In this document: one piece after another, positions 1 through 46,823 of the stretch | How positions within the stretch are numbered: the first letter of the stretch is position 1 | Layout of the letters: each line of letters starts with the position of its first letter | Source of the DNA: Phycisphaerae bacterium | Lineage (GTDB): Bacteria; Planctomycetota; Phycisphaerae; Sedimentisphaerales; Anaerohalosphaeraceae | Length of the DNA stretch: 46,823 nucleotides | Reading direction: 5' to 3' | Assembly: GCA_018433925.1 (NCBI GenBank) | Contig: JAHDQI010000070.1 | Span: 1-46,823 of the forward strand | Notes under the pieces: model-generated | Databases searched by the model: none | Told to the model about the DNA's origin: nothing | Seen by the model: the letters and a program-made list of their open reading frames with translations, nothing else | Translations under genes and position numbers: made by a program

Positions 1-159
1 GATGGTCGTCAGCCGCGTGCACAAATCGGCGGTGCCGGGAGTACCCTGATAAATTCCGTGCGAACAGTCGGCCACCCAATACAGCGTTACGGCCGGGGCG
101 GCTGTCCGCACAGACAGGCCCGCACACAGCAACCCAATCAGACACAGATTCTGTTTCAT
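1..159 (-). CDS. Secreted protein, N-terminal part only (cut by window edge)
   Basis: This is the first 53 codons of a gene that runs off the left edge. It starts at an ATG at 159, preceded by a clear GAGGAG ribosome binding site (about 168-173). Residues 1-22 form a signal peptide: a Lys at position 3, a hydrophobic stretch rich in Leu, Cys and Gly, then a small-residue region ending near Ala20-Ala23. The mature part begins with a stretch containing Tyr27, Trp28 and Cys32 and Cys47. That is too little to name a family; planctomycete PEP-CTERM and other secreted proteins often start this way. The gene lies upstream or downstream of no visible operon partner other than pilT, whose start codon is over 1 kb away on the same strand. 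Confidence 0.6.
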   Translation of the reverse strand, partial: MKQNLCLIGLLCAGLSVRTAAPAVTLYWVADCSHGIYQGTPGTADLCTRLTTI

Positions 160-210
160 CTTTCTGTCTCCTCAACCTGTTTTTGTTTCCTTGAAATCCG
201 GCGGCCGGCG

Positions 211-1329
211 TTAGTCATTTCTCGTGATCTTGATGAGCATTTCGAGTTCCTGGGGGTTGTGGGAGTAGGATTTGGCCAGGTTGACTCCGATGTGTCCTTC
301 CCGGATGAGTCGGTCGAGGGACATGTTGAAGCTGTGCATTCCGTCGTGTCCTTCCTTGATGACATCGGCCAGCTCGGATTCCTTCTCCTTCTCGCGGAGG
401 TACTGTCGGACAGAGGGGACGTTGATAAAGACCTCGGTGGCGGGGACGCGGTCGTATCCCTCCTGCTCGGAGGGCACGAGCATCTGGTTCATGATGGCCA
501 GCAGGTTGTAGCTGAGGTTCAGGCGTACGGCGTCGTGCTCGGCCTCCTTGAAGAAGTTGAGGATGCGGCTGAAGGTCCAGGCGGCGGTGGCGGTGTGCAG
601 GGAGGTCAGCACGAGGTGGCCGGTCTCGGCGGCCTTGATGGCGGCGTGGACGGTCTCGGCGTCGCGCATCTCGCCAACCATGATGACGTTGGGATCCTCG
701 CGCAGGACGGCGCGGAGGGCCTCGGTATAATTGGGAAAATCGACGCCGAGCTCGCGCTGGTGGACGAGGGCCCGGCTGTCGCGAAAGACAAACTCGACGG
801 GGTCCTCAATGGTGACGATGTGCTTGTCGGGCCGGCGGGCCAGCAGGCCGATCATGGCCGCGAGGGTGGAGGATTTGCCGCTGCCGGTCTCGCCGCCGAC
901 AATGATAATGCCCTTCTGCTCGGGATTTTCCATGACCTGCTGATAGATGGGCGGCAGGTTGAGCTGCTCAAAGGTGGGGATCTCGTAGTGAATCCGCCGG
1001 AGGGCCAGGGAGAGCTTGCCGAGGGCGCGGTAGGCCTGGAGGCGGTAGCGGACCGACCGGCCGCCGAGGGCCGCCTCGTAGGAATAATCGACCGAGCCGG
1101 TTTCCTCAAAGAGCTTTCGGCAGCGGACCTGCTGGCTTTCGTGCAGGGTCGAATCCATGATGCGGGCGATGTTGTCCTCGCTGAGGACGGCGTCTTCTTT
1201 GCCGAGGGAACGCAGCTTGCCCTTGATGCGGATGTGCGGGTTCTCGCCGGAGGCCAGGTGAATGTCCGAGGCCCCGTGCTTTTCGGCGATCATCAGAAAA
1301 TCCTCCAGTTTATACATCTGTCCGGCCAT
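211..1329 (-). CDS. PilT/PilU-type twitching motility ATPase
   Basis: Hexameric secretion ATPase of the GspE/PilT family, which powers retraction of type IV pili at the inner face of the cytoplasmic membrane. The 372-residue length fits PilT/PilU. An N-terminal PAS-like domain (about 1-110) is followed by the RecA-like core: Walker A GGETGSGKSS at 145-154, Walker B region VIMVGEMRD at 215-223 and a His box GHLVLTSLHT at 237-246. A C-terminal segment containing DRLIREG resembles the AIRNLIRE motif that PilT needs for retraction, but it is diverged, so a PilU-like accessory retraction ATPase is equally possible. The start at 1329 has a GGGAGG ribosome binding site. No pilin or pilus assembly gene is in the window, so the gene is a stand-alone copy here. 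Confidence 0.93.
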   Translation of the reverse strand: MAGQMYKLEDFLMIAEKHGASDIHLASGENPHIRIKGKLRSLGKEDAVLSEDNIARIMDSTLHESQQVRCRKLFEETGSVDYSYEAALGGRSVRYRLQAYRALGKLSLALRRIHYEIPTFEQLNLPPIYQQVMENPEQKGIIIVGGETGSGKSSTLAAMIGLLARRPDKHIVTIEDPVEFVFRDSRALVHQRELGVDFPNYTEALRAVLREDPNVIMVGEMRDAETVHAAIKAAETGHLVLTSLHTATAAWTFSRILNFFKEAEHDAVRLNLSYNLLAIMNQMLVPSEQEGYDRVPATEVFINVPSVRQYLREKEKESELADVIKEGHDGMHSFNMSLDRLIREGHIGVNLAKSYSHNPQELEMLIKITRND

Positions 1330-1392
1330 AACGTCTTCCTCCCTTGCATCGATTGCCGACGCGTGTCTGCGGATCGCAACGGCGCGACCCGT

Positions 1393-2706
1393 TTACAGCT
1401 TCGCGTTTCGGGCGTCTTTGAGCTCTTTGTTGATTCGCACGGAGCACCAGGCCTTGCCGCACATCGTGCAGTAGTCGTCTCGCGTGGGCTGGGCGCTGAT
1501 GCGGCTGTGGGCGCAGGCCTCCTCGTACATCATGCGGGCGGTCTTCGGATCGATGGCGCTGTCGAGGTGCTTTTTCCAGTCCAGTTGCGCGCGGGCGGCG
1601 CTGAGGGCGCGGTCCTTCTCGGCGGCTCCCGGAAAGCGCCGGGCCACATCGGCGGCGTGCGCGGCGATCTTGCAGGCGACGACGCCCTGGCGCACGTCGT
1701 TGAGATCGGGCAGGCCGAGGTGCTCACGCGGCGTCACGTAGCACAAAAACGAGGCCCCGTAATAGGCCGCCGCCGTGCCGCCGATGGCGCTGGTGATGTG
1801 GTCATAGCCGGGGGCGATGTCGGTAACGAGGGGGCCGAGCACGTAAAAGGGCGCGCCCCTGCAGATTTCCTGCTGAATCTCCATGTTGTACTGAATCTGG
1901 TCAAAGGGCACGTGGCCGGGGCCTTCGACCATGACCTGGCAGCCGTTGTCCTGTGCCCGCTGGGTCAGTTCGCCGAGCGTGCGGAGTTCGGCAAGCTGGG
2001 GCTCATCGGTGGCGTCGGCCCCGCAGCCCGGCCGCAGGCCGTCGCCGAGCGAAAAGCACACATCGTGTTCCCGCATGATCGCGCAGAGGTCGTCGAACAG
2101 TTCGTACATCGGGTTCTGTCGGTTGTGATGGGTCATCCATTTGGCCAGCAGCGCGCCGCCGCGGCTGACGATGCCGCAGACGCGCCGGTCGAGCAGTTCG
2201 AGATGCTCGCGCAGAATGCCGGCGTGAATCGTGAAGAAGTCCACGCCCTGGGCGGCCTGCTTCTCGACAACTTTGAGAATGGTATCGCAGTCGATCTGCT
2301 CGACATCCCGGCCGACGATGACCTCGTAGATCGGTACGGTTCCGAAGGGCACGGGGCATTCGGCCAGCAGGCGGCGGCGGATCTCGTCGAGGTCGCCGCC
2401 GGTGCTCAGGTCCATGACGGCGTCGGCGCCGGCCTCGATGGCGATGTTCATCTTCTCGATTTCGCCGTCGATATCCGAGCGGACGCTGCTGCATCCGATG
2501 TTGGCGTTGATCTTGGTGCTGACGGCCCGGCCGATGCCCGTGGGCACCAGCGCCCCGGCCAGGTGGATCGGGTTGGCCGGGATGACCAGCCGCCCGGCGG
2601 CGACTTCCTTTTGAATCGTTTCGGGGGACAGCCCCTCTCGCCGGGCTACCTGACGCATGGCGTCGGTGAGGTGTCCGGCTTTGGCTTGCTGCAATTGTGT
2701 TGCCAT
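1393..2706 (-). CDS. thiC: Phosphomethylpyrimidine synthase ThiC
   Basis: Radical SAM enzyme that converts 5-aminoimidazole ribotide to hydroxymethylpyrimidine phosphate in thiamine biosynthesis. The 437-residue protein is the short form without the N-terminal extension of proteobacterial ThiC, common in anaerobes. The [4Fe-4S] cluster motif CX2CX4C characteristic of ThiC lies at the C-terminus (Cys413, Cys416, Cys421). The ATG at 2706 was chosen because GGAG lies 5 bases upstream; an in-frame GTG at 2712 falls inside that ribosome binding site. The leader contains a TPP riboswitch, a terminator and a strong promoter, so expression should fall when thiamine pyrophosphate is abundant. No other thi gene is near. 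Confidence 0.97.
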   Translation of the reverse strand: MATQLQQAKAGHLTDAMRQVARREGLSPETIQKEVAAGRLVIPANPIHLAGALVPTGIGRAVSTKINANIGCSSVRSDIDGEIEKMNIAIEAGADAVMDLSTGGDLDEIRRRLLAECPVPFGTVPIYEVIVGRDVEQIDCDTILKVVEKQAAQGVDFFTIHAGILREHLELLDRRVCGIVSRGGALLAKWMTHHNRQNPMYELFDDLCAIMREHDVCFSLGDGLRPGCGADATDEPQLAELRTLGELTQRAQDNGCQVMVEGPGHVPFDQIQYNMEIQQEICRGAPFYVLGPLVTDIAPGYDHITSAIGGTAAAYYGASFLCYVTPREHLGLPDLNDVRQGVVACKIAAHAADVARRFPGAAEKDRALSAARAQLDWKKHLDSAIDPKTARMMYEEACAHSRISAQPTRDDYCTMCGKAWCSVRINKELKDARNAKL

Positions 2707-2715
2707 AATCACTCC

Positions 2716-2743
2716 AAAAAAAATCGCTTCGTTCGGAAGCGAT
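2716..2743 (-). terminator. Intrinsic terminator of the thiC riboswitch
   Basis: On the minus strand an 8-bp perfect stem (ATCGCTTC / GAAGCGAT, 2723-2743, 5-base loop) is followed directly by eight T residues (2716-2723, sharing one base with the stem). It sits between the TPP aptamer and the thiC ribosome binding site, only 10 bases from the start codon. It is therefore the expression platform: ligand binding is expected to favour this terminator. Confidence 0.88.
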
Positions 2744-2770
2744 GCCGCCCGCGATCTACCGGGGACGAAG

Positions 2771-2862
2771 CCGCTTCCCTACGCAGGTCTCCGCACACGG
2801 CGGTTTGCCTGATCAGGTTCGAAGGGTTTTTCTCAGGCCCGGTTTGGGACCACCCCCAGCGA
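2771..2862 (-). promoter_or_regulatory. TPP (THI element) riboswitch upstream of thiC
   Basis: The minus strand carries the conserved blocks of the THI-box in order: GGGGTGG (P2 side, about 2850-2857), a CTGAGA block (2831-2837), ACCCTTCGAACCTGATCAGG (about 2810-2829) and the 3' block CTGCGTAGGGAAGC (2773-2786). The variable P3 stem lies between the last two blocks. Order, spacing and position 5' of thiC fit the known thiamine pyrophosphate riboswitch class. The blocks are read directly; the fold was not computed. Confidence 0.95.
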
Positions 2863-2870
2863 ACATCCGT

Positions 2871-2900
2871 ATTATACGAAGGCCGCGGCCGCGGGTCAAA
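2871..2900 (-). promoter_or_regulatory. thiC promoter
   Basis: On the minus strand, TTTGAC (2895-2900) and a perfect TATAAT (2871-2876) are 18 bases apart. Transcription should begin near 2864, just before the riboswitch aptamer. Confidence 0.75.
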
Positions 2901-2919
2901 AAAGAATTCTAAAATCCTA

Positions 2920-2948
2920 TTGTCGCCCGCAGGGGTCCCGTATATAAT
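2920..2948 (+). promoter_or_regulatory. Promoter of the YSC84-like lipoprotein gene
   Basis: TTGTCG (2920-2925) and TATAAT (2943-2948) are separated by 17 bases. It is back to back with the thiC promoter, and together they fill the 300-base divergent spacer (2707-3006). The ribosome binding site GGGAG follows at 2996-3000. Confidence 0.7.
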
Positions 2949-3006
2949 CGCGGGAAACGGCCAATCATTCATTTTGATAAAATCAAGACAGGCAGGGAGT
3001 TCGGCG

Positions 3007-3567
3007 ATGAACAAACAAAAACAGGTCTTTATTTTCGCGTTGTGTGGTCTGGTATTGGCGGGCTGCTCGACTACTCCGGATACGGAAAGTTCGCGTCAGG
3101 TTCTCAGCGCCGAGGTCAATGATGCCATCTCGCATTTCAAGACCAAAGACCCCGGCATTCAGGCGTTTTTCGACCGGTCGGCGGGGTATGCGGTGCTGCC
3201 GAAGGTGTATAAAGGGGCCTTCTGGCTGGGCGGGGCCTACGGCAAGGGACAGGTGTTTGACCGCGAGGGCAACCTGCTGGGCTATTGCGACATGAAGCAG
3301 GCCACGATCGGGTTTTCCTTTGGCGGGGAATTTTTCCGGGAAATCATCTTCTTCCGGACAGAGTCGGATTTGCAGAACTTTATGCAGGGGAATTTTGCGC
3401 TGTCGGCCCAGGCCACGGCCACGGCCGTAACGCTTGGGGCGGCCGCGAAGGTCGATTACAAAGACGGGGCGGCCGTGTTCATTCTGGCCGATGCGGGGCT
3501 GATGGTCGATGCCTCCGTGGGGGGGCAGAAATTTGAATTTGATCCCGTCCCGCGCATCCTGAACTGA
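3007..3567 (+). CDS. YSC84-like (DUF500) lipoprotein
   Basis: A 186-residue lipoprotein with a lipobox LAGC (Cys20) at the end of its signal peptide. The rest matches the Ysc84/SYLF actin-binding and lipid-binding domain: an N-terminal helical segment with FDRSAGYAVLPKV, then glycine-rich strands such as GGAYGKGQVFDREG and a C-terminal stretch of alternating Ala/Thr and DGAAVFILAD. Bacterial members are secreted or membrane-anchored and thought to bind lipids; their role is not settled. The ATG at 3007 has a GGGAG ribosome binding site 6 bases upstream and its own promoter. The reading frame is open far upstream of this start, but that part is antisense to thiC and pilT and is not coding. It converges with hpt, only 7 bases apart. 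Confidence 0.88.
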   Translation: MNKQKQVFIFALCGLVLAGCSTTPDTESSRQVLSAEVNDAISHFKTKDPGIQAFFDRSAGYAVLPKVYKGAFWLGGAYGKGQVFDREGNLLGYCDMKQATIGFSFGGEFFREIIFFRTESDLQNFMQGNFALSAQATATAVTLGAAAKVDYKDGAAVFILADAGLMVDASVGGQKFEFDPVPRILN

Positions 3568-3574
3568 GCGCCTG

Positions 3575-4147
3575 TCAGGTAGCCGGGACCGCGATATACG
3601 GCAACTCGCGGCAGCGTCCCTCGTAATCGAGGCCGTAGCCGATGACGAAGGCATCCTCGATCTTCAGGCCGAGGAAATCGATCGGAACCGGCCGCTGGTG
3701 GGGGATGTCCTTCTCGAGCAGGACACACGTCCGCACACCGGCCGGATTGCACTGGCGGACCCACTCGGTGACCCTGTCCAGTGTCAGGCCGGTATCGTAG
3801 ATATCATCGATCAGCAGGACCTGCCGGCCGGCAATCCTTTGGGGAAGGGCCTGGGTCTCTTTGAGCTCCACGTGTCCGCTGGACTGGGTGCCGCCGTGAT
3901 AGCTGGAGGCCCCGAGGTGCGCTGTCTCTACGGGGAAATCAAGCCGGGCCAGCAGATCATTGGCAAACGTCCGTGCTCCCTCCAGGATCACGAGGGCCAG
4001 GAGGCGATCCTCGGCGGTATAACAGGCGTTGATCCGGCCGGCGACCCGCTGAACCGTCTGCCTGATCTGTTCGGCAGAGACCAGGATTCGCTCGATCCGC
4101 TGATCGGTCATGTTTTCGTTATTCTGCGGCTGTTTTCCGTTTGTCAT
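3575..4147 (-). CDS. hpt: Hypoxanthine phosphoribosyltransferase
   Basis: Purine salvage enzyme that joins hypoxanthine or guanine to PRPP to give IMP or GMP. The protein has the type I phosphoribosyltransferase fold: an early loop LVILEGARTFANDLL at about 52-66, the flexible loop region around SSYHGG (81-86), and the PRPP-binding motif VLLIDDIYDTGLT at 110-122 with the two acidic residues. The C-terminal hood contains a conserved Asp-Phe-Leu-Gly-Leu segment. Its ATG overlaps the TGA of the upstream peptidase gene by 4 bases, so translation is probably coupled. An internal ATG at 4111 (residue 13) would give a more typical length, about 178 residues, and cannot be excluded, since neither start has a strong ribosome binding site. 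Confidence 0.93.
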   Translation of the reverse strand: MTNGKQPQNNENMTDQRIERILVSAEQIRQTVQRVAGRINACYTAEDRLLALVILEGARTFANDLLARLDFPVETAHLGASSYHGGTQSSGHVELKETQALPQRIAGRQVLLIDDIYDTGLTLDRVTEWVRQCNPAGVRTCVLLEKDIPHQRPVPIDFLGLKIEDAFVIGYGLDYEGRCRELPYIAVPAT

Positions 4148-5250
4148 TTCAAAATCCGCAGACGCGGTTCGCTGAATCCGTACCGCCGGTCCCGCGTCAA
4201 GACCGCAGCTCCCTTTTTTGTGACTAACACATCGTCCTCGATGCGGATGCCGAACTTGCCCGGCAGGTAGATGCCCGGCTCAATGGTAATGATCTGGCCG
4301 GCTGTCAGGCGGGTCTTCTTGTCCAGCGGGGAAAGAAACGGGATCTCGTGCACCTCCAGGCCGAGGCCGTGGCCGGTGCCGTGTCCGTAGAGAGGAAAGC
4401 CGGACGGCTCGATGACCTGTCTTGCCGCCGCGTCGATCTCGGCGGCGCAGACGCCGTCGCAAATCTTGCCGATGGCCGCCTGCTGGGCTGCCCAGACAGT
4501 CTCCCATGCGCGCTCGTATTCCTTTGTGACCTGTCCCCGGCCGAAGCTGCGGGTGATATCGCAGGTATAGCCGTCCACCGCCGCGCCGAAGTCGATCAGG
4601 ATGGTGTCGCGGCTGCGCAATTTGCGTCCGGAGGGCTGGTGATGATTGCGCGAGCCGTTGGGTCCGAAGGCGATGATGGTTTCAAATCCGACTTTTGCTC
4701 CGCGCATCCGAATTTCGTATTCGAGGCGGGCGGTCAGTTGCTGTTCAGTCATGCCGGTTTGCAGATGGGCCAGGGAGGCGTGCAGGCCGTCCCAGGCGAT
4801 GCGGGCGGCCCTGCGGATCAGGGCCGCTTCGGGCGGATCCTTGACCGAGCGGGCCTGCTCGAGCCAGGTTCCGGCGGTGATGACGGAGATTTTTTGCGGC
4901 CGGAGGGCACTCTTGATCTTCCTGAGCGTGGCCACCGAGATCGACGGCTCGGTCCCGATCCTGCGGGGACCGCCTGCCCCGTTTAATTGCCCGGCCAGGG
5001 CCTGCGTGATGGGCCCTTTTCGCTCTACGATACGGCAGCCGGAGCACTCGCCGCGGGCCTGCTCGGTATAGCGACTGTCGGTCAGCAGCACACAGCCCCG
5101 AGCCGTCAGCAGCACCCAACTGTCATGTCCCGAAAAATTGGTCAGATACCGGACATTCTCGACCTTGGTAATAAGCAGTCCGTCCAGTTTTTGTTCCCGC
5201 AGGCGGTTGCGCAGTCGGCGAAGCCGACCCGAAATCATCCTTTGTTCCAT
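4144..5250 (-). CDS. M24 family Xaa-Pro peptidase (PepQ/PepP-like)
   Basis: A 368-residue cytoplasmic metallopeptidase of the Xaa-Pro dipeptidase/aminopeptidase class, which cleaves peptides next to proline. It has a creatinase-like N-domain (about 1-140) and the pita-bread catalytic domain. All five metal ligands are visible: Asp220 and Asp231 in IDFGAAVDGYTCD, His294 in GTGHGLG, Glu324 in TIEPGIY and Glu338 in GIRIED. The length matches the short dipeptidase form found in many bacteria; dipeptidase and aminopeptidase activity cannot be told apart from sequence alone. It is the first gene of a two-gene operon with hpt, which it overlaps by 4 bases. Confidence 0.92.
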   Translation of the reverse strand: MEQRMISGRLRRLRNRLREQKLDGLLITKVENVRYLTNFSGHDSWVLLTARGCVLLTDSRYTEQARGECSGCRIVERKGPITQALAGQLNGAGGPRRIGTEPSISVATLRKIKSALRPQKISVITAGTWLEQARSVKDPPEAALIRRAARIAWDGLHASLAHLQTGMTEQQLTARLEYEIRMRGAKVGFETIIAFGPNGSRNHHQPSGRKLRSRDTILIDFGAAVDGYTCDITRSFGRGQVTKEYERAWETVWAAQQAAIGKICDGVCAAEIDAAARQVIEPSGFPLYGHGTGHGLGLEVHEIPFLSPLDKKTRLTAGQIITIEPGIYLPGKFGIRIEDDVLVTKKGAAVLTRDRRYGFSEPRLRILK

Positions 5251-5356
5251 ATCGGTTATTCCCCTGTTTTATCGGTCTTCAGGTCAGTACCTTACCGGCC
5301 GGACCGGAAAACCGCAAAAAAATTTTCTCCGATTTGCCGTCCCCCGCCGGATTTAT

Positions 5357-5386
5357 TAGTTATCTTTTGTGTATAGAGAGGTTCAA
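5357..5386 (-). promoter_or_regulatory. Probable promoter of the M24 peptidase-hpt operon
   Basis: On the minus strand TTGAAC (5381-5386) is followed after 17-18 bases by ATAACT/TAACTA (5357-5363). The -10 match is only fair. It would give a leader of about 100 bases. Confidence 0.4.
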
Positions 5387-5452
5387 AAACCCCAAAATCG
5401 GGACGTATATAGACAATCTCCTCTCCTGTCTTTTCCATGGCATGGACGCTCC

Positions 5453-5496
5453 GGCGGGGCAGGGGTCCGGCGACCGGATCTCCGCCCCGCTTTTTT
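5453..5496 (+). terminator. Strong intrinsic terminator without an upstream gene
   Basis: The plus strand has a G+C-rich stem (GCGGGGC at 5454-5460 pairing with GCCCCGC at 5484-5490, continued inside by TCCGG-CGA-CCGGA) followed by six T residues (5491-5496). No plus-strand gene lies upstream: the nearest is the peptidase gene on the opposite strand. In the 475-base gap 5251-5725 this is the only strong element besides the promoters on each side. It may end a small non-coding RNA that begins somewhere in 5300-5430, or stop antisense transcription. I see no good promoter for such an RNA. Confidence 0.7.
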
Positions 5497-5646
5497 ATGC
5501 GCCCCCTTTCCCACTCTTCGGAATACAGAAAACGGTATCCGGAGAAGAATCCCGCTGGTTTTTCCGAAAAAACCGCCGCGGCACAATCCTGTTATGGTCT
5601 CGGATTATTTAGCGGGCACCGCTTTTCCGGAAAGATTTCTTTGTCC

Positions 5647-5675
5647 TTGTCCCCGGCCGGTTTGGGGGGTACAAT
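5647..5675 (+). promoter_or_regulatory. Promoter of the rhomboid protease gene
   Basis: TTGTCC (5647-5652), 17-base spacer, TACAAT (5670-5675). It would start transcription near 5682, about 45 bases before the start codon. Confidence 0.65.
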
Positions 5676-5725
5676 GCCCTCTTGCTGAAAATGGAAATGA
5701 GAATACTATCTAAAATGAAAAACTT

Positions 5726-6931
5726 ATGCTGCTGCCGATAGGAACCACTGTCAGTCCGCGACGGACGCCGTACGCCAATTACTTTCTGATCGCTGTCAAT
5801 GTGCTGATCTTCGCCGTTACGATGCAGGCGATGTATGACCCGCGCAGCGGTATGCGGTACCTTGATCTGCGTCCCTGGGCGGAAAGCTTTATGCTCTGGC
5901 CGCAGCGGCCGCAGCTCTGGCAGTTCGTCACCTACTCCTTTCTCCATTCCGGGCACGAATGGTACATTCTCCATTTGCTGGGCAACATGTACTTTCTGTA
6001 CCTGTTCGGCAACAGCGTCAACGACAAACTGGGCCATGTCGGCTATCTTTGTTTTTACCTGGCCGGTGCGGTCTTTTCGGGCCTGGGGCACGCCCTGCTG
6101 CATACCAACCCGGTACTCGGGGCCAGCGGGGCCGTCGCGGCGGTGACGGGGGCGTATCTGGTTCTGTTTCCCAATACGCTGATTTCAGTCATTTACTGGT
6201 TGTTTTTTATCGGGACCGCCGAATTCCGCGCGTTGTATTTCATCGCTTTTAAGATGATTATCTGGGACAATGTGGTCGAGCCGAAGCTCTCCGTCCGGGC
6301 AGTGGCTTATGATGCGCACCTGGCCGGGTACGCCTTCGGGATTGTGGCGATTTTGCTGCTGCTGGCGACTAAGCTGATTGAAGGGAACCACAGCGACCTG
6401 TGGTCGATGATTCGTCAGTGGAATCGCCGTCGCAAGTATCGCGAGGCCGTTTCCGGCGGGTATGATCCCTTCGGTCCTTCGCGGGGTGTGCGGCAATCCT
6501 CGGCGGAAGTTCCCGCGCAGGTCGCAGCGACTGAGCCGGTTGAGGATCCGCAGGTTCTTGCGCTGCGTACCGAGATCGCCGATTGCCTGCGGCGGCATGA
6601 CGCGGCCACGGCGGGGGAGCTGTATCTCAAGCTGCTCGAACACGACCCGTCACAGACTCTGCCCCGCCAGCATCAGCTCGATGTGGCTAACCAATTGATG
6701 GCCTCCGGCAAGTGGGCCCCGGCGGCCGGGGCTTATGAAAAATTTCTTCATCTCTACAGCGGCCATGAGCACGCCGAACAAGTTCACCTGATGCTCGGTT
6801 TGCTGTACGGCCGATACCTCGGCGAGCCGGAACAGGCCGCCGAACACCTCAAAACCGCGCTCGGCAAGCTCTCCAACCCCGGCCAGATCCAGATGTGCAA
6901 AGAGGAACTGGCCCGGCTCGAAACCCCGTAA
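5726..6931 (+). CDS. Rhomboid family intramembrane serine protease with C-terminal helical domain
   Basis: A 401-residue polytopic membrane protein. Membrane segments cover about residues 16-215. The rhomboid catalytic features are present: Asn87 in HLLGNMYF (oxyanion hole), Ser134 in the GASGA motif, and His198 in YDAHLAGYAFG. Rhomboids cut other membrane proteins inside the bilayer. After the membrane domain there is a basic segment (WNRRRKYREA) and a soluble C-terminal part of about 180 residues with helical repeats of TPR character (for example the segments starting LKLLEHDPS and FLHLYSGHEH), likely in the cytoplasm. The long first loop with DPRSGMRYLDLRP is typical of planctomycete rhomboids. 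The ATG at 5726 lacks a strong ribosome binding site; no better in-frame start is seen. Confidence 0.9.
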   Translation: MLLPIGTTVSPRRTPYANYFLIAVNVLIFAVTMQAMYDPRSGMRYLDLRPWAESFMLWPQRPQLWQFVTYSFLHSGHEWYILHLLGNMYFLYLFGNSVNDKLGHVGYLCFYLAGAVFSGLGHALLHTNPVLGASGAVAAVTGAYLVLFPNTLISVIYWLFFIGTAEFRALYFIAFKMIIWDNVVEPKLSVRAVAYDAHLAGYAFGIVAILLLLATKLIEGNHSDLWSMIRQWNRRRKYREAVSGGYDPFGPSRGVRQSSAEVPAQVAATEPVEDPQVLALRTEIADCLRRHDAATAGELYLKLLEHDPSQTLPRQHQLDVANQLMASGKWAPAAGAYEKFLHLYSGHEHAEQVHLMLGLLYGRYLGEPEQAAEHLKTALGKLSNPGQIQMCKEELARLETP

Positions 6932-7054
6932 CCTGCCCGGCGCCCGGCCGGTGGCTATTTTCAGTCGTGAACAAGCGGGCGAGTTGCCGATATAAAAAAG
7001 AAGGTATATCGAAATGTCACCATCAAACGTCCGGATTGTCGCCATAAAAAGCGA

Positions 7055-7083
7055 TTGACACGCTCCGGCGGCGGTGGTAATGT
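7055..7083 (+). promoter_or_regulatory. Promoter of the SH3b-repeat protein gene
   Basis: A perfect TTGACA (7055-7060) and TAATGT (7078-7083) are 17 bases apart. The leader to the start codon at 7158 is about 65 bases. Confidence 0.7.
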
Positions 7084-7157
7084 GAAAAGGAAAGATACTG
7101 GAACAAGATACTCCGGTTTTTGGAGCTTGAAACCCTGATTTTTGTTGGAGAAAAGCC

Positions 7158-8462
7158 ATGTTCATCGGCAAACAGACATTCATCTTTCTGACTGGAGTTT
7201 TCGTGATCACGGCATCCTGGGCCGCGGCCATCGAGTCCGACGCCGGAGAATCGAAAAGCCCTGATTCCGTTCTGGCCGAAAAACTGGCCAAGATGGAGTT
7301 TCCGCAGATTGGCCAGGTCACCGGCGACGATGTGAACATCCGCTCGGGACCGGGGACCAGCTATTACCGGTGCGGCAAGCTCAATGCGGGCGAAAAGGTC
7401 ACCGTGGTCGAGGTTCTTCACAATGCCTGGGCCAAGATTGTTCCGCCGGAAGGAAGCTATTCGTGGATTTCCAAAACCTATGTGGAACTGAATCCGTCCG
7501 ATCCCAAGGTGGGCGTGCTGACCGGGGATGATGTGCGGGTCTGGGCCGGGTCTGATTTTGTGGAACCGCTTCATTCGCAGTCGCAGCAGACCAAGCTGAA
7601 CAAAGGCGACATCGTGGAGCTGGCCGGCCCGGCTGATCTTGACACGGATTATTTCAAAATCAAACCCCCGGCCGACGCGTACCTGTGGCTGAGCATGGAC
7701 TTTGTAAAACTGCTGGGTCCGAAATCATCGATTCAGGCGGCTCTGCCTGCCGCCATCGAGGAAGTGGTCAAACCGGAACCGGCGGCCGAGCCGAAGCCGA
7801 CACCGGCGGCGGTCCCGGATCAGGCCCCGACTCCGACTCCGTCTGCGGCAGCGACCCCCGAAGCGGCCAAACCCCAGCCGCAACCTGAACCGGCCAAGCC
7901 CTCCGTGGAATCGCTGGGCCTGCAGAAATGCTATCAAATCGCAGAGCAGATGACTGAAGAACTTAAAAAGCCGCTGCCCGAGCAGAGTTATACCGCAATG
8001 AAAGAGACCCTGACGAAACTGCTCGAAACCCCTGAGATCGGCAAGGCCGAAAGCTATGCCAAGCTGCTGCTTAACCAGATCAACAGTTATGAGCTGGCTT
8101 CCGAAGTGCAGCGTCAGCTTGTACGGCAGGATGAGGCGCTGGATGAAATTCGGGACAAAATCGGCAAGGCCCACCAGGCCCAGCGGGAGCAGGCGGTGCC
8201 GGCCGAGGCCAAGTACCTCTTTGTGGGCACGCTGAAGCCCTCTTATGTGTATACGGGAAGCGTGGGCCCGAAGCGGTATCTGATCATGGATAAAAACAAA
8301 CGCATCCTCTGCTACCTGCTGGGGAAAAATTTGTCCATCCAAGCGGAAGCGGATGCGCTGACGGATAAGATTGTGGGGGTTCGCGGCACGATTCTTGACG
8401 ATCCGAAGGCGATGGTTCCGGTCGTTCTGCTTTCCGAGATCTCGCCGATTTTTGAGGAATAA
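7158..8462 (+). CDS. Exported protein with two SH3b-like domains and a Pro/Ala-rich linker
   Basis: A 434-residue secreted protein. A signal peptide (about 1-23, ending in WAAA) is followed by a bacterial SH3 domain at about 50-115 (with DDVNIRSGPGTSYYRCG, the typical SH3b start) and a second, more diverged SH3b unit at about 118-190 (DDVRVWAGSDF). SH3b domains usually bind cell-wall or other envelope ligands. A linker of Pro, Ala, Thr and Glu (about 200-250) leads to a helical region and a small C-terminal domain (about 345-434) with LFVGTLKPSYVYTGS and KRYLIMDKNKRILCYL that could be a nucleic-acid- or ligand-binding barrel. GGAG lies 8 bases before the ATG. It converges with the AsmA-like gene, 17 bases apart. 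Exact function unknown. Confidence 0.85.
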   Translation: MFIGKQTFIFLTGVFVITASWAAAIESDAGESKSPDSVLAEKLAKMEFPQIGQVTGDDVNIRSGPGTSYYRCGKLNAGEKVTVVEVLHNAWAKIVPPEGSYSWISKTYVELNPSDPKVGVLTGDDVRVWAGSDFVEPLHSQSQQTKLNKGDIVELAGPADLDTDYFKIKPPADAYLWLSMDFVKLLGPKSSIQAALPAAIEEVVKPEPAAEPKPTPAAVPDQAPTPTPSAAATPEAAKPQPQPEPAKPSVESLGLQKCYQIAEQMTEELKKPLPEQSYTAMKETLTKLLETPEIGKAESYAKLLLNQINSYELASEVQRQLVRQDEALDEIRDKIGKAHQAQREQAVPAEAKYLFVGTLKPSYVYTGSVGPKRYLIMDKNKRILCYLLGKNLSIQAEADALTDKIVGVRGTILDDPKAMVPVVLLSEISPIFEE

Positions 8463-8479
8463 ATAACCGGCCGCCCTGC

Positions 8480-11400
8480 TCAGTTTTCCTGCTCGGGAGA
8501 GCCGAGCAGATCAAAGGGCCGCTGAAAGATCGGCAGCGGAACCTGCCGAACCGTCGGCTCATCCAGTGTGCCGGTGACCTCCACCCGTCCCAGCGCCGCC
8601 CCGAGATTTTCGGCCAGGGCGGTCAGCAGCGTCGGCTCCTGTCCTTTGCGGCGGCCGAAAGCCGTCAGTTCCATGCGCAGCGAGCGATCGGCCAGTTTGA
8701 GCGTGCCGTTGCCCTGATAGACCTCGTTGTCGCCGGCCAACAGAATGCGGTCGCTGCGGAGGACGCCCTGCTCGAGGAGGGCATCGATAAGCATCTCGGT
8801 AAAAATATACTCGGCGGGCCGACGCAACTGCATGACCATGAGGGCCTTTCCAAAGAGCGATTCCCGACCGATTTTCATCTGCTCGGCTTCGAGATGCACC
8901 CGGCCTTGTGTCTGCTGCCACTGATCCAGACAGCCGCTGACATCAATTGCCCCGCGCAGATGTCCCTCGGCGGGAGGCGAAACGGCTTCCTGGTCTGCCT
9001 GCGCCGACGTTAAAAGCTGATCCAGCCGGACTGCCTCGAAAGCGGCTTCGGCCCGATACGGCAGGCCGGGCTGGTTTGTCCGGATTTCCACGTGTCCGAG
9101 TATGGGTCCCTGACAACAGGAAGCGGTGATGTTCGAGGCGACCAGTGTGCGGGTGTTGGGATCGGCTGTCCATTCGCCGGCCAGATCGGTCACTGTACGG
9201 CCAAGGATTTGAAATTCCGGGGCGCCGAACCGCCCGCTTCCTTCGAAGGCCGGCCGGCCGAGGCGCCTGGCAATTTGGCCCTCCCAGAAGCCCTCGAGCC
9301 GGTCCAGTGAGAGGCGGGCCGATGCCCCGCGGCGGATATCGACGCGGCCGGATGCCTCGAAGACAGCCGGCTGAACCTCCCTGCGCCAGACGGCCCGCGG
9401 AAGAGTTACATCCAGCATCGCGGAGAGATCCAGGCCGGACAGCATGCCGCCGCCTATTGCCGGAATTTGGAAGAGGGCCGGATTGACCGGGGTCTGACGC
9501 AGGGACCAGTCGATCAGTTCGATCCGGCCGTCTTCGATCCGGATTGTTCCGGCCGCCGGGCCGCTTGTCCAGCCGCTTTGGGGGCCGACCAGCCGACCCT
9601 CTTTGAAATGAATCATCATTCGGGTGCCTGCCTGCGAAGATTGGGGATCGTTGACGGCGATTTGTCCGTCCGCATCGACAAGCCCCTCGGCCCGGATCTG
9701 GGAAAAGAGGGCGGGGTAGATTTGCGCAGCTTCCATCGCCTTCCAGAATGGTTCATCCAGCGGCAACTCATCGGCGGAAAACGAAACCGTTCCGCCCGGC
9801 CGGGCGGGATCGGCGCCGGCACCCTGAATGCGCCCCTTGAATTGAAACCGCCCCTGACCGCAGGCCGCTGATAAAGACTCAATATCCATCCGCTCGGGCG
9901 AAAAAGAGAGCGTCATCGTCACATCACGCAGGGGCAGAGGGAACCGGCTCCATTGCAGCGAGTCGGCCTGAACCTCGGCGTGCGCGCGGTACGGGATCGG
10001 CCCGCCCGGGTGTACGGTGCCCCGCACGTTCAGATCGAGGTTCATTTGCCCATCCACGGCAAACTCCGAGAGCATCTGCCGCTGCGCTTTTCGAAATGTA
10101 TTGCGGAAGGTCTGGTCCAGCGCCAGCCGCTGTGTGCGAATCCGCAGGTCGCACGTCGGGGCGGGCCGCCGAAGACCGCGGATGGTTCCATCAATCAGGA
10201 TCCGCTGCCGGTCATCAGGCCGTGAGACAACGTTTTGCAGGGTCAGGTTATTGGGATCAAACAGGATCGTGCCGGTCAGTCGCCGCAGGGGGTAGGGGTA
10301 GCGATCCCAGAGGCCGCTTGTCTCAAGCAGATCAACCGTCAACTGCTGCCGGCCGGGCCGGTCTGCTTTTCGCTGATATTCGTAATCCACGGCACATCGC
10401 CCGGAGGGAGCAAACTCAAACCATGCCTGCTGAAGCCGCGGGGGCAGGGCCTGCCTGAGCGTATCGGTCAGTTCGAGATTCGAGCAGGCAACCCGTGTAC
10501 GGACGCGGGCCTGGCGGCCCAGGTTGTCGACGCCTCCGGTGATGACAAACTCCGAATCCTGGTGCCGGGCGCGGAGATTGTCCAGCACGAGGTTCCTGCC
10601 GGTCAGCTCGATGATGCCCGTCATGTGCTCAAGGGGGTATGGAAATTTCTGATCGAGGATCGCGATGTCGCGGCAGAGAATCTGTCCGTTGATTTGGCTG
10701 TCTGCGAGGTCTGAAAGGCGTCCGCGAATCTGGACCCGGACATCGGCGGGGCCTTCGGGCTGAAATCGGCGGAGAAACCGCTGCAGGCCGGGGTCCAGCA
10801 TGCTGAGGACTTCCCGGCTGTAAACAACCGTATCGGGCCGGGATGTTCGGGACAGGGACAGATTTTCCAGTTCCGCCTGCAGATCCAGTTTTCGATTGCC
10901 CGGCGGTCCGAGCAAGTCGCCCCATAAATTGACCCGGCCCTGGCCGATGCTGCAGGATAAGCGATCCAGGGCCAGCCGGTCCTTTTGATAACGGCAGTCG
11001 AGTCGAATGTCGTCCAGGTTCCATGCGTTTCCGTAAATATAGGTCAGCGGCATCTTGACCTGGCCGACCAGCGTGACCTGTCCGCGTCCTTTTTCTCGTG
11101 TCCAGATGCCGTCGATACGACTTCCGTAAAAGGCCACTCGCGGCGTGGCTTCGAGCGAAAACCTGTACCGGCATCCTCGTTCTTCGGAGAGGATCTGCCC
11201 CTGGAGGCCGATGCTGGTCAGCGTCTGGACGCGGTCACCCTGTCGAGTCTGTACACGCAGGAGGGCATCGTCGAGGTAGACTACGGGGACCTTGGACGGC
11301 TGTCGGGGTTCGTCCATGAAGGGAAGCGACGAAAAATTCCAACGGCCGCGGTCATGGTCATAGAGCACCTGCACGACGGCCTCCTCGACCGAAACGGAAC

Positions 11401-11743
11401 GAACCTCCAGCCGCATCCGCAACAGAGCCGCCGGCGACAGCGAACAATCCGCCCGGCGAATCCGCACGAGGGCTGAGTCGGCAAGCCGGTTCGGATCCGC
11501 GGCGATTACCACCTCTTCGAGGCGGACGGTGGCCGGGCCAACCCAATAGGCCGAATCGATCCATACGGATGCGCCGGTCTGCCGCGCGAGGTGCCGCTGG
11601 ATCAGCGGCCGCAGCATCCACCCGGACAGCCAATGCGCCAGGGCCAAAGCCAGCAGGACAAAGCCGCCCAGCCAGAGCAGACGGCCGAGTCGCTGCCTGC
11701 GTTTGAGTTGCTCAAACTGGCGAATATGTGACTGGCTTCTCAT
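8480..11743 (-). CDS. Giant AsmA-like/DUF3971-type envelope protein
   Basis: A 1087-residue protein with a basic N-terminus, one membrane anchor (about residues 22-45, rich in Leu, Ala and Trp) and a very long periplasmic part built of repeated beta strands, as in AsmA, YhdP and TamB proteins. These form groove-like bridges that carry phospholipids between inner and outer membranes. The C-terminal part, with segments such as LFGKALMVMQLRRP, IDALLEQGVLRSDRILLAG and GTLDEPTVRQVPLP, matches the AsmA C-terminal domain of planctomycete proteins. The gene follows purD by 63 bases and may share its transcript; its own ribosome binding site is weak. A link to purine synthesis is not expected. The call to the AsmA clan is firm, a specific member name is not. 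Confidence 0.82.
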   Translation of the reverse strand: MRSQSHIRQFEQLKRRQRLGRLLWLGGFVLLALALAHWLSGWMLRPLIQRHLARQTGASVWIDSAYWVGPATVRLEEVVIAADPNRLADSALVRIRRADCSLSPAALLRMRLEVRSVSVEEAVVQVLYDHDRGRWNFSSLPFMDEPRQPSKVPVVYLDDALLRVQTRQGDRVQTLTSIGLQGQILSEERGCRYRFSLEATPRVAFYGSRIDGIWTREKGRGQVTLVGQVKMPLTYIYGNAWNLDDIRLDCRYQKDRLALDRLSCSIGQGRVNLWGDLLGPPGNRKLDLQAELENLSLSRTSRPDTVVYSREVLSMLDPGLQRFLRRFQPEGPADVRVQIRGRLSDLADSQINGQILCRDIAILDQKFPYPLEHMTGIIELTGRNLVLDNLRARHQDSEFVITGGVDNLGRQARVRTRVACSNLELTDTLRQALPPRLQQAWFEFAPSGRCAVDYEYQRKADRPGRQQLTVDLLETSGLWDRYPYPLRRLTGTILFDPNNLTLQNVVSRPDDRQRILIDGTIRGLRRPAPTCDLRIRTQRLALDQTFRNTFRKAQRQMLSEFAVDGQMNLDLNVRGTVHPGGPIPYRAHAEVQADSLQWSRFPLPLRDVTMTLSFSPERMDIESLSAACGQGRFQFKGRIQGAGADPARPGGTVSFSADELPLDEPFWKAMEAAQIYPALFSQIRAEGLVDADGQIAVNDPQSSQAGTRMMIHFKEGRLVGPQSGWTSGPAAGTIRIEDGRIELIDWSLRQTPVNPALFQIPAIGGGMLSGLDLSAMLDVTLPRAVWRREVQPAVFEASGRVDIRRGASARLSLDRLEGFWEGQIARRLGRPAFEGSGRFGAPEFQILGRTVTDLAGEWTADPNTRTLVASNITASCCQGPILGHVEIRTNQPGLPYRAEAAFEAVRLDQLLTSAQADQEAVSPPAEGHLRGAIDVSGCLDQWQQTQGRVHLEAEQMKIGRESLFGKALMVMQLRRPAEYIFTEMLIDALLEQGVLRSDRILLAGDNEVYQGNGTLKLADRSLRMELTAFGRRKGQEPTLLTALAENLGAALGRVEVTGTLDEPTVRQVPLPIFQRPFDLLGSPEQEN

Positions 11744-11806
11744 GCCTGATTCAGTGCTCCCGCCGCCGGGGGATGGGCCGGATTCGGCCGCAACCGGTCC
11801 CTGTTG

Positions 11807-13072
11807 TCAGAGGGCCTTATCGGCGATGTCCCGGCGGCAATAGGCCCCTTCAAAATGAATCGCATCGACGGCTTCGTAAGCCCGTGTTTTGGCCTGGGCT
11901 ATTGTCGGGCCCATCGCCGTGACGCCCAGCACCCGTCCCCCTGTGGTAATGATCTGTCCGTCTTTCTGTCCGGTTCCGGCGTGAAAGACCATGACCTCCT
12001 TCATGGCCGCCGCGGTCTCGAGGCCGGAGATCGTCTTGCCCTTTTCGTAGGCGTCCGGATAGCCGCCGGAGGCCATCACGACGCACACGGCCGGGCGCGA
12101 ATCCCACTGAATGTCCACTTCCGAAAGCCGCCCATCGCAGACGGCCACCATGACCTCAAGCAGGTCGCTTTTCATCCGCATCAGGATCGGCTGGGTTTCG
12201 GGGTCGCCGAAACGGACATTATATTCAAGCACGCGCGGCCCGCCCTGGGTCAGCATCAGGCCGGCATAGAGCACGCCCTTGTACGGGGTGTCGTTGCGGT
12301 TCATGCCGTCCACGGTGGGCACGAGGATTTCCCGAATGATCTGATCCATCAGTTTCTCGGTGACTACCGGGGCGGGACTGTAGGCGCCCATGCCGCCGGT
12401 ATTGGGTCCGGTGTCGCCTTCGCCGACGGGCTTGTGGTCCTGTGAGCTTTCCATGACGTAAATATTGCGGCCATCGACAAAGGCGAGAATGGAGGCCTCC
12501 TGTCCGAGCAGTTTGTCTTCGACGATGACCGTACTGCCGGCGGCGCCGAAGAGTTTATCGACCATGATTTTCTCGGCCGCCAGAATTCCGTCGGCCGGCT
12601 CGTCGCAGACAAAGACGCCCTTGCCTTTGGCCAGGCCGGCGGCCTTGACGACGACCGGCTCATCACGGCTGGCAATATAGGCCTTGGCGTCTTCAAAGCT
12701 GGTAAAGGTCCGGGATTCGGCCGTGGGAATGCTGTTGGCCCGCATAATATGCTTGGAAAAGGCCTTATCGGCCTCGAGTTGAGCGGCCGCCCTGCCGGGG
12801 CCGAATGCTTTGATCCCTTCGGCCTCGAGCCGATCGACGAGGCCGGCGGCCAGCGGGTCTTCCGGACCGACGACAACCAGATCCATGGCCTTGTCACTTG
12901 CAAACCGAACGATTCCCTCCAGGTCGTCGTCGGCGAGATCCACATTGGTTCCCACCTGCGCCGTGCCGGGGTTACCCGGGGCGATATACAGACTCGACAG
13001 TTTTTTCGACCGGCTGAGTTTCCACGCTATGGCGTGTTCCCGACCGCCGCCGCCAACCAGCAAAACCTTCAT
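11807..13072 (-). CDS. purD: Phosphoribosylamine-glycine ligase PurD
   Basis: ATP-grasp enzyme of purine synthesis that joins 5-phosphoribosylamine and glycine to GAR. The 421-residue length is standard. The N-domain starts with KVLLVGGGGREHAIAWKL; the ATP-grasp domain includes VVVKAAGLAKGKGVFVC and VEDKLLGQEASILAFVDG, and the family motif GDTGPNTGGMGAYSPAP; metal ligands lie in the segment RVLEYNVRFGDPETQ. The start at 13072 has a strong GGAGGTG ribosome binding site; the reading frame is open 75 bases further upstream, but that extension matches nothing in the family. It is followed by the AsmA-like gene on the same strand. Confidence 0.97.
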   Translation of the reverse strand: MKVLLVGGGGREHAIAWKLSRSKKLSSLYIAPGNPGTAQVGTNVDLADDDLEGIVRFASDKAMDLVVVGPEDPLAAGLVDRLEAEGIKAFGPGRAAAQLEADKAFSKHIMRANSIPTAESRTFTSFEDAKAYIASRDEPVVVKAAGLAKGKGVFVCDEPADGILAAEKIMVDKLFGAAGSTVIVEDKLLGQEASILAFVDGRNIYVMESSQDHKPVGEGDTGPNTGGMGAYSPAPVVTEKLMDQIIREILVPTVDGMNRNDTPYKGVLYAGLMLTQGGPRVLEYNVRFGDPETQPILMRMKSDLLEVMVAVCDGRLSEVDIQWDSRPAVCVVMASGGYPDAYEKGKTISGLETAAAMKEVMVFHAGTGQKDGQIITTGGRVLGVTAMGPTIAQAKTRAYEAVDAIHFEGAYCRRDIADKAL

Positions 13073-13185
13073 AACACCTCCGTGAATCCGGACTTTCGTT
13101 GCCTTGTTACCAGGGGCCACTGTATCAGAATTCGGCCGGGCCGACAAGGTCCTTTTTTGCCAGACTGTTCGGGCCGGGAAATGAC

Positions 13186-13227
13186 CGGGGCCGACTGCGA
13201 AAACACGAAGCCGGCCCCGTCTTTTTT
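13186..13227 (+). terminator. Hairpin with T-run on the plus strand, between purD and the MscS gene
   Basis: CGGGGCCG (13186-13193) pairs with CGGCCCCG (13212-13219) around an 18-base loop, followed by TCTTTTTT. Both neighbouring genes are on the minus strand, where the hairpin has no T-run after it. It may act on both strands weakly, or stop antisense transcription. Confidence 0.5.
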
Positions 13228-13243
13228 CTCCCCTCTAAAACGC

Positions 13244-14086
13244 TTATCCGGCCGCGGCTGCCGGCTGCGATTTGATATGAATATCCCGCTGGGGGAACGG
13301 AATCGAGCAGCCGCCTTCTTCGAGCGCCAGCTTGATCTTCTCCATCAAGTCAAAACGCACCGCCCAGTAGTCGGACACATTAACCCACGGGCGCACTACA
13401 AAGTTTACGCTGCTGTCGCCCAGTTCCGAGACAGCCACGGTCGTCGCGGGTTCGGGCAGGATTCGCGAATCGGCCGCGAGGACCTTTTCGATGATCTCTC
13501 GTGCGGTCTTGAGGTTGTCCTCATAGGAGACCCCGATGACCAGATCGACGCGTCGGGTTCCGGTGGCGGTATAGTTCATGATGCTGCCTCCGGTGGCCTG
13601 GGCATTGGGGACAATGATCTTGACATTATCCGGCGAATGCAGGATGGTTGTGAATATCTGTATTTCCTTGACCAGCCCGGCGCTGCCGGCGATTTCCACA
13701 TAGTCACCGACCTTGTACGGTTTAAATATGATTACGAGGACGCCGGCGGCAAAATTTGACAGCGATCCCTGGAGGGCAAAGCCGATGGCCAGTCCCGCGG
13801 CGCCTACGACGGCCACAAACTGGGCGCTGGCGTCCTTTCCAATCAGCTTGGACAGGGCCGCGATCACCACAAAGACCAGCAGCACGGTATAGACAAGATT
13901 TTTTACAAACACGCGCAGGGTGTCTTCGATCCGGGTTTTCTCCATGGCCTTATCGACCAGTTTGGTAATCAGTTTGGCTACCCAGCGGCCGATCAGGAAA
14001 ATCACAGTTGCCAGTACAATGGCCTTCAGCAGGTCCATCCCATTGGTCGCCAGGTACTCGGCGATTTTGCTCCACAGTTCTTCCAT
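13244..14086 (-). CDS. mscS: Small-conductance mechanosensitive channel (MscS family)
   Basis: A 280-residue inner-membrane channel that opens under membrane tension in hypo-osmotic shock. Three membrane segments are visible (about 17-37, 58-80, 88-115). The pore helix TM3 has the Ala/Gly ridge pattern VVGAAGLAIGFALQGSLSNFAAGV. The beta domain follows (PYKVGDYVEIAG, SIMNYTATGTRRVDL) and the C-terminal alpha/beta domain ends in FPQRDIHIKS, a typical MscS end. The ATG at 14086 is preferred over the one at 14095 because AAAGGA lies 9 bases before the former and directly touches the latter. Length and topology match E. coli MscS closely. Confidence 0.95.
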   Translation of the reverse strand: MEELWSKIAEYLATNGMDLLKAIVLATVIFLIGRWVAKLITKLVDKAMEKTRIEDTLRVFVKNLVYTVLLVFVVIAALSKLIGKDASAQFVAVVGAAGLAIGFALQGSLSNFAAGVLVIIFKPYKVGDYVEIAGSAGLVKEIQIFTTILHSPDNVKIIVPNAQATGGSIMNYTATGTRRVDLVIGVSYEDNLKTAREIIEKVLAADSRILPEPATTVAVSELGDSSVNFVVRPWVNVSDYWAVRFDLMEKIKLALEEGGCSIPFPQRDIHIKSQPAAAAG

Positions 14087-14266
14087 GATTTCCATTCCTT
14101 TCTCATGCGGCCCGGCATCGCCCGGCCGATGGATTTAGGATTTCAGTTGTTCCGGCGGGAGCCACAGGCAAACAATAAACCTGTGCTCATCACCGGAGTG
14201 GGACTTTTCATCCTCTTCCCTACGTCTGACAGAATCATTCTTGTGTTCCAATGATCCCTATTCATC

Positions 14267-14303
14267 AAAAAAAACTGTGGAGGCCGAAGCCCCCACAGTT
14301 TTT
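14267..14303 (-). terminator. Intrinsic terminator of the OmcB-like gene
   Basis: On the minus strand an ACTGTGG/CCACAGT stem with an inner GGC/GCC stem closed by a UUCG tetraloop is followed by eight T residues. It starts about 20 bases after the stop codon at 14324. Confidence 0.9.
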
Positions 14304-14323
14304 ACGCTTGCCTATCGCAAGTT

Positions 14324-15880
14324 TTATTCATAGAAGTGCGTCGATTCGGTCTCGATCACATCCCGATCAAGCTGATCGGCATTCATCGTCACACCAAACC
14401 GAACATCGCCTTCCTTAACCGCTTTGACAACCACACGCCAGGTGGCCTTGGCCCCGGCGTTGAGCGAAGGCAGCGACGCAAACGTGATCTTGTTGCCGGC
14501 CGCGCTTCCGCGAGTGGCTCCGTCGGCGGAAATATACTGCATGGTATCTTCAATGGTGCAGGTAATCCTGATATTCGTCGCCGTTGCCGTTCCCTGGTTG
14601 GTGGCCACGATTACGTAGGTCTCGTTCTGACCAACTTCGATGGGATCCGCCAGGTCGATAACCTCCAGCAGCAGGGCCGGGATTCCGCGAATCTCGGTCG
14701 AAGCGGACTTGGAGACATCCTGGGCACAAATGGCCTTGGCTGTGGCCGTATTGCTGATCTTGCCGTGCGAGGTCGGCACATAGGAAACGGTAAACTGCCG
14801 GGTCGCACCGGCGGCCAGGTCGCCGACGTTCCAGGTAATCATGCCGCCGGACTGAACTCCGCCGCCGCTGACCTGAATCTGCTCAACCCCGGAGGGAATC
14901 GTATCGGTGACAACCGTGCTTTTGGCCACGCCGTCGCCCTTGTTGGCCACGGTAATGACATACTCCACCCGGCGTCCGCCGTATTCCCATTCCCGGCCGG
15001 TGGTCTTATCAATGGTCAGAATCGGCTGGGTGACCTTGGTCCGGGTGACGTTGGATTCGGCCTTGAGGTTGCCGTCTGCGACGGCCATGGCTTTGTTATC
15101 AAAGGTGCCTGTCTTGGTAGCCTTGACCTGAACCGTCTTGGTGGCCGAACGGCCTGCGGGCAGCGAATCGATCTTCATCGAGATCTGCGAGGCCCCGTCC
15201 ATGGTCGTCAGGCCGCTTGGCAGGGTATCGGTAATCTGCACATTCCGCGCTTCGCCGGATCCCTTGTTGGAGACCGTAAAGGTCAGCGTGATCGGATCGC
15301 AGATCGAGACTTCGGCGGTGGCGGTTTTGGCCAGTTCCAGCGCCGGCTGAACGACTTGAGTCTTGGCACAGGCGGGAATGATATAGGTTGCGTCCGCACA
15401 GGTCATGATCCAGCCCTCGCTGGTGGCCTGTCCCTTGACCACCATCGTTTTGGATTCCTTTGGATCCATGCTGTCCAGCTGCCAGGTCAAAATCTGCCCG
15501 GCCAGCTTTCCTTCCGGACTGGAGCTGATATACTTGAAGTTCTGCCCCAGCCGCTCGGTGATGTTGACGGCATAGAGGGTTTTGTCCGTCAGATTGGTCG
15601 CCTTGATCGTGTATTCAAACGGCGCATTCATCGTGACGGTCTTCGGCAGAATCTTCTCGATTTTGAGGGTACCGCAACAGTCATTATTGTACAGTTGTGA
15701 GGCCATGTAATAGGCCGACGGTTCCGCGGCCGGTGCCGGGGCCGGCTTGGGGGCCGGAGCCGGGGCGGGAGCGGGCCTGGGGGCCGGTTCGGCCTTGGCT
15801 GCCGGTTCGGTCTGAAGACAGGCACAGCCGCCGAGTGTAAGCATTACCGCCAACAATAAAATGGACAAAAGTTTTCTCAT
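14324..15880 (-). CDS. OmcB-like DUF11-repeat lipoprotein
   Basis: A 518-residue lipoprotein: lipobox LGGC (Cys19), a spacer of Pro/Ala repeats (about 25-55), then four or five beta-sandwich DUF11 repeats with the usual TDTLPSGL-type signature. Order and details resemble the chlamydial cysteine-rich outer membrane protein OmcB: a first unit on 'CCGTLKIEKILPKTV', a unit with VSNKGSGEARNVQITDTLP, one with VEYVITVANKGDG, and an end in TESTHFYE where I recall OmcB ending in TENTHIY. It has far fewer cysteines than OmcB, so a disulfide-linked coat is less likely. A TAGGAG ribosome binding site and a terminator frame the gene, which is transcribed alone. It is probably an abundant structural lipoprotein of the outer membrane or cell wall. 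Confidence 0.85.
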   Translation of the reverse strand: MRKLLSILLLAVMLTLGGCACLQTEPAAKAEPAPRPAPAPAPAPKPAPAPAAEPSAYYMASQLYNNDCCGTLKIEKILPKTVTMNAPFEYTIKATNLTDKTLYAVNITERLGQNFKYISSSPEGKLAGQILTWQLDSMDPKESKTMVVKGQATSEGWIMTCADATYIIPACAKTQVVQPALELAKTATAEVSICDPITLTFTVSNKGSGEARNVQITDTLPSGLTTMDGASQISMKIDSLPAGRSATKTVQVKATKTGTFDNKAMAVADGNLKAESNVTRTKVTQPILTIDKTTGREWEYGGRRVEYVITVANKGDGVAKSTVVTDTIPSGVEQIQVSGGGVQSGGMITWNVGDLAAGATRQFTVSYVPTSHGKISNTATAKAICAQDVSKSASTEIRGIPALLLEVIDLADPIEVGQNETYVIVATNQGTATATNIRITCTIEDTMQYISADGATRGSAAGNKITFASLPSLNAGAKATWRVVVKAVKEGDVRFGVTMNADQLDRDVIETESTHFYE

Positions 15881-16097
15881 GGTAAGTCTCCTAAAAAAGT
15901 TAAGTTGGAAAATATACGAGATTAGCTATATTTATTTCGGCGTCAGGGGGGAGATTTATTGGTTTGGCAAATCGTATCATCCATAAGTTTTCTCCCGAAA
16001 TCCATAAAAAAAGCTTTGGAAAGCCAACCGCTATGATATCCCGTAAATATCTTTTTGTATAGTAAATTTCTAAAAATTTTGGATTTGTTTATGCCGT

Positions 16098-16126
16098 TTG
16101 ACGAGCCGCCGAACAAACGATATAAT
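16098..16126 (+). promoter_or_regulatory. rmuC promoter
   Basis: TTGACG (16098-16103), 17-base spacer, perfect TATAAT (16121-16126). The start of transcription is expected near 16133. A strong ribosome binding site GGAGGTG follows at about 16160. Confidence 0.8.
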
Positions 16127-16171
16127 CGCAGCGATTCGTGATCTCGCTAAAAAGACTCCGGAGGTGGATAA

Positions 16172-17194
16172 ATGCAACTCATTTTATTGACGATCATTGC
16201 CGTCGCGGTTGTAGTGCTGATTGCCGCTATGGTGGCGGTATTTACGCTGCTTTCGGCTCTTCGTGGCGAATCGACGGCTCAGCATACGGCGGTGGGCATG
16301 CTTGGGCAGCAACTGGAGCACCTGCGTGAAAATCACCAGACTTTATCTCAAACTCTCGATAAAAACCTGCAAACAGGCCAGCAGAGCATGACGCAGTTTT
16401 TGACGCACAGCGGAAAAACGCTGGGGGAACTGAAAGAGCAGCTCGGAAAACTCAAGGGGGACAGCGAGCAGATGCTGCGGATCGGTCAGGATGTGCGAAA
16501 GCTGCAGGACATATTAAAGGCTCCGAAACTCCGCGGCCAGCTCGGCGAACAATCGCTGGGCGGCCTGCTGGGCAATGTTTTGGCGGCCGATCATTTCGCC
16601 TTGCAGCACTCCTTTAAGAACGGAAAGATTGTCGATGCGCTCATTCGGCTTCCGGACTACAGCGTCCCGGTGGATTCGAAGTTTCCGCTGCCGGCGTTTG
16701 AGAAGATGATCGCGGCCGAGAGCGAGGACGAAAAAGCACGGCTGCGCCGGCAGTTTCAAGGGGATGTCTGCAAACACATTGACAAGATCGCCGCAAGCTA
16801 TATTCTGCCCGCTGAAGGCACACTGGATTTTGCGCTGATGTACATTCCGGCGGAGAATGTTTATTACGAAACGATTGTCAAATACGATGCGGACAAAGCA
16901 GATATTCTTGACTATGCCCTGGGCAAGAAAGTCATTCCCGTTTCGCCGAATCTGCTGTACGCGTACTTGATGACCATCGTGATGGGGCTGCACGGGATGC
17001 AGATCGAAAAGCAGGCCGCGGAAATCCGGGCGAATCTGAATCAGCTTGCGTCGGGCTTTTCGTCCTTTATCGGGGCGTGGGAAATTCTCGGCAAGCATCT
17101 TCGCAATGCCCAGAGCCAGTACGACGAGGGCGGCAGCCGCCTGAACCGATTCACCCTTCAGCTTGACCAGATCCGGGACAGGGAAGTAAAATAA
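16172..17194 (+). CDS. rmuC: DNA recombination protein RmuC
   Basis: A 340-residue member of the RmuC family, known for limiting inversion at short inverted repeats and predicted to hold a nuclease-like core. It has one N-terminal membrane segment (about 3-27), a coiled coil (about 35-110, many Gln/Leu heptads) and the RmuC core domain with GQLGEQSLGGLL, the segment VDSKFPLPAFEKM, LDFALMYIPAENVYYE and SPNLLYAYL. All of these are family hallmarks. The ATG at 16172 has GGAGGTG upstream and a strong promoter. It seems to be a single-gene unit. Confidence 0.95.
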   Translation: MQLILLTIIAVAVVVLIAAMVAVFTLLSALRGESTAQHTAVGMLGQQLEHLRENHQTLSQTLDKNLQTGQQSMTQFLTHSGKTLGELKEQLGKLKGDSEQMLRIGQDVRKLQDILKAPKLRGQLGEQSLGGLLGNVLAADHFALQHSFKNGKIVDALIRLPDYSVPVDSKFPLPAFEKMIAAESEDEKARLRRQFQGDVCKHIDKIAASYILPAEGTLDFALMYIPAENVYYETIVKYDADKADILDYALGKKVIPVSPNLLYAYLMTIVMGLHGMQIEKQAAEIRANLNQLASGFSSFIGAWEILGKHLRNAQSQYDEGGSRLNRFTLQLDQIRDREVK

Positions 17195-17359
17195 ATCTTT
17201 TTTGAACAGTCCGTTACGAAACGGACAACTCCTGAGGAGCCGGGGCGACTTTTATCCCCCCGGGATTCTCTTGGAAATTTATTTTTTGCGTTTCCTGCGG
17301 CGCCTCCGATTCGTAGACTAAGGGGAAAAGCCACACTCTTTTTTTGGAAGGGAGAACGT

Positions 17360-18736
17360 ATGATGTCGAAACACAGGATTCCAATCCGTTTTGTTCTTTG
17401 GATCGTCTGGGTGTTGTGTATGGGGCCGGCGGGCTGCGGCACCGGAGTCCGGCCGGATGCTGACCCGTTCCCCCTGAAGGTATCCGGCATTCGGAAATTA
17501 GCCGATGGATTCCGATTTACCGAAGGCCCGGCCGCGGACGGGGAAGGGAACATCTACTTTACGGACATTCCCAATAACCGGATTCTCAGGTGGTCCCCGG
17601 ACGGACAGATCCGCACGTTTCTGGAAAATTCCGGGGGCGCCAACGGGCTGCTGTTTGACAAGGACGGCGACCTGATCGCCTGCGCGGGAGGGATCGGCAA
17701 GCTCGTATCGATTGACCCGACGGGAAAGATCACGATCCTGGCCGATACCTACGAGGGAAAGCCCTTCAACAGTCCCAATGATCTGTGGATCGACGGGAAG
17801 GGAGGCATTTATTTTACCGATCCCCGATACGGCCACCGGGAGACCCTGCCGCAGGACGGGGAGCACGTCTATTATCTTTCGCCCAATCGCAAAAAGCTGA
17901 TCCGGGTGATTGATGACCTGGTCCGTCCCAACGGACTCGTCGGCACGCCGGACGGCAAACGGCTCTATGTTGGCGACCATGGAGCGAACAAAACCTACGT
18001 TTACTCAATCCGGCGGGATGGCACGCTGACCGGCAAAACCCTCTTCGCCGAGCAGGGATCGGATGGGATGACTCTTGATGCGGCAGGAAATCTTTACCTG
18101 ACGGCCGACGCGGTGGCGGTGTATGCCCCTTCCGGAGAAAAGACGCAAACGATCGAGATTCCTGAAATGCCCTCCAATGTCTGTTTTGGGAAAGGGGGCC
18201 GGACGCTTTATGTCACAGCTCGACAATCCCTGTATGCCGTCGATCTGAAAAGCAACATTTATTCCTTTACGCTGAAGGATATTGACGGGTGGCCGGTTGG
18301 ACTGTCCCGGTACGAGGGCAAGGTTCTTCTGGCGGTCAATGTGGCCAGCGAGTGCGCCTTTACGGGGCAGTATGCAAACCTGGAGCGGCTTTACCGGAAA
18401 TACAAGGATCGGGGATTGGTTGTGCTGGGGTTTCCGGCCAATAACTTCGGCAGCCAGGAACCGGGGTCCAACGCCGAAATTAAAGAGTTCACCGTCCGCC
18501 GGTTCGGGATTACGTTTCCTTTGTTTGCAAAGATCTCCGTCAAGGGAGAGGATATGCATCCATTGTACCGGTCCCTGACCAGCCCGGAAGAAAACGGCGA
18601 GTTCGGCGGGCCCATCCCCTGGAACTTCAACAAATTCCTGATCGACAAGGATGGAAATACGATCGCGCGTTTTCCCTCCGAGGTCGATCCCTTAGACCCC
18701 CAGATCATCGAGGCCGTGGAGGCGGCATTGCGATAA
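17360..18736 (+). CDS. Fusion of SMP-30/gluconolactonase propeller and glutathione peroxidase
   Basis: A 458-residue exported protein with two enzymes in one chain. A signal sequence (about 8-26) ends at a cysteine, possibly a lipoprotein site. Residues 45-296 form a six-bladed SMP-30/gluconolactonase propeller; the expected metal ligands are present (Glu55 in TEGPA, Asn140 in SPND, Asn191 in RPNGL, Asp235 in SDGM). Residues 299-458 form a complete glutathione peroxidase domain with the catalytic tetrad Cys332 (ASECAFTGQY), Gln366, Trp421 and Asn422. The resolving cysteine of thioredoxin-linked GPx (in EIKEFxCxRF) is replaced by Val379, so it may be a one-Cys enzyme. No stop or frameshift separates the parts. 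The stop codon directly abuts that of fucU. Confidence 0.9.
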   Translation: MMSKHRIPIRFVLWIVWVLCMGPAGCGTGVRPDADPFPLKVSGIRKLADGFRFTEGPAADGEGNIYFTDIPNNRILRWSPDGQIRTFLENSGGANGLLFDKDGDLIACAGGIGKLVSIDPTGKITILADTYEGKPFNSPNDLWIDGKGGIYFTDPRYGHRETLPQDGEHVYYLSPNRKKLIRVIDDLVRPNGLVGTPDGKRLYVGDHGANKTYVYSIRRDGTLTGKTLFAEQGSDGMTLDAAGNLYLTADAVAVYAPSGEKTQTIEIPEMPSNVCFGKGGRTLYVTARQSLYAVDLKSNIYSFTLKDIDGWPVGLSRYEGKVLLAVNVASECAFTGQYANLERLYRKYKDRGLVVLGFPANNFGSQEPGSNAEIKEFTVRRFGITFPLFAKISVKGEDMHPLYRSLTSPEENGEFGGPIPWNFNKFLIDKDGNTIARFPSEVDPLDPQIIEAVEAALR

Positions 18737-19162
18737 TCAGGCAACGACCCCTTTTTTGAGAATAATATTGGCGTAGAGGGCCGCCTCACTGGTGGCGATG
18801 ACGGCGAAGGCATTTTGGGCGCGCTGGTAGAAGGCATGGCGCTCCACCTGCTCGAAGTCGGTGAATTTTTTGTCGGCCTTCAGGATTTCTCGATACTCTT
18901 GCCAGATTGTCGGCTTGGTCGGATCGCCGGGCACCACCTGCATGATGACAGCCGGGCGCTCCACGTACTGATCGAGCGGGAAAAACCGCAGGATGGCTTC
19001 CAGCAGCGGCGGGATCGCCAGGCCGTCGGCCCGCACCAGCCGGCGGGCCATCGAGGCGGCCGGGAAGTTGCCGTCGGCCAGCACCAGTTCATCGCCGTGG
19101 CCCATGTCCATCAGGATTTTCATCAGATCGGGTGAAAGAATCGCCGGAATCCCTTTTAACAT
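18737..19162 (-). CDS. fucU: FucU/RbsD family sugar mutarotase
   Basis: A 141-residue protein that interconverts sugar anomers, for L-fucose in FucU or D-ribose in RbsD. The N-terminus is LKGIPAILSPDLMKILMDMGHGDELVLADGN in outline, with catalytic His22 and the ADGNFP segment; the C-terminal part ends in ATSEAALYANIILKKG, typical of FucU rather than RbsD. The ATG at 19162 has CAGGAG 8 bases upstream; the ATG at 19180 lies before this ribosome binding site and was rejected. It follows the phosphoesterase gene by 56 bases and may be in the same operon. Planctomycetes that eat algal or host glycans often keep FucU. Confidence 0.92.
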   Translation of the reverse strand: MLKGIPAILSPDLMKILMDMGHGDELVLADGNFPAASMARRLVRADGLAIPPLLEAILRFFPLDQYVERPAVIMQVVPGDPTKPTIWQEYREILKADKKFTDFEQVERHAFYQRAQNAFAVIATSEAALYANIILKKGVVA

Positions 19163-19218
19163 GTCATCTTCTCCTGTCAATCTTCGTTTCGCAGTATGAT
19201 TTCAATATCCGCCCGGTA

Positions 19219-20835
19219 CTATTTTGCCTCTTCGGAGACTTCAAAAATGCGTTTTCCCGTAAGGGACCGCTGGTCATGCAGGACGGCCTCGATGTCCAGA
19301 CGATATATCCCGGCCGGCAAATCCTCGGGCAGGCGGGCCTGCCATATATGCCCGCTTGGGTGAGGGGCGGCCCAGGACTTGTAGGACTCCGGATAACGTT
19401 CGATCAGGTTCTCGATGAACGGATCGGTTCGCAGGACATGCTCCATCGGAATTTCGATTCCATTCAGCCGGGCGGTGACGGACGTTCGCTGATTGCCGAT
19501 AAAGACGTTGGCCAGGATCGGGGTGTTTGCCAGCTCGGAACGGGCCATTGTACCCTGCGGGGAAGCGATACGCATCTGGAAATCCGAGTTGCGCCTGAGG
19601 GGATAGAATTCCTCCTGATACTGATTGCCCCGGACATGGAACAGGAACACCCCGCTGGGCGCGCCATCCGGCTGGACGGCGGCGGGAATACCCTCGGTGT
19701 CTTTGGGGCCTCCCCACCAGGTTCCGCACACCGCTCCGCAGACGATCTGCGGAAAGTCGGCCTGGCCGTCCCAGCCGTTTTCTGAATCCAAAAACATATA
19801 AATATTGGTATGCATGTGACCGGCCAGAAAGAGCAGGTGCTTTCGGTCGCGGATCAGGGCAAAGAATTCTTTTCGATTTTTGACTTCATGCCTGGCGCCG
19901 GCATGGGCGCTTAGGTGCAGGGGGATATGGGCCGCAAACACAAGCAGGTGATCGTCTGGAATATGCCTGAGGTTGTTTTCGATCCAGGTCAGTTGATCGG
20001 GCGAGATGGCGCCCTCGTAGTTGTTCCACCAGTCCTCCGTCTGTTTGCCGTACCAGCCGACGGTGCTGAGGACCATAAAATGTGTTTTTCCATAGGTAAA
20101 GGAATAATAATTGGGGCCGCAATATCGCCGGAATGTGTCCCAGCAGTGGTCGGCCCCGGCTTCATAATTCAGATCATGATTGCCGGCGACATTGTATGAA
20201 GGCATCCCGATGCGGCCGAAGATCTCCTTGTATCGGGGAAATAAATCGAGCTGGTCAAACATTAGATCGCCCAGCGTAATGCTGAACTCCGCCAGCCCGT
20301 CCGGCAGGGCCGCGATCACACTGTCCCGCAGATAGTCCAGTTCCTCATGGGTTTTCGGCTGGGGATCGCCAACGGCCATGAATGTAAACTCGTCCGATTC
20401 ATCGGCGCGGAGCAGGGGAAAATCAAGGCGGTCCGGCAAGGGGCCGGAGGGCTCGATACCGGGGTAGTTAAGGGACTGCGGCGACCCGGCCGGGTAATGA
20501 TGGTAGTAAAACTGCGGCACGTTGTTTTGATTGAGGGGCAGGCGCCAGCCCGCCGGCTTGGTAACGAAAACGGTCATCTTGTTTCCGGCAGGCAAAATAT
20601 AGCGACCTTGACGATCGGTTTTGCAGACATCCCGCTGGTTGGATACGAGTACGCCGGGAATCCCTTTTTCGCCGGGATCCCGGAGGCCGTTTTCGTTTTG
20701 GTCCTCAAATACAATGCCCGTAACAGACGGTCCGTCCACGGAAGCGGTTTGGGCCCGAACGCCGCGGCCGCAGGAGGTCATAGAAAAAAGGACTACTACC
20801 CATCCAATCCACAGAGCAATTTGTCGTATCATCAT
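19219..20835 (-). CDS. Calcineurin-like phosphoesterase, three-domain lipoprotein
   Basis: A 538-residue exported metallophosphoesterase. A signal peptide ends at Cys22, likely lipidated. Residues 36-140 form an SdrD_B/MetallophosN-type beta domain (GIVFEDQNENGLRDPGEKGI). The catalytic domain spans about 148-370 with the binuclear metal motifs: GDPQP (156-160), GDLMFD (189-194), GNHD (218-221), AAHIP and GHMH. A C-terminal MetallophosC-type beta domain (about 400-535) follows. This architecture is common in Bacteroidetes and planctomycetes, where the substrate is usually unknown. Two start codons lie in tandem (20835, 20832) behind GGGAG. Confidence 0.92.
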   Translation of the reverse strand: MMIRQIALWIGWVVVLFSMTSCGRGVRAQTASVDGPSVTGIVFEDQNENGLRDPGEKGIPGVLVSNQRDVCKTDRQGRYILPAGNKMTVFVTKPAGWRLPLNQNNVPQFYYHHYPAGSPQSLNYPGIEPSGPLPDRLDFPLLRADESDEFTFMAVGDPQPKTHEELDYLRDSVIAALPDGLAEFSITLGDLMFDQLDLFPRYKEIFGRIGMPSYNVAGNHDLNYEAGADHCWDTFRRYCGPNYYSFTYGKTHFMVLSTVGWYGKQTEDWWNNYEGAISPDQLTWIENNLRHIPDDHLLVFAAHIPLHLSAHAGARHEVKNRKEFFALIRDRKHLLFLAGHMHTNIYMFLDSENGWDGQADFPQIVCGAVCGTWWGGPKDTEGIPAAVQPDGAPSGVFLFHVRGNQYQEEFYPLRRNSDFQMRIASPQGTMARSELANTPILANVFIGNQRTSVTARLNGIEIPMEHVLRTDPFIENLIERYPESYKSWAAPHPSGHIWQARLPEDLPAGIYRLDIEAVLHDQRSLTGKRIFEVSEEAK

Positions 20836-20868
20836 CAGTCTCCCGGTTTATAAATTGTTTGTTTGGTC

Positions 20869-20897
20869 TTTATACCCTCAATGGACGGGTTTTGCAA
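20869..20897 (-). promoter_or_regulatory. Promoter of the phosphoesterase-fucU unit
   Basis: On the minus strand TTGCAA (20892-20897) and TATAAA (20869-20874) are 17 bases apart. It lies in the 356-base divergent gap 20836-21191, which also holds the PEP-CTERM gene promoter and a mini-ORF. Confidence 0.65.
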
Positions 20898-21041
20898 TAT
20901 TTGCATTTTTGTCCGTTCCGGGTTGTCACAAGTCTGTCCAAACCAGCAAAAAAAAGATTGCGGCGGCGATTTTGGCATAAGTAAATATACCCATGACATA
21001 CTGAGTATAAATACTGACTGTATTTTTCCTAAATAAAATCA

Positions 21042-21069
21042 TTGACAAATCTGAAAGTTCGGATATGCT
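21042..21069 (+). promoter_or_regulatory. Promoter upstream of the mini-ORF and PEP-CTERM gene
   Basis: A perfect TTGACA (21042-21047), 16-base spacer, TATGCT (21064-21069). Transcription should start near 21077, just before the mini-ORF at 21094. Confidence 0.6.
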
Positions 21070-21093
21070 TGAGTACTGTCAAATGGAGGCAAG

Positions 21094-21138
21094 ATGATGA
21101 AAAGAACTATTCATATCTTTGCCGTCGCACCATCATAA
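21094..21138 (+). CDS. Mini-ORF, 14 codons (possible leader peptide or gene remnant)
   Basis: ATG ATG at 21094/21097 is preceded by GGAGG (21085-21089) at good distance and encodes MMKRTIHIFAVAPS, then TAA. It lies between a good promoter and the PEP-CTERM gene. The peptide looks like the beginning of a signal sequence, so it could be the stub of a lost secreted protein or a translated leader. I see no terminator hairpin after it that would make a classical attenuator. Confidence 0.35.
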   Translation: MMKRTIHIFAVAPS

Positions 21139-21191
21139 TCTTAGACCCCCATTGAATTCCAATTACACAACTTTATTTGGGAGGTTGGATT

Positions 21192-21890
21192 ATGAAACAC
21201 TCGCAACGTTCTCTATTGTTTTCCCTGGGTGTATGCATCCTTGCTCTGGCTCTGCCGGTAATGGCCGATCCGTATCCGGCCGATGAGATCATTCCTCTGC
21301 CGGTGCCGCCGAATCCGGAGTACACAAACACCGCCTCCGGCACCCTTGTTTTCGGCTCGGAAAATCCGGCTTATACCGTCATGGTGGAAAATGAACTGAT
21401 CCTGCAAAACTGGAAGGAGTGGATCATTCAATACACGATCACTCCGCTAAACCCGGAGGATTGGTGGTTTGACCCTCATGTAGACTACGGTTTCCGGGTG
21501 AATCCGGGCGAGGAGCCGCCGTTGTTTGATCGCTGCCAGATGGAGGCCATCAATCCGACTACCGGTCAGATGCAGTTGTATAGCGCCTGGTGGGATACCC
21601 TGGTGACAGGATCCGGCAGCGCCCCTCCCACGACGACAGTGTGGACGGCGGCCGGTTTTCCATTCGCTAACCAGAGCGCCGGTTTATTCGTGATGTCAAG
21701 TCCGCTGGGTCCGATCGATTACCTGATCGATACGTATCCGTTTGACTTCAATCCGGAATGGGTCAGTCTGGAATTTGCCGGAAGGAATGTACAGATTGAC
21801 TACGTTTTCTACGACTGGTGTGTGCCCGAGCCGACAACGGTCGGCCTGATGCTGCTGGGCAGCGCGATTATAATCCGACGGCGAAGGTAA
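21192..21890 (+). CDS. PEP-CTERM sorting domain protein
   Basis: A 232-residue secreted protein. It has a signal peptide (about 1-24, ending VMA), a central beta-rich domain with many Trp, Tyr and Pro residues and no recognised fold, and a C-terminal sorting signal: VPEPTTVGLM (about 211-220), a short hydrophobic helix and a final RRRR. PEP-CTERM proteins are recognised by exosortase and placed on the cell surface or in exopolysaccharide. No exosortase gene lies in the window. The start at 21192 has a strong GGGAGG ribosome binding site; a frame-continuing ATG at 21177 lies upstream of it. Confidence 0.88.
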   Translation: MKHSQRSLLFSLGVCILALALPVMADPYPADEIIPLPVPPNPEYTNTASGTLVFGSENPAYTVMVENELILQNWKEWIIQYTITPLNPEDWWFDPHVDYGFRVNPGEEPPLFDRCQMEAINPTTGQMQLYSAWWDTLVTGSGSAPPTTTVWTAAGFPFANQSAGLFVMSSPLGPIDYLIDTYPFDFNPEWVSLEFAGRNVQIDYVFYDWCVPEPTTVGLMLLGSAIIIRRRR

Positions 21891-21923
21891 GCGGACGCCG
21901 CATCACAATCCAGTGCGACCGTT

Positions 21924-22331
21924 TTAGGGCATTTGCCGACCCCGGCCGCGACGGCGATGTCGCCCGGGGCGGGGGTCTGCGCCCTGACCCGGACAGGGAC
22001 CGCGGCCCATCGGGGGCATGGGTCCATACGTCGGCGGCGGGGTCATCTCCACCGCCCCGCCCTCGATAACGAGGGCCTTGCCTCCGGTGAGGGCATCGGC
22101 GATTTTTTTGCGGGCCGAGTCAATGATTCGGCCAAATGTCTGCCGGGATATGTTCATGCGCTCGGCCGCCTGCTCCTGGTAGAGCCCTTCGCCGTCGGCC
22201 AGGCGAACGGCCTCCCATTCATCTTCGGTCAGGATCACCTGCTGCAGCGCCGAACGCGGCACGCCCTGGGGCTTATAGACCCTGCAGCACGGCACTCCGC
22301 CGATGCGTCTGAAATTCTGCGGCCGAGGCAT
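21924..22331 (-). CDS. DUF134 helix-turn-helix protein, last gene of the ORP operon
   Basis: A 135-residue member of the DUF134 (UPF0251) family, predicted DNA-binding proteins found beside ORP/NifX-type proteins in anaerobes. The N-terminus MPRPQNFRRIGGVPCC and the following YKPQGVP are family marks; a sigma-70 region-4-like helix-turn-helix (about 35-80) contains EWEAVRLADGEGLYQEQAA and ISRQTFGRIIDSAR. The C-terminal 35 residues are rich in Gly, Pro, Arg and Cys and resemble the Gly-rich tails of DUF5320 partners. It follows mrpORP by 8 bases. The likely role is control of this operon, perhaps through the palindrome at 26945-26968; that link is inference. Confidence 0.9.
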   Translation of the reverse strand: MPRPQNFRRIGGVPCCRVYKPQGVPRSALQQVILTEDEWEAVRLADGEGLYQEQAAERMNISRQTFGRIIDSARKKIADALTGGKALVIEGGAVEMTPPPTYGPMPPMGRGPCPGQGADPRPGRHRRRGRGRQMP

Positions 22332-22339
22332 GTAAACTC

Positions 22340-23491
22340 CTAATGATCACAGATATTCTGTCCGCATTCGAGTCGGCCGGCCAGGTACCCCTCGACCAGT
22401 TCCTGCGGCGATTGATCGGGAGCGCCGACAATGACCTCGATCTTCTTTTCCCGAAACAGCATCTGGGCGCGCTGTCCCATGCCGCCGGCGATGACCGTTT
22501 GTACCTCCATCCCAGCCAGCCATTGCGGCAGCACACCCGGCTCGTGAGCCGGGGGCGTCAGCATCTGAACTCCTGTCGCCTTTTTGGTTTCCGGGTCGAC
22601 CTCGACAATCGCAAACTGCCGGCAATGTCCGAAATGGGCGGACAACCGGCCGTCGTTCGTGGGCACTGCAAATTTCATCGGTTTACTCCCTGTCTGATTA
22701 GATGAATACGGTTTTGGTTTCTGAACAATTTCCTGAAAACATCCGGCCAGCGCCTGGGCCGTGGGATGCTCCGGGCCGGCCTCTACGATCGGCCTGCCTA
22801 TCTCGCCGGTCCGGGCCAGCTCCGGGTCCATCGGAACGGCTCCGAGAATCGGCACCCCCAGCTCTTCGGCGGCGATCTCACAGGCCCCGCGGCCAAAGAC
22901 ATCCACCTTTTTTCCGCAGTGGGGGCAGATCAGTCCGCTCATGTTTTCGATCATGCCGAAGAGGGGAATTTCCAACTGCCGGCAGAATGAAATGCATTTG
23001 CGGACATCCAGCAGGGCCAGTTCCTGCGGGGTGGTGACCAGCACAGCGCCATCGACTTTCTGCAAAAGCTGGGCGGTTGACAAGACCTCATCGCCGGTTC
23101 CCGGCGGACAATCGACCACCAGATAGTCCAGGTCTCCCCAGCCAACGCCACTGATGCATTGTTCAAGGAAGCCGTGCTTGGCCGGACCTCGCCAGATCAC
23201 CGGGGTGTTGCGGTCTTCGAGCATAAACCCGATGCTCATGACCTTCAGATTCGGCGTGTATTCACACGGCCGGATTGCCCCTTCGAGCTGAAAGAGTTTT
23301 TGCTCTTCCATCTTCAGCAGCTTCGGGATGCTCGGCCCATGCAGATCCACATCCAGCAGGCCGGTTGATTTTCCCTGAAGAGAAAGCCAGACGGCCAGGT
23401 TGACCGCCACGGTACTTTTTCCCACGCCGCCTTTTCCGCTCATGACCAGAATCGTTTTGGCGATTTGATTTTCGTTTTTCTCTTTTTTCAT
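22340..23491 (-). CDS. MrpORP: Mrp/NBP35 Fe-S carrier ATPase fused to an ORP/NifX-like domain
   Basis: A 383-residue fusion. Residues 10-255 are a Mrp/ApbC/NBP35 P-loop ATPase that carries and transfers Fe-S clusters: deviant Walker A SGKGGVGKST (18-27), DVDLHGPS (47-54), VVDCPPGTGD (125-134) and the cluster-binding CPHC motif (Cys189, Cys192). After a Ser/Pro-rich linker, residues 272-383 form a dinitrogenase Fe-Mo cofactor/ORP domain (MKFAVPTNDGRLSAHFGHC), which in the orange protein holds a Mo-Cu sulfide cluster. The same fusion, MrpORP, is part of the ORP complex of Desulfovibrio. The lone ORP protein and the ATPases of the complex lie in the same operon. Confidence 0.95.
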   Translation of the reverse strand: MKKEKNENQIAKTILVMSGKGGVGKSTVAVNLAVWLSLQGKSTGLLDVDLHGPSIPKLLKMEEQKLFQLEGAIRPCEYTPNLKVMSIGFMLEDRNTPVIWRGPAKHGFLEQCISGVGWGDLDYLVVDCPPGTGDEVLSTAQLLQKVDGAVLVTTPQELALLDVRKCISFCRQLEIPLFGMIENMSGLICPHCGKKVDVFGRGACEIAAEELGVPILGAVPMDPELARTGEIGRPIVEAGPEHPTAQALAGCFQEIVQKPKPYSSNQTGSKPMKFAVPTNDGRLSAHFGHCRQFAIVEVDPETKKATGVQMLTPPAHEPGVLPQWLAGMEVQTVIAGGMGQRAQMLFREKKIEVIVGAPDQSPQELVEGYLAGRLECGQNICDH

Positions 23492-23522
23492 CGAGCCGTT
23501 TTTTCCATTGCGTTGTTTCGAA

Positions 23523-24398
23523 TCAAACCGTTTCCTGAATCGTTTCCCAGAGGCGGCGGATGGAGCGGGCCGCCGGGCCGTCGGGGTCGTATTCGATCAC
23601 ATTTTGGGCCTGAATCTGCGCCCGGGTTATCGCCGTATCATACGGAATTTTCGCCAGCACGGACAGGTTTTTTTTCGCGGCTTCCTGTTCTATTTCAGCG
23701 GTCATTTCCGGATTGAGATCGGCCTTGTTGACACAAATCGCCGCGGCGATTTTAAAATGATCGGTCAATTCAAGGATGCGCCGCAGGTCATGGCGTCCGG
23801 ATTGGGTCGGTTCGGTCACCACCAGGACGAAATCGGCCCCGGTCAGCGAAGCGATAACCGGGCAGCCGATGCCCGGACTGCCGTCGGCAAGGATCCACTC
23901 CCTCTGTTCGGCCCGGGCGAGTTGCCGGGCCTCTTTGCGAATGAGGGCCACCAGCTTGCCGCTGTTTTCCTGGGCGATACCGAGCTCGGCGTGCACCATC
24001 GGGCCAAACCGGGTTTGCGAAAGAAACCAGCGGCCGTTGACGGAATCGACAAAATCAATCGCCCCGGCCGGGCAGAACTCCACGCAGACCTTGCACCCCT
24101 CGCAGAAAGAACTGTTCACCCGAAACGCTTTTTTGCCTTCGACCGGTTGAATCGCCCCGAACCGGCACAGCGAGAAGCATCGCCCGCAGCCCCGGCATTG
24201 GAGCGGTTGTATAACGGCCTGCCTGCCGCCGACAAAATCCTGCTCCTGAAGAACCGTCGGAGAGGTCACGAGGTGCAGATCGGCGGCATCCACATCGCAG
24301 TCCGCCAGCACGCTGTTTTGGGCCAGCCCGGCCAGGGCCGCCGTGATGCTGGTCTTGCCGGTGCCGCCTTTTCCGCTGATGATGACAATCTCTTTCAC
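23523..24398 (-). CDS. MinD-superfamily ATPase with inserted ferredoxin domain (copy 1)
   Basis: A 291-residue P-loop ATPase: Walker A SGKGGTGKTS (8-17) and DCDVDAADLH (33-42), then an inserted two-cluster ferredoxin domain with Cys68/71/74/78 and Cys99/102/105/109, then the rest of the MinD fold with LADGSPGIGCPV and VTEPTQSGRHDL. Such proteins pair with the one encoded next to it and act with ORP proteins (in Desulfovibrio both ATPases are in the ORP gene cluster). The likely task is ATP-driven assembly or transfer of metal-sulfur clusters. Its ATG overlaps the stop of copy 2 by 4 bases. Confidence 0.93.
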   Translation of the reverse strand: MKEIVIISGKGGTGKTSITAALAGLAQNSVLADCDVDAADLHLVTSPTVLQEQDFVGGRQAVIQPLQCRGCGRCFSLCRFGAIQPVEGKKAFRVNSSFCEGCKVCVEFCPAGAIDFVDSVNGRWFLSQTRFGPMVHAELGIAQENSGKLVALIRKEARQLARAEQREWILADGSPGIGCPVIASLTGADFVLVVTEPTQSGRHDLRRILELTDHFKIAAAICVNKADLNPEMTAEIEQEAAKKNLSVLAKIPYDTAITRAQIQAQNVIEYDPDGPAARSIRRLWETIQETV

Positions 24399-25243
24399 AG
24401 GCCGATGCCCTCCGCAAGCTGATCAAATCGCGATTGATATTCCGGCAATACATTCAGGATCATCCGCCCGTCGGAATACGCGCGGGCAATGCGGCGATCG
24501 TCCGGCAGCCGAAGCAGAATGTCGATGCCTTCCCGGCCGCAATAGACCTCAACCCGGTCATCGCCGCTGTCGGCGCGGTTGACAACCACGCCAAAAGGCA
24601 GGCCAAGCTGACGGACCATGCCGACAGCCAGCTTGAGATCATGCAGCCCGAAGGGCGTCGGCTCGGTCACCAGCAGCACAAAATCGGTATCCCGCACGGC
24701 CGCGATGACCGGACAGGATGTGCCGGGCGGGGCATCGAGAATTTTGATGGCTTCCGGATTCATTTTTGCCCGGGTTTGTTCGATGACGGTCGGGGTGCGG
24801 ACACTGCCGATCTTCAGCAACCCCTGCACGCACGCGATTTCGCCGGCGCGACCCTGCTCAATCAGACCGATTTCGAGTTGCTTTTCTGTGATGGCACCGG
24901 CCGGACATATCCGCATGCACCCCCCGCAGGAATGGCAAAGCTGCTCGAAGGTCAGGACATTGCCGCCGACGGAAACGATCGCTCCATACTGGCAGAGGGC
25001 TCCGCATTTTCCGCAGCCGGTACACGCCTGGGGGTCCACCTGCGGCACACCGGCATACACCGGCATTCGGCTGTCGAAGTCCGGCTTGAGGAAAATCGCC
25101 CCGTTGGGCTCTTCCACGTCGCAGTCAAGGTACTGCACCGCCCTGCCGTTTACGGACAGGGCCAGCGCCAGGTTGACCGCGATTGTGGTTTTTCCCGTGC
25201 CGCCCTTGCCGCTGGCGACGGCGATGACCGGATGGGTTTTCAT
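24395..25243 (-). CDS. MinD-superfamily ATPase with inserted ferredoxin domain (copy 2)
   Basis: A 282-residue paralogue of its downstream neighbour: Walker A SGKGGTGKTT (11-20), DCDVEEPN (40-47), two [4Fe-4S] motifs (Cys74/77/80/84 and Cys103/106/109/113), then LDAPPGTSCPVI and VTEPTPFGLHDL. Copies 1 and 2 differ across most of their length, so this is an old duplication and they probably form a heterodimer. Both ends overlap neighbours by 4 bases (ATGA), showing tight translational coupling within the ORP operon. Confidence 0.93.
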   Translation of the reverse strand: MKTHPVIAVASGKGGTGKTTIAVNLALALSVNGRAVQYLDCDVEEPNGAIFLKPDFDSRMPVYAGVPQVDPQACTGCGKCGALCQYGAIVSVGGNVLTFEQLCHSCGGCMRICPAGAITEKQLEIGLIEQGRAGEIACVQGLLKIGSVRTPTVIEQTRAKMNPEAIKILDAPPGTSCPVIAAVRDTDFVLLVTEPTPFGLHDLKLAVGMVRQLGLPFGVVVNRADSGDDRVEVYCGREGIDILLRLPDDRRIARAYSDGRMILNVLPEYQSRFDQLAEGIGL

Positions 25244-25614
25244 GCCTGCTGATCCATTCCGGAGTGAGAATCCGCACTGGCCTGTGAATCGGGGGTCATG
25301 CCGCCGGATCGAAAGGCCTCCACGGCCTGCCTGACGGAACCCGAAACGCCGGTATAGACCCGCGCGCCTCCGGCCGCCAGTGTCCGAAAGGCATTCGGGC
25401 CGCAGTTGCCCGTCAGCACAGCGCCGACGCCGGCGTCCATGACCTGTTTGGCGGCCGCGATTCCGACTCCCCCGGGGGCCTGCACCGCCGTATTGACCAT
25501 CGCCTCAAACGCCATTGTATCCGTATCCACCAGCAGGAAATACGGCGCCCGGCCAAAACGCGGATCGACCATCGCGTCGAGGGTATCTCCCTGAGACGTC
25601 ACACATATCTTCAT
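25240..25614 (-). CDS. ORP/NifX-like dinitrogenase Fe-Mo cofactor domain protein
   Basis: A 124-residue single-domain protein of the NifX/NafY/ORP class. It begins MKICVTSQGDTLDAMVDPRFGRAPYF in outline, the usual N-terminal strand with the FGRA turn, and contains GVGIAAAKQVMDAGVGAVLTGN and GPNAFRTLAAGGARVYTG, the typical family core. Relatives bind FeMo-co precursors or, in orange protein, a Mo-Cu cluster. The C-terminal tail (about 105-124) is polar and rich in Ser, Asp and Gln. No nif gene is present nearby, so nitrogen fixation is not implied. It overlaps copy 2 of the MinD-ferredoxin ATPase by 4 bases. Confidence 0.92.
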   Translation of the reverse strand: MKICVTSQGDTLDAMVDPRFGRAPYFLLVDTDTMAFEAMVNTAVQAPGGVGIAAAKQVMDAGVGAVLTGNCGPNAFRTLAAGGARVYTGVSGSVRQAVEAFRSGGMTPDSQASADSHSGMDQQA

Positions 25615-25633
25615 CGGTTCTCCTGTTTCTGTA

Positions 25634-25996
25634 CTACTGCTGTTTCTGGGACTGCACCTGTTCCATCCGCTGATGGATTTGCCGCAGTTCTTCCTGCATC
25701 TGCTCGGACTGGGCCTTGAGCATGTCCAGCTCGTCCTGGTCCGTCATGGGTGAGGCGGCCGCATACCCGCCGGCTCCCCATCCGGCGCGTGCCCATCCGG
25801 GCAGACCGGTCGCCCAAAACCAGTGTCGGCGGCCGCGTCCGCCGCCCCGGCCGAAACCCATCCCAAAACCCCGGCCGTAACCGCGGCCGAAACCGGCATT
25901 GGCATAACCGGGCATTCCAAATCCTGCGCAGTACCCTGCGCCGCGTCCTGTCATCGGGCCCTGTCCCATCGGGCCTGTTCCGTTTCCACCTGGCAT
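25634..25996 (-). CDS. DUF5320 glycine-rich coiled-coil protein
   Basis: A 120-residue protein of the DUF5320 family, which is almost always encoded beside ORP/NifX-like proteins. The N-terminal 75 residues are Gly/Arg/Phe-rich, with the family start MPGGNGTGPMGQGPMTGRGAG and a CAGFG stretch; the C-terminal 40 residues (from about 82) form an amphipathic coiled coil (LDMLKAQSEQMQEELRQIHQ). No function is known; a scaffold for the ORP complex is a reasonable guess. It follows the DUF89 gene by 22 bases. Confidence 0.88.
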   Translation of the reverse strand: MPGGNGTGPMGQGPMTGRGAGYCAGFGMPGYANAGFGRGYGRGFGMGFGRGGGRGRRHWFWATGLPGWARAGWGAGGYAAASPMTDQDELDMLKAQSEQMQEELRQIHQRMEQVQSQKQQ

Positions 25997-26018
25997 AAGA
26001 TGCTCCTTTCAAAAAAAG

Positions 26019-26900
26019 TCACACTTTCGTTTCCACACGATTTAAACAAACGGATCGGCACAGGATAAAACTGCCGATTGGTTTTTTAAGATGGCGGCTG
26101 ACAACCCGGCACTTGGCCTGAAAAAGAAAAAAGAGATTGGCCGGGCTTTCGTTGAGCGTCTCAAAATTGCCCTGTCCTTTGGCGATCATCAAATCCGCCG
26201 ATTCAAAGAGTTCCTGAAACGCCGGACTGCATTCTTCCACAATGGTTCCCGGCGCATTGGAGCCGTTCTCGATTACCCGCACAAGATTTGTCAGGCCGGC
26301 CTGCTCGGCGTCATCCAGCGTGGCGTCATTGATGATCGGCGAGCCCTTGACGGCAAAGACCACCTTTTCGGCCGGCATCTGCTCCAGCAGGAGTCGGTCA
26401 AAGACGATCTCTCCGGCGTTATCGCCCAGATACAGGATGGAGCGTGCCTTTTGAATCTCCGCTTCCAGTTGGCGAAGGGTCGGGCCGTCAATATCCTGAT
26501 GCAGCGCCCGTTCGATGGTCTCCTCTACCTTTTGGTCGGTCAGTTCGCCGTCCACGCCGAAATCGATGATGTTTCCGGCAATGGCCAACTGCACCGCCGC
26601 CTTCAGGGGATTTGATGCCGACTCCACCTTCGCCTTCAATTCCGGCAGCCGGCGCAGGGCCATGCGGTTATAACGCTGCTTGACCTGTTGATACGGATCG
26701 GGCGTTTCGGCCAGCTCGCGAACGATCTGATGAACCCGCCGGCCCATCGCCGGGGGCGTAACGCTCAGATCCATCTCGGCCGTCAGCTTCATGACCTCAC
26801 GCAGGATCCGCTCCTGCAGGGCCGGATCCTCAGTCGCCATCCGGGCCGCTTCCAGGGTCTGCCTTAAAAAACAGGGCATACATTCGAGTGTACTTCTCAT
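26019..26900 (-). CDS. DUF89 family damage-control phosphatase (ARMT1-like), first gene of the ORP operon
   Basis: A 293-residue metal-dependent phosphatase of the DUF89 family, CxxC-containing archaeal/bacterial subgroup (AF1104-like). The N-terminus carries Cys7 and Cys10 in ECMPCFLRQTLEAARM. Catalytic motifs are visible: LGDNAGEIVFDRLLLE (158-173, Asp160 and Asn161), the segment KGSPIINDATLDDA (185-198) and KGQGNFETL (241-249). Family members remove phosphate from damaged metabolites. It is the first gene after the palindrome promoter, with GGGAG before the ATG. A role in clearing a damaged cofactor or intermediate of metal-cluster synthesis would fit, but is inference. Confidence 0.92.
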   Translation of the reverse strand: MRSTLECMPCFLRQTLEAARMATEDPALQERILREVMKLTAEMDLSVTPPAMGRRVHQIVRELAETPDPYQQVKQRYNRMALRRLPELKAKVESASNPLKAAVQLAIAGNIIDFGVDGELTDQKVEETIERALHQDIDGPTLRQLEAEIQKARSILYLGDNAGEIVFDRLLLEQMPAEKVVFAVKGSPIINDATLDDAEQAGLTNLVRVIENGSNAPGTIVEECSPAFQELFESADLMIAKGQGNFETLNESPANLFFLFQAKCRVVSRHLKKPIGSFILCRSVCLNRVETKV

Positions 26901-26944
26901 GCAAACTCCCGCTGATTTCAGTCGTTCAAAGAATGCTCACTCTC

Positions 26945-26968
26945 TATTATTGGCATATGCCCATAATA
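26945..26968. promoter_or_regulatory. 24-bp palindromic operator of the ORP operon
   Basis: TATTAT-T-GGCATATGCC-C-ATAATA is an inverted repeat with 22 of 24 positions symmetric. It covers the -10 hexamer and the complete spacer of the operon promoter, the usual place for a repressor site. The binding protein is unknown; the DUF134 protein encoded at the end of the operon is the obvious candidate. Confidence 0.7.
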
Positions 26969-26974
26969 ATTCAA
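26946..26974 (-). promoter_or_regulatory. Promoter of the seven-gene ORP operon
   Basis: On the minus strand TTGAAT (26969-26974) and AATAAT (26946-26951) are 17 bases apart. This is the only good promoter seen upstream of the operon, whose genes are separated by 31 bases or less. It is a sigma-70 type element; the -24/-12 GG-GC pattern of sigma-54 promoters used by the Desulfovibrio orp operons is not apparent. Confidence 0.6.
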
Positions 26975-27037
26975 GTATATTTTTCTGATTTTTCAAAAAA
27001 ATAACGTCCTATTCATAGCGTTCGGGTAGGCGAAGTC

Positions 27038-27060
27038 CGGTTTTTCTTTCTGAAAAACCG
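27038..27060. terminator. A/T-rich hairpin between two leftward operons
   Basis: CGGTTTTTC / GAAAAACCG forms a 9-bp stem with a 5-base loop. It lies 110 bases after the stop of the BamE-like gene (27172) and ahead of the ORP operon promoter. It has no T-run after the stem on the minus strand, so terminator activity is uncertain. Confidence 0.35.
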
Positions 27061-27171
27061 ATGAAAATCAGAAATGATTTAGAAAATTTCCCCGGCCGGC
27101 TTTCTGCGGTGCGCCGTGCCGGCAATAGAGAATGCCCGGCCGAGAGATTCAATATCGGGAGGGCGAGTCGG

Positions 27172-27876
27172 TTAATCCATAAACGGCTTTTTGATTAGTA
27201 TGACGGCAATAATTAGACCGATGACGATCCCACCGGCCGCATACCAGTAAGTGATGGGGATATTGTCCCACGAAAACCCGCTGCTGCGCTGGGCGGCGGC
27301 CTGCTGCGCCCGCATCTGCCGCTCCTGCTCAAGCTGCTGCTGCCGGAGGAGTTCTTCCTGCTGACGCCGCTCTTCTTCGAGGCGCTGTTTTTCCTCCAGT
27401 TCCTTTTGGCGACGCAGGGCTTCTTCGCGAAGCCGCCGGAGTTCCTTCTGTTCGGCTTCAAACTGCGCGGCCGAATACCCCCGCACCTCGTTCCAGTCGG
27501 GCATTTTCCAGGTTCGCAACACCATCACTTCCCGCCCGGCCGCGGAAGCAATCTTGAAATTAAGCAGTCCGAACCGGGGACGCTGAATGATCCCGACGGC
27601 TGATTGCTGCGGGGCCTGCTGATAATACCACACACAAGCCGTCTCCGTCGTTTCTCTCTCAAGCGGTTCGCCCAGCAGCTCGGCCACCCTGTCTTTGTCC
27701 ATGCCCGGCTGCAGCGCCTGCCAGAAATCCCAGACCATCCACCGCTCGATCGTCGGCTTTTGCTCGCACAAGTCCTCAGCCGACGCCTCCGCGGAAGCAT
27801 CCAAACCGGCCGCGGCGCAGAGACAGCCGGCCGCAAGCCATAGAACAATGACCGTCCAAATCCTTCCTTTTTCCAT
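27172..27876 (-). CDS. BamE/SmpA-like exported protein with coiled coil and C-terminal membrane helix
   Basis: A 234-residue protein. The signal sequence contains a lipobox-like LAAGC (Cys18). Residues 50-85 resemble the BamE/SmpA/OmlA fold: FWQALQPGMDKDRVAELLGEP is the typical 'G-M-x-x-x-x-V-x-x-L-L-G-x-P' motif, followed by ACVWYYQ. Next is a highly charged coiled coil of Glu, Gln, Arg and Leu (about 137-195) and then a single membrane helix (about 210-228) ending in KK. A protein anchored at both ends, or at one end with the coil spanning the envelope, is possible. It is the last gene of the serpin-DUF4139 operon, 72 bases after its neighbour, and could have its own promoter. Function unknown. 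Confidence 0.75.
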   Translation of the reverse strand: MEKGRIWTVIVLWLAAGCLCAAAGLDASAEASAEDLCEQKPTIERWMVWDFWQALQPGMDKDRVAELLGEPLERETTETACVWYYQQAPQQSAVGIIQRPRFGLLNFKIASAAGREVMVLRTWKMPDWNEVRGYSAAQFEAEQKELRRLREEALRRQKELEEKQRLEEERRQQEELLRQQQLEQERQMRAQQAAAQRSSGFSWDNIPITYWYAAGGIVIGLIIAVILIKKPFMD

Positions 27877-27948
27877 CTTTTACTGGCCTCCTGATCTTGC
27901 CCCCCTAACCGTTCACTTTCTCCGAATCCGAGGCATCCGGATTCGTAT

Positions 27949-29298
27949 TTACTGATTTTGCCGGGCCCAGTCTTCCTGCCGCACGCCGTGATAGGTGGTC
28001 AGCACATACTCCAGCTTCTCCCGGCTGCGGCCGTCAAGACGGAGGGTGTATTTTACCGTATCCAGGTCCACTTTTTCAAACGCTTTTTTAGCGGCGCCGC
28101 GATGTTCAATCTCCCAGGCCGATGTCGGGAAGTTCCGCCTGATCTCCAGCTTGATCGGCAGATCACGGGTGTTTTTGATCTCGATTTGCCAGGTCTGCCT
28201 CTCATCCCAGCCGCTGATGTTGCCCCGGTCGTCAAAGCGGTAGTTGTCCGTAGCCACAGCCATCCTCTTCGGCTCCACGATGATGTTGCTGACCGGCCCG
28301 AGATTGAGCTCCGCTTCCTCGCCAACGGGAATATACTTAAACCCGGACTGTCCTTCATAGGACAGATGGCCTTCCGGATCAACCCGGCGAAAGACCTTCA
28401 GCATTCCGCCGGGAATGGGGGTCTCGCCCAGGTTGTGCTGCGGGTCATTGGTAAAACTCAGGTACCGCAGGACCGCCTGCCCATGCCGCTCTTCCTCGAA
28501 TTTATACAGATTGATCACCGGAACGGACTCGGCATCAAAACTCGGCAGCCGCCTGGACCACTGGTCGGCTATGGTTTCCGTACCTTCAATGGTATACAGG
28601 AAATATTCGCTCAGGCCTTCCTTGCGGATTTCCTTAGGCCCGGCCGTATCCGCCGCCATCTCCACCTCGCGGGCCGCCTTAAAAAACACATTGCCTCCGC
28701 GTAATGCCTGCGGCATCGTCACAGGCGGGGGAAACTCACCCGGCCGCCCGTAGGGATACTGCCGGCGGGCCAGGTCGGCGATCTCATCGAGCAGATGCAC
28801 CCGCCCGACAATCAGCCGCGTCTGGGCGTTTTCATAATCCTCGCCCGACCGGTTGGTCACCCGCACATAGCCCTCCAGCCGCATGGCCGTCTCATCCGGC
28901 GTCAGGGTACCCATATAAAAGGCCCGCCATGACAGCCCGCTGGTCAGGTAAGTGATCTCGAACGGCACATTGCCGCTGATGCGGCTTTGGATATTCCAGA
29001 TGCCCGTGTTCTGGGCCCTTGGCGGAAACATCAGGTCCGTGATGTCAATCTTGTCGGCGTGAGCCATCGGCCGCATCGACAGCGAGGTCGGATCAATCAG
29101 CGTGCCCGCCCACGAAAACTGAAGCTTGTTTTCGCCTTCCTTGAGCGTCAGGTGCCGGCTGTCGCGCACCAGCGTCAGGTCCGCCGATTCATAAATCGTA
29201 AGCTGCGTTGTGTCCCGCAAAGGCAGGGTCACCAGGTCCACCTTAGCCAACGACACTCCGGTTAAGACAATCATCCATAGCATTGTATATCGTTTCAT
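27949..29298 (-). CDS. DUF4139-like exported protein (copy 1)
   Basis: A 449-residue protein with a signal peptide (about 1-18). It is beta-rich and shares with its neighbour the block L-T-L-x-x-G-x-N-x-x-x-F-S-W-x-G-x-x-I-D-P-x-S (about 50-72), a central LTSGLSWRAFYMGTL segment, and a C-terminal beta half with IPVGEEAELNLG. These are the features of the DUF4139 domain known from the MuiA family of mucoidy inhibitors and eukaryotic F37C4.5-like proteins, whose biochemical role is unknown. AAAGGAG precedes the ATG and the gap to the neighbour is 19 bases. Compared with typical MuiA it lacks the N-terminal DUF4140 domain and coiled coil. Confidence 0.75.
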   Translation of the reverse strand: MKRYTMLWMIVLTGVSLAKVDLVTLPLRDTTQLTIYESADLTLVRDSRHLTLKEGENKLQFSWAGTLIDPTSLSMRPMAHADKIDITDLMFPPRAQNTGIWNIQSRISGNVPFEITYLTSGLSWRAFYMGTLTPDETAMRLEGYVRVTNRSGEDYENAQTRLIVGRVHLLDEIADLARRQYPYGRPGEFPPPVTMPQALRGGNVFFKAAREVEMAADTAGPKEIRKEGLSEYFLYTIEGTETIADQWSRRLPSFDAESVPVINLYKFEEERHGQAVLRYLSFTNDPQHNLGETPIPGGMLKVFRRVDPEGHLSYEGQSGFKYIPVGEEAELNLGPVSNIIVEPKRMAVATDNYRFDDRGNISGWDERQTWQIEIKNTRDLPIKLEIRRNFPTSAWEIEHRGAAKKAFEKVDLDTVKYTLRLDGRSREKLEYVLTTYHGVRQEDWARQNQ

Positions 29299-29317
29299 GA
29301 GGGGCTCCTTTTTCTGC

Positions 29318-30466
29318 TCAGGGTCTTACGTTCCGGCGGCTATAGCGCATCTCCAGTTCCCGGACAGCGGGCTTGTCGCCCTTTCTGGCCGGCAGCGCAA
29401 TCTCAAACTCCAGCGTCGAAGCGTCTTTGAGCGTATAGTCCAGACTGCACGACTTCATCTCCCACTGGCCCGGTATATGCTGAATCATCGTAAGCACGGC
29501 CGGGCTGTCCTTGAAGTTTTCGATTTTGGCTGTGATGATCTCGTCCGTATCATAGAGGACAACCTGCTCCTTTTTGTTGCGACGGATGTTGATCTGGCGA
29601 TCCTGCATCTTCCGCTGCGTGATGACAAGATCGCGGCTGTCTCCGATATAGACCTCGGTCTTTTCGCCGACCGGCACCAGTGCCGTGTGATCCTCGCCCA
29701 GAAAGATCGTGCCCCCGGAACCGTCGTCCTGATACAGCCGCATCTTGCCGCCCCACAGGGCAAATTCGCCCAGTCCGCTTTTCGGCTCGTTGACCATGCG
29801 GTAGCGGACGGGAATGCCGATGTTTCGGCTTTCGAGCCGCTCCGGGTCCCAGGGCAGGAGGTCGGAGTCCCATGTCCAGATTTTGGTAATCGGCACCTCC
29901 GGGGCCTTCAGGAAAAGCGTCTGCCGGGTTTGCTCATGGGCAATGCCCTGCTCGAACGCTTCGCCGTAATCCAGCCGCACCCGGGCCATGTCAAAATCCT
30001 CGCCCGAAAAATTCCGCAGCACCAGGTAGCTGCTCAGGTTCAGTTTTGTTTCCTGCTTATCCGCAACGGCCTGATACGTCACGAGCCGGTCAATCTGACC
30101 CAGCAGATAACTGATCCGCACCGTCTCGGCAAAGTCGCCGTCGGCGGCAATCTCCCAGACCAGCGCCGCCTCGCCCGGCGGGTAACTGACATTCAGCAGC
30201 CGCACCCGGTCGGGATGATCCAGGGCCGCCAGCCGAATCGAATCCGGATCAATCGCAACCCCCTGCCATGAAAAATCCACCTGGTTGACTCCCCGCTGAA
30301 GCGTCAGCACGCGCTGCTCCTCGATCAGCGTAAAAGCCGGATTGTCCAGGCGAATGACCGTCGCGTCCCGATCCGGCAGGGCCGCCAGCTTTGTTCGCGC
30401 CTGCGCGGGCAAGGTTAGGGCCGGCAGAACCGCCGCCGCCAGTGTCATTATCATCCGTCGTTTCAT
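29318..30466 (-). CDS. DUF4139-like exported protein (copy 2)
   Basis: A 382-residue tandem paralogue of the preceding entry. A signal peptide (about 1-23, ending AQA) is followed by the shared block VLTLQRGVNQVDFSWQG and IDPDSI, the equivalent LLGQIDRLVTYQA segment, and LVPVGEKTEVYIGDSRDLV in the C-terminal half. It is shorter, lacking an internal loop of about 60 residues. The low similarity between copies suggests an old duplication with different ligands. AGGGAG precedes the start; 25 bases separate it from the serpin stop codon. Confidence 0.75.
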   Translation of the reverse strand: MKRRMIMTLAAAVLPALTLPAQARTKLAALPDRDATVIRLDNPAFTLIEEQRVLTLQRGVNQVDFSWQGVAIDPDSIRLAALDHPDRVRLLNVSYPPGEAALVWEIAADGDFAETVRISYLLGQIDRLVTYQAVADKQETKLNLSSYLVLRNFSGEDFDMARVRLDYGEAFEQGIAHEQTRQTLFLKAPEVPITKIWTWDSDLLPWDPERLESRNIGIPVRYRMVNEPKSGLGEFALWGGKMRLYQDDGSGGTIFLGEDHTALVPVGEKTEVYIGDSRDLVITQRKMQDRQINIRRNKKEQVVLYDTDEIITAKIENFKDSPAVLTMIQHIPGQWEMKSCSLDYTLKDASTLEFEIALPARKGDKPAVRELEMRYSRRNVRP

Positions 30467-30491
30467 GGGTACACTCCCTGCTTTCAGATTG

Positions 30492-31781
30492 TTATTCTTT
30501 TGTCGGGTCCGTCACCCGGCCCATAAACAGAACGCTTCCGGTTTCCTTATCCCGTATCAGGAACAGAAACGGCCGGTCGGCTCGAAACATCGGCGGCGGC
30601 TGGCGCACGGCTGTCAGCCTCCTTACGATTCCCGTCGCCGCGGCCGCCTCGGTCCCTTCCTCATCAACCGCCACAAAGGCCTTATGAATTACATTCGAGA
30701 TAAACAGATCCCGGCTGCCGGTCATGCCCGAAAAGTCCGCCGCACTGCCAAACGCCTGGGGCATTCCCATCGCCGCAAGAACCCGGCCCAGCTCGCATTG
30801 ATAAGTCATCGTAAACTTCGGCAGAAACACATCCACTTCCGTGGTTTTCAGATCGCTCGTCCATGCTTTCAGTGTCTCGGCGGACAGGTCTTCCTCAAGA
30901 TGCCTGAGAAAATGCGATTCCGGCAGCAGCACGACCATGCTTACGTCATCGCCCTTGTACGGCAATTCGAGCACCTGAATTTTTATTTCCTGTGCATACC
31001 GCCGACTGACTGATTCGCCGTACTTGTAATCGGCCCGGCGATGCATCAGCGGCGCCGTGACCGTTTTCTCCGGTGAACAATAAAAGTGTTCCTGACGAGT
31101 CATGGCCTTGTCAAATGGATCGGCCCAGTCGCCCTTGAAATAAATCGCGTTGGTCAGCACCAGCCGCGTCATGGCATCCAGCATCCCCGGCGGAATCAGA
31201 TCCTTGATCCGGTCACGGGTTTTTTGCTCCACCCAGCCGTTGATCTGTTTGCGAACCCTCTCGGCATGGCTGCGAAAATCCACCCGTTCCAGTTTGGCCG
31301 AGTAATGCCGCCGGTTGACTTCGAGAAAGGCATCGAGAAACGCATGCTCCTTCTGCATCCACAGGGCATTGGCTACGGCCAATTCATAATCGCCCTTTTG
31401 GCCCTGTTCGTTGAGTCTTTGTTCAAGCCGGCCAAAGGCCGCGTGAAAGGTTTCCTGCGGCTCAAAAAACCGCAGTGTCTCCCGCATTTGAACCTCTGTA
31501 GGGCCTCGCGCCCCCGCAACCACCATCGCCAGCGCCGTCGAAATGCTGTAGGGGGAGAAAAACACATTCTCGGCCGGTCCCTCCGAATCCGGCCGGCCGG
31601 CCAGATGATGATACAGATCCAGTGCAAATTCCGTATTCCCCGCCGTCACCCGGCTGACCTCTTCCGGCTTCGGCGGCTCGACAGCCCGTTCCTCGGCAGG
31701 CAACGGCTTCCCCAATGCGAATACCCACCCCGAAAGTCCAATTAAAAGCAGATATCCTATTTTTATCGTCCCTGGCTTCAT
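30492..31781 (-). CDS. Serpin (serine protease inhibitor)
   Basis: A 429-residue serpin. Residues 1-25 form a signal peptide or anchor. The conserved breach and shutter segments are visible: NVFFSPYSISTALAMVVAGARG, TRLVLTNAIYFKGDW and VHKAFVAVDEEGTEAAAATG in outline. The hinge EEGTEAAAAT is the canonical pattern of inhibitory serpins; counting 17 residues from its first Glu as in antitrypsin places P1 at or near the Thr of RRLTAV, with Arg at P4 and P3. The end ADRPFLFLIRD...LFMGRVTDP is also standard. The start at 31781 has AAGGAG; an ATG at 31820 has no ribosome binding site. It heads an operon of exported proteins, so it probably guards envelope or secreted proteins from foreign or own proteases. 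Confidence 0.95.
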   Translation of the reverse strand: MKPGTIKIGYLLLIGLSGWVFALGKPLPAEERAVEPPKPEEVSRVTAGNTEFALDLYHHLAGRPDSEGPAENVFFSPYSISTALAMVVAGARGPTEVQMRETLRFFEPQETFHAAFGRLEQRLNEQGQKGDYELAVANALWMQKEHAFLDAFLEVNRRHYSAKLERVDFRSHAERVRKQINGWVEQKTRDRIKDLIPPGMLDAMTRLVLTNAIYFKGDWADPFDKAMTRQEHFYCSPEKTVTAPLMHRRADYKYGESVSRRYAQEIKIQVLELPYKGDDVSMVVLLPESHFLRHLEEDLSAETLKAWTSDLKTTEVDVFLPKFTMTYQCELGRVLAAMGMPQAFGSAADFSGMTGSRDLFISNVIHKAFVAVDEEGTEAAAATGIVRRLTAVRQPPPMFRADRPFLFLIRDKETGSVLFMGRVTDPTKE

Positions 31782-31984
31782 CGCGCGGCTCCTTACCTGA
31801 TTTCCGGCTATGTTTCCCATCCCATTCCTTGTTTAGACACCATCTTGCCTTATCCGGTTGACGAAAAAAACAAAAAATCTTTTCCTTCTTTGCATGAACA
31901 TCATAACTTATTATAAAAAAACGATTTACCTTCATTATAATTCCCGCCCGCAGTCCCAATTTGACGCATTATCCAATTTTTCTC

Positions 31985-32012
31985 TTGAAAAGTTTAGCCG
32001 CTTGTCTATAAT
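31985..32012 (+). promoter_or_regulatory. Promoter of the rrf2-tauE operon
   Basis: TTGAAA (31985-31990), 16-base spacer, perfect TATAAT (32007-32012). The operator described below overlaps the -10 box and the start of transcription. Confidence 0.75.
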
Positions 32013-32030
32013 GTCTATAGACTTGATAGA
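32005..32030. promoter_or_regulatory. Inverted-repeat operator at the rrf2 promoter
   Basis: TCTAT-aat-GTCTATAGAC-ttg-ATAGA is a 26-bp inverted repeat with a perfect 10-bp centre (32013-32022) and matching outer arms (32005-32009 with 32026-32030). It overlaps the -10 box, as expected for autorepression by the Rrf2 protein encoded directly downstream. Confidence 0.65.
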
Positions 32031-32044
32031 TAAGGATAATGGTT

Positions 32045-32446
32045 ATGAAACTGACTACAAAAAGCGAATATTGCCTTCTGGCCCTGCTTCACCTGGCCCG
32101 CCGACAGGACGGCGGATTTGTAAAAATCGAGGAAATCTGCGACCGCTATGAAATCCCCAAAAAATATCTTGAATTGCTGTTTATGACCCTGCGGCAGAAC
32201 CGGCTGATCAAAACCCGCCGCGGCACCCAGGGCGGCTATCAACTGGCGGTCCCGGCCGGCCGCATTTCCCTGGCCTCGATCATCCGCCTGATGGACGGGG
32301 CCCTGGCTCCCACCGAATCGGTCAGCACCTATTTCTTTTCCGATACCCCCATTGCCCGCGAAGAAAAACTGCTGTCCGTCTTTCGCGAAATCCGCGACTA
32401 CATTGCCGGACGGCTCGAACAAATCACCCTTCAGGACCTTGTCTAA
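32045..32446 (+). CDS. Rrf2 family transcriptional regulator
   Basis: A 133-residue winged helix-turn-helix regulator. The N-terminus MKLTTKSEYCLLALLHLARR is the standard Rrf2 start; the recognition part contains IPKKYLELLFMTLRQNRLIKTRRGTQGGYQLA. The three cysteines that hold the Fe-S cluster in IscR and NsrR are absent, so sensing is of another kind, as in CymR-like members that respond to sulfur status through protein partners. The ATG at 32045 with AAGGA 8 bases upstream was chosen over the one at 32039. It is followed after 17 bases by a TauE/SafE exporter, which points to sulfur control. Confidence 0.92.
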   Translation: MKLTTKSEYCLLALLHLARRQDGGFVKIEEICDRYEIPKKYLELLFMTLRQNRLIKTRRGTQGGYQLAVPAGRISLASIIRLMDGALAPTESVSTYFFSDTPIAREEKLLSVFREIRDYIAGRLEQITLQDLV

Positions 32447-32463
32447 CCAAACGGAGGAACCCC

Positions 32464-33306
32464 ATGGAACTGACACTGCTGACCATCGTGCTGATTATCC
32501 TGCTCGCGTTCGTCTGCGAATATATGGATTCCACCCTCGGCATGGGCTACGGCACCACGCTGACTCCCCTGTTTATGCTGATGGGTTTTTCGCCTATGGA
32601 AATTGTCCCGGCCGTGCTCATCAGCGAACTGGTCTCGGGCCTGCTGGCCGGTATCCTTCACCACCGCGAAGGCAATGTCAACCTCATGCCGGCGAACCGA
32701 GATTTTCTCAGGCCGAGCCATCTCATCCATCCCGTCCGCTTTTGGCGATCCATCCAAAAATCTTTTCCTATCCACCTGAAGATCGCCCTCCTGTTCGGCT
32801 CCTGCAGCATGATCGGCGCGGTCCTGGCTGTCATCGTGGCCTTCAACATCCCCAAATTCTGGCTCAAAATGTATATCGGCATCCTTGTCCTGTCGATGGG
32901 CGTTTTGATCCTCATCTTCTTTCGCCGCAAAATCCCGTTTTCCTTCTTCCGCATCACCGCCATTGGGCTGCTGGCCTCCTTCAACAAGGCCCTCAGCGGC
33001 GGCGGCTATGGTCCGCTCGTGACCGCCGGCCAGATGCTCTCCGGCGTGGAAGGCAAAAACGCCGTCGGCATCACCTCCGTGGCCGAGGCCATGACCTGTT
33101 TTGTCGGCGTGATCCTCTACTGGCTGATCCCCAGCGACCGCATCAGTTGGCAATTGGCTCCTTATATCGTCATCGGGGCCGTTCTGTCCGTGCCCCTCTC
33201 GGCCAAAAGCGTCCGCATTATCAATCCGATGGCCCTTAAACTGGCCATCGCGATCCTGACGATCATCCTTGGCGCCTATACCATCTACAGAACCCTCACC
33301 GCCTGA
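32464..33306 (+). CDS. TauE/SafE family anion exporter
   Basis: A 280-residue inner-membrane protein with about eight membrane helices and the TauE/SafE pattern: an N-terminal half with DSTLGMGYGTTLTPLFMLMG and a repeated C-terminal half with ASFNKALSGGGYGPLVTAGQMLSGV. Family members export sulfite, sulfoacetate or other sulfur compounds. The long cytoplasmic loop (about 75-105) is basic and unusual in length. A GGAGG ribosome binding site lies just after the rrf2 stop; both genes form one operon. Confidence 0.93.
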   Translation: MELTLLTIVLIILLAFVCEYMDSTLGMGYGTTLTPLFMLMGFSPMEIVPAVLISELVSGLLAGILHHREGNVNLMPANRDFLRPSHLIHPVRFWRSIQKSFPIHLKIALLFGSCSMIGAVLAVIVAFNIPKFWLKMYIGILVLSMGVLILIFFRRKIPFSFFRITAIGLLASFNKALSGGGYGPLVTAGQMLSGVEGKNAVGITSVAEAMTCFVGVILYWLIPSDRISWQLAPYIVIGAVLSVPLSAKSVRIINPMALKLAIAILTIILGAYTIYRTLTA

Positions 33307-33408
33307 AAAAAAGAAATCACAAGGAAGCTGAAAAAACCGTTTGCCGCCGTCTGCCTTGACGCAGGCAGGATCTTTCTCCGCCGCAGAGGGATGTTCCCAT
33401 GCCACTTT

Positions 33409-34539
33409 TTATTTCTCTTCGCAAAGCCGGCCGTCAAAAATCGGATTGTCCGGTTCTGACCGCACGGGAAACCGAACCGGCTGCCTGTCCCGACGGCATC
33501 GATAAATCGCCGTAAACAGCTCCACCACCCGCCGGCCGTCCTGCCCGGTCACCAGCGGATCCCGATCCTCCGCAATCGCCGCCAGAAAATCATCCACCTG
33601 AAGCTGATGATAATATTCCGTTGCCTTGATCGTCTTGAAAAAAACCGCATCCTCACGCCGCCACGCCTCCAGCAAATGCCGCTCGCCCGGTACCGTCCAG
33701 CAGTCGTTGACCGGCGGCTCTTCGATCTCCGACTGTCCGGCGATAAACATCGCCCCCCCGTCGGTCTGTACCCCCACACACGCCCCGCTTGTCCCGCTGA
33801 TCTGCACCCGCCCGTACAGCGCGGGATTCTGCGAATTGCTGACCGTGATCGTGCCCAGTCCTCCGCCGGCAAACCGCACCGCCGCCACGGCCGTATCCTC
33901 CACCTCGATGGCGGGGTGATTGACATTGCCCCAATACCCGAAGACCTCCTCGACCGGCCCCATATACCAACCCAGCAGATCCAGTTGATGCGGCGCCTGG
34001 TTGACCAGCACCCCGCCGCCCTCGGCCGCCCATGTGCCCCGCCACGGATCGCTGTCGTAATACGCCTGTCCGCGCCATCCGAGCAGCGTCACGATTCCCA
34101 GCACAGGCCGGCCGATTTTGCCGGCGTCGATGGCCCGCCGAATGCGCAGGCACGGCTCATAAAAACGCCGCTGCGAGACGACCCCCAGTTTGACTTTCGC
34201 CCGCTCGGCCGCCGCCAGCATCGCATCGCAGTCCGCCAGCGAGGACGCCAGCGGCTTTTCCGTCAGCACATGCGCCCCGGCCTCCATCGCCTCAATCGCC
34301 CCGCCCGCGTGGGCCGGGTGCGGCGTGCAGACCACCACCGCATCCAGCGACTGACGCCGGACCATTTCCGTGACATTGTCATACCCGGCCGCCCCGTACC
34401 GCGCCCCGAAGGCCCGGGCTTTTTCCATTGAGCGGCTGCAGACGGCCGAAAACACCGAACGCTCCGAACCCGCCAGCGCCGCCGCGTGAAGCTCGGCCAC
34501 CTTTCCGCACCCGATTAATCCCGTTTTCAGTTTGTCCAT
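33409..34539 (-). CDS. Gfo/Idh/MocA family NAD(P)-dependent oxidoreductase
   Basis: A 376-residue sugar or inositol dehydrogenase. The N-terminal Rossmann fold starts GLIGCGKVAELHAAAL (8-23) and includes VVVCTPHPAHA and the catalytic Lys in HVLTEKPLA; the C-terminal domain has the substrate-binding stretch GGGVLVNQAPHQLDLLGWYMG with the His-Gln-Leu-Asp-Leu motif typical of planctomycete members. The substrate cannot be named. It stands alone, without other sugar genes nearby, 102 bases from TauE on the other strand. The short hairpin at 33348-33367 between them is not followed by T residues. Confidence 0.93.
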   Translation of the reverse strand: MDKLKTGLIGCGKVAELHAAALAGSERSVFSAVCSRSMEKARAFGARYGAAGYDNVTEMVRRQSLDAVVVCTPHPAHAGGAIEAMEAGAHVLTEKPLASSLADCDAMLAAAERAKVKLGVVSQRRFYEPCLRIRRAIDAGKIGRPVLGIVTLLGWRGQAYYDSDPWRGTWAAEGGGVLVNQAPHQLDLLGWYMGPVEEVFGYWGNVNHPAIEVEDTAVAAVRFAGGGLGTITVSNSQNPALYGRVQISGTSGACVGVQTDGGAMFIAGQSEIEEPPVNDCWTVPGERHLLEAWRREDAVFFKTIKATEYYHQLQVDDFLAAIAEDRDPLVTGQDGRRVVELFTAIYRCRRDRQPVRFPVRSEPDNPIFDGRLCEEK

Positions 34540-34667
34540 GCCGCCACTATATCAGCCCGTGCGCCTTCCGTCCAGCTCGTATGACAACCTCCGGCCGAAC
34601 CTTCTGCGCAAACGGATCAACCTGCGATGCGCAATCGACTTGAAAATCCTTCCCGAATCTCGTTTTT

Positions 34668-35936
34668 TTACTCGTGGCGCAGGGCCACAATCGGGTCCAC
34701 TTTCGCCGCGTGGATCGCCGGATAGAGACCAAACAGAATCCCCACCATCATACTGATCAGCAGCGGCAGCAGGATTCCCCACAGGGTGAGCACCGTCGCC
34801 ATTCCGCTGATGATCGTGATTAAAAACGGAATCAGTACCCCCAGCCCCAGTCCGATCAGGCCCCCGGTGGTCGAAAGCACCACCGTCTCAATCAGAAACT
34901 GGTAAATAATCTGGCGCCGCTTGGCCCCGATGGCCCGGCGGATTCCGATCTCCCGCGTCCGCTCCGTCACCGACGCGAGCATGATATTCATAATCCCGAT
35001 GCCCCCGACCAGCAGACTGATGCCCGCAATCGAACCGAGCACAATATTAAATCGCCGTTTGGTCGCCTCCGCCTGACGGAGCAGGGCCAGCGGTACGCTG
35101 ATTCGATAATCCTTTTTGTCATGAAACCGCTCGAGCATTGTCTCGACCGCCGCGGCCGTCGGCTCCACATGGTCCACCGAGTCAATCTGCAAAATCACCT
35201 GGTGCAGCTCCACCTTTTCCCGTTCAAACGAACCGGACGAACGGCGGGTAAAAATATCTCCAAAATACTTCCGCGCCACCTCAATCGGGATGTAGGCATC
35301 CACCTGCTGATCCGGAATCTGGATATTGCCGGCCTCTCCGCTCTCGCTCTGGACAATCCCCACGATTTCAAACCGATCGCCCCCGATTTGCAGGGTCTGC
35401 CCGATGGTATTCTCGGTAGCCAGCAGTTTACGGGCGCCGAACTCGGTCAAAATCGCCACCGGGGAATTTTTTTCCACATCGAGCGCCGTCAGCACGCGCC
35501 CGGCGATCACCGCCCGCGGCACCAGTTCAAACCAGGTCGCCGTCGTTCCCACCACGCGCAGCTCAAGCATCCGCTCTCCCAGCCGCGATTCCTTACGAAT
35601 AATCTTTACCGGGGCGGTTTTCTGAACATCCTTAAAACTCTCCGAGATCCGCCGGAAATCCTCATACGTCAGTCCGTATATGCTCATGTGCGTCCGCACG
35701 TTGCTGGCCGACTCCTCTTCGACGGATTTGACCGAACTGATGATGATATTATTACTGCCCAGCTTGCGAATCTGATCCAGCGCCTCCTTGCTGGCCCCCT
35801 CTCCCACCGACAGCATCGCCACCACGCTGCCGACTCCGAAAACAATCCCCAGCATCGTCAGGAACGAACGCAGTTTGTGCAGCAGCAGGTTTTCCACCCC
35901 AAGGTAAATATTCCGCATCAGCCGGGTTTGTTTCAT
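34668..35936 (-). CDS. ABC transporter permease of the MacB/FtsX family
   Basis: A 422-residue permease. TM1 (about 20-42, [24 protein letters not shown]) is followed by a large periplasmic domain (about 45-290, the MacB_PCD domain) and three membrane helices at the C-terminus ([31 protein letters not shown] in outline, then two more), ending in the usual [15 protein letters not shown]-type tail. With the ATPase, MFP and TolC genes it forms a tripartite efflux pump of the MacAB-TolC kind that exports peptides, lipoproteins or antibiotics. Its ATG overlaps the stop of the ATPase gene by 4 bases. Confidence 0.95.
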
Positions 35937-36658
35937 AGGCCCTCCTGTCCGTCAATCCGCTCGACCAGCCCGTCCCGCATATGAAGCTGAATCTGGGCAT
36001 AGGATGCGATGTCCGGCTCATGCGTGACCATGATGATCGTTTTGCCCTCGCCATGCAGCTTCTGCAGAAGTTCGAGAATCTGCAACCCCGTCTTCGTGTC
36101 TAGGTTGCCCGTCGGTTCATCGGCAAAGATGATCTGCGGATCATTGGCCAGCGCCCGGGCAATCGCCACCCGCTGCATCTGCCCGCCTGAAAGCTCCGTC
36201 GGCCGGTGCTGCAAACGGTCGGCAAGCCCCACCTCCTCGGCCAGTACACGCGCCCGCGCTGCGCTGTCTTCGTCCTCCCAGCCCAGGTAATACAGCGGCA
36301 GCTCGATGTTCTTCTGCACCGTAAGCTGGGGAATCAGGTTGAAACTCTGAAAGATAAACCCGAGGCGACGCAGGCGAAGCTCACTGAGCGCATCATCGCC
36401 GAGGGTGCTGATGTCGCGGCCGTCAAAGTAGTACTGCCCGTCCGTCAGCCGGTCCAGGCAGCCGAGGATATTCATCATCGTGCTCTTGCCCGAACCGCTC
36501 GGTCCCATGATCGCCCAGAAACTGCCCTTCAGGAAGGTGATCGTCACCCCCGCCAGCGCACGGACCTCCTGGCGGCCCATCGTATAAATCTTACGCGCCT
36601 CCACCAGGCGAATCATTTCATGGTTGCGTGAATCGGTCTGGACAGACGTATCCGCCAT
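35933..36658 (-). CDS. ABC transporter ATP-binding protein (MacB/LolD type)
   Basis: A 241-residue ATPase: Walker [10 protein letters not shown] (52-60), Q-loop [10 protein letters not shown], signature [15 protein letters not shown] (156-170), Walker [13 protein letters not shown] (176-187) and a switch His in VTHEPDIA. The TGNLD segment marks the LolD/MacB/FtsE group. An extra 15-residue N-terminal tail precedes the usual start (Met15 at [10 protein letters not shown]). It lies 1 base after the membrane fusion gene and overlaps the permease gene. Confidence 0.96.
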
Positions 36659-36659
36659 C

Positions 36660-38510
36660 TTATCGCTGCTCTCCCGACGGCTCCTGCCGCGGACCCCGCT
36701 GGCGGCCCCCGCGTCCCTGCCGCATCTGCTCCCGCTGCTCCGGAGTCATATTTTCAAACCGCTTGCGCAACTCCTCCCGCTGTTCGGGCGTCATATTCTC
36801 AAGCCGCTTGCGCATCTCTTCCATCTGCTCGGCGCTGGGAGCCGGAAAAGCCCCTTCCCCGAATCCCTGCCCGGCGGCCTCCTGCCTCGGCATACCGGCC
36901 GGCTCAGCGACTGCCGCCGAACTATCCGAAGAGACCTGGCGGCGGTTTCGGACCTCGCTGAGACGATCATCGATCCGCTGGTTTGTCTCTGACTGCTCTG
37001 ATTGGCTCGATTCACTGGCCTGCATATCGATAGAAGCCGCCTCGAGAGGAGGATTCAGCAGCACCTTCTCGCCCTCCTGAAGGCCGCTGACAATCCGAAT
37101 CATCCGATTGTTATCCAGTCCGATCTCCACCGGCCGGGGCTCGGCCTTTTTCCCGTTAATCACATAGACCGTCGGCTCTCCGCCCACCCGCAGCACCGCC
37201 TGTACGGGAACAGAAGTGGCGCTTTCATACCGCTCGACAATAATTTCCACTTTGCAGCTCATCCCCGTCCGCAGCGCCTCGTCTTCTTCCAGCAGCGAAA
37301 CAATCGAGTTATACACCTTCAGGTCCGGATTCATCCACATGCTTTGCGGATCCGGCAGCGGAGCGATAAAATCCACCGTGCCCAAAAACCGGCGGCCCGG
37401 CAGCGCATCGACCGTCACCACCGCCGGCAGCCCGGCATGCACCTTCTTCAAACTGGCCTCATGAATCGTCACTTCCGCAATCGAAGACAAGCCCACCGGC
37501 AGGTAAATCAGTTCCTGCCGCTCCCGCACTTCCTGCCCCTCGTCCAGCGGTTCATCGTTGCCCCGCCAGCCCCCGCGCTGGGCGCTGGTGGCGTAAATGA
37601 CCAGCCCGTCGGCCGGGGCCGTGATTTTCGTCTTGCGGATCTGATCTTCAATCTTCTGCAGTTTTTCTTTCTGCCGGTTGTATTCGGCTTCTTTGGCGTT
37701 CAGTTCCGCCCGGGCCTGAATCACATCCGCGTTGGCCTTTCGGTACGTTCGTTCCAGGGCCATCTCCGCCTGCCGAATGTCGCTTTCAAGCTGTTTGATC
37801 TGACGCGGGTAGGTAAAATCCCGCAGCAGGTCCCGGTTGCCGATCGTCAGTTCCAGGTCCAGTTCGCGGCGTGTGACCGCCAGCCGATCCGCCTGCAATT
37901 CATTCTCTGAAATGTATTTCTCTTCCGAAAGCTTTTGCGACCACTCAAAGGTATCCTGGGCCCGCTCCAGTTCCTCCTCGGCCAGTTTGATCTTGGCCTC
38001 GGCCTCTTTCAGTTGGCTGGGATACTCGCCTTCCTTGTATTTTTTCAAATCTTCCCGGGCAAAATCCAGCGCCAGTTCGGCGGCGTCTTTGTCGCTTTCG
38101 GCCTGGTTTTCGGCGACTGCCAGTTTCTCCGTGGCATTGATAAACGCCGCCTCCGCGTTCTGTACGCTGATCTCCTGGTCAATTTTCTGGTCCAGCAGCG
38201 AGCTGGCGTCCAGTTCCACCAGCAAGTCGCCCTTTTTGACCCGCGTGCCCTCCTCAATCAGGTAAATAATCGAGGTCCTTCCTTCCACTTCATTCTTGAT
38301 AATAATCTGTTCCTTGGCCTTGATGGTCCCGGATTCAAGGACACTGATCGTCAGCGGCCCCTGCTGCACGGTATAGGACGCAAAAACCCCGACCGAATCG
38401 TCTCCTGAGACCATCCAAAACAGGCCGCCGCCGAGGATCAAAACCGCCATGGTTCCAAGGAAGATCCCCTTCCGAAGTTTCTTGTTATTGTTTGTTTGAG
38501 AATTTGCCAT
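36660..38510 (-). CDS. HlyD/MacA-type membrane fusion protein with repeated C-terminal tail
   Basis: A 616-residue periplasmic adaptor for the efflux pump. It has one membrane anchor (about 14-34), a barrel-sandwich half (SGTIKAKEQIIIKNEVEGR), a long coiled-coil hairpin (about 100-300, heavy in Glu, Ala, Lys and Leu), the second lipoyl half (APADGLVIYAT), and beta-barrel domains up to about 500. The last 110 residues are unusual: after a Ser/Gln/Arg-rich linker come two near-identical units, RKRLENMTPEQREEL and RKRFENMTPEQREQM, then a Gly/Arg/Gln-rich end. This resembles the Pro/Gln-rich tails of some planctomycete adaptors. The start follows a GGGAG site that overlaps the tolC stop. Confidence 0.93.
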   Translation of the reverse strand: MANSQTNNNKKLRKGIFLGTMAVLILGGGLFWMVSGDDSVGVFASYTVQQGPLTISVLESGTIKAKEQIIIKNEVEGRTSIIYLIEEGTRVKKGDLLVELDASSLLDQKIDQEISVQNAEAAFINATEKLAVAENQAESDKDAAELALDFAREDLKKYKEGEYPSQLKEAEAKIKLAEEELERAQDTFEWSQKLSEEKYISENELQADRLAVTRRELDLELTIGNRDLLRDFTYPRQIKQLESDIRQAEMALERTYRKANADVIQARAELNAKEAEYNRQKEKLQKIEDQIRKTKITAPADGLVIYATSAQRGGWRGNDEPLDEGQEVRERQELIYLPVGLSSIAEVTIHEASLKKVHAGLPAVVTVDALPGRRFLGTVDFIAPLPDPQSMWMNPDLKVYNSIVSLLEEDEALRTGMSCKVEIIVERYESATSVPVQAVLRVGGEPTVYVINGKKAEPRPVEIGLDNNRMIRIVSGLQEGEKVLLNPPLEAASIDMQASESSQSEQSETNQRIDDRLSEVRNRRQVSSDSSAAVAEPAGMPRQEAAGQGFGEGAFPAPSAEQMEEMRKRLENMTPEQREELRKRFENMTPEQREQMRQGRGGRQRGPRQEPSGEQR

Positions 38511-38520
38511 ATCATGCTCC

Positions 38521-40362
38521 CTACGGGGAAAATTCCTGCCATAAACCGGTTTCGTCTACCTGTAATACCCCCATATCCCGCTGGATGTTCAATTCCGCAA
38601 TCCGATAGTTGATTATCGCGGCGGTAAGCTGATTCTGCGCATCCAGCAGGGCATCCTGGGCTTCGAGCAGGTCTCGTATCTCCGCCCGGCCGGCGTCCAG
38701 AAACATCTTGGTACTCCGTTCCCGTTTGCCCGCCACGGTCACCGCCAGCGCCTGAATCTTGACCTGTTCGCGCGACTCAAGCAGGCTGCGAAGTTCATTT
38801 CGAACCGCCAGCTTGATCGAATCCTCCAGCCGCTGGACATTGCGGACCGACTCTTCCAGCGCGATCCAGCTTCGCCGGTACTCATTTCGCTCCCGCGTCC
38901 GCTCGAGCGGCAAATCCAGCGTCAGCAGGGCCGAATACGTCCCTTCGTCAAACCGAAATCGGTCATCGGCCCCGCTCGAGGAGGCCGCCCGGCCCAGCAG
39001 CGTCAGCTCCGCACCGAGCCGGTCGGCCCGAACCACCACCTGCCGCTGCGCATCATAAACGTTCCCGTTGGCAATCTGCAAATCCAGGCGGTTTTCAAGG
39101 GCCAGTGCGACGGCGGTCTCTTCCGGAAGTTCCAGCGGACGGGCATCTTCATGCGAGGGCGCAATCGGTTCCATCTGCTCATCGGCCGCAGGAAATCGAT
39201 CGGCTGCTGAAAACTCCTGCTGGATCGGATAACTCTGCAAAAAATCTTCTTTATAAACCTGCAGCCGCTCCAGGTCGGAGCGGTCCAGTTCAATCCGCGC
39301 ATCCGGCGGCAGACCCAGCGACGTCTTAAACGAATCCAGTTGCCGCTTGTATCCTTCCTCAGCACGAATCCACTGGGCCCGGGCGCTGAGCTCACGCTGC
39401 AGGGCCTGGTCCACCTGGATCTCCGGCAGCCGGCCGGCATCGGCCAGACGGCGAGACTGGCGGGCCGCTGTCATCGCGCTGACATAGTTTTCACGGCTGT
39501 TGCTGACCTGATCCTGCTGGCGAAGCACACCCAGGTAATCGCTGGCGATATCCACCGCAAACTGCTGCTTATACCGCTCAAATTCCCAGATCGAATAAAT
39601 CACATCCCGCTCGGCCTGAATCAGCGGCTCGGTCACAATGTGCCTGCCGGAGCCCCGCAGCAGCGGAATCGAAATGCTCGCGTCTGCCTGCAATCCAAAT
39701 GACGAATCGCTCGACGGATCGAGCAGGTTCACCAAAGTCGCCGCGATTCCCGCGCTGATCTGGGCGCCGCTTTCGAGCGTCCGGCTGATCGATAAGTTTC
39801 CGTCCTGTTCGACTCCCCGCCGGGTTTCATTGGCCGACCGGCTCTGCTCATAATAACTCTGGCCCCCGCCGGAAAAGATCGTGCGAAATTCATTGCGCTC
39901 CAGGTCCAGATTCAGCGCCGAAGCAAAAATCGCCTCTTTTTGCGCCTGATAGGCAAAACTATTGCGGGCCCCGATCTGCAGGACATCCAGGAGAGAAACG
40001 GAAATCGGTTTGTTCGGGTCCGCCGGCCCGGCTGTCCCGGCGGCTGACTCCGCGGAAGGATACCCGCTCTCCGGCCAGTGAGCAATCGGCTCCAGACGGT
40101 CGGCCCCAAAGGAAGCGGCCCCCGAGGTTGGCAGGCCCTGGGCTTCCAGAATACGCCGGCGCAAAATATCGCTCGCCCGTTCAATCGTGAACGGTTCCGT
40201 TCGCCCCAGCGCCTCTATCTGCTTGTCCTCAATAATCTTATACGAAACCTCGTCCGCCTCCGTACGATAAGCCGTCGGAGACTTACAGCCCGCAAAAAAA
40301 CCGAGAACAGACACGAAAACCGCTGCGATCACACATTGATTTTTGCCTGCTGTGCGATTCAT
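38521..40362 (-). CDS. TolC family outer membrane efflux lipoprotein
   Basis: A 613-residue outer-membrane channel. The signal peptide ends in a lipobox FAGC, so it is probably lipidated like OprM. Two TolC repeats follow, rich in Gln, Ala and Glu: examples are LLDVLQIGARNSFAYQAQKE and VALALENRLDLQIANG, plus the C-terminal RSLLESREQVKIQALAVTVA segment. A Pro/Glu-rich insertion of about 50 residues separates the halves. The ATG at 40362 is preferred over 40389, which has no ribosome binding site. It is the first gene of the four-gene efflux operon 34668-40362 and sits behind a good promoter. Confidence 0.93.
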   Translation of the reverse strand: MNRTAGKNQCVIAAVFVSVLGFFAGCKSPTAYRTEADEVSYKIIEDKQIEALGRTEPFTIERASDILRRRILEAQGLPTSGAASFGADRLEPIAHWPESGYPSAESAAGTAGPADPNKPISVSLLDVLQIGARNSFAYQAQKEAIFASALNLDLERNEFRTIFSGGGQSYYEQSRSANETRRGVEQDGNLSISRTLESGAQISAGIAATLVNLLDPSSDSSFGLQADASISIPLLRGSGRHIVTEPLIQAERDVIYSIWEFERYKQQFAVDIASDYLGVLRQQDQVSNSRENYVSAMTAARQSRRLADAGRLPEIQVDQALQRELSARAQWIRAEEGYKRQLDSFKTSLGLPPDARIELDRSDLERLQVYKEDFLQSYPIQQEFSAADRFPAADEQMEPIAPSHEDARPLELPEETAVALALENRLDLQIANGNVYDAQRQVVVRADRLGAELTLLGRAASSSGADDRFRFDEGTYSALLTLDLPLERTRERNEYRRSWIALEESVRNVQRLEDSIKLAVRNELRSLLESREQVKIQALAVTVAGKRERSTKMFLDAGRAEIRDLLEAQDALLDAQNQLTAAIINYRIAELNIQRDMGVLQVDETGLWQEFSP

Positions 40363-40444
40363 CCAATTCTCTGATTGTCTCAAACCCATAGAAAAACGAC
40401 GCTCATATCCCGTTTATTGCAATTCTCTCAAATAGAGACCGAAA

Positions 40445-40473
40445 ACTATACCCGGTCGCGCGCAATTCTTCAA
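40445..40473 (-). promoter_or_regulatory. Promoter of the efflux operon
   Basis: On the minus strand TTGAAG (40468-40473) and TATAGT (40445-40450) are separated by 17 bases. The leader to the start codon is about 75 bases. Confidence 0.7.
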
Positions 40474-40569
40474 GTTTTCGATAGTGAGCCCAAAAAGGGG
40501 GGAGGAAAAATCAAAGATATCCTATGTCCGCAACGTACCCAACCGCACGCCAACGGCCCCACAAACCAG

Positions 40570-40597
40570 AAAAAAAGCCCCGCGAAAACGGGGCTTT
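40570..40597 (-). terminator. Intrinsic terminator of cspA
   Basis: On the minus strand AAAGCCCCG / CGGGGCTTT with a 6-base loop is followed by T residues (40570-40576). It lies 28 bases after the cspA stop codon, ahead of the efflux operon promoter. Confidence 0.9.
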
Positions 40598-40624
40598 CGT
40601 AAGGCAGCATTCTGAAAGAAGCCG

Positions 40625-40828
40625 TCAGCAGGGCTTAACGTTTGTGGCGCAGGGGCCTTTTTTCCCCTGTCCGACCTCGTATTCGACCGGCTGGCCTTCT
40701 TTGAGCGATTTGAAACCGCTGGATTGGATTTCCGAATGATGGACGAACAAGTCGTTGCCGCCTTCATCGGGGCAGATAAATCCATATCCCTTGCTGTCAT
40801 TGAACCATTTTACCGTACCTTTTGCCAT
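40625..40828 (-). CDS. cspA: Cold shock domain protein (CspA family)
   Basis: A 67-residue OB-fold RNA chaperone: start [18 protein letters not shown] with RNP1 KGYGFI, RNP2 LFVHHSEI, and the end of the typical family ([15 protein letters not shown]). It binds single-stranded RNA and DNA and melts RNA structure. The leader from the promoter at 40935 is about 100 bases; long leaders are usual for cold-shock genes. A GGGAG site lies 10 bases upstream of the ATG. Confidence 0.97.
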
Positions 40829-40934
40829 GTCTGTCTACTCCCGGGTTACCATGAACCTCTTTCCTGTGTCTTTCCTGTTCTGCTATGGGAAAGGATTCCG
40901 GAAAGACGAAAAAGAACCCTTCCCAATAGACTCT

Positions 40935-40963
40935 ATTATAATCAGCCCGACCGTTTCGGTCAG
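40935..40963 (-). promoter_or_regulatory. cspA promoter
   Basis: On the minus strand CTGACC (40958-40963) and a perfect TATAAT (40935-40940) are 17 bases apart, just after the end of the isomerase gene. Confidence 0.65.
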
Positions 40964-40974
40964 ACCGTTAGCTC

Positions 40975-41403
40975 TTATTCGATGCTGACCAATTCGATAT
41001 CGAAAACCAAATCCTTTCCGGCCAGCTCATGATTGGCATCCAGCTTTACCCGATCCTCCTGAACCTCGGTCACGGTCAGAATCAGCGTCTGGCCATCGGG
41101 CTGCTGCATTTGCAGCCGCAGCCCAACCTGCAGATCGATCTCCGGCGGAATCTCCGCCCGGGCTACCTCCATGACCCGATCTTCCCGATGCGGACCGTAG
41201 GCCTCGTCCGACGGAATCGTCACTGTTTTGCTGTTGCCGGGCTCCATGCCCAGCACGGCCTGTTCAAATCCCGGAATCAACTGCTGCCGGCCGAGCGTAA
41301 ATTCAATCGGGTCTTTCTCCACGGAACTGTCAAAAACCGTCCCGTCTTCGAGCTTGCCCGTATAATGCACTTTGACCGTATCGCCTGTTTTTACCTGTGT
41401 CAT
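40975..41403 (-). CDS. FKBP-type peptidyl-prolyl isomerase (SlyD-like)
   Basis: A 142-residue cytoplasmic FKBP-type prolyl isomerase and chaperone. It has the split FKBP fold with VHYTGKLEDGTVFDSS and FTLGRQQLIPGFEQAVLGM and, inserted between, the IF (insert-in-flap) domain of SlyD (about 70-125, with AYGPHREDRVMEV and VKLDANHELAGK). The His/Cys-rich metal-binding tail of E. coli SlyD is missing, which is common outside proteobacteria. A 488-base intergenic region lies upstream. Confidence 0.94.
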   Translation of the reverse strand: MTQVKTGDTVKVHYTGKLEDGTVFDSSVEKDPIEFTLGRQQLIPGFEQAVLGMEPGNSKTVTIPSDEAYGPHREDRVMEVARAEIPPEIDLQVGLRLQMQQPDGQTLILTVTEVQEDRVKLDANHELAGKDLVFDIELVSIE

Positions 41404-41813
41404 AGCAGGGTTCCTTTCCTTAAATCAAATCCTTGACCATTCCTGCGGCAGGGTCCGGAACAATGCCTGCGGAGCCGCGCCGAGAGCATGTGACGCGCCG
41501 GCCGACCCGAAAGCAAAGGGAACATGTGAACCCGAAGAACTGTTTGTTGTGAGGGCACTTTGTATGGCAGAAACCGTAAACACATAAACCCATATTCTTC
41601 AACCGCATAACAATAGAAATGACGGCCGCGAATAAAGTTTTCTCTCCTGCGTCGAGCCGGTTTTCGCAACCCGGCACGGCCGATCATTCCAACTCATCCT
41701 GAGTATGATCCAACACATGAAAAAAGCAAGCGTTTTCTTTCACTGGGGGGAAAAAACCCTCAAAATCTTGTATCGCCCGGGCAATTCCCGCTGCCGAGAA
41801 GACAAAATCATCG
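41404..41813. other. Intergenic region, no gene recognised
   Basis: Together with the next two entries this 488-base gap lies between the isomerase gene and the lipocalin gene, which diverge. Its first part presumably carries the isomerase promoter, but no clear -10/-35 pair stands out. Short reading frames here lack ribosome binding sites and family-like sequence, for example a 33-codon frame at 41717. Nothing else is recognised. Confidence 0.4.
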
Positions 41814-41819
41814 TATAAT
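41814..41819 (+). promoter_or_regulatory. Probable -10 element of the lipocalin gene
   Basis: A perfect TATAAT with CTGCCG as only a poor -35 partner (41791-41796, 17 bases before). It is likely the start of the lipocalin transcript because the strong ribosome binding site AAGGAG lies downstream at 41879-41886. Confidence 0.5.
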
Positions 41820-41837
41820 CGGCATCAGAACCCAAAA

Positions 41838-41861
41838 AGCCGCCGATAGCGGCTATTTTTT
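41838..41861 (+). terminator. Hairpin plus T-run in the leader of the lipocalin gene
   Basis: AGCCGC-CGATA-GCGGCT then ATTTTTTAT. No plus-strand gene lies upstream, and it follows the -10 box by only 18 bases, so it lies at the start of the lipocalin mRNA. It may act as a conditional terminator (attenuator), or stop antisense transcripts. Confidence 0.6.
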
Positions 41862-41891
41862 ATCTTTTATCTTTTTGGAAAGGAGTTTCCG

Positions 41892-42422
41892 ATGGCTTAC
41901 CGATTTCTCCTGGGCGGTTTAGTCTGCGGTCTGCTGGCTGTTTTGTCCGGTTGCGGGTCTATTCCCGCCGGCGTGGAGCCGGTGGGCGACTTTGAAATCG
42001 ACCGATACCTCGGCACCTGGTATGAGATCGCCCGGCTCGATCACTCCTTTGAACGGGGTCTAAGTCATGTCACGGCCGAGTACACCGCCCTGCCGGACGG
42101 CCGAATCGGGGTACGCAACCGGGGATATAACGCGGCCAAAGAAAAATGGTCCGAAGCGACAGCCAAGGCCAGGTTCGCGGGCGACCCGACCGTGGGCAGT
42201 CTGCGGGTAACCTTCTTTTGGCCGTTCAGCGCCGGATATCATATCATCGCCCTCGATCGGCAGAACTACGAATACGCGATGGTTTGCTCCAACAGCCGCA
42301 ACTATCTCTGGATCCTCGCGCGAAAGCCCGTGCTGGAAGCCGAACCGCTCGAACGCCTTGTGCAGCAGGCCAAGGCCTGGGGCTTTGCGACAGAGGCCTT
42401 GATCTTTCCGAGCCATGAATAG
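41892..42422 (+). CDS. blc: Blc-type lipocalin lipoprotein
   Basis: A 176-residue outer-membrane lipocalin. Lipobox LSGC (Cys21), then the family motif GTWYEIARLDHSFERGL (41-57), the motif 2 region with VRNRGYN and the motif 3 with SNSRNYLWILARKP. Blc proteins bind fatty acids and lysophospholipids and are induced by envelope stress or stationary phase. The ribosome binding site AAGGAG is strong. Converges with the sugar kinase gene, 8 bases apart. Confidence 0.95.
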   Translation: MAYRFLLGGLVCGLLAVLSGCGSIPAGVEPVGDFEIDRYLGTWYEIARLDHSFERGLSHVTAEYTALPDGRIGVRNRGYNAAKEKWSEATAKARFAGDPTVGSLRVTFFWPFSAGYHIIALDRQNYEYAMVCSNSRNYLWILARKPVLEAEPLERLVQQAKAWGFATEALIFPSHE

Positions 42423-42430
42423 CCGCGGGT

Positions 42431-43510
42431 TTATCGCTTGACGCGAGCGTTGCCTTCCCAGATGCTCCAGATCTGCTCCTCGTCGGCCGGGTGCGAATAA
42501 TCGGTCAGCAGCGTGGTCACCAGCGCGCCGTTGGCCCAGCCGAACTGGGCCCACTTTTCCGGCGGCCAGCCCTTGAGAATGGCGTAGAGCATACCGCCGA
42601 CAAAGCCGTCTCCGCCGCCGATGCGGTCAAGCACCGTAATCTGACGCGGCTCGATGACGTGCCAGTTGCCGCCTTCGGCCAGGATCGCCCCCCACAGGTG
42701 GCAATTGACGCTGACGACCTGCCGCAGCGTAGTGGCGAAGACCTGGGCGTTGGGATAGGCCTTTTTGACATTGTTGATCATGCCTTTGAAGCTGTCGATC
42801 TTGGCGGCGATGTCTTGGCCGCCCGCTTCCGGCCCCTCGATGCCGAGGGCAAGCTGAAAATCCTCCTCGTTGCCTACGAGGATATCCGAAACCGAGGCGA
42901 TTTCTTTGAAGATGCCGGCCAACTCGCTTTTGCGGTCTTTCCAGAAGGAGGCCCGATAGTTCAGGTCAAACGAGATGCGCGTGCCGTGTTTTTTGGCCGC
43001 CCGCGCCAGCTCAAGACAAAACGTGCCGGTTTCGGGCGACAAGGCCCCGATCAGGCCGGAGATATGCACGATCTGTACGCCTTCTTTGCCGAAAAGACGC
43101 TCGAGGTCGAAATCGTTGACGTTGAGAGTTCGGCCGACCTCGCCGGCCCGGTCGTTATGCACCCGCGGTCCGCGGCTTCCGGTGCCGCTGTCGGCGAGGT
43201 TGAACTGGTGGCGATAGCCCCAGGGGCCGCCCTGATCGACCTCTTTGGCCTCCACATCCATGTGCCGTCCGGCCAGGTTATCTTTGATGAACTGGGCGAT
43301 GGGGCTGCCCTTGACGAAGGTGGTCAGGACCTTGACCGGCAGACCGAGACAGGAGGCCACGCTGGCTACGTTGGTCTCGGCGCTGGTCGCCTGCATGAAG
43401 AGGGGGCCGGGGCAGTGCATCGGCTGGCCGTTGGCCGGCGTCAGCCGCACGCCCATGCTCGTCGGAACCACAAGACAATATTTGCACTCTTTCTTCAGTT
43501 CAATCGCCAT
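42431..43510 (-). CDS. PfkB family carbohydrate kinase (KdgK-like)
   Basis: A 359-residue ribokinase-fold sugar kinase. The active-site GGGDGF motif with catalytic Asp301 lies in a canonical DRIGGGDGFVGGMLYAI stretch; the N-terminal part has the second PfkB signature only weakly, and CLELARAAKKHGTRISFDLNYRASFW is typical of 2-keto-3-deoxygluconate kinases. This fits uronate or pectin sugar breakdown, but no other such gene lies in the window, so the substrate is a guess. AAAGGA precedes the ATG. Confidence 0.9.
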   Translation of the reverse strand: MAIELKKECKYCLVVPTSMGVRLTPANGQPMHCPGPLFMQATSAETNVASVASCLGLPVKVLTTFVKGSPIAQFIKDNLAGRHMDVEAKEVDQGGPWGYRHQFNLADSGTGSRGPRVHNDRAGEVGRTLNVNDFDLERLFGKEGVQIVHISGLIGALSPETGTFCLELARAAKKHGTRISFDLNYRASFWKDRKSELAGIFKEIASVSDILVGNEEDFQLALGIEGPEAGGQDIAAKIDSFKGMINNVKKAYPNAQVFATTLRQVVSVNCHLWGAILAEGGNWHVIEPRQITVLDRIGGGDGFVGGMLYAILKGWPPEKWAQFGWANGALVTTLLTDYSHPADEEQIWSIWEGNARVKR

Positions 43511-43576
43511 AGGATCATCCTTTCCTAATCTGCACCCGGCCGACCGGCCGTTCGATTCCTGTTTGTTTTCGCCCCC

Positions 43577-43605
43577 TTTTTACCCGCTAAAACGCGGACA
43601 ATCAA
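43577..43605 (-). promoter_or_regulatory. Promoter of the PfkB kinase gene
   Basis: On the minus strand TTGATT (43600-43605) and TAAAAA (43577-43582) are 17 bases apart. The 322-base gap 43511-43832 also holds a TATACT (43793-43798) likely used for the sigma factor gene, without a convincing -35 box. Confidence 0.5.
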
Positions 43606-43832
43606 GCGCATTTTGAAGTTGCCGTCCCCGAAGGTCCTGTATGCATCGGAGAGGATGCGACAAACGACCGACGGATTCGAAAAAAAAGTGTAAATCAGCG
43701 ATGAAGCCCCTTTTTGGCCTCCAAATGCTGAAATTTCCGAAAAAATAAAAACAACCTCCTTTTCCATACGGCAAAACCCCCCTGCCGGCCGTTATACTGT
43801 TGGACCATCGATGGAACCGGCGTTAAGGCAGG

Positions 43833-44387
43833 ATGATGCGGACAGCGGACGATCACAAACTGTTGCGGCAATCAAAACAGGGCGACCGGGCGGCCTTTGA
43901 GACCCTCTACGCCCGATACCTCGACTGCCTGCTGTCTATTGCGATGAACCTGCTCGGCGATGCGGCCGCGGCCGAGGACGTGGTGCAGGAGGTCTTTGTC
44001 AAGTTTACCGAGTCGCTGCCGCATTTTACACTTCGCGGTTCGCTCAAAGGATACCTGGCGACGTGCGCGGCCAACCGGGCCCGGGACGTGCTTCGCCAAC
44101 GGCAGCGCCGGCAGGACAGAACCCTGGATGCGGCCGAGGGAGTCCCCGACGGCGGCCGCGGGCCGATCGACCTGGCCGAAAGCAGCGAACAACTGCTGCT
44201 TCTGCGGAAGGGCCTGGGCGCCCTGCCTTATGAGCAGCGCGAAGTGATCACCCTGCGGCACCACGGCGGGCTGAAATTCAAAGAGATTGCCGCCCTGCAG
44301 GAGACCGCCATTCAGACCGTTCAGAGCCGCTACGCTTATGGAATGGAAAAACTTCGGGTTCTTTTGAACGGCGAGGTAGCACAATGA
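43833..44387 (+). CDS. ECF-type RNA polymerase sigma factor
   Basis: A 184-residue sigma-70 family factor with regions 2 and 4 only. Region 2 (about 22-95) has FETLYARYLDCLLSIA and AEDVVQEVFVKF; region 4 (about 125-178) has LPYEQREVITLRHHGGLKFKEIA and the HTH TAIQTVQSRYAYGMEKL. It directs transcription in response to an envelope or stress signal. Its stop codon overlaps the start of the coupled gene below by 4 bases, the usual arrangement for a sigma factor and its membrane anti-sigma factor. Confidence 0.95.
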   Translation: MMRTADDHKLLRQSKQGDRAAFETLYARYLDCLLSIAMNLLGDAAAAEDVVQEVFVKFTESLPHFTLRGSLKGYLATCAANRARDVLRQRQRRQDRTLDAAEGVPDGGRGPIDLAESSEQLLLLRKGLGALPYEQREVITLRHHGGLKFKEIAALQETAIQTVQSRYAYGMEKLRVLLNGEVAQ

Positions 44388-46090
44388 CACAGGAAAACCT
44401 GGAAAAACTGATTGAGCAACTGCGGTACGAAAGCAGTCCCCAAGTCAAAGAACGCGTGCGCGGGGCCATTGACCGCGCCTGGAACCAACAGAATTTCGGG
44501 CAGGATTCGAAAGAGACCCTGCCTTTATGGAGAATCGTTATGAACAGTCCAAAAACAAAATTCGCAATCGCGGCGGTCCTCGTTATCGCCGTAGTACTCG
44601 GAGTCCTCCCCTTCCTGAAACAAGCCGCGCCCCCGACCTTTGCCGAGGTCATCAGTCCCCTCATGCACGCCGAGACGGTGGTCCTGACCATCATCGTGGG
44701 GCCGGAGGACTCCGGCGCGGAAATTCAGGACAGGATCAAGGGCAACCGGATTCGGCGAACCGTCAAAGGCATCCAGGAAAACATCAGCATTATCGACCTG
44801 GAGACCTCCCAAGTGCTGGCGTTGGATCCGGGCAGCAAAACCGCCGTCTTTATGGAGCTGGAAAACCTGCCCAAAATTCCCAACTACATGGAGCACCTGC
44901 GTAATATCATTACCGTTCTCGAAGAAACCGAAGGCGTGACCATCGAATACCTCGAACAGCATCAGCTCGACGGCCAACGAGTGCTCGGATACCACGTCAC
45001 CTACCCCGGCGGCGAGATTTACATCTGGGCCGACCCGGTCACCTATGCCCCCGTGCAGATCGATCAGTACGAAGGCCAAATGACAATCCTCTGCAAGGAC
45101 ATGCAGTTTGATGTGCCGATGGAGGAGGCCCTCTTCAGCATGGAAGTGCCCGAAGGATACACCCGGCAGGATGTCTCGCTCGATCTGCGCAGCGGCACCG
45201 AGGAAAACTTCATCAAGGGCCTGCGCCTGTGGGCCGAGCATGTCGGCGACGGGTACTTTCCTGAAGATGTGCGGGTGGAGGCGTTTATCAAAAACGCCCC
45301 GATGTTGGGCCAGAAACTGGAGGCCTCCGGCCTGTCCGATCAGGAACAAACGGAAATCGGGATGGCCCTTAGCCGACATCTCCTGTTCATCCGATTCTTC
45401 CGGGGCGAGGGCGAGTGGGTTTATAACGGCAGGGATATACAGTACGGCGACGCCGAGACCCCCGTCTTCTGGTATAAACCCCGCGGCAGCCAGACATGGC
45501 GGGTCATCTACGGCGACCTGCGCGTGGAAGACACCGCCGAGGAAGACCTGCCGACGCTCATGACAGACGAAGAACGGGCCGCCCATAAGCAGGCGTACCC
45601 GGCCCCGGAAATCACAACCTTCACGGGTACGGAAAAAGCCGTCTGGCATTTTGGGCCGGACGGGCGGATTGAAGTGCATTCGGAGGTGACGATTGTCTCC
45701 GGGCCGGAAGATGCCGAGATCCTGCCCATTACTCTGCCGTATGCGGAAGGTGTATTAAAGCAGGTGCTGGCCGGCGACACTGAACCGGCCTTTGATGCAG
45801 GCCAGGAGGCGGGGCAATACACCATTGCTCTGCCTGCCGAACCGATTGATCCGCTCACGTGCATCTGGTCTTTGCCGCTGGATGCGGTGGATATCAAAGA
45901 CGGCAATTATCACGTGCGCCTGCAGGGCCTGATTCCGGTTACAGGATTCAAATTACAGGTGATTCTCGAACCGGGCTGCGGCCTGACCTCGACATTCTTT
46001 ACCGAAGCAAGTTTTGAACCGTTCAAAGCGACTTTCCCGGAGCCCAAGACAAGCTTCGGAACCTGGCACGGTCTGCAAGACGCCCGGTAA
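44384..46090 (+). CDS. Membrane anti-sigma-factor-like protein with LolA/RseB-like exterior part
   Basis: A 568-residue single-pass protein, coupled to the ECF sigma gene. Residues 1-58 are cytoplasmic and basic/polar, residues 59-77 a membrane helix (AIAAVLVIAVVLGVLPFL), and the long periplasmic part begins with PPTFAEVISPLMHAETVV, a start typical of LolA- and RseB-like sensor domains in Phycisphaerae. A clear zinc-binding anti-sigma motif (HxxxCxxC) is not visible in the cytoplasmic part, so anti-sigma function rests on context. Residues from about 420 form an extra beta domain. The large, unknown C-terminal part may sense lipids or lipoproteins. Confidence 0.8.
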   Translation: MTQENLEKLIEQLRYESSPQVKERVRGAIDRAWNQQNFGQDSKETLPLWRIVMNSPKTKFAIAAVLVIAVVLGVLPFLKQAAPPTFAEVISPLMHAETVVLTIIVGPEDSGAEIQDRIKGNRIRRTVKGIQENISIIDLETSQVLALDPGSKTAVFMELENLPKIPNYMEHLRNIITVLEETEGVTIEYLEQHQLDGQRVLGYHVTYPGGEIYIWADPVTYAPVQIDQYEGQMTILCKDMQFDVPMEEALFSMEVPEGYTRQDVSLDLRSGTEENFIKGLRLWAEHVGDGYFPEDVRVEAFIKNAPMLGQKLEASGLSDQEQTEIGMALSRHLLFIRFFRGEGEWVYNGRDIQYGDAETPVFWYKPRGSQTWRVIYGDLRVEDTAEEDLPTLMTDEERAAHKQAYPAPEITTFTGTEKAVWHFGPDGRIEVHSEVTIVSGPEDAEILPITLPYAEGVLKQVLAGDTEPAFDAGQEAGQYTIALPAEPIDPLTCIWSLPLDAVDIKDGNYHVRLQGLIPVTGFKLQVILEPGCGLTSTFFTEASFEPFKATFPEPKTSFGTWHGLQDAR

Positions 46091-46111
46091 CCCAACGAAA
46101 TCTCCCACACA

Positions 46112-46139
46112 AGCCGGGCCCCAGCGCCCGGCTTTTTTT
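46112..46139 (+). terminator. Intrinsic terminator of the sigma/anti-sigma operon
   Basis: AGCCGGGC / GCCCGGCT with a 6-base loop, followed by TTTTTT. It is 21 bases after the stop codon at 46090. Confidence 0.92.
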
Positions 46140-46240
46140 ATGGACACCCAATATCCGGCTCAAGTCCATTACACAAAAGCCAGTGACGCCCACAGGGACA
46201 AGACAAGGCAGGTGCCGGATGAGTGGATGGGGGAGCAGAT

Positions 46241-46771
46241 TTATTCACAGAATTTCTCAAAAAGCTTTGGGCAGATCCTCTTCATTGTTTCAGGTTTATT
46301 TTCTTGCCAATTGAATTCTATTGCTGGATATTTCCCCTCCCTTGTTGTAAAATTCTCATCATCTATAAACTCATATAAATCTTTACCAGTATTGCTTTCA
46401 AATGCCTGTAAAGCAACATACCAAAAGGCTTCAAACTCATAGAAATCCTGCCCTTCGACCACTTCATCAATTATTGAATCAGGGCTCTCTTTAGCCTTTT
46501 TGTATGTGTTTTCTCCACGGGAAACCACCCAACACCGGAAGTATTCAAAACAATCATCAGAACAGCCCCCATTCATGATATATGCAGCACACCACATCTC
46601 AGACGTATAGGTGTCATACAATAATTTGTCCGTTCTTAAACGGAAACCAATGATTTCTTCTGGAGATAATTTTTGCAGTTCACGTATCAAGCATAATTCC
46701 TGCTCATCTTGGTTTTTAGATTCAATTAAAGAATTCTGTATAAGATTCCAAAATTGTTGCTCATCCATCAT
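46241..46771 (-). CDS. DUF4240 domain protein in an AT-rich island
   Basis: A 176-residue protein with the DUF4240 pattern: MMDEQQFWNLIQNSL at the start, then CLIRELQKLSPEEIIGFRLR and FEYFRCWVVSRGENTYKKA. Relatives are found in many bacteria, often as stand-alone genes or near polymorphic toxin loci, and their role is unknown. The base composition differs sharply from the rest of the window: a 60-base stretch (46321-46380) has only 19 G/C. It is likely foreign DNA. The frame stays open to the window edge, so the ATG at 46771 (ATGATG) is chosen by family resemblance; no ribosome binding site is seen. Confidence 0.82.
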   Translation of the reverse strand: MMDEQQFWNLIQNSLIESKNQDEQELCLIRELQKLSPEEIIGFRLRTDKLLYDTYTSEMWCAAYIMNGGCSDDCFEYFRCWVVSRGENTYKKAKESPDSIIDEVVEGQDFYEFEAFWYVALQAFESNTGKDLYEFIDDENFTTREGKYPAIEFNWQENKPETMKRICPKLFEKFCE

Positions 46772-46823
46772 CGTACTGATTTTTTTTAGCGAAGAAGGAT
46801 CGATTAATTTTTTTTGTCTTTGC
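46761..46823 (-). CDS. Possible end of an upstream gene, overlapping the DUF4240 gene (cut by window edge)
   Basis: On the minus strand a 20-codon frame from the edge (ending NQYDDG, then TGA at 46761-46763) overlaps the start of the DUF4240 gene by 11 bases. It is rich in Lys and Asn like the AT-rich island. A short overlap would suit a two-gene unit such as toxin-immunity, but 20 codons cannot show it. The DUF4240 frame is itself open here, so only one of the two can be the true reading. Confidence 0.25.
   Translation of the reverse strand, partial: AKTKKINRSFFAKKNQYDDG

Follow-up and report, generated by a model that had tools for sequence, protein, structure and literature searches.

The nearest described precedent for the design reported here is DrSOD of Deinococcus radiodurans, in which a Cu/Zn-SOD is fused to an SGL propeller lactonase; with it, the idea of combining an antioxidant enzyme with an SGL propeller was already published for Cu/Zn-SOD (PMC12362111). 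The metal ligands of DrSOD are Glu200, Asn290, Asn339 and Asp381, its lactonase activity on 2-coumaranone is weak, and its deletion produced no stress phenotype (PMC12362111). For glutathione peroxidases (GPx), the catalytic tetrad has been defined as Cys-Gln-Trp-Asn, and GPX7 has been described as a CysGPx without a resolving cysteine that is reduced by protein disulphide isomerase (PDI) in the secretory compartment (PMC9925728). By its description, NHLRC2 (PMC6107167) also carries a thioredoxin-fold domain and a beta-propeller in one chain, although with the domain order reversed relative to the fusion and with an NHL instead of an SGL propeller.

The window analysed here is a stretch of 46,823 nt from the genome of a Planctomycetota bacterium. 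An ORF at 17360..18736 (+), with an ATG start and no internal stop, encodes a 458 aa protein consisting of a leader, an SGL beta-propeller and a GPx domain. The SGL (SMP-30/gluconolactonase) six-bladed propeller (residues 53–287; 17516..18220, +) was matched by Pfam with an E value of 7.5e-43 over profile positions 1–244 of 246, scoring 147.3 bits against a curated cut-off of 26.3. The GPx domain (residues 298–458; 18251..18733, +) was identified by Pfam, phmmer and Foldseek; GSHPx (PF00255) was matched at residues 300–406 over profile positions 1–107 of 108 (E 5.7e-38; 129.3 bits against a curated cut-off of 27), and the phmmer comparison of the domain with solved GPx gave 1.4e-41. With both Pfam domains near complete and far over their cut-offs, the one-chain SGL-GPx fusion proposed in the original prediction is real. 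The joint between the halves is short in the structure model, where the last propeller strand ends at about residue 297 and the first GPx strand starts at residue 304. A genome-wide search recovered one SGL and one full GPx match in the window genome, both inside the fusion chain. An RmuC gene is located upstream on the same strand, and a convergent RbsD/FucU gene downstream.

Like DrSOD, the window protein unites an antioxidant enzyme and an SGL six-bladed propeller in one chain and has the same Glu/Asn/Asn/Asp pattern. It differs in that the Cu/Zn-SOD of DrSOD is N-terminal (by residue numbering) whereas the GPx is C-terminal here, and the two proteins concern different reactive oxygen species and belong to different lineages; no Cu/Zn-SOD domain was found in the window protein by Pfam scan. 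What the SGL-GPx fusion adds is a new pairing; the two enzymes themselves are ordinary, and joined they do not make a new kind of machine. It adds a second, independent case of an antioxidant enzyme with a metal-dependent lactonase propeller to the Deinococcus SOD-lactonase, and two such cases suggest a common need, namely the clearing of reactive oxygen where lactones arise or open. The original prediction put the combination forward as one not known to be described, and no SGL-GPx report was found in the literature searched, although an InterPro architecture table or a subscription paper could contain one; the fusion is apparently undescribed.

A whole-genome search identified SGL and GPx in one chain in 7 of the 161 genomes of the order, distributed over two families. 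Recurrence in several species (seven here), which the original prediction had named as a check, is thereby supported. Five belong to the window's own family (G000, which is the window genome, G007, G010, G011 and G012) and two to another (G146 and G147, both single-contig genomes); the six other fusions were 55–67% identical to the window protein. The possibility of an assembly or annotation artefact, which might be raised by the distribution of the window genome over 441 contigs, is negligible: six further full-length fusions were recovered, two of them in single-contig genomes, which rules out the frameshift that had been named as a possible source of the fusion. The GC3 of the window gene was also even along its length, at 0.71 for the leader, 0.68 for SGL and 0.72 for GPx.

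No further SGL-GPx fusion was found among 397 genomes of the class (E values up to 1e-125) or 392 genomes of the phylum (E values up to 1e-115), at a search depth that would miss a distant fusion. A GPx search across the phylum yielded 20 long GPx frames for examination, none with SGL, and several of these looked like open-frame run-on in GC-rich DNA. A pattern scan of contigs from 84,980 species, which reaches close relatives only, returned three full-length fusions with the same sequences as those of G007, G011 and G012, and none outside Planctomycetota. Within the samples searched, the fusion is lineage-restricted. A candidate decayed fusion in G018 (L086), with a stop inside the match, was rejected: it is an ordinary stand-alone SGL, and the forward frames read contained no GPx motif. 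No conserved neighbourhood was seen around the six other fusions on the basis of ORF positions and protein starts; as neighbouring genes vary between genomes, the context gives no substrate.

The catalytic residues of both domains had been predicted to be retained, and all eight were kept as named, aligning either with XC5397 (3dr2), a gluconolactonase, or with GPx of known structure, and were invariant in 7/7 fusions. In the propeller, the predicted metal ligands of the central tunnel are Glu55 (17522..17524, +), Asn140 (17777..17779, +), Asn191 (17930..17932, +) and Asp235 (18062..18064, +; predicted metal ligand or general base), each aligned in 3e5z and 3dr2. In the GPx half, the tetrad comprises the peroxidatic Cys332 (18353..18355, +), Gln366 (18455..18457, +) and Trp421-Asn422 (18620..18625, +). 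DrSOD is a warning that retention of the ligands need not mean that the propeller is a gluconolactonase.

Selection was estimated for G146 and G147, the sole fusion pair close enough for dN/dS. By the Nei-Gojobori method, dN and dS were 0.095 and 0.77 for SGL and 0.072 and 0.95 for GPx, and the resulting dN/dS of about 0.1 in each indicates purifying selection on both halves in this pair. The structure model of the window protein, built from 71 sequences, had a mean pLDDT of 90.8 with both domains well formed (80.7 in an earlier model built from 7 sequences). In the 7-sequence model the propeller matched the structure of XC5397 from Xanthomonas campestris with a Z-score of 36.6 and an rmsd of 1.7 over 256 residues, the ligands being aligned; XC5397 is nevertheless a stand-alone protein without GPx, at 29% identity. 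The GPx half matched poplar GPx5 in Foldseek with a TM-score of 0.94 by target length and an rmsd of 1.5.

The first 45 residues (17360..17494, +) form a lipoprotein-like export leader resembling the leaders of stand-alone lipoprotein GPx genes in G011 and G013, with a match of 43% over residues 2–47 (E 1.8e-4); residues 1–33 had pLDDT below 50 in the structure model. The hydrophobic, lipoprotein-like character of this leader supports the exported chain that had been proposed. Inspected by eye, it ends in GPAGC, whereas the leaders of related stand-alone GPx carry the canonical LLGC or FLGC. The proline occupies position −3 of the lipobox, which is unusual and makes lipidation of the window protein uncertain. 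Several of the other fusions bear other leader types.

Three genes of the window's family that encode stand-alone lipoprotein GPx (L109 in G011, L098 in G013 and L164 in G007) are alike to the window gene in leader and GPx, with up to 78% GPx identity, but lack SGL. The GPx tree placed the domain of the window protein as sister to these three, with support of 100/99, and apart from the other fusions. Forcing the seven fusion GPx domains into one clade cost 37 log-likelihood units (p-AU 0.005), and a single origin of all fusion GPx domains was rejected. At the level of sequence phylogeny, a separate ancestry of the window GPx is thus demonstrated. In the SGL tree, for which only a quick tree was built, the seven fusion SGLs grouped with an SH-aLRT of 94 and with three non-GPx rows inside the group. 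Silent divergence between the window gene and the stand-alone gene of G011 was 0.74 in the leader (only 48 codons) and 0.84 in GPx, and between the window SGL and the SGL of the G011 fusion it was 2.95, which is saturated. The window gene accordingly looks like a mosaic in which leader and GPx match the stand-alone lipoprotein and the propeller matches the other fusions. It probably arose in one of two ways: a fusion-type SGL may have been spliced into a gene for a stand-alone lipoprotein GPx, behind its leader and ahead of its GPx, or an older fusion may have had these two parts replaced by recombination with a stand-alone paralogue, the order of events in each case being a reconstruction.

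The same sublineage accounts for the resolving cysteine, which the original prediction had described as lost. The window Thr378 (18491..18493, +) aligns with the cysteine of yeast HYR1, after the Phe377 position, and with a cysteine in 6/6 other fusions; the adjacent Val379 aligns with the poplar GPx5 cysteine. On the presence of a resolving cysteine in the helix after QEPG, which marks 2-Cys (thioredoxin-dependent) GPx, the window domain with Thr378-Val379 falls outside that class, whereas the six other fusions fall within it. The cysteine is indeed absent from the window protein, but as a trait of the architecture the loss did not hold, since six of the seven fusions retain the residue; it is ruled out as a hallmark of the fusion. 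The three stand-alone sisters in G011, G013 and G007 also have threonine at this position, indicating that loss of the cysteine characterizes a single GPx sublineage, composed, by alignment, of the window GPx and these three lipoprotein genes. The loss is probably older than the window fusion. A more distant stand-alone GPx (L136) also lacks the resolving cysteine. G007 and G011 each carry a fusion plus a stand-alone GPx gene, and these, together with fusions that either keep or lack the resolving cysteine, provide ready comparison pairs.

Both halves were also found in other combinations. GPx was fused to ThuA in L143 (by Pfam) and in L149 and L208 (by sequence likeness), and Pfam-confirmed fusions in Planctomycetota joined it to a SOUL heme-binding domain (L146), a GDSL hydrolase (L203) and a methyltransferase (L158). 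The ThuA, SOUL and GDSL proteins resemble the window protein in being exported with a C-terminal GPx, and differ in the N-terminal partner. SGL was combined with cupredoxin (L067), PEBP (L073) and GH16 (L099), and some SGL/GPx combinations came from other phyla. Judged by domain matches, SGL and GPx are promiscuous modules in the phylum, and as both combine widely, SGL-GPx is one of many combinations. Across several exported proteins of Planctomycetota, the exported GPx seems to serve as a portable module.

Further observations were made among these relatives. L159 was also listed among Planctomycetota GPx fusions with other domains. A fusion of SGL with a metallo-beta-lactamase fold, 527–567 aa in length, was frequent in the same order and commoner than SGL-GPx (L116, L117, L130, L133, L023, L021, L025, L026 and L031); Pfam confirmed this arrangement in L116 and L027. 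A redoxin domain considered for L027 had no Pfam support, the C-terminus being the metallo-beta-lactamase fold. In-frame TGA codons were present in the GPx genes of eight Planctomycetota genomes (G644, G576, G693, G591, G573, G691, G723 and G664), making these candidate selenocysteine GPx.

Our preferred reading, to which we assign a probability of roughly 0.6, is that the fusion is a bifunctional exported enzyme with predicted lactonase and peroxidase sites side by side and with GPx as a portable module. Activities, metal, reductant and location of the window protein are predicted as follows. The protein would probably be lipid-anchored, on the outward side of a membrane. Its propeller may coordinate a single metal ion, by analogy Ca2+, with Glu55, Asn140, Asn191 and Asp235 and would open a lactone, probably an aldonolactone, by hydrolysis, while the GPx domain would reduce H2O2 or organic hydroperoxides by Cys332 with Gln366, Trp421 and Asn422, the two sites acting without a shared channel. 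In most fusions the resolving cysteine would form an internal disulphide to be opened by a thioredoxin-like protein. With threonine in its place in the window protein, the Cys332 sulphenate would need an outside reductant, most likely an exported thiol protein fed by a DsbD-like membrane reductase, and the reduction of GPX7 by PDI may serve as a working model. The window genome contains a 628 aa DsbD-like frame that combines DsbD_TM with a thioredoxin part. The search for glutathione synthesis covered GSH synthetase (PF02955) and GCS2 (PF04107), neither of which was found there; glutathione made through E. coli-type GshA (PF04262) or GshF, or imported, may yet be present.

The original prediction suggested that the enzyme may act on oxidised sugars or may link the oxidation of sugars to the removal of peroxide. 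A coupling of putative lactone and peroxide chemistry is plausible, and in its strictest form the fusion would be a dedicated two-product clean-up: an aldonolactone and H2O2 would arise together from extracellular sugar oxidases, or from dehydrogenases with oxygen, and the fusion would remove both near the cell. The joint retention of both residue sets in 7/7 fusions is consistent with such a role, as is the presence of the single-copy SGL and GPx of the window genome in one chain. However, Pfam annotation placed no sugar oxidase gene next to the window fusion, the six other fusions had no common neighbour (compared without a domain scan), and GPx is joined to ThuA, SOUL, GDSL and methyltransferase partners as well, so we regard this dedicated role as unlikely. 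Because GPx and SGL each join many other domains, a portable module fits as well as dedicated coupling. More doubtful still is a reading in which SGL merely binds a polymer or surface ligand, or acts as a scaffold, and so places an active GPx on the cell surface. None of the seven fusions departs from the four metal ligands, and stand-alone SGL relatives are very common in the order, suggesting that the domain is useful alone; the finding that the same propeller is attached to many partners with no relation to one another, namely a metallo-beta-lactamase fold, cupredoxin, PEBP and GH16, would nevertheless be as expected for a targeting domain.

In the window protein, GPx might also act as a thiol oxidase or disulphide-forming partner that passes peroxide oxidation to client proteins, in the manner proposed for GPX7, rather than as an antioxidant. 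Animal GPX7 and other 1-Cys GPx resemble the window domain in keeping the Cys tetrad, lacking the resolving cysteine and occupying an exported compartment, and differ in having no propeller. The loss of the resolving cysteine in the window protein and its three sister genes fits this possibility, as does the partnership with PDI described for GPX7 of the secretory compartment (PMC9925728); the GPX7 equivalog model TIGR02540 was matched at 111.6 bits, below its cut-off of 207.3. Since the six other fusions keep the cysteine, such a function could apply to one sublineage at most, and we hold it to be improbable. The same low standing is given to a composite in which a dedicated extracellular remover of aldonolactone and H2O2 was assembled at least twice out of the same two types of component and one sublineage became a 1-Cys, GPX7-like enzyme oxidizing exported thiol proteins.

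Several other loci in the window were recorded. A full-length serpin was encoded at 30492–31820 (−), with an E value of 2.5e-126; serpins, a family of protease inhibitors, are distributed patchily among bacteria. At 21924–25243 (−), genes for DUF134, an Mrp/NUBPL ATPase with a NifX-like domain and a MinD-type ATPase with ferredoxin domains were clustered. The lipoprotein-like product of 14324–15880 (−) contains four DUF11 repeats and weakly matches the chlamydial OMP6 outer membrane protein. A short exported protein at 21177–21890 (+), with no Pfam family match, had a C-terminus like a PEP-CTERM sorting signal (VPEPTTVGLMLLGSAIIIRRRR).
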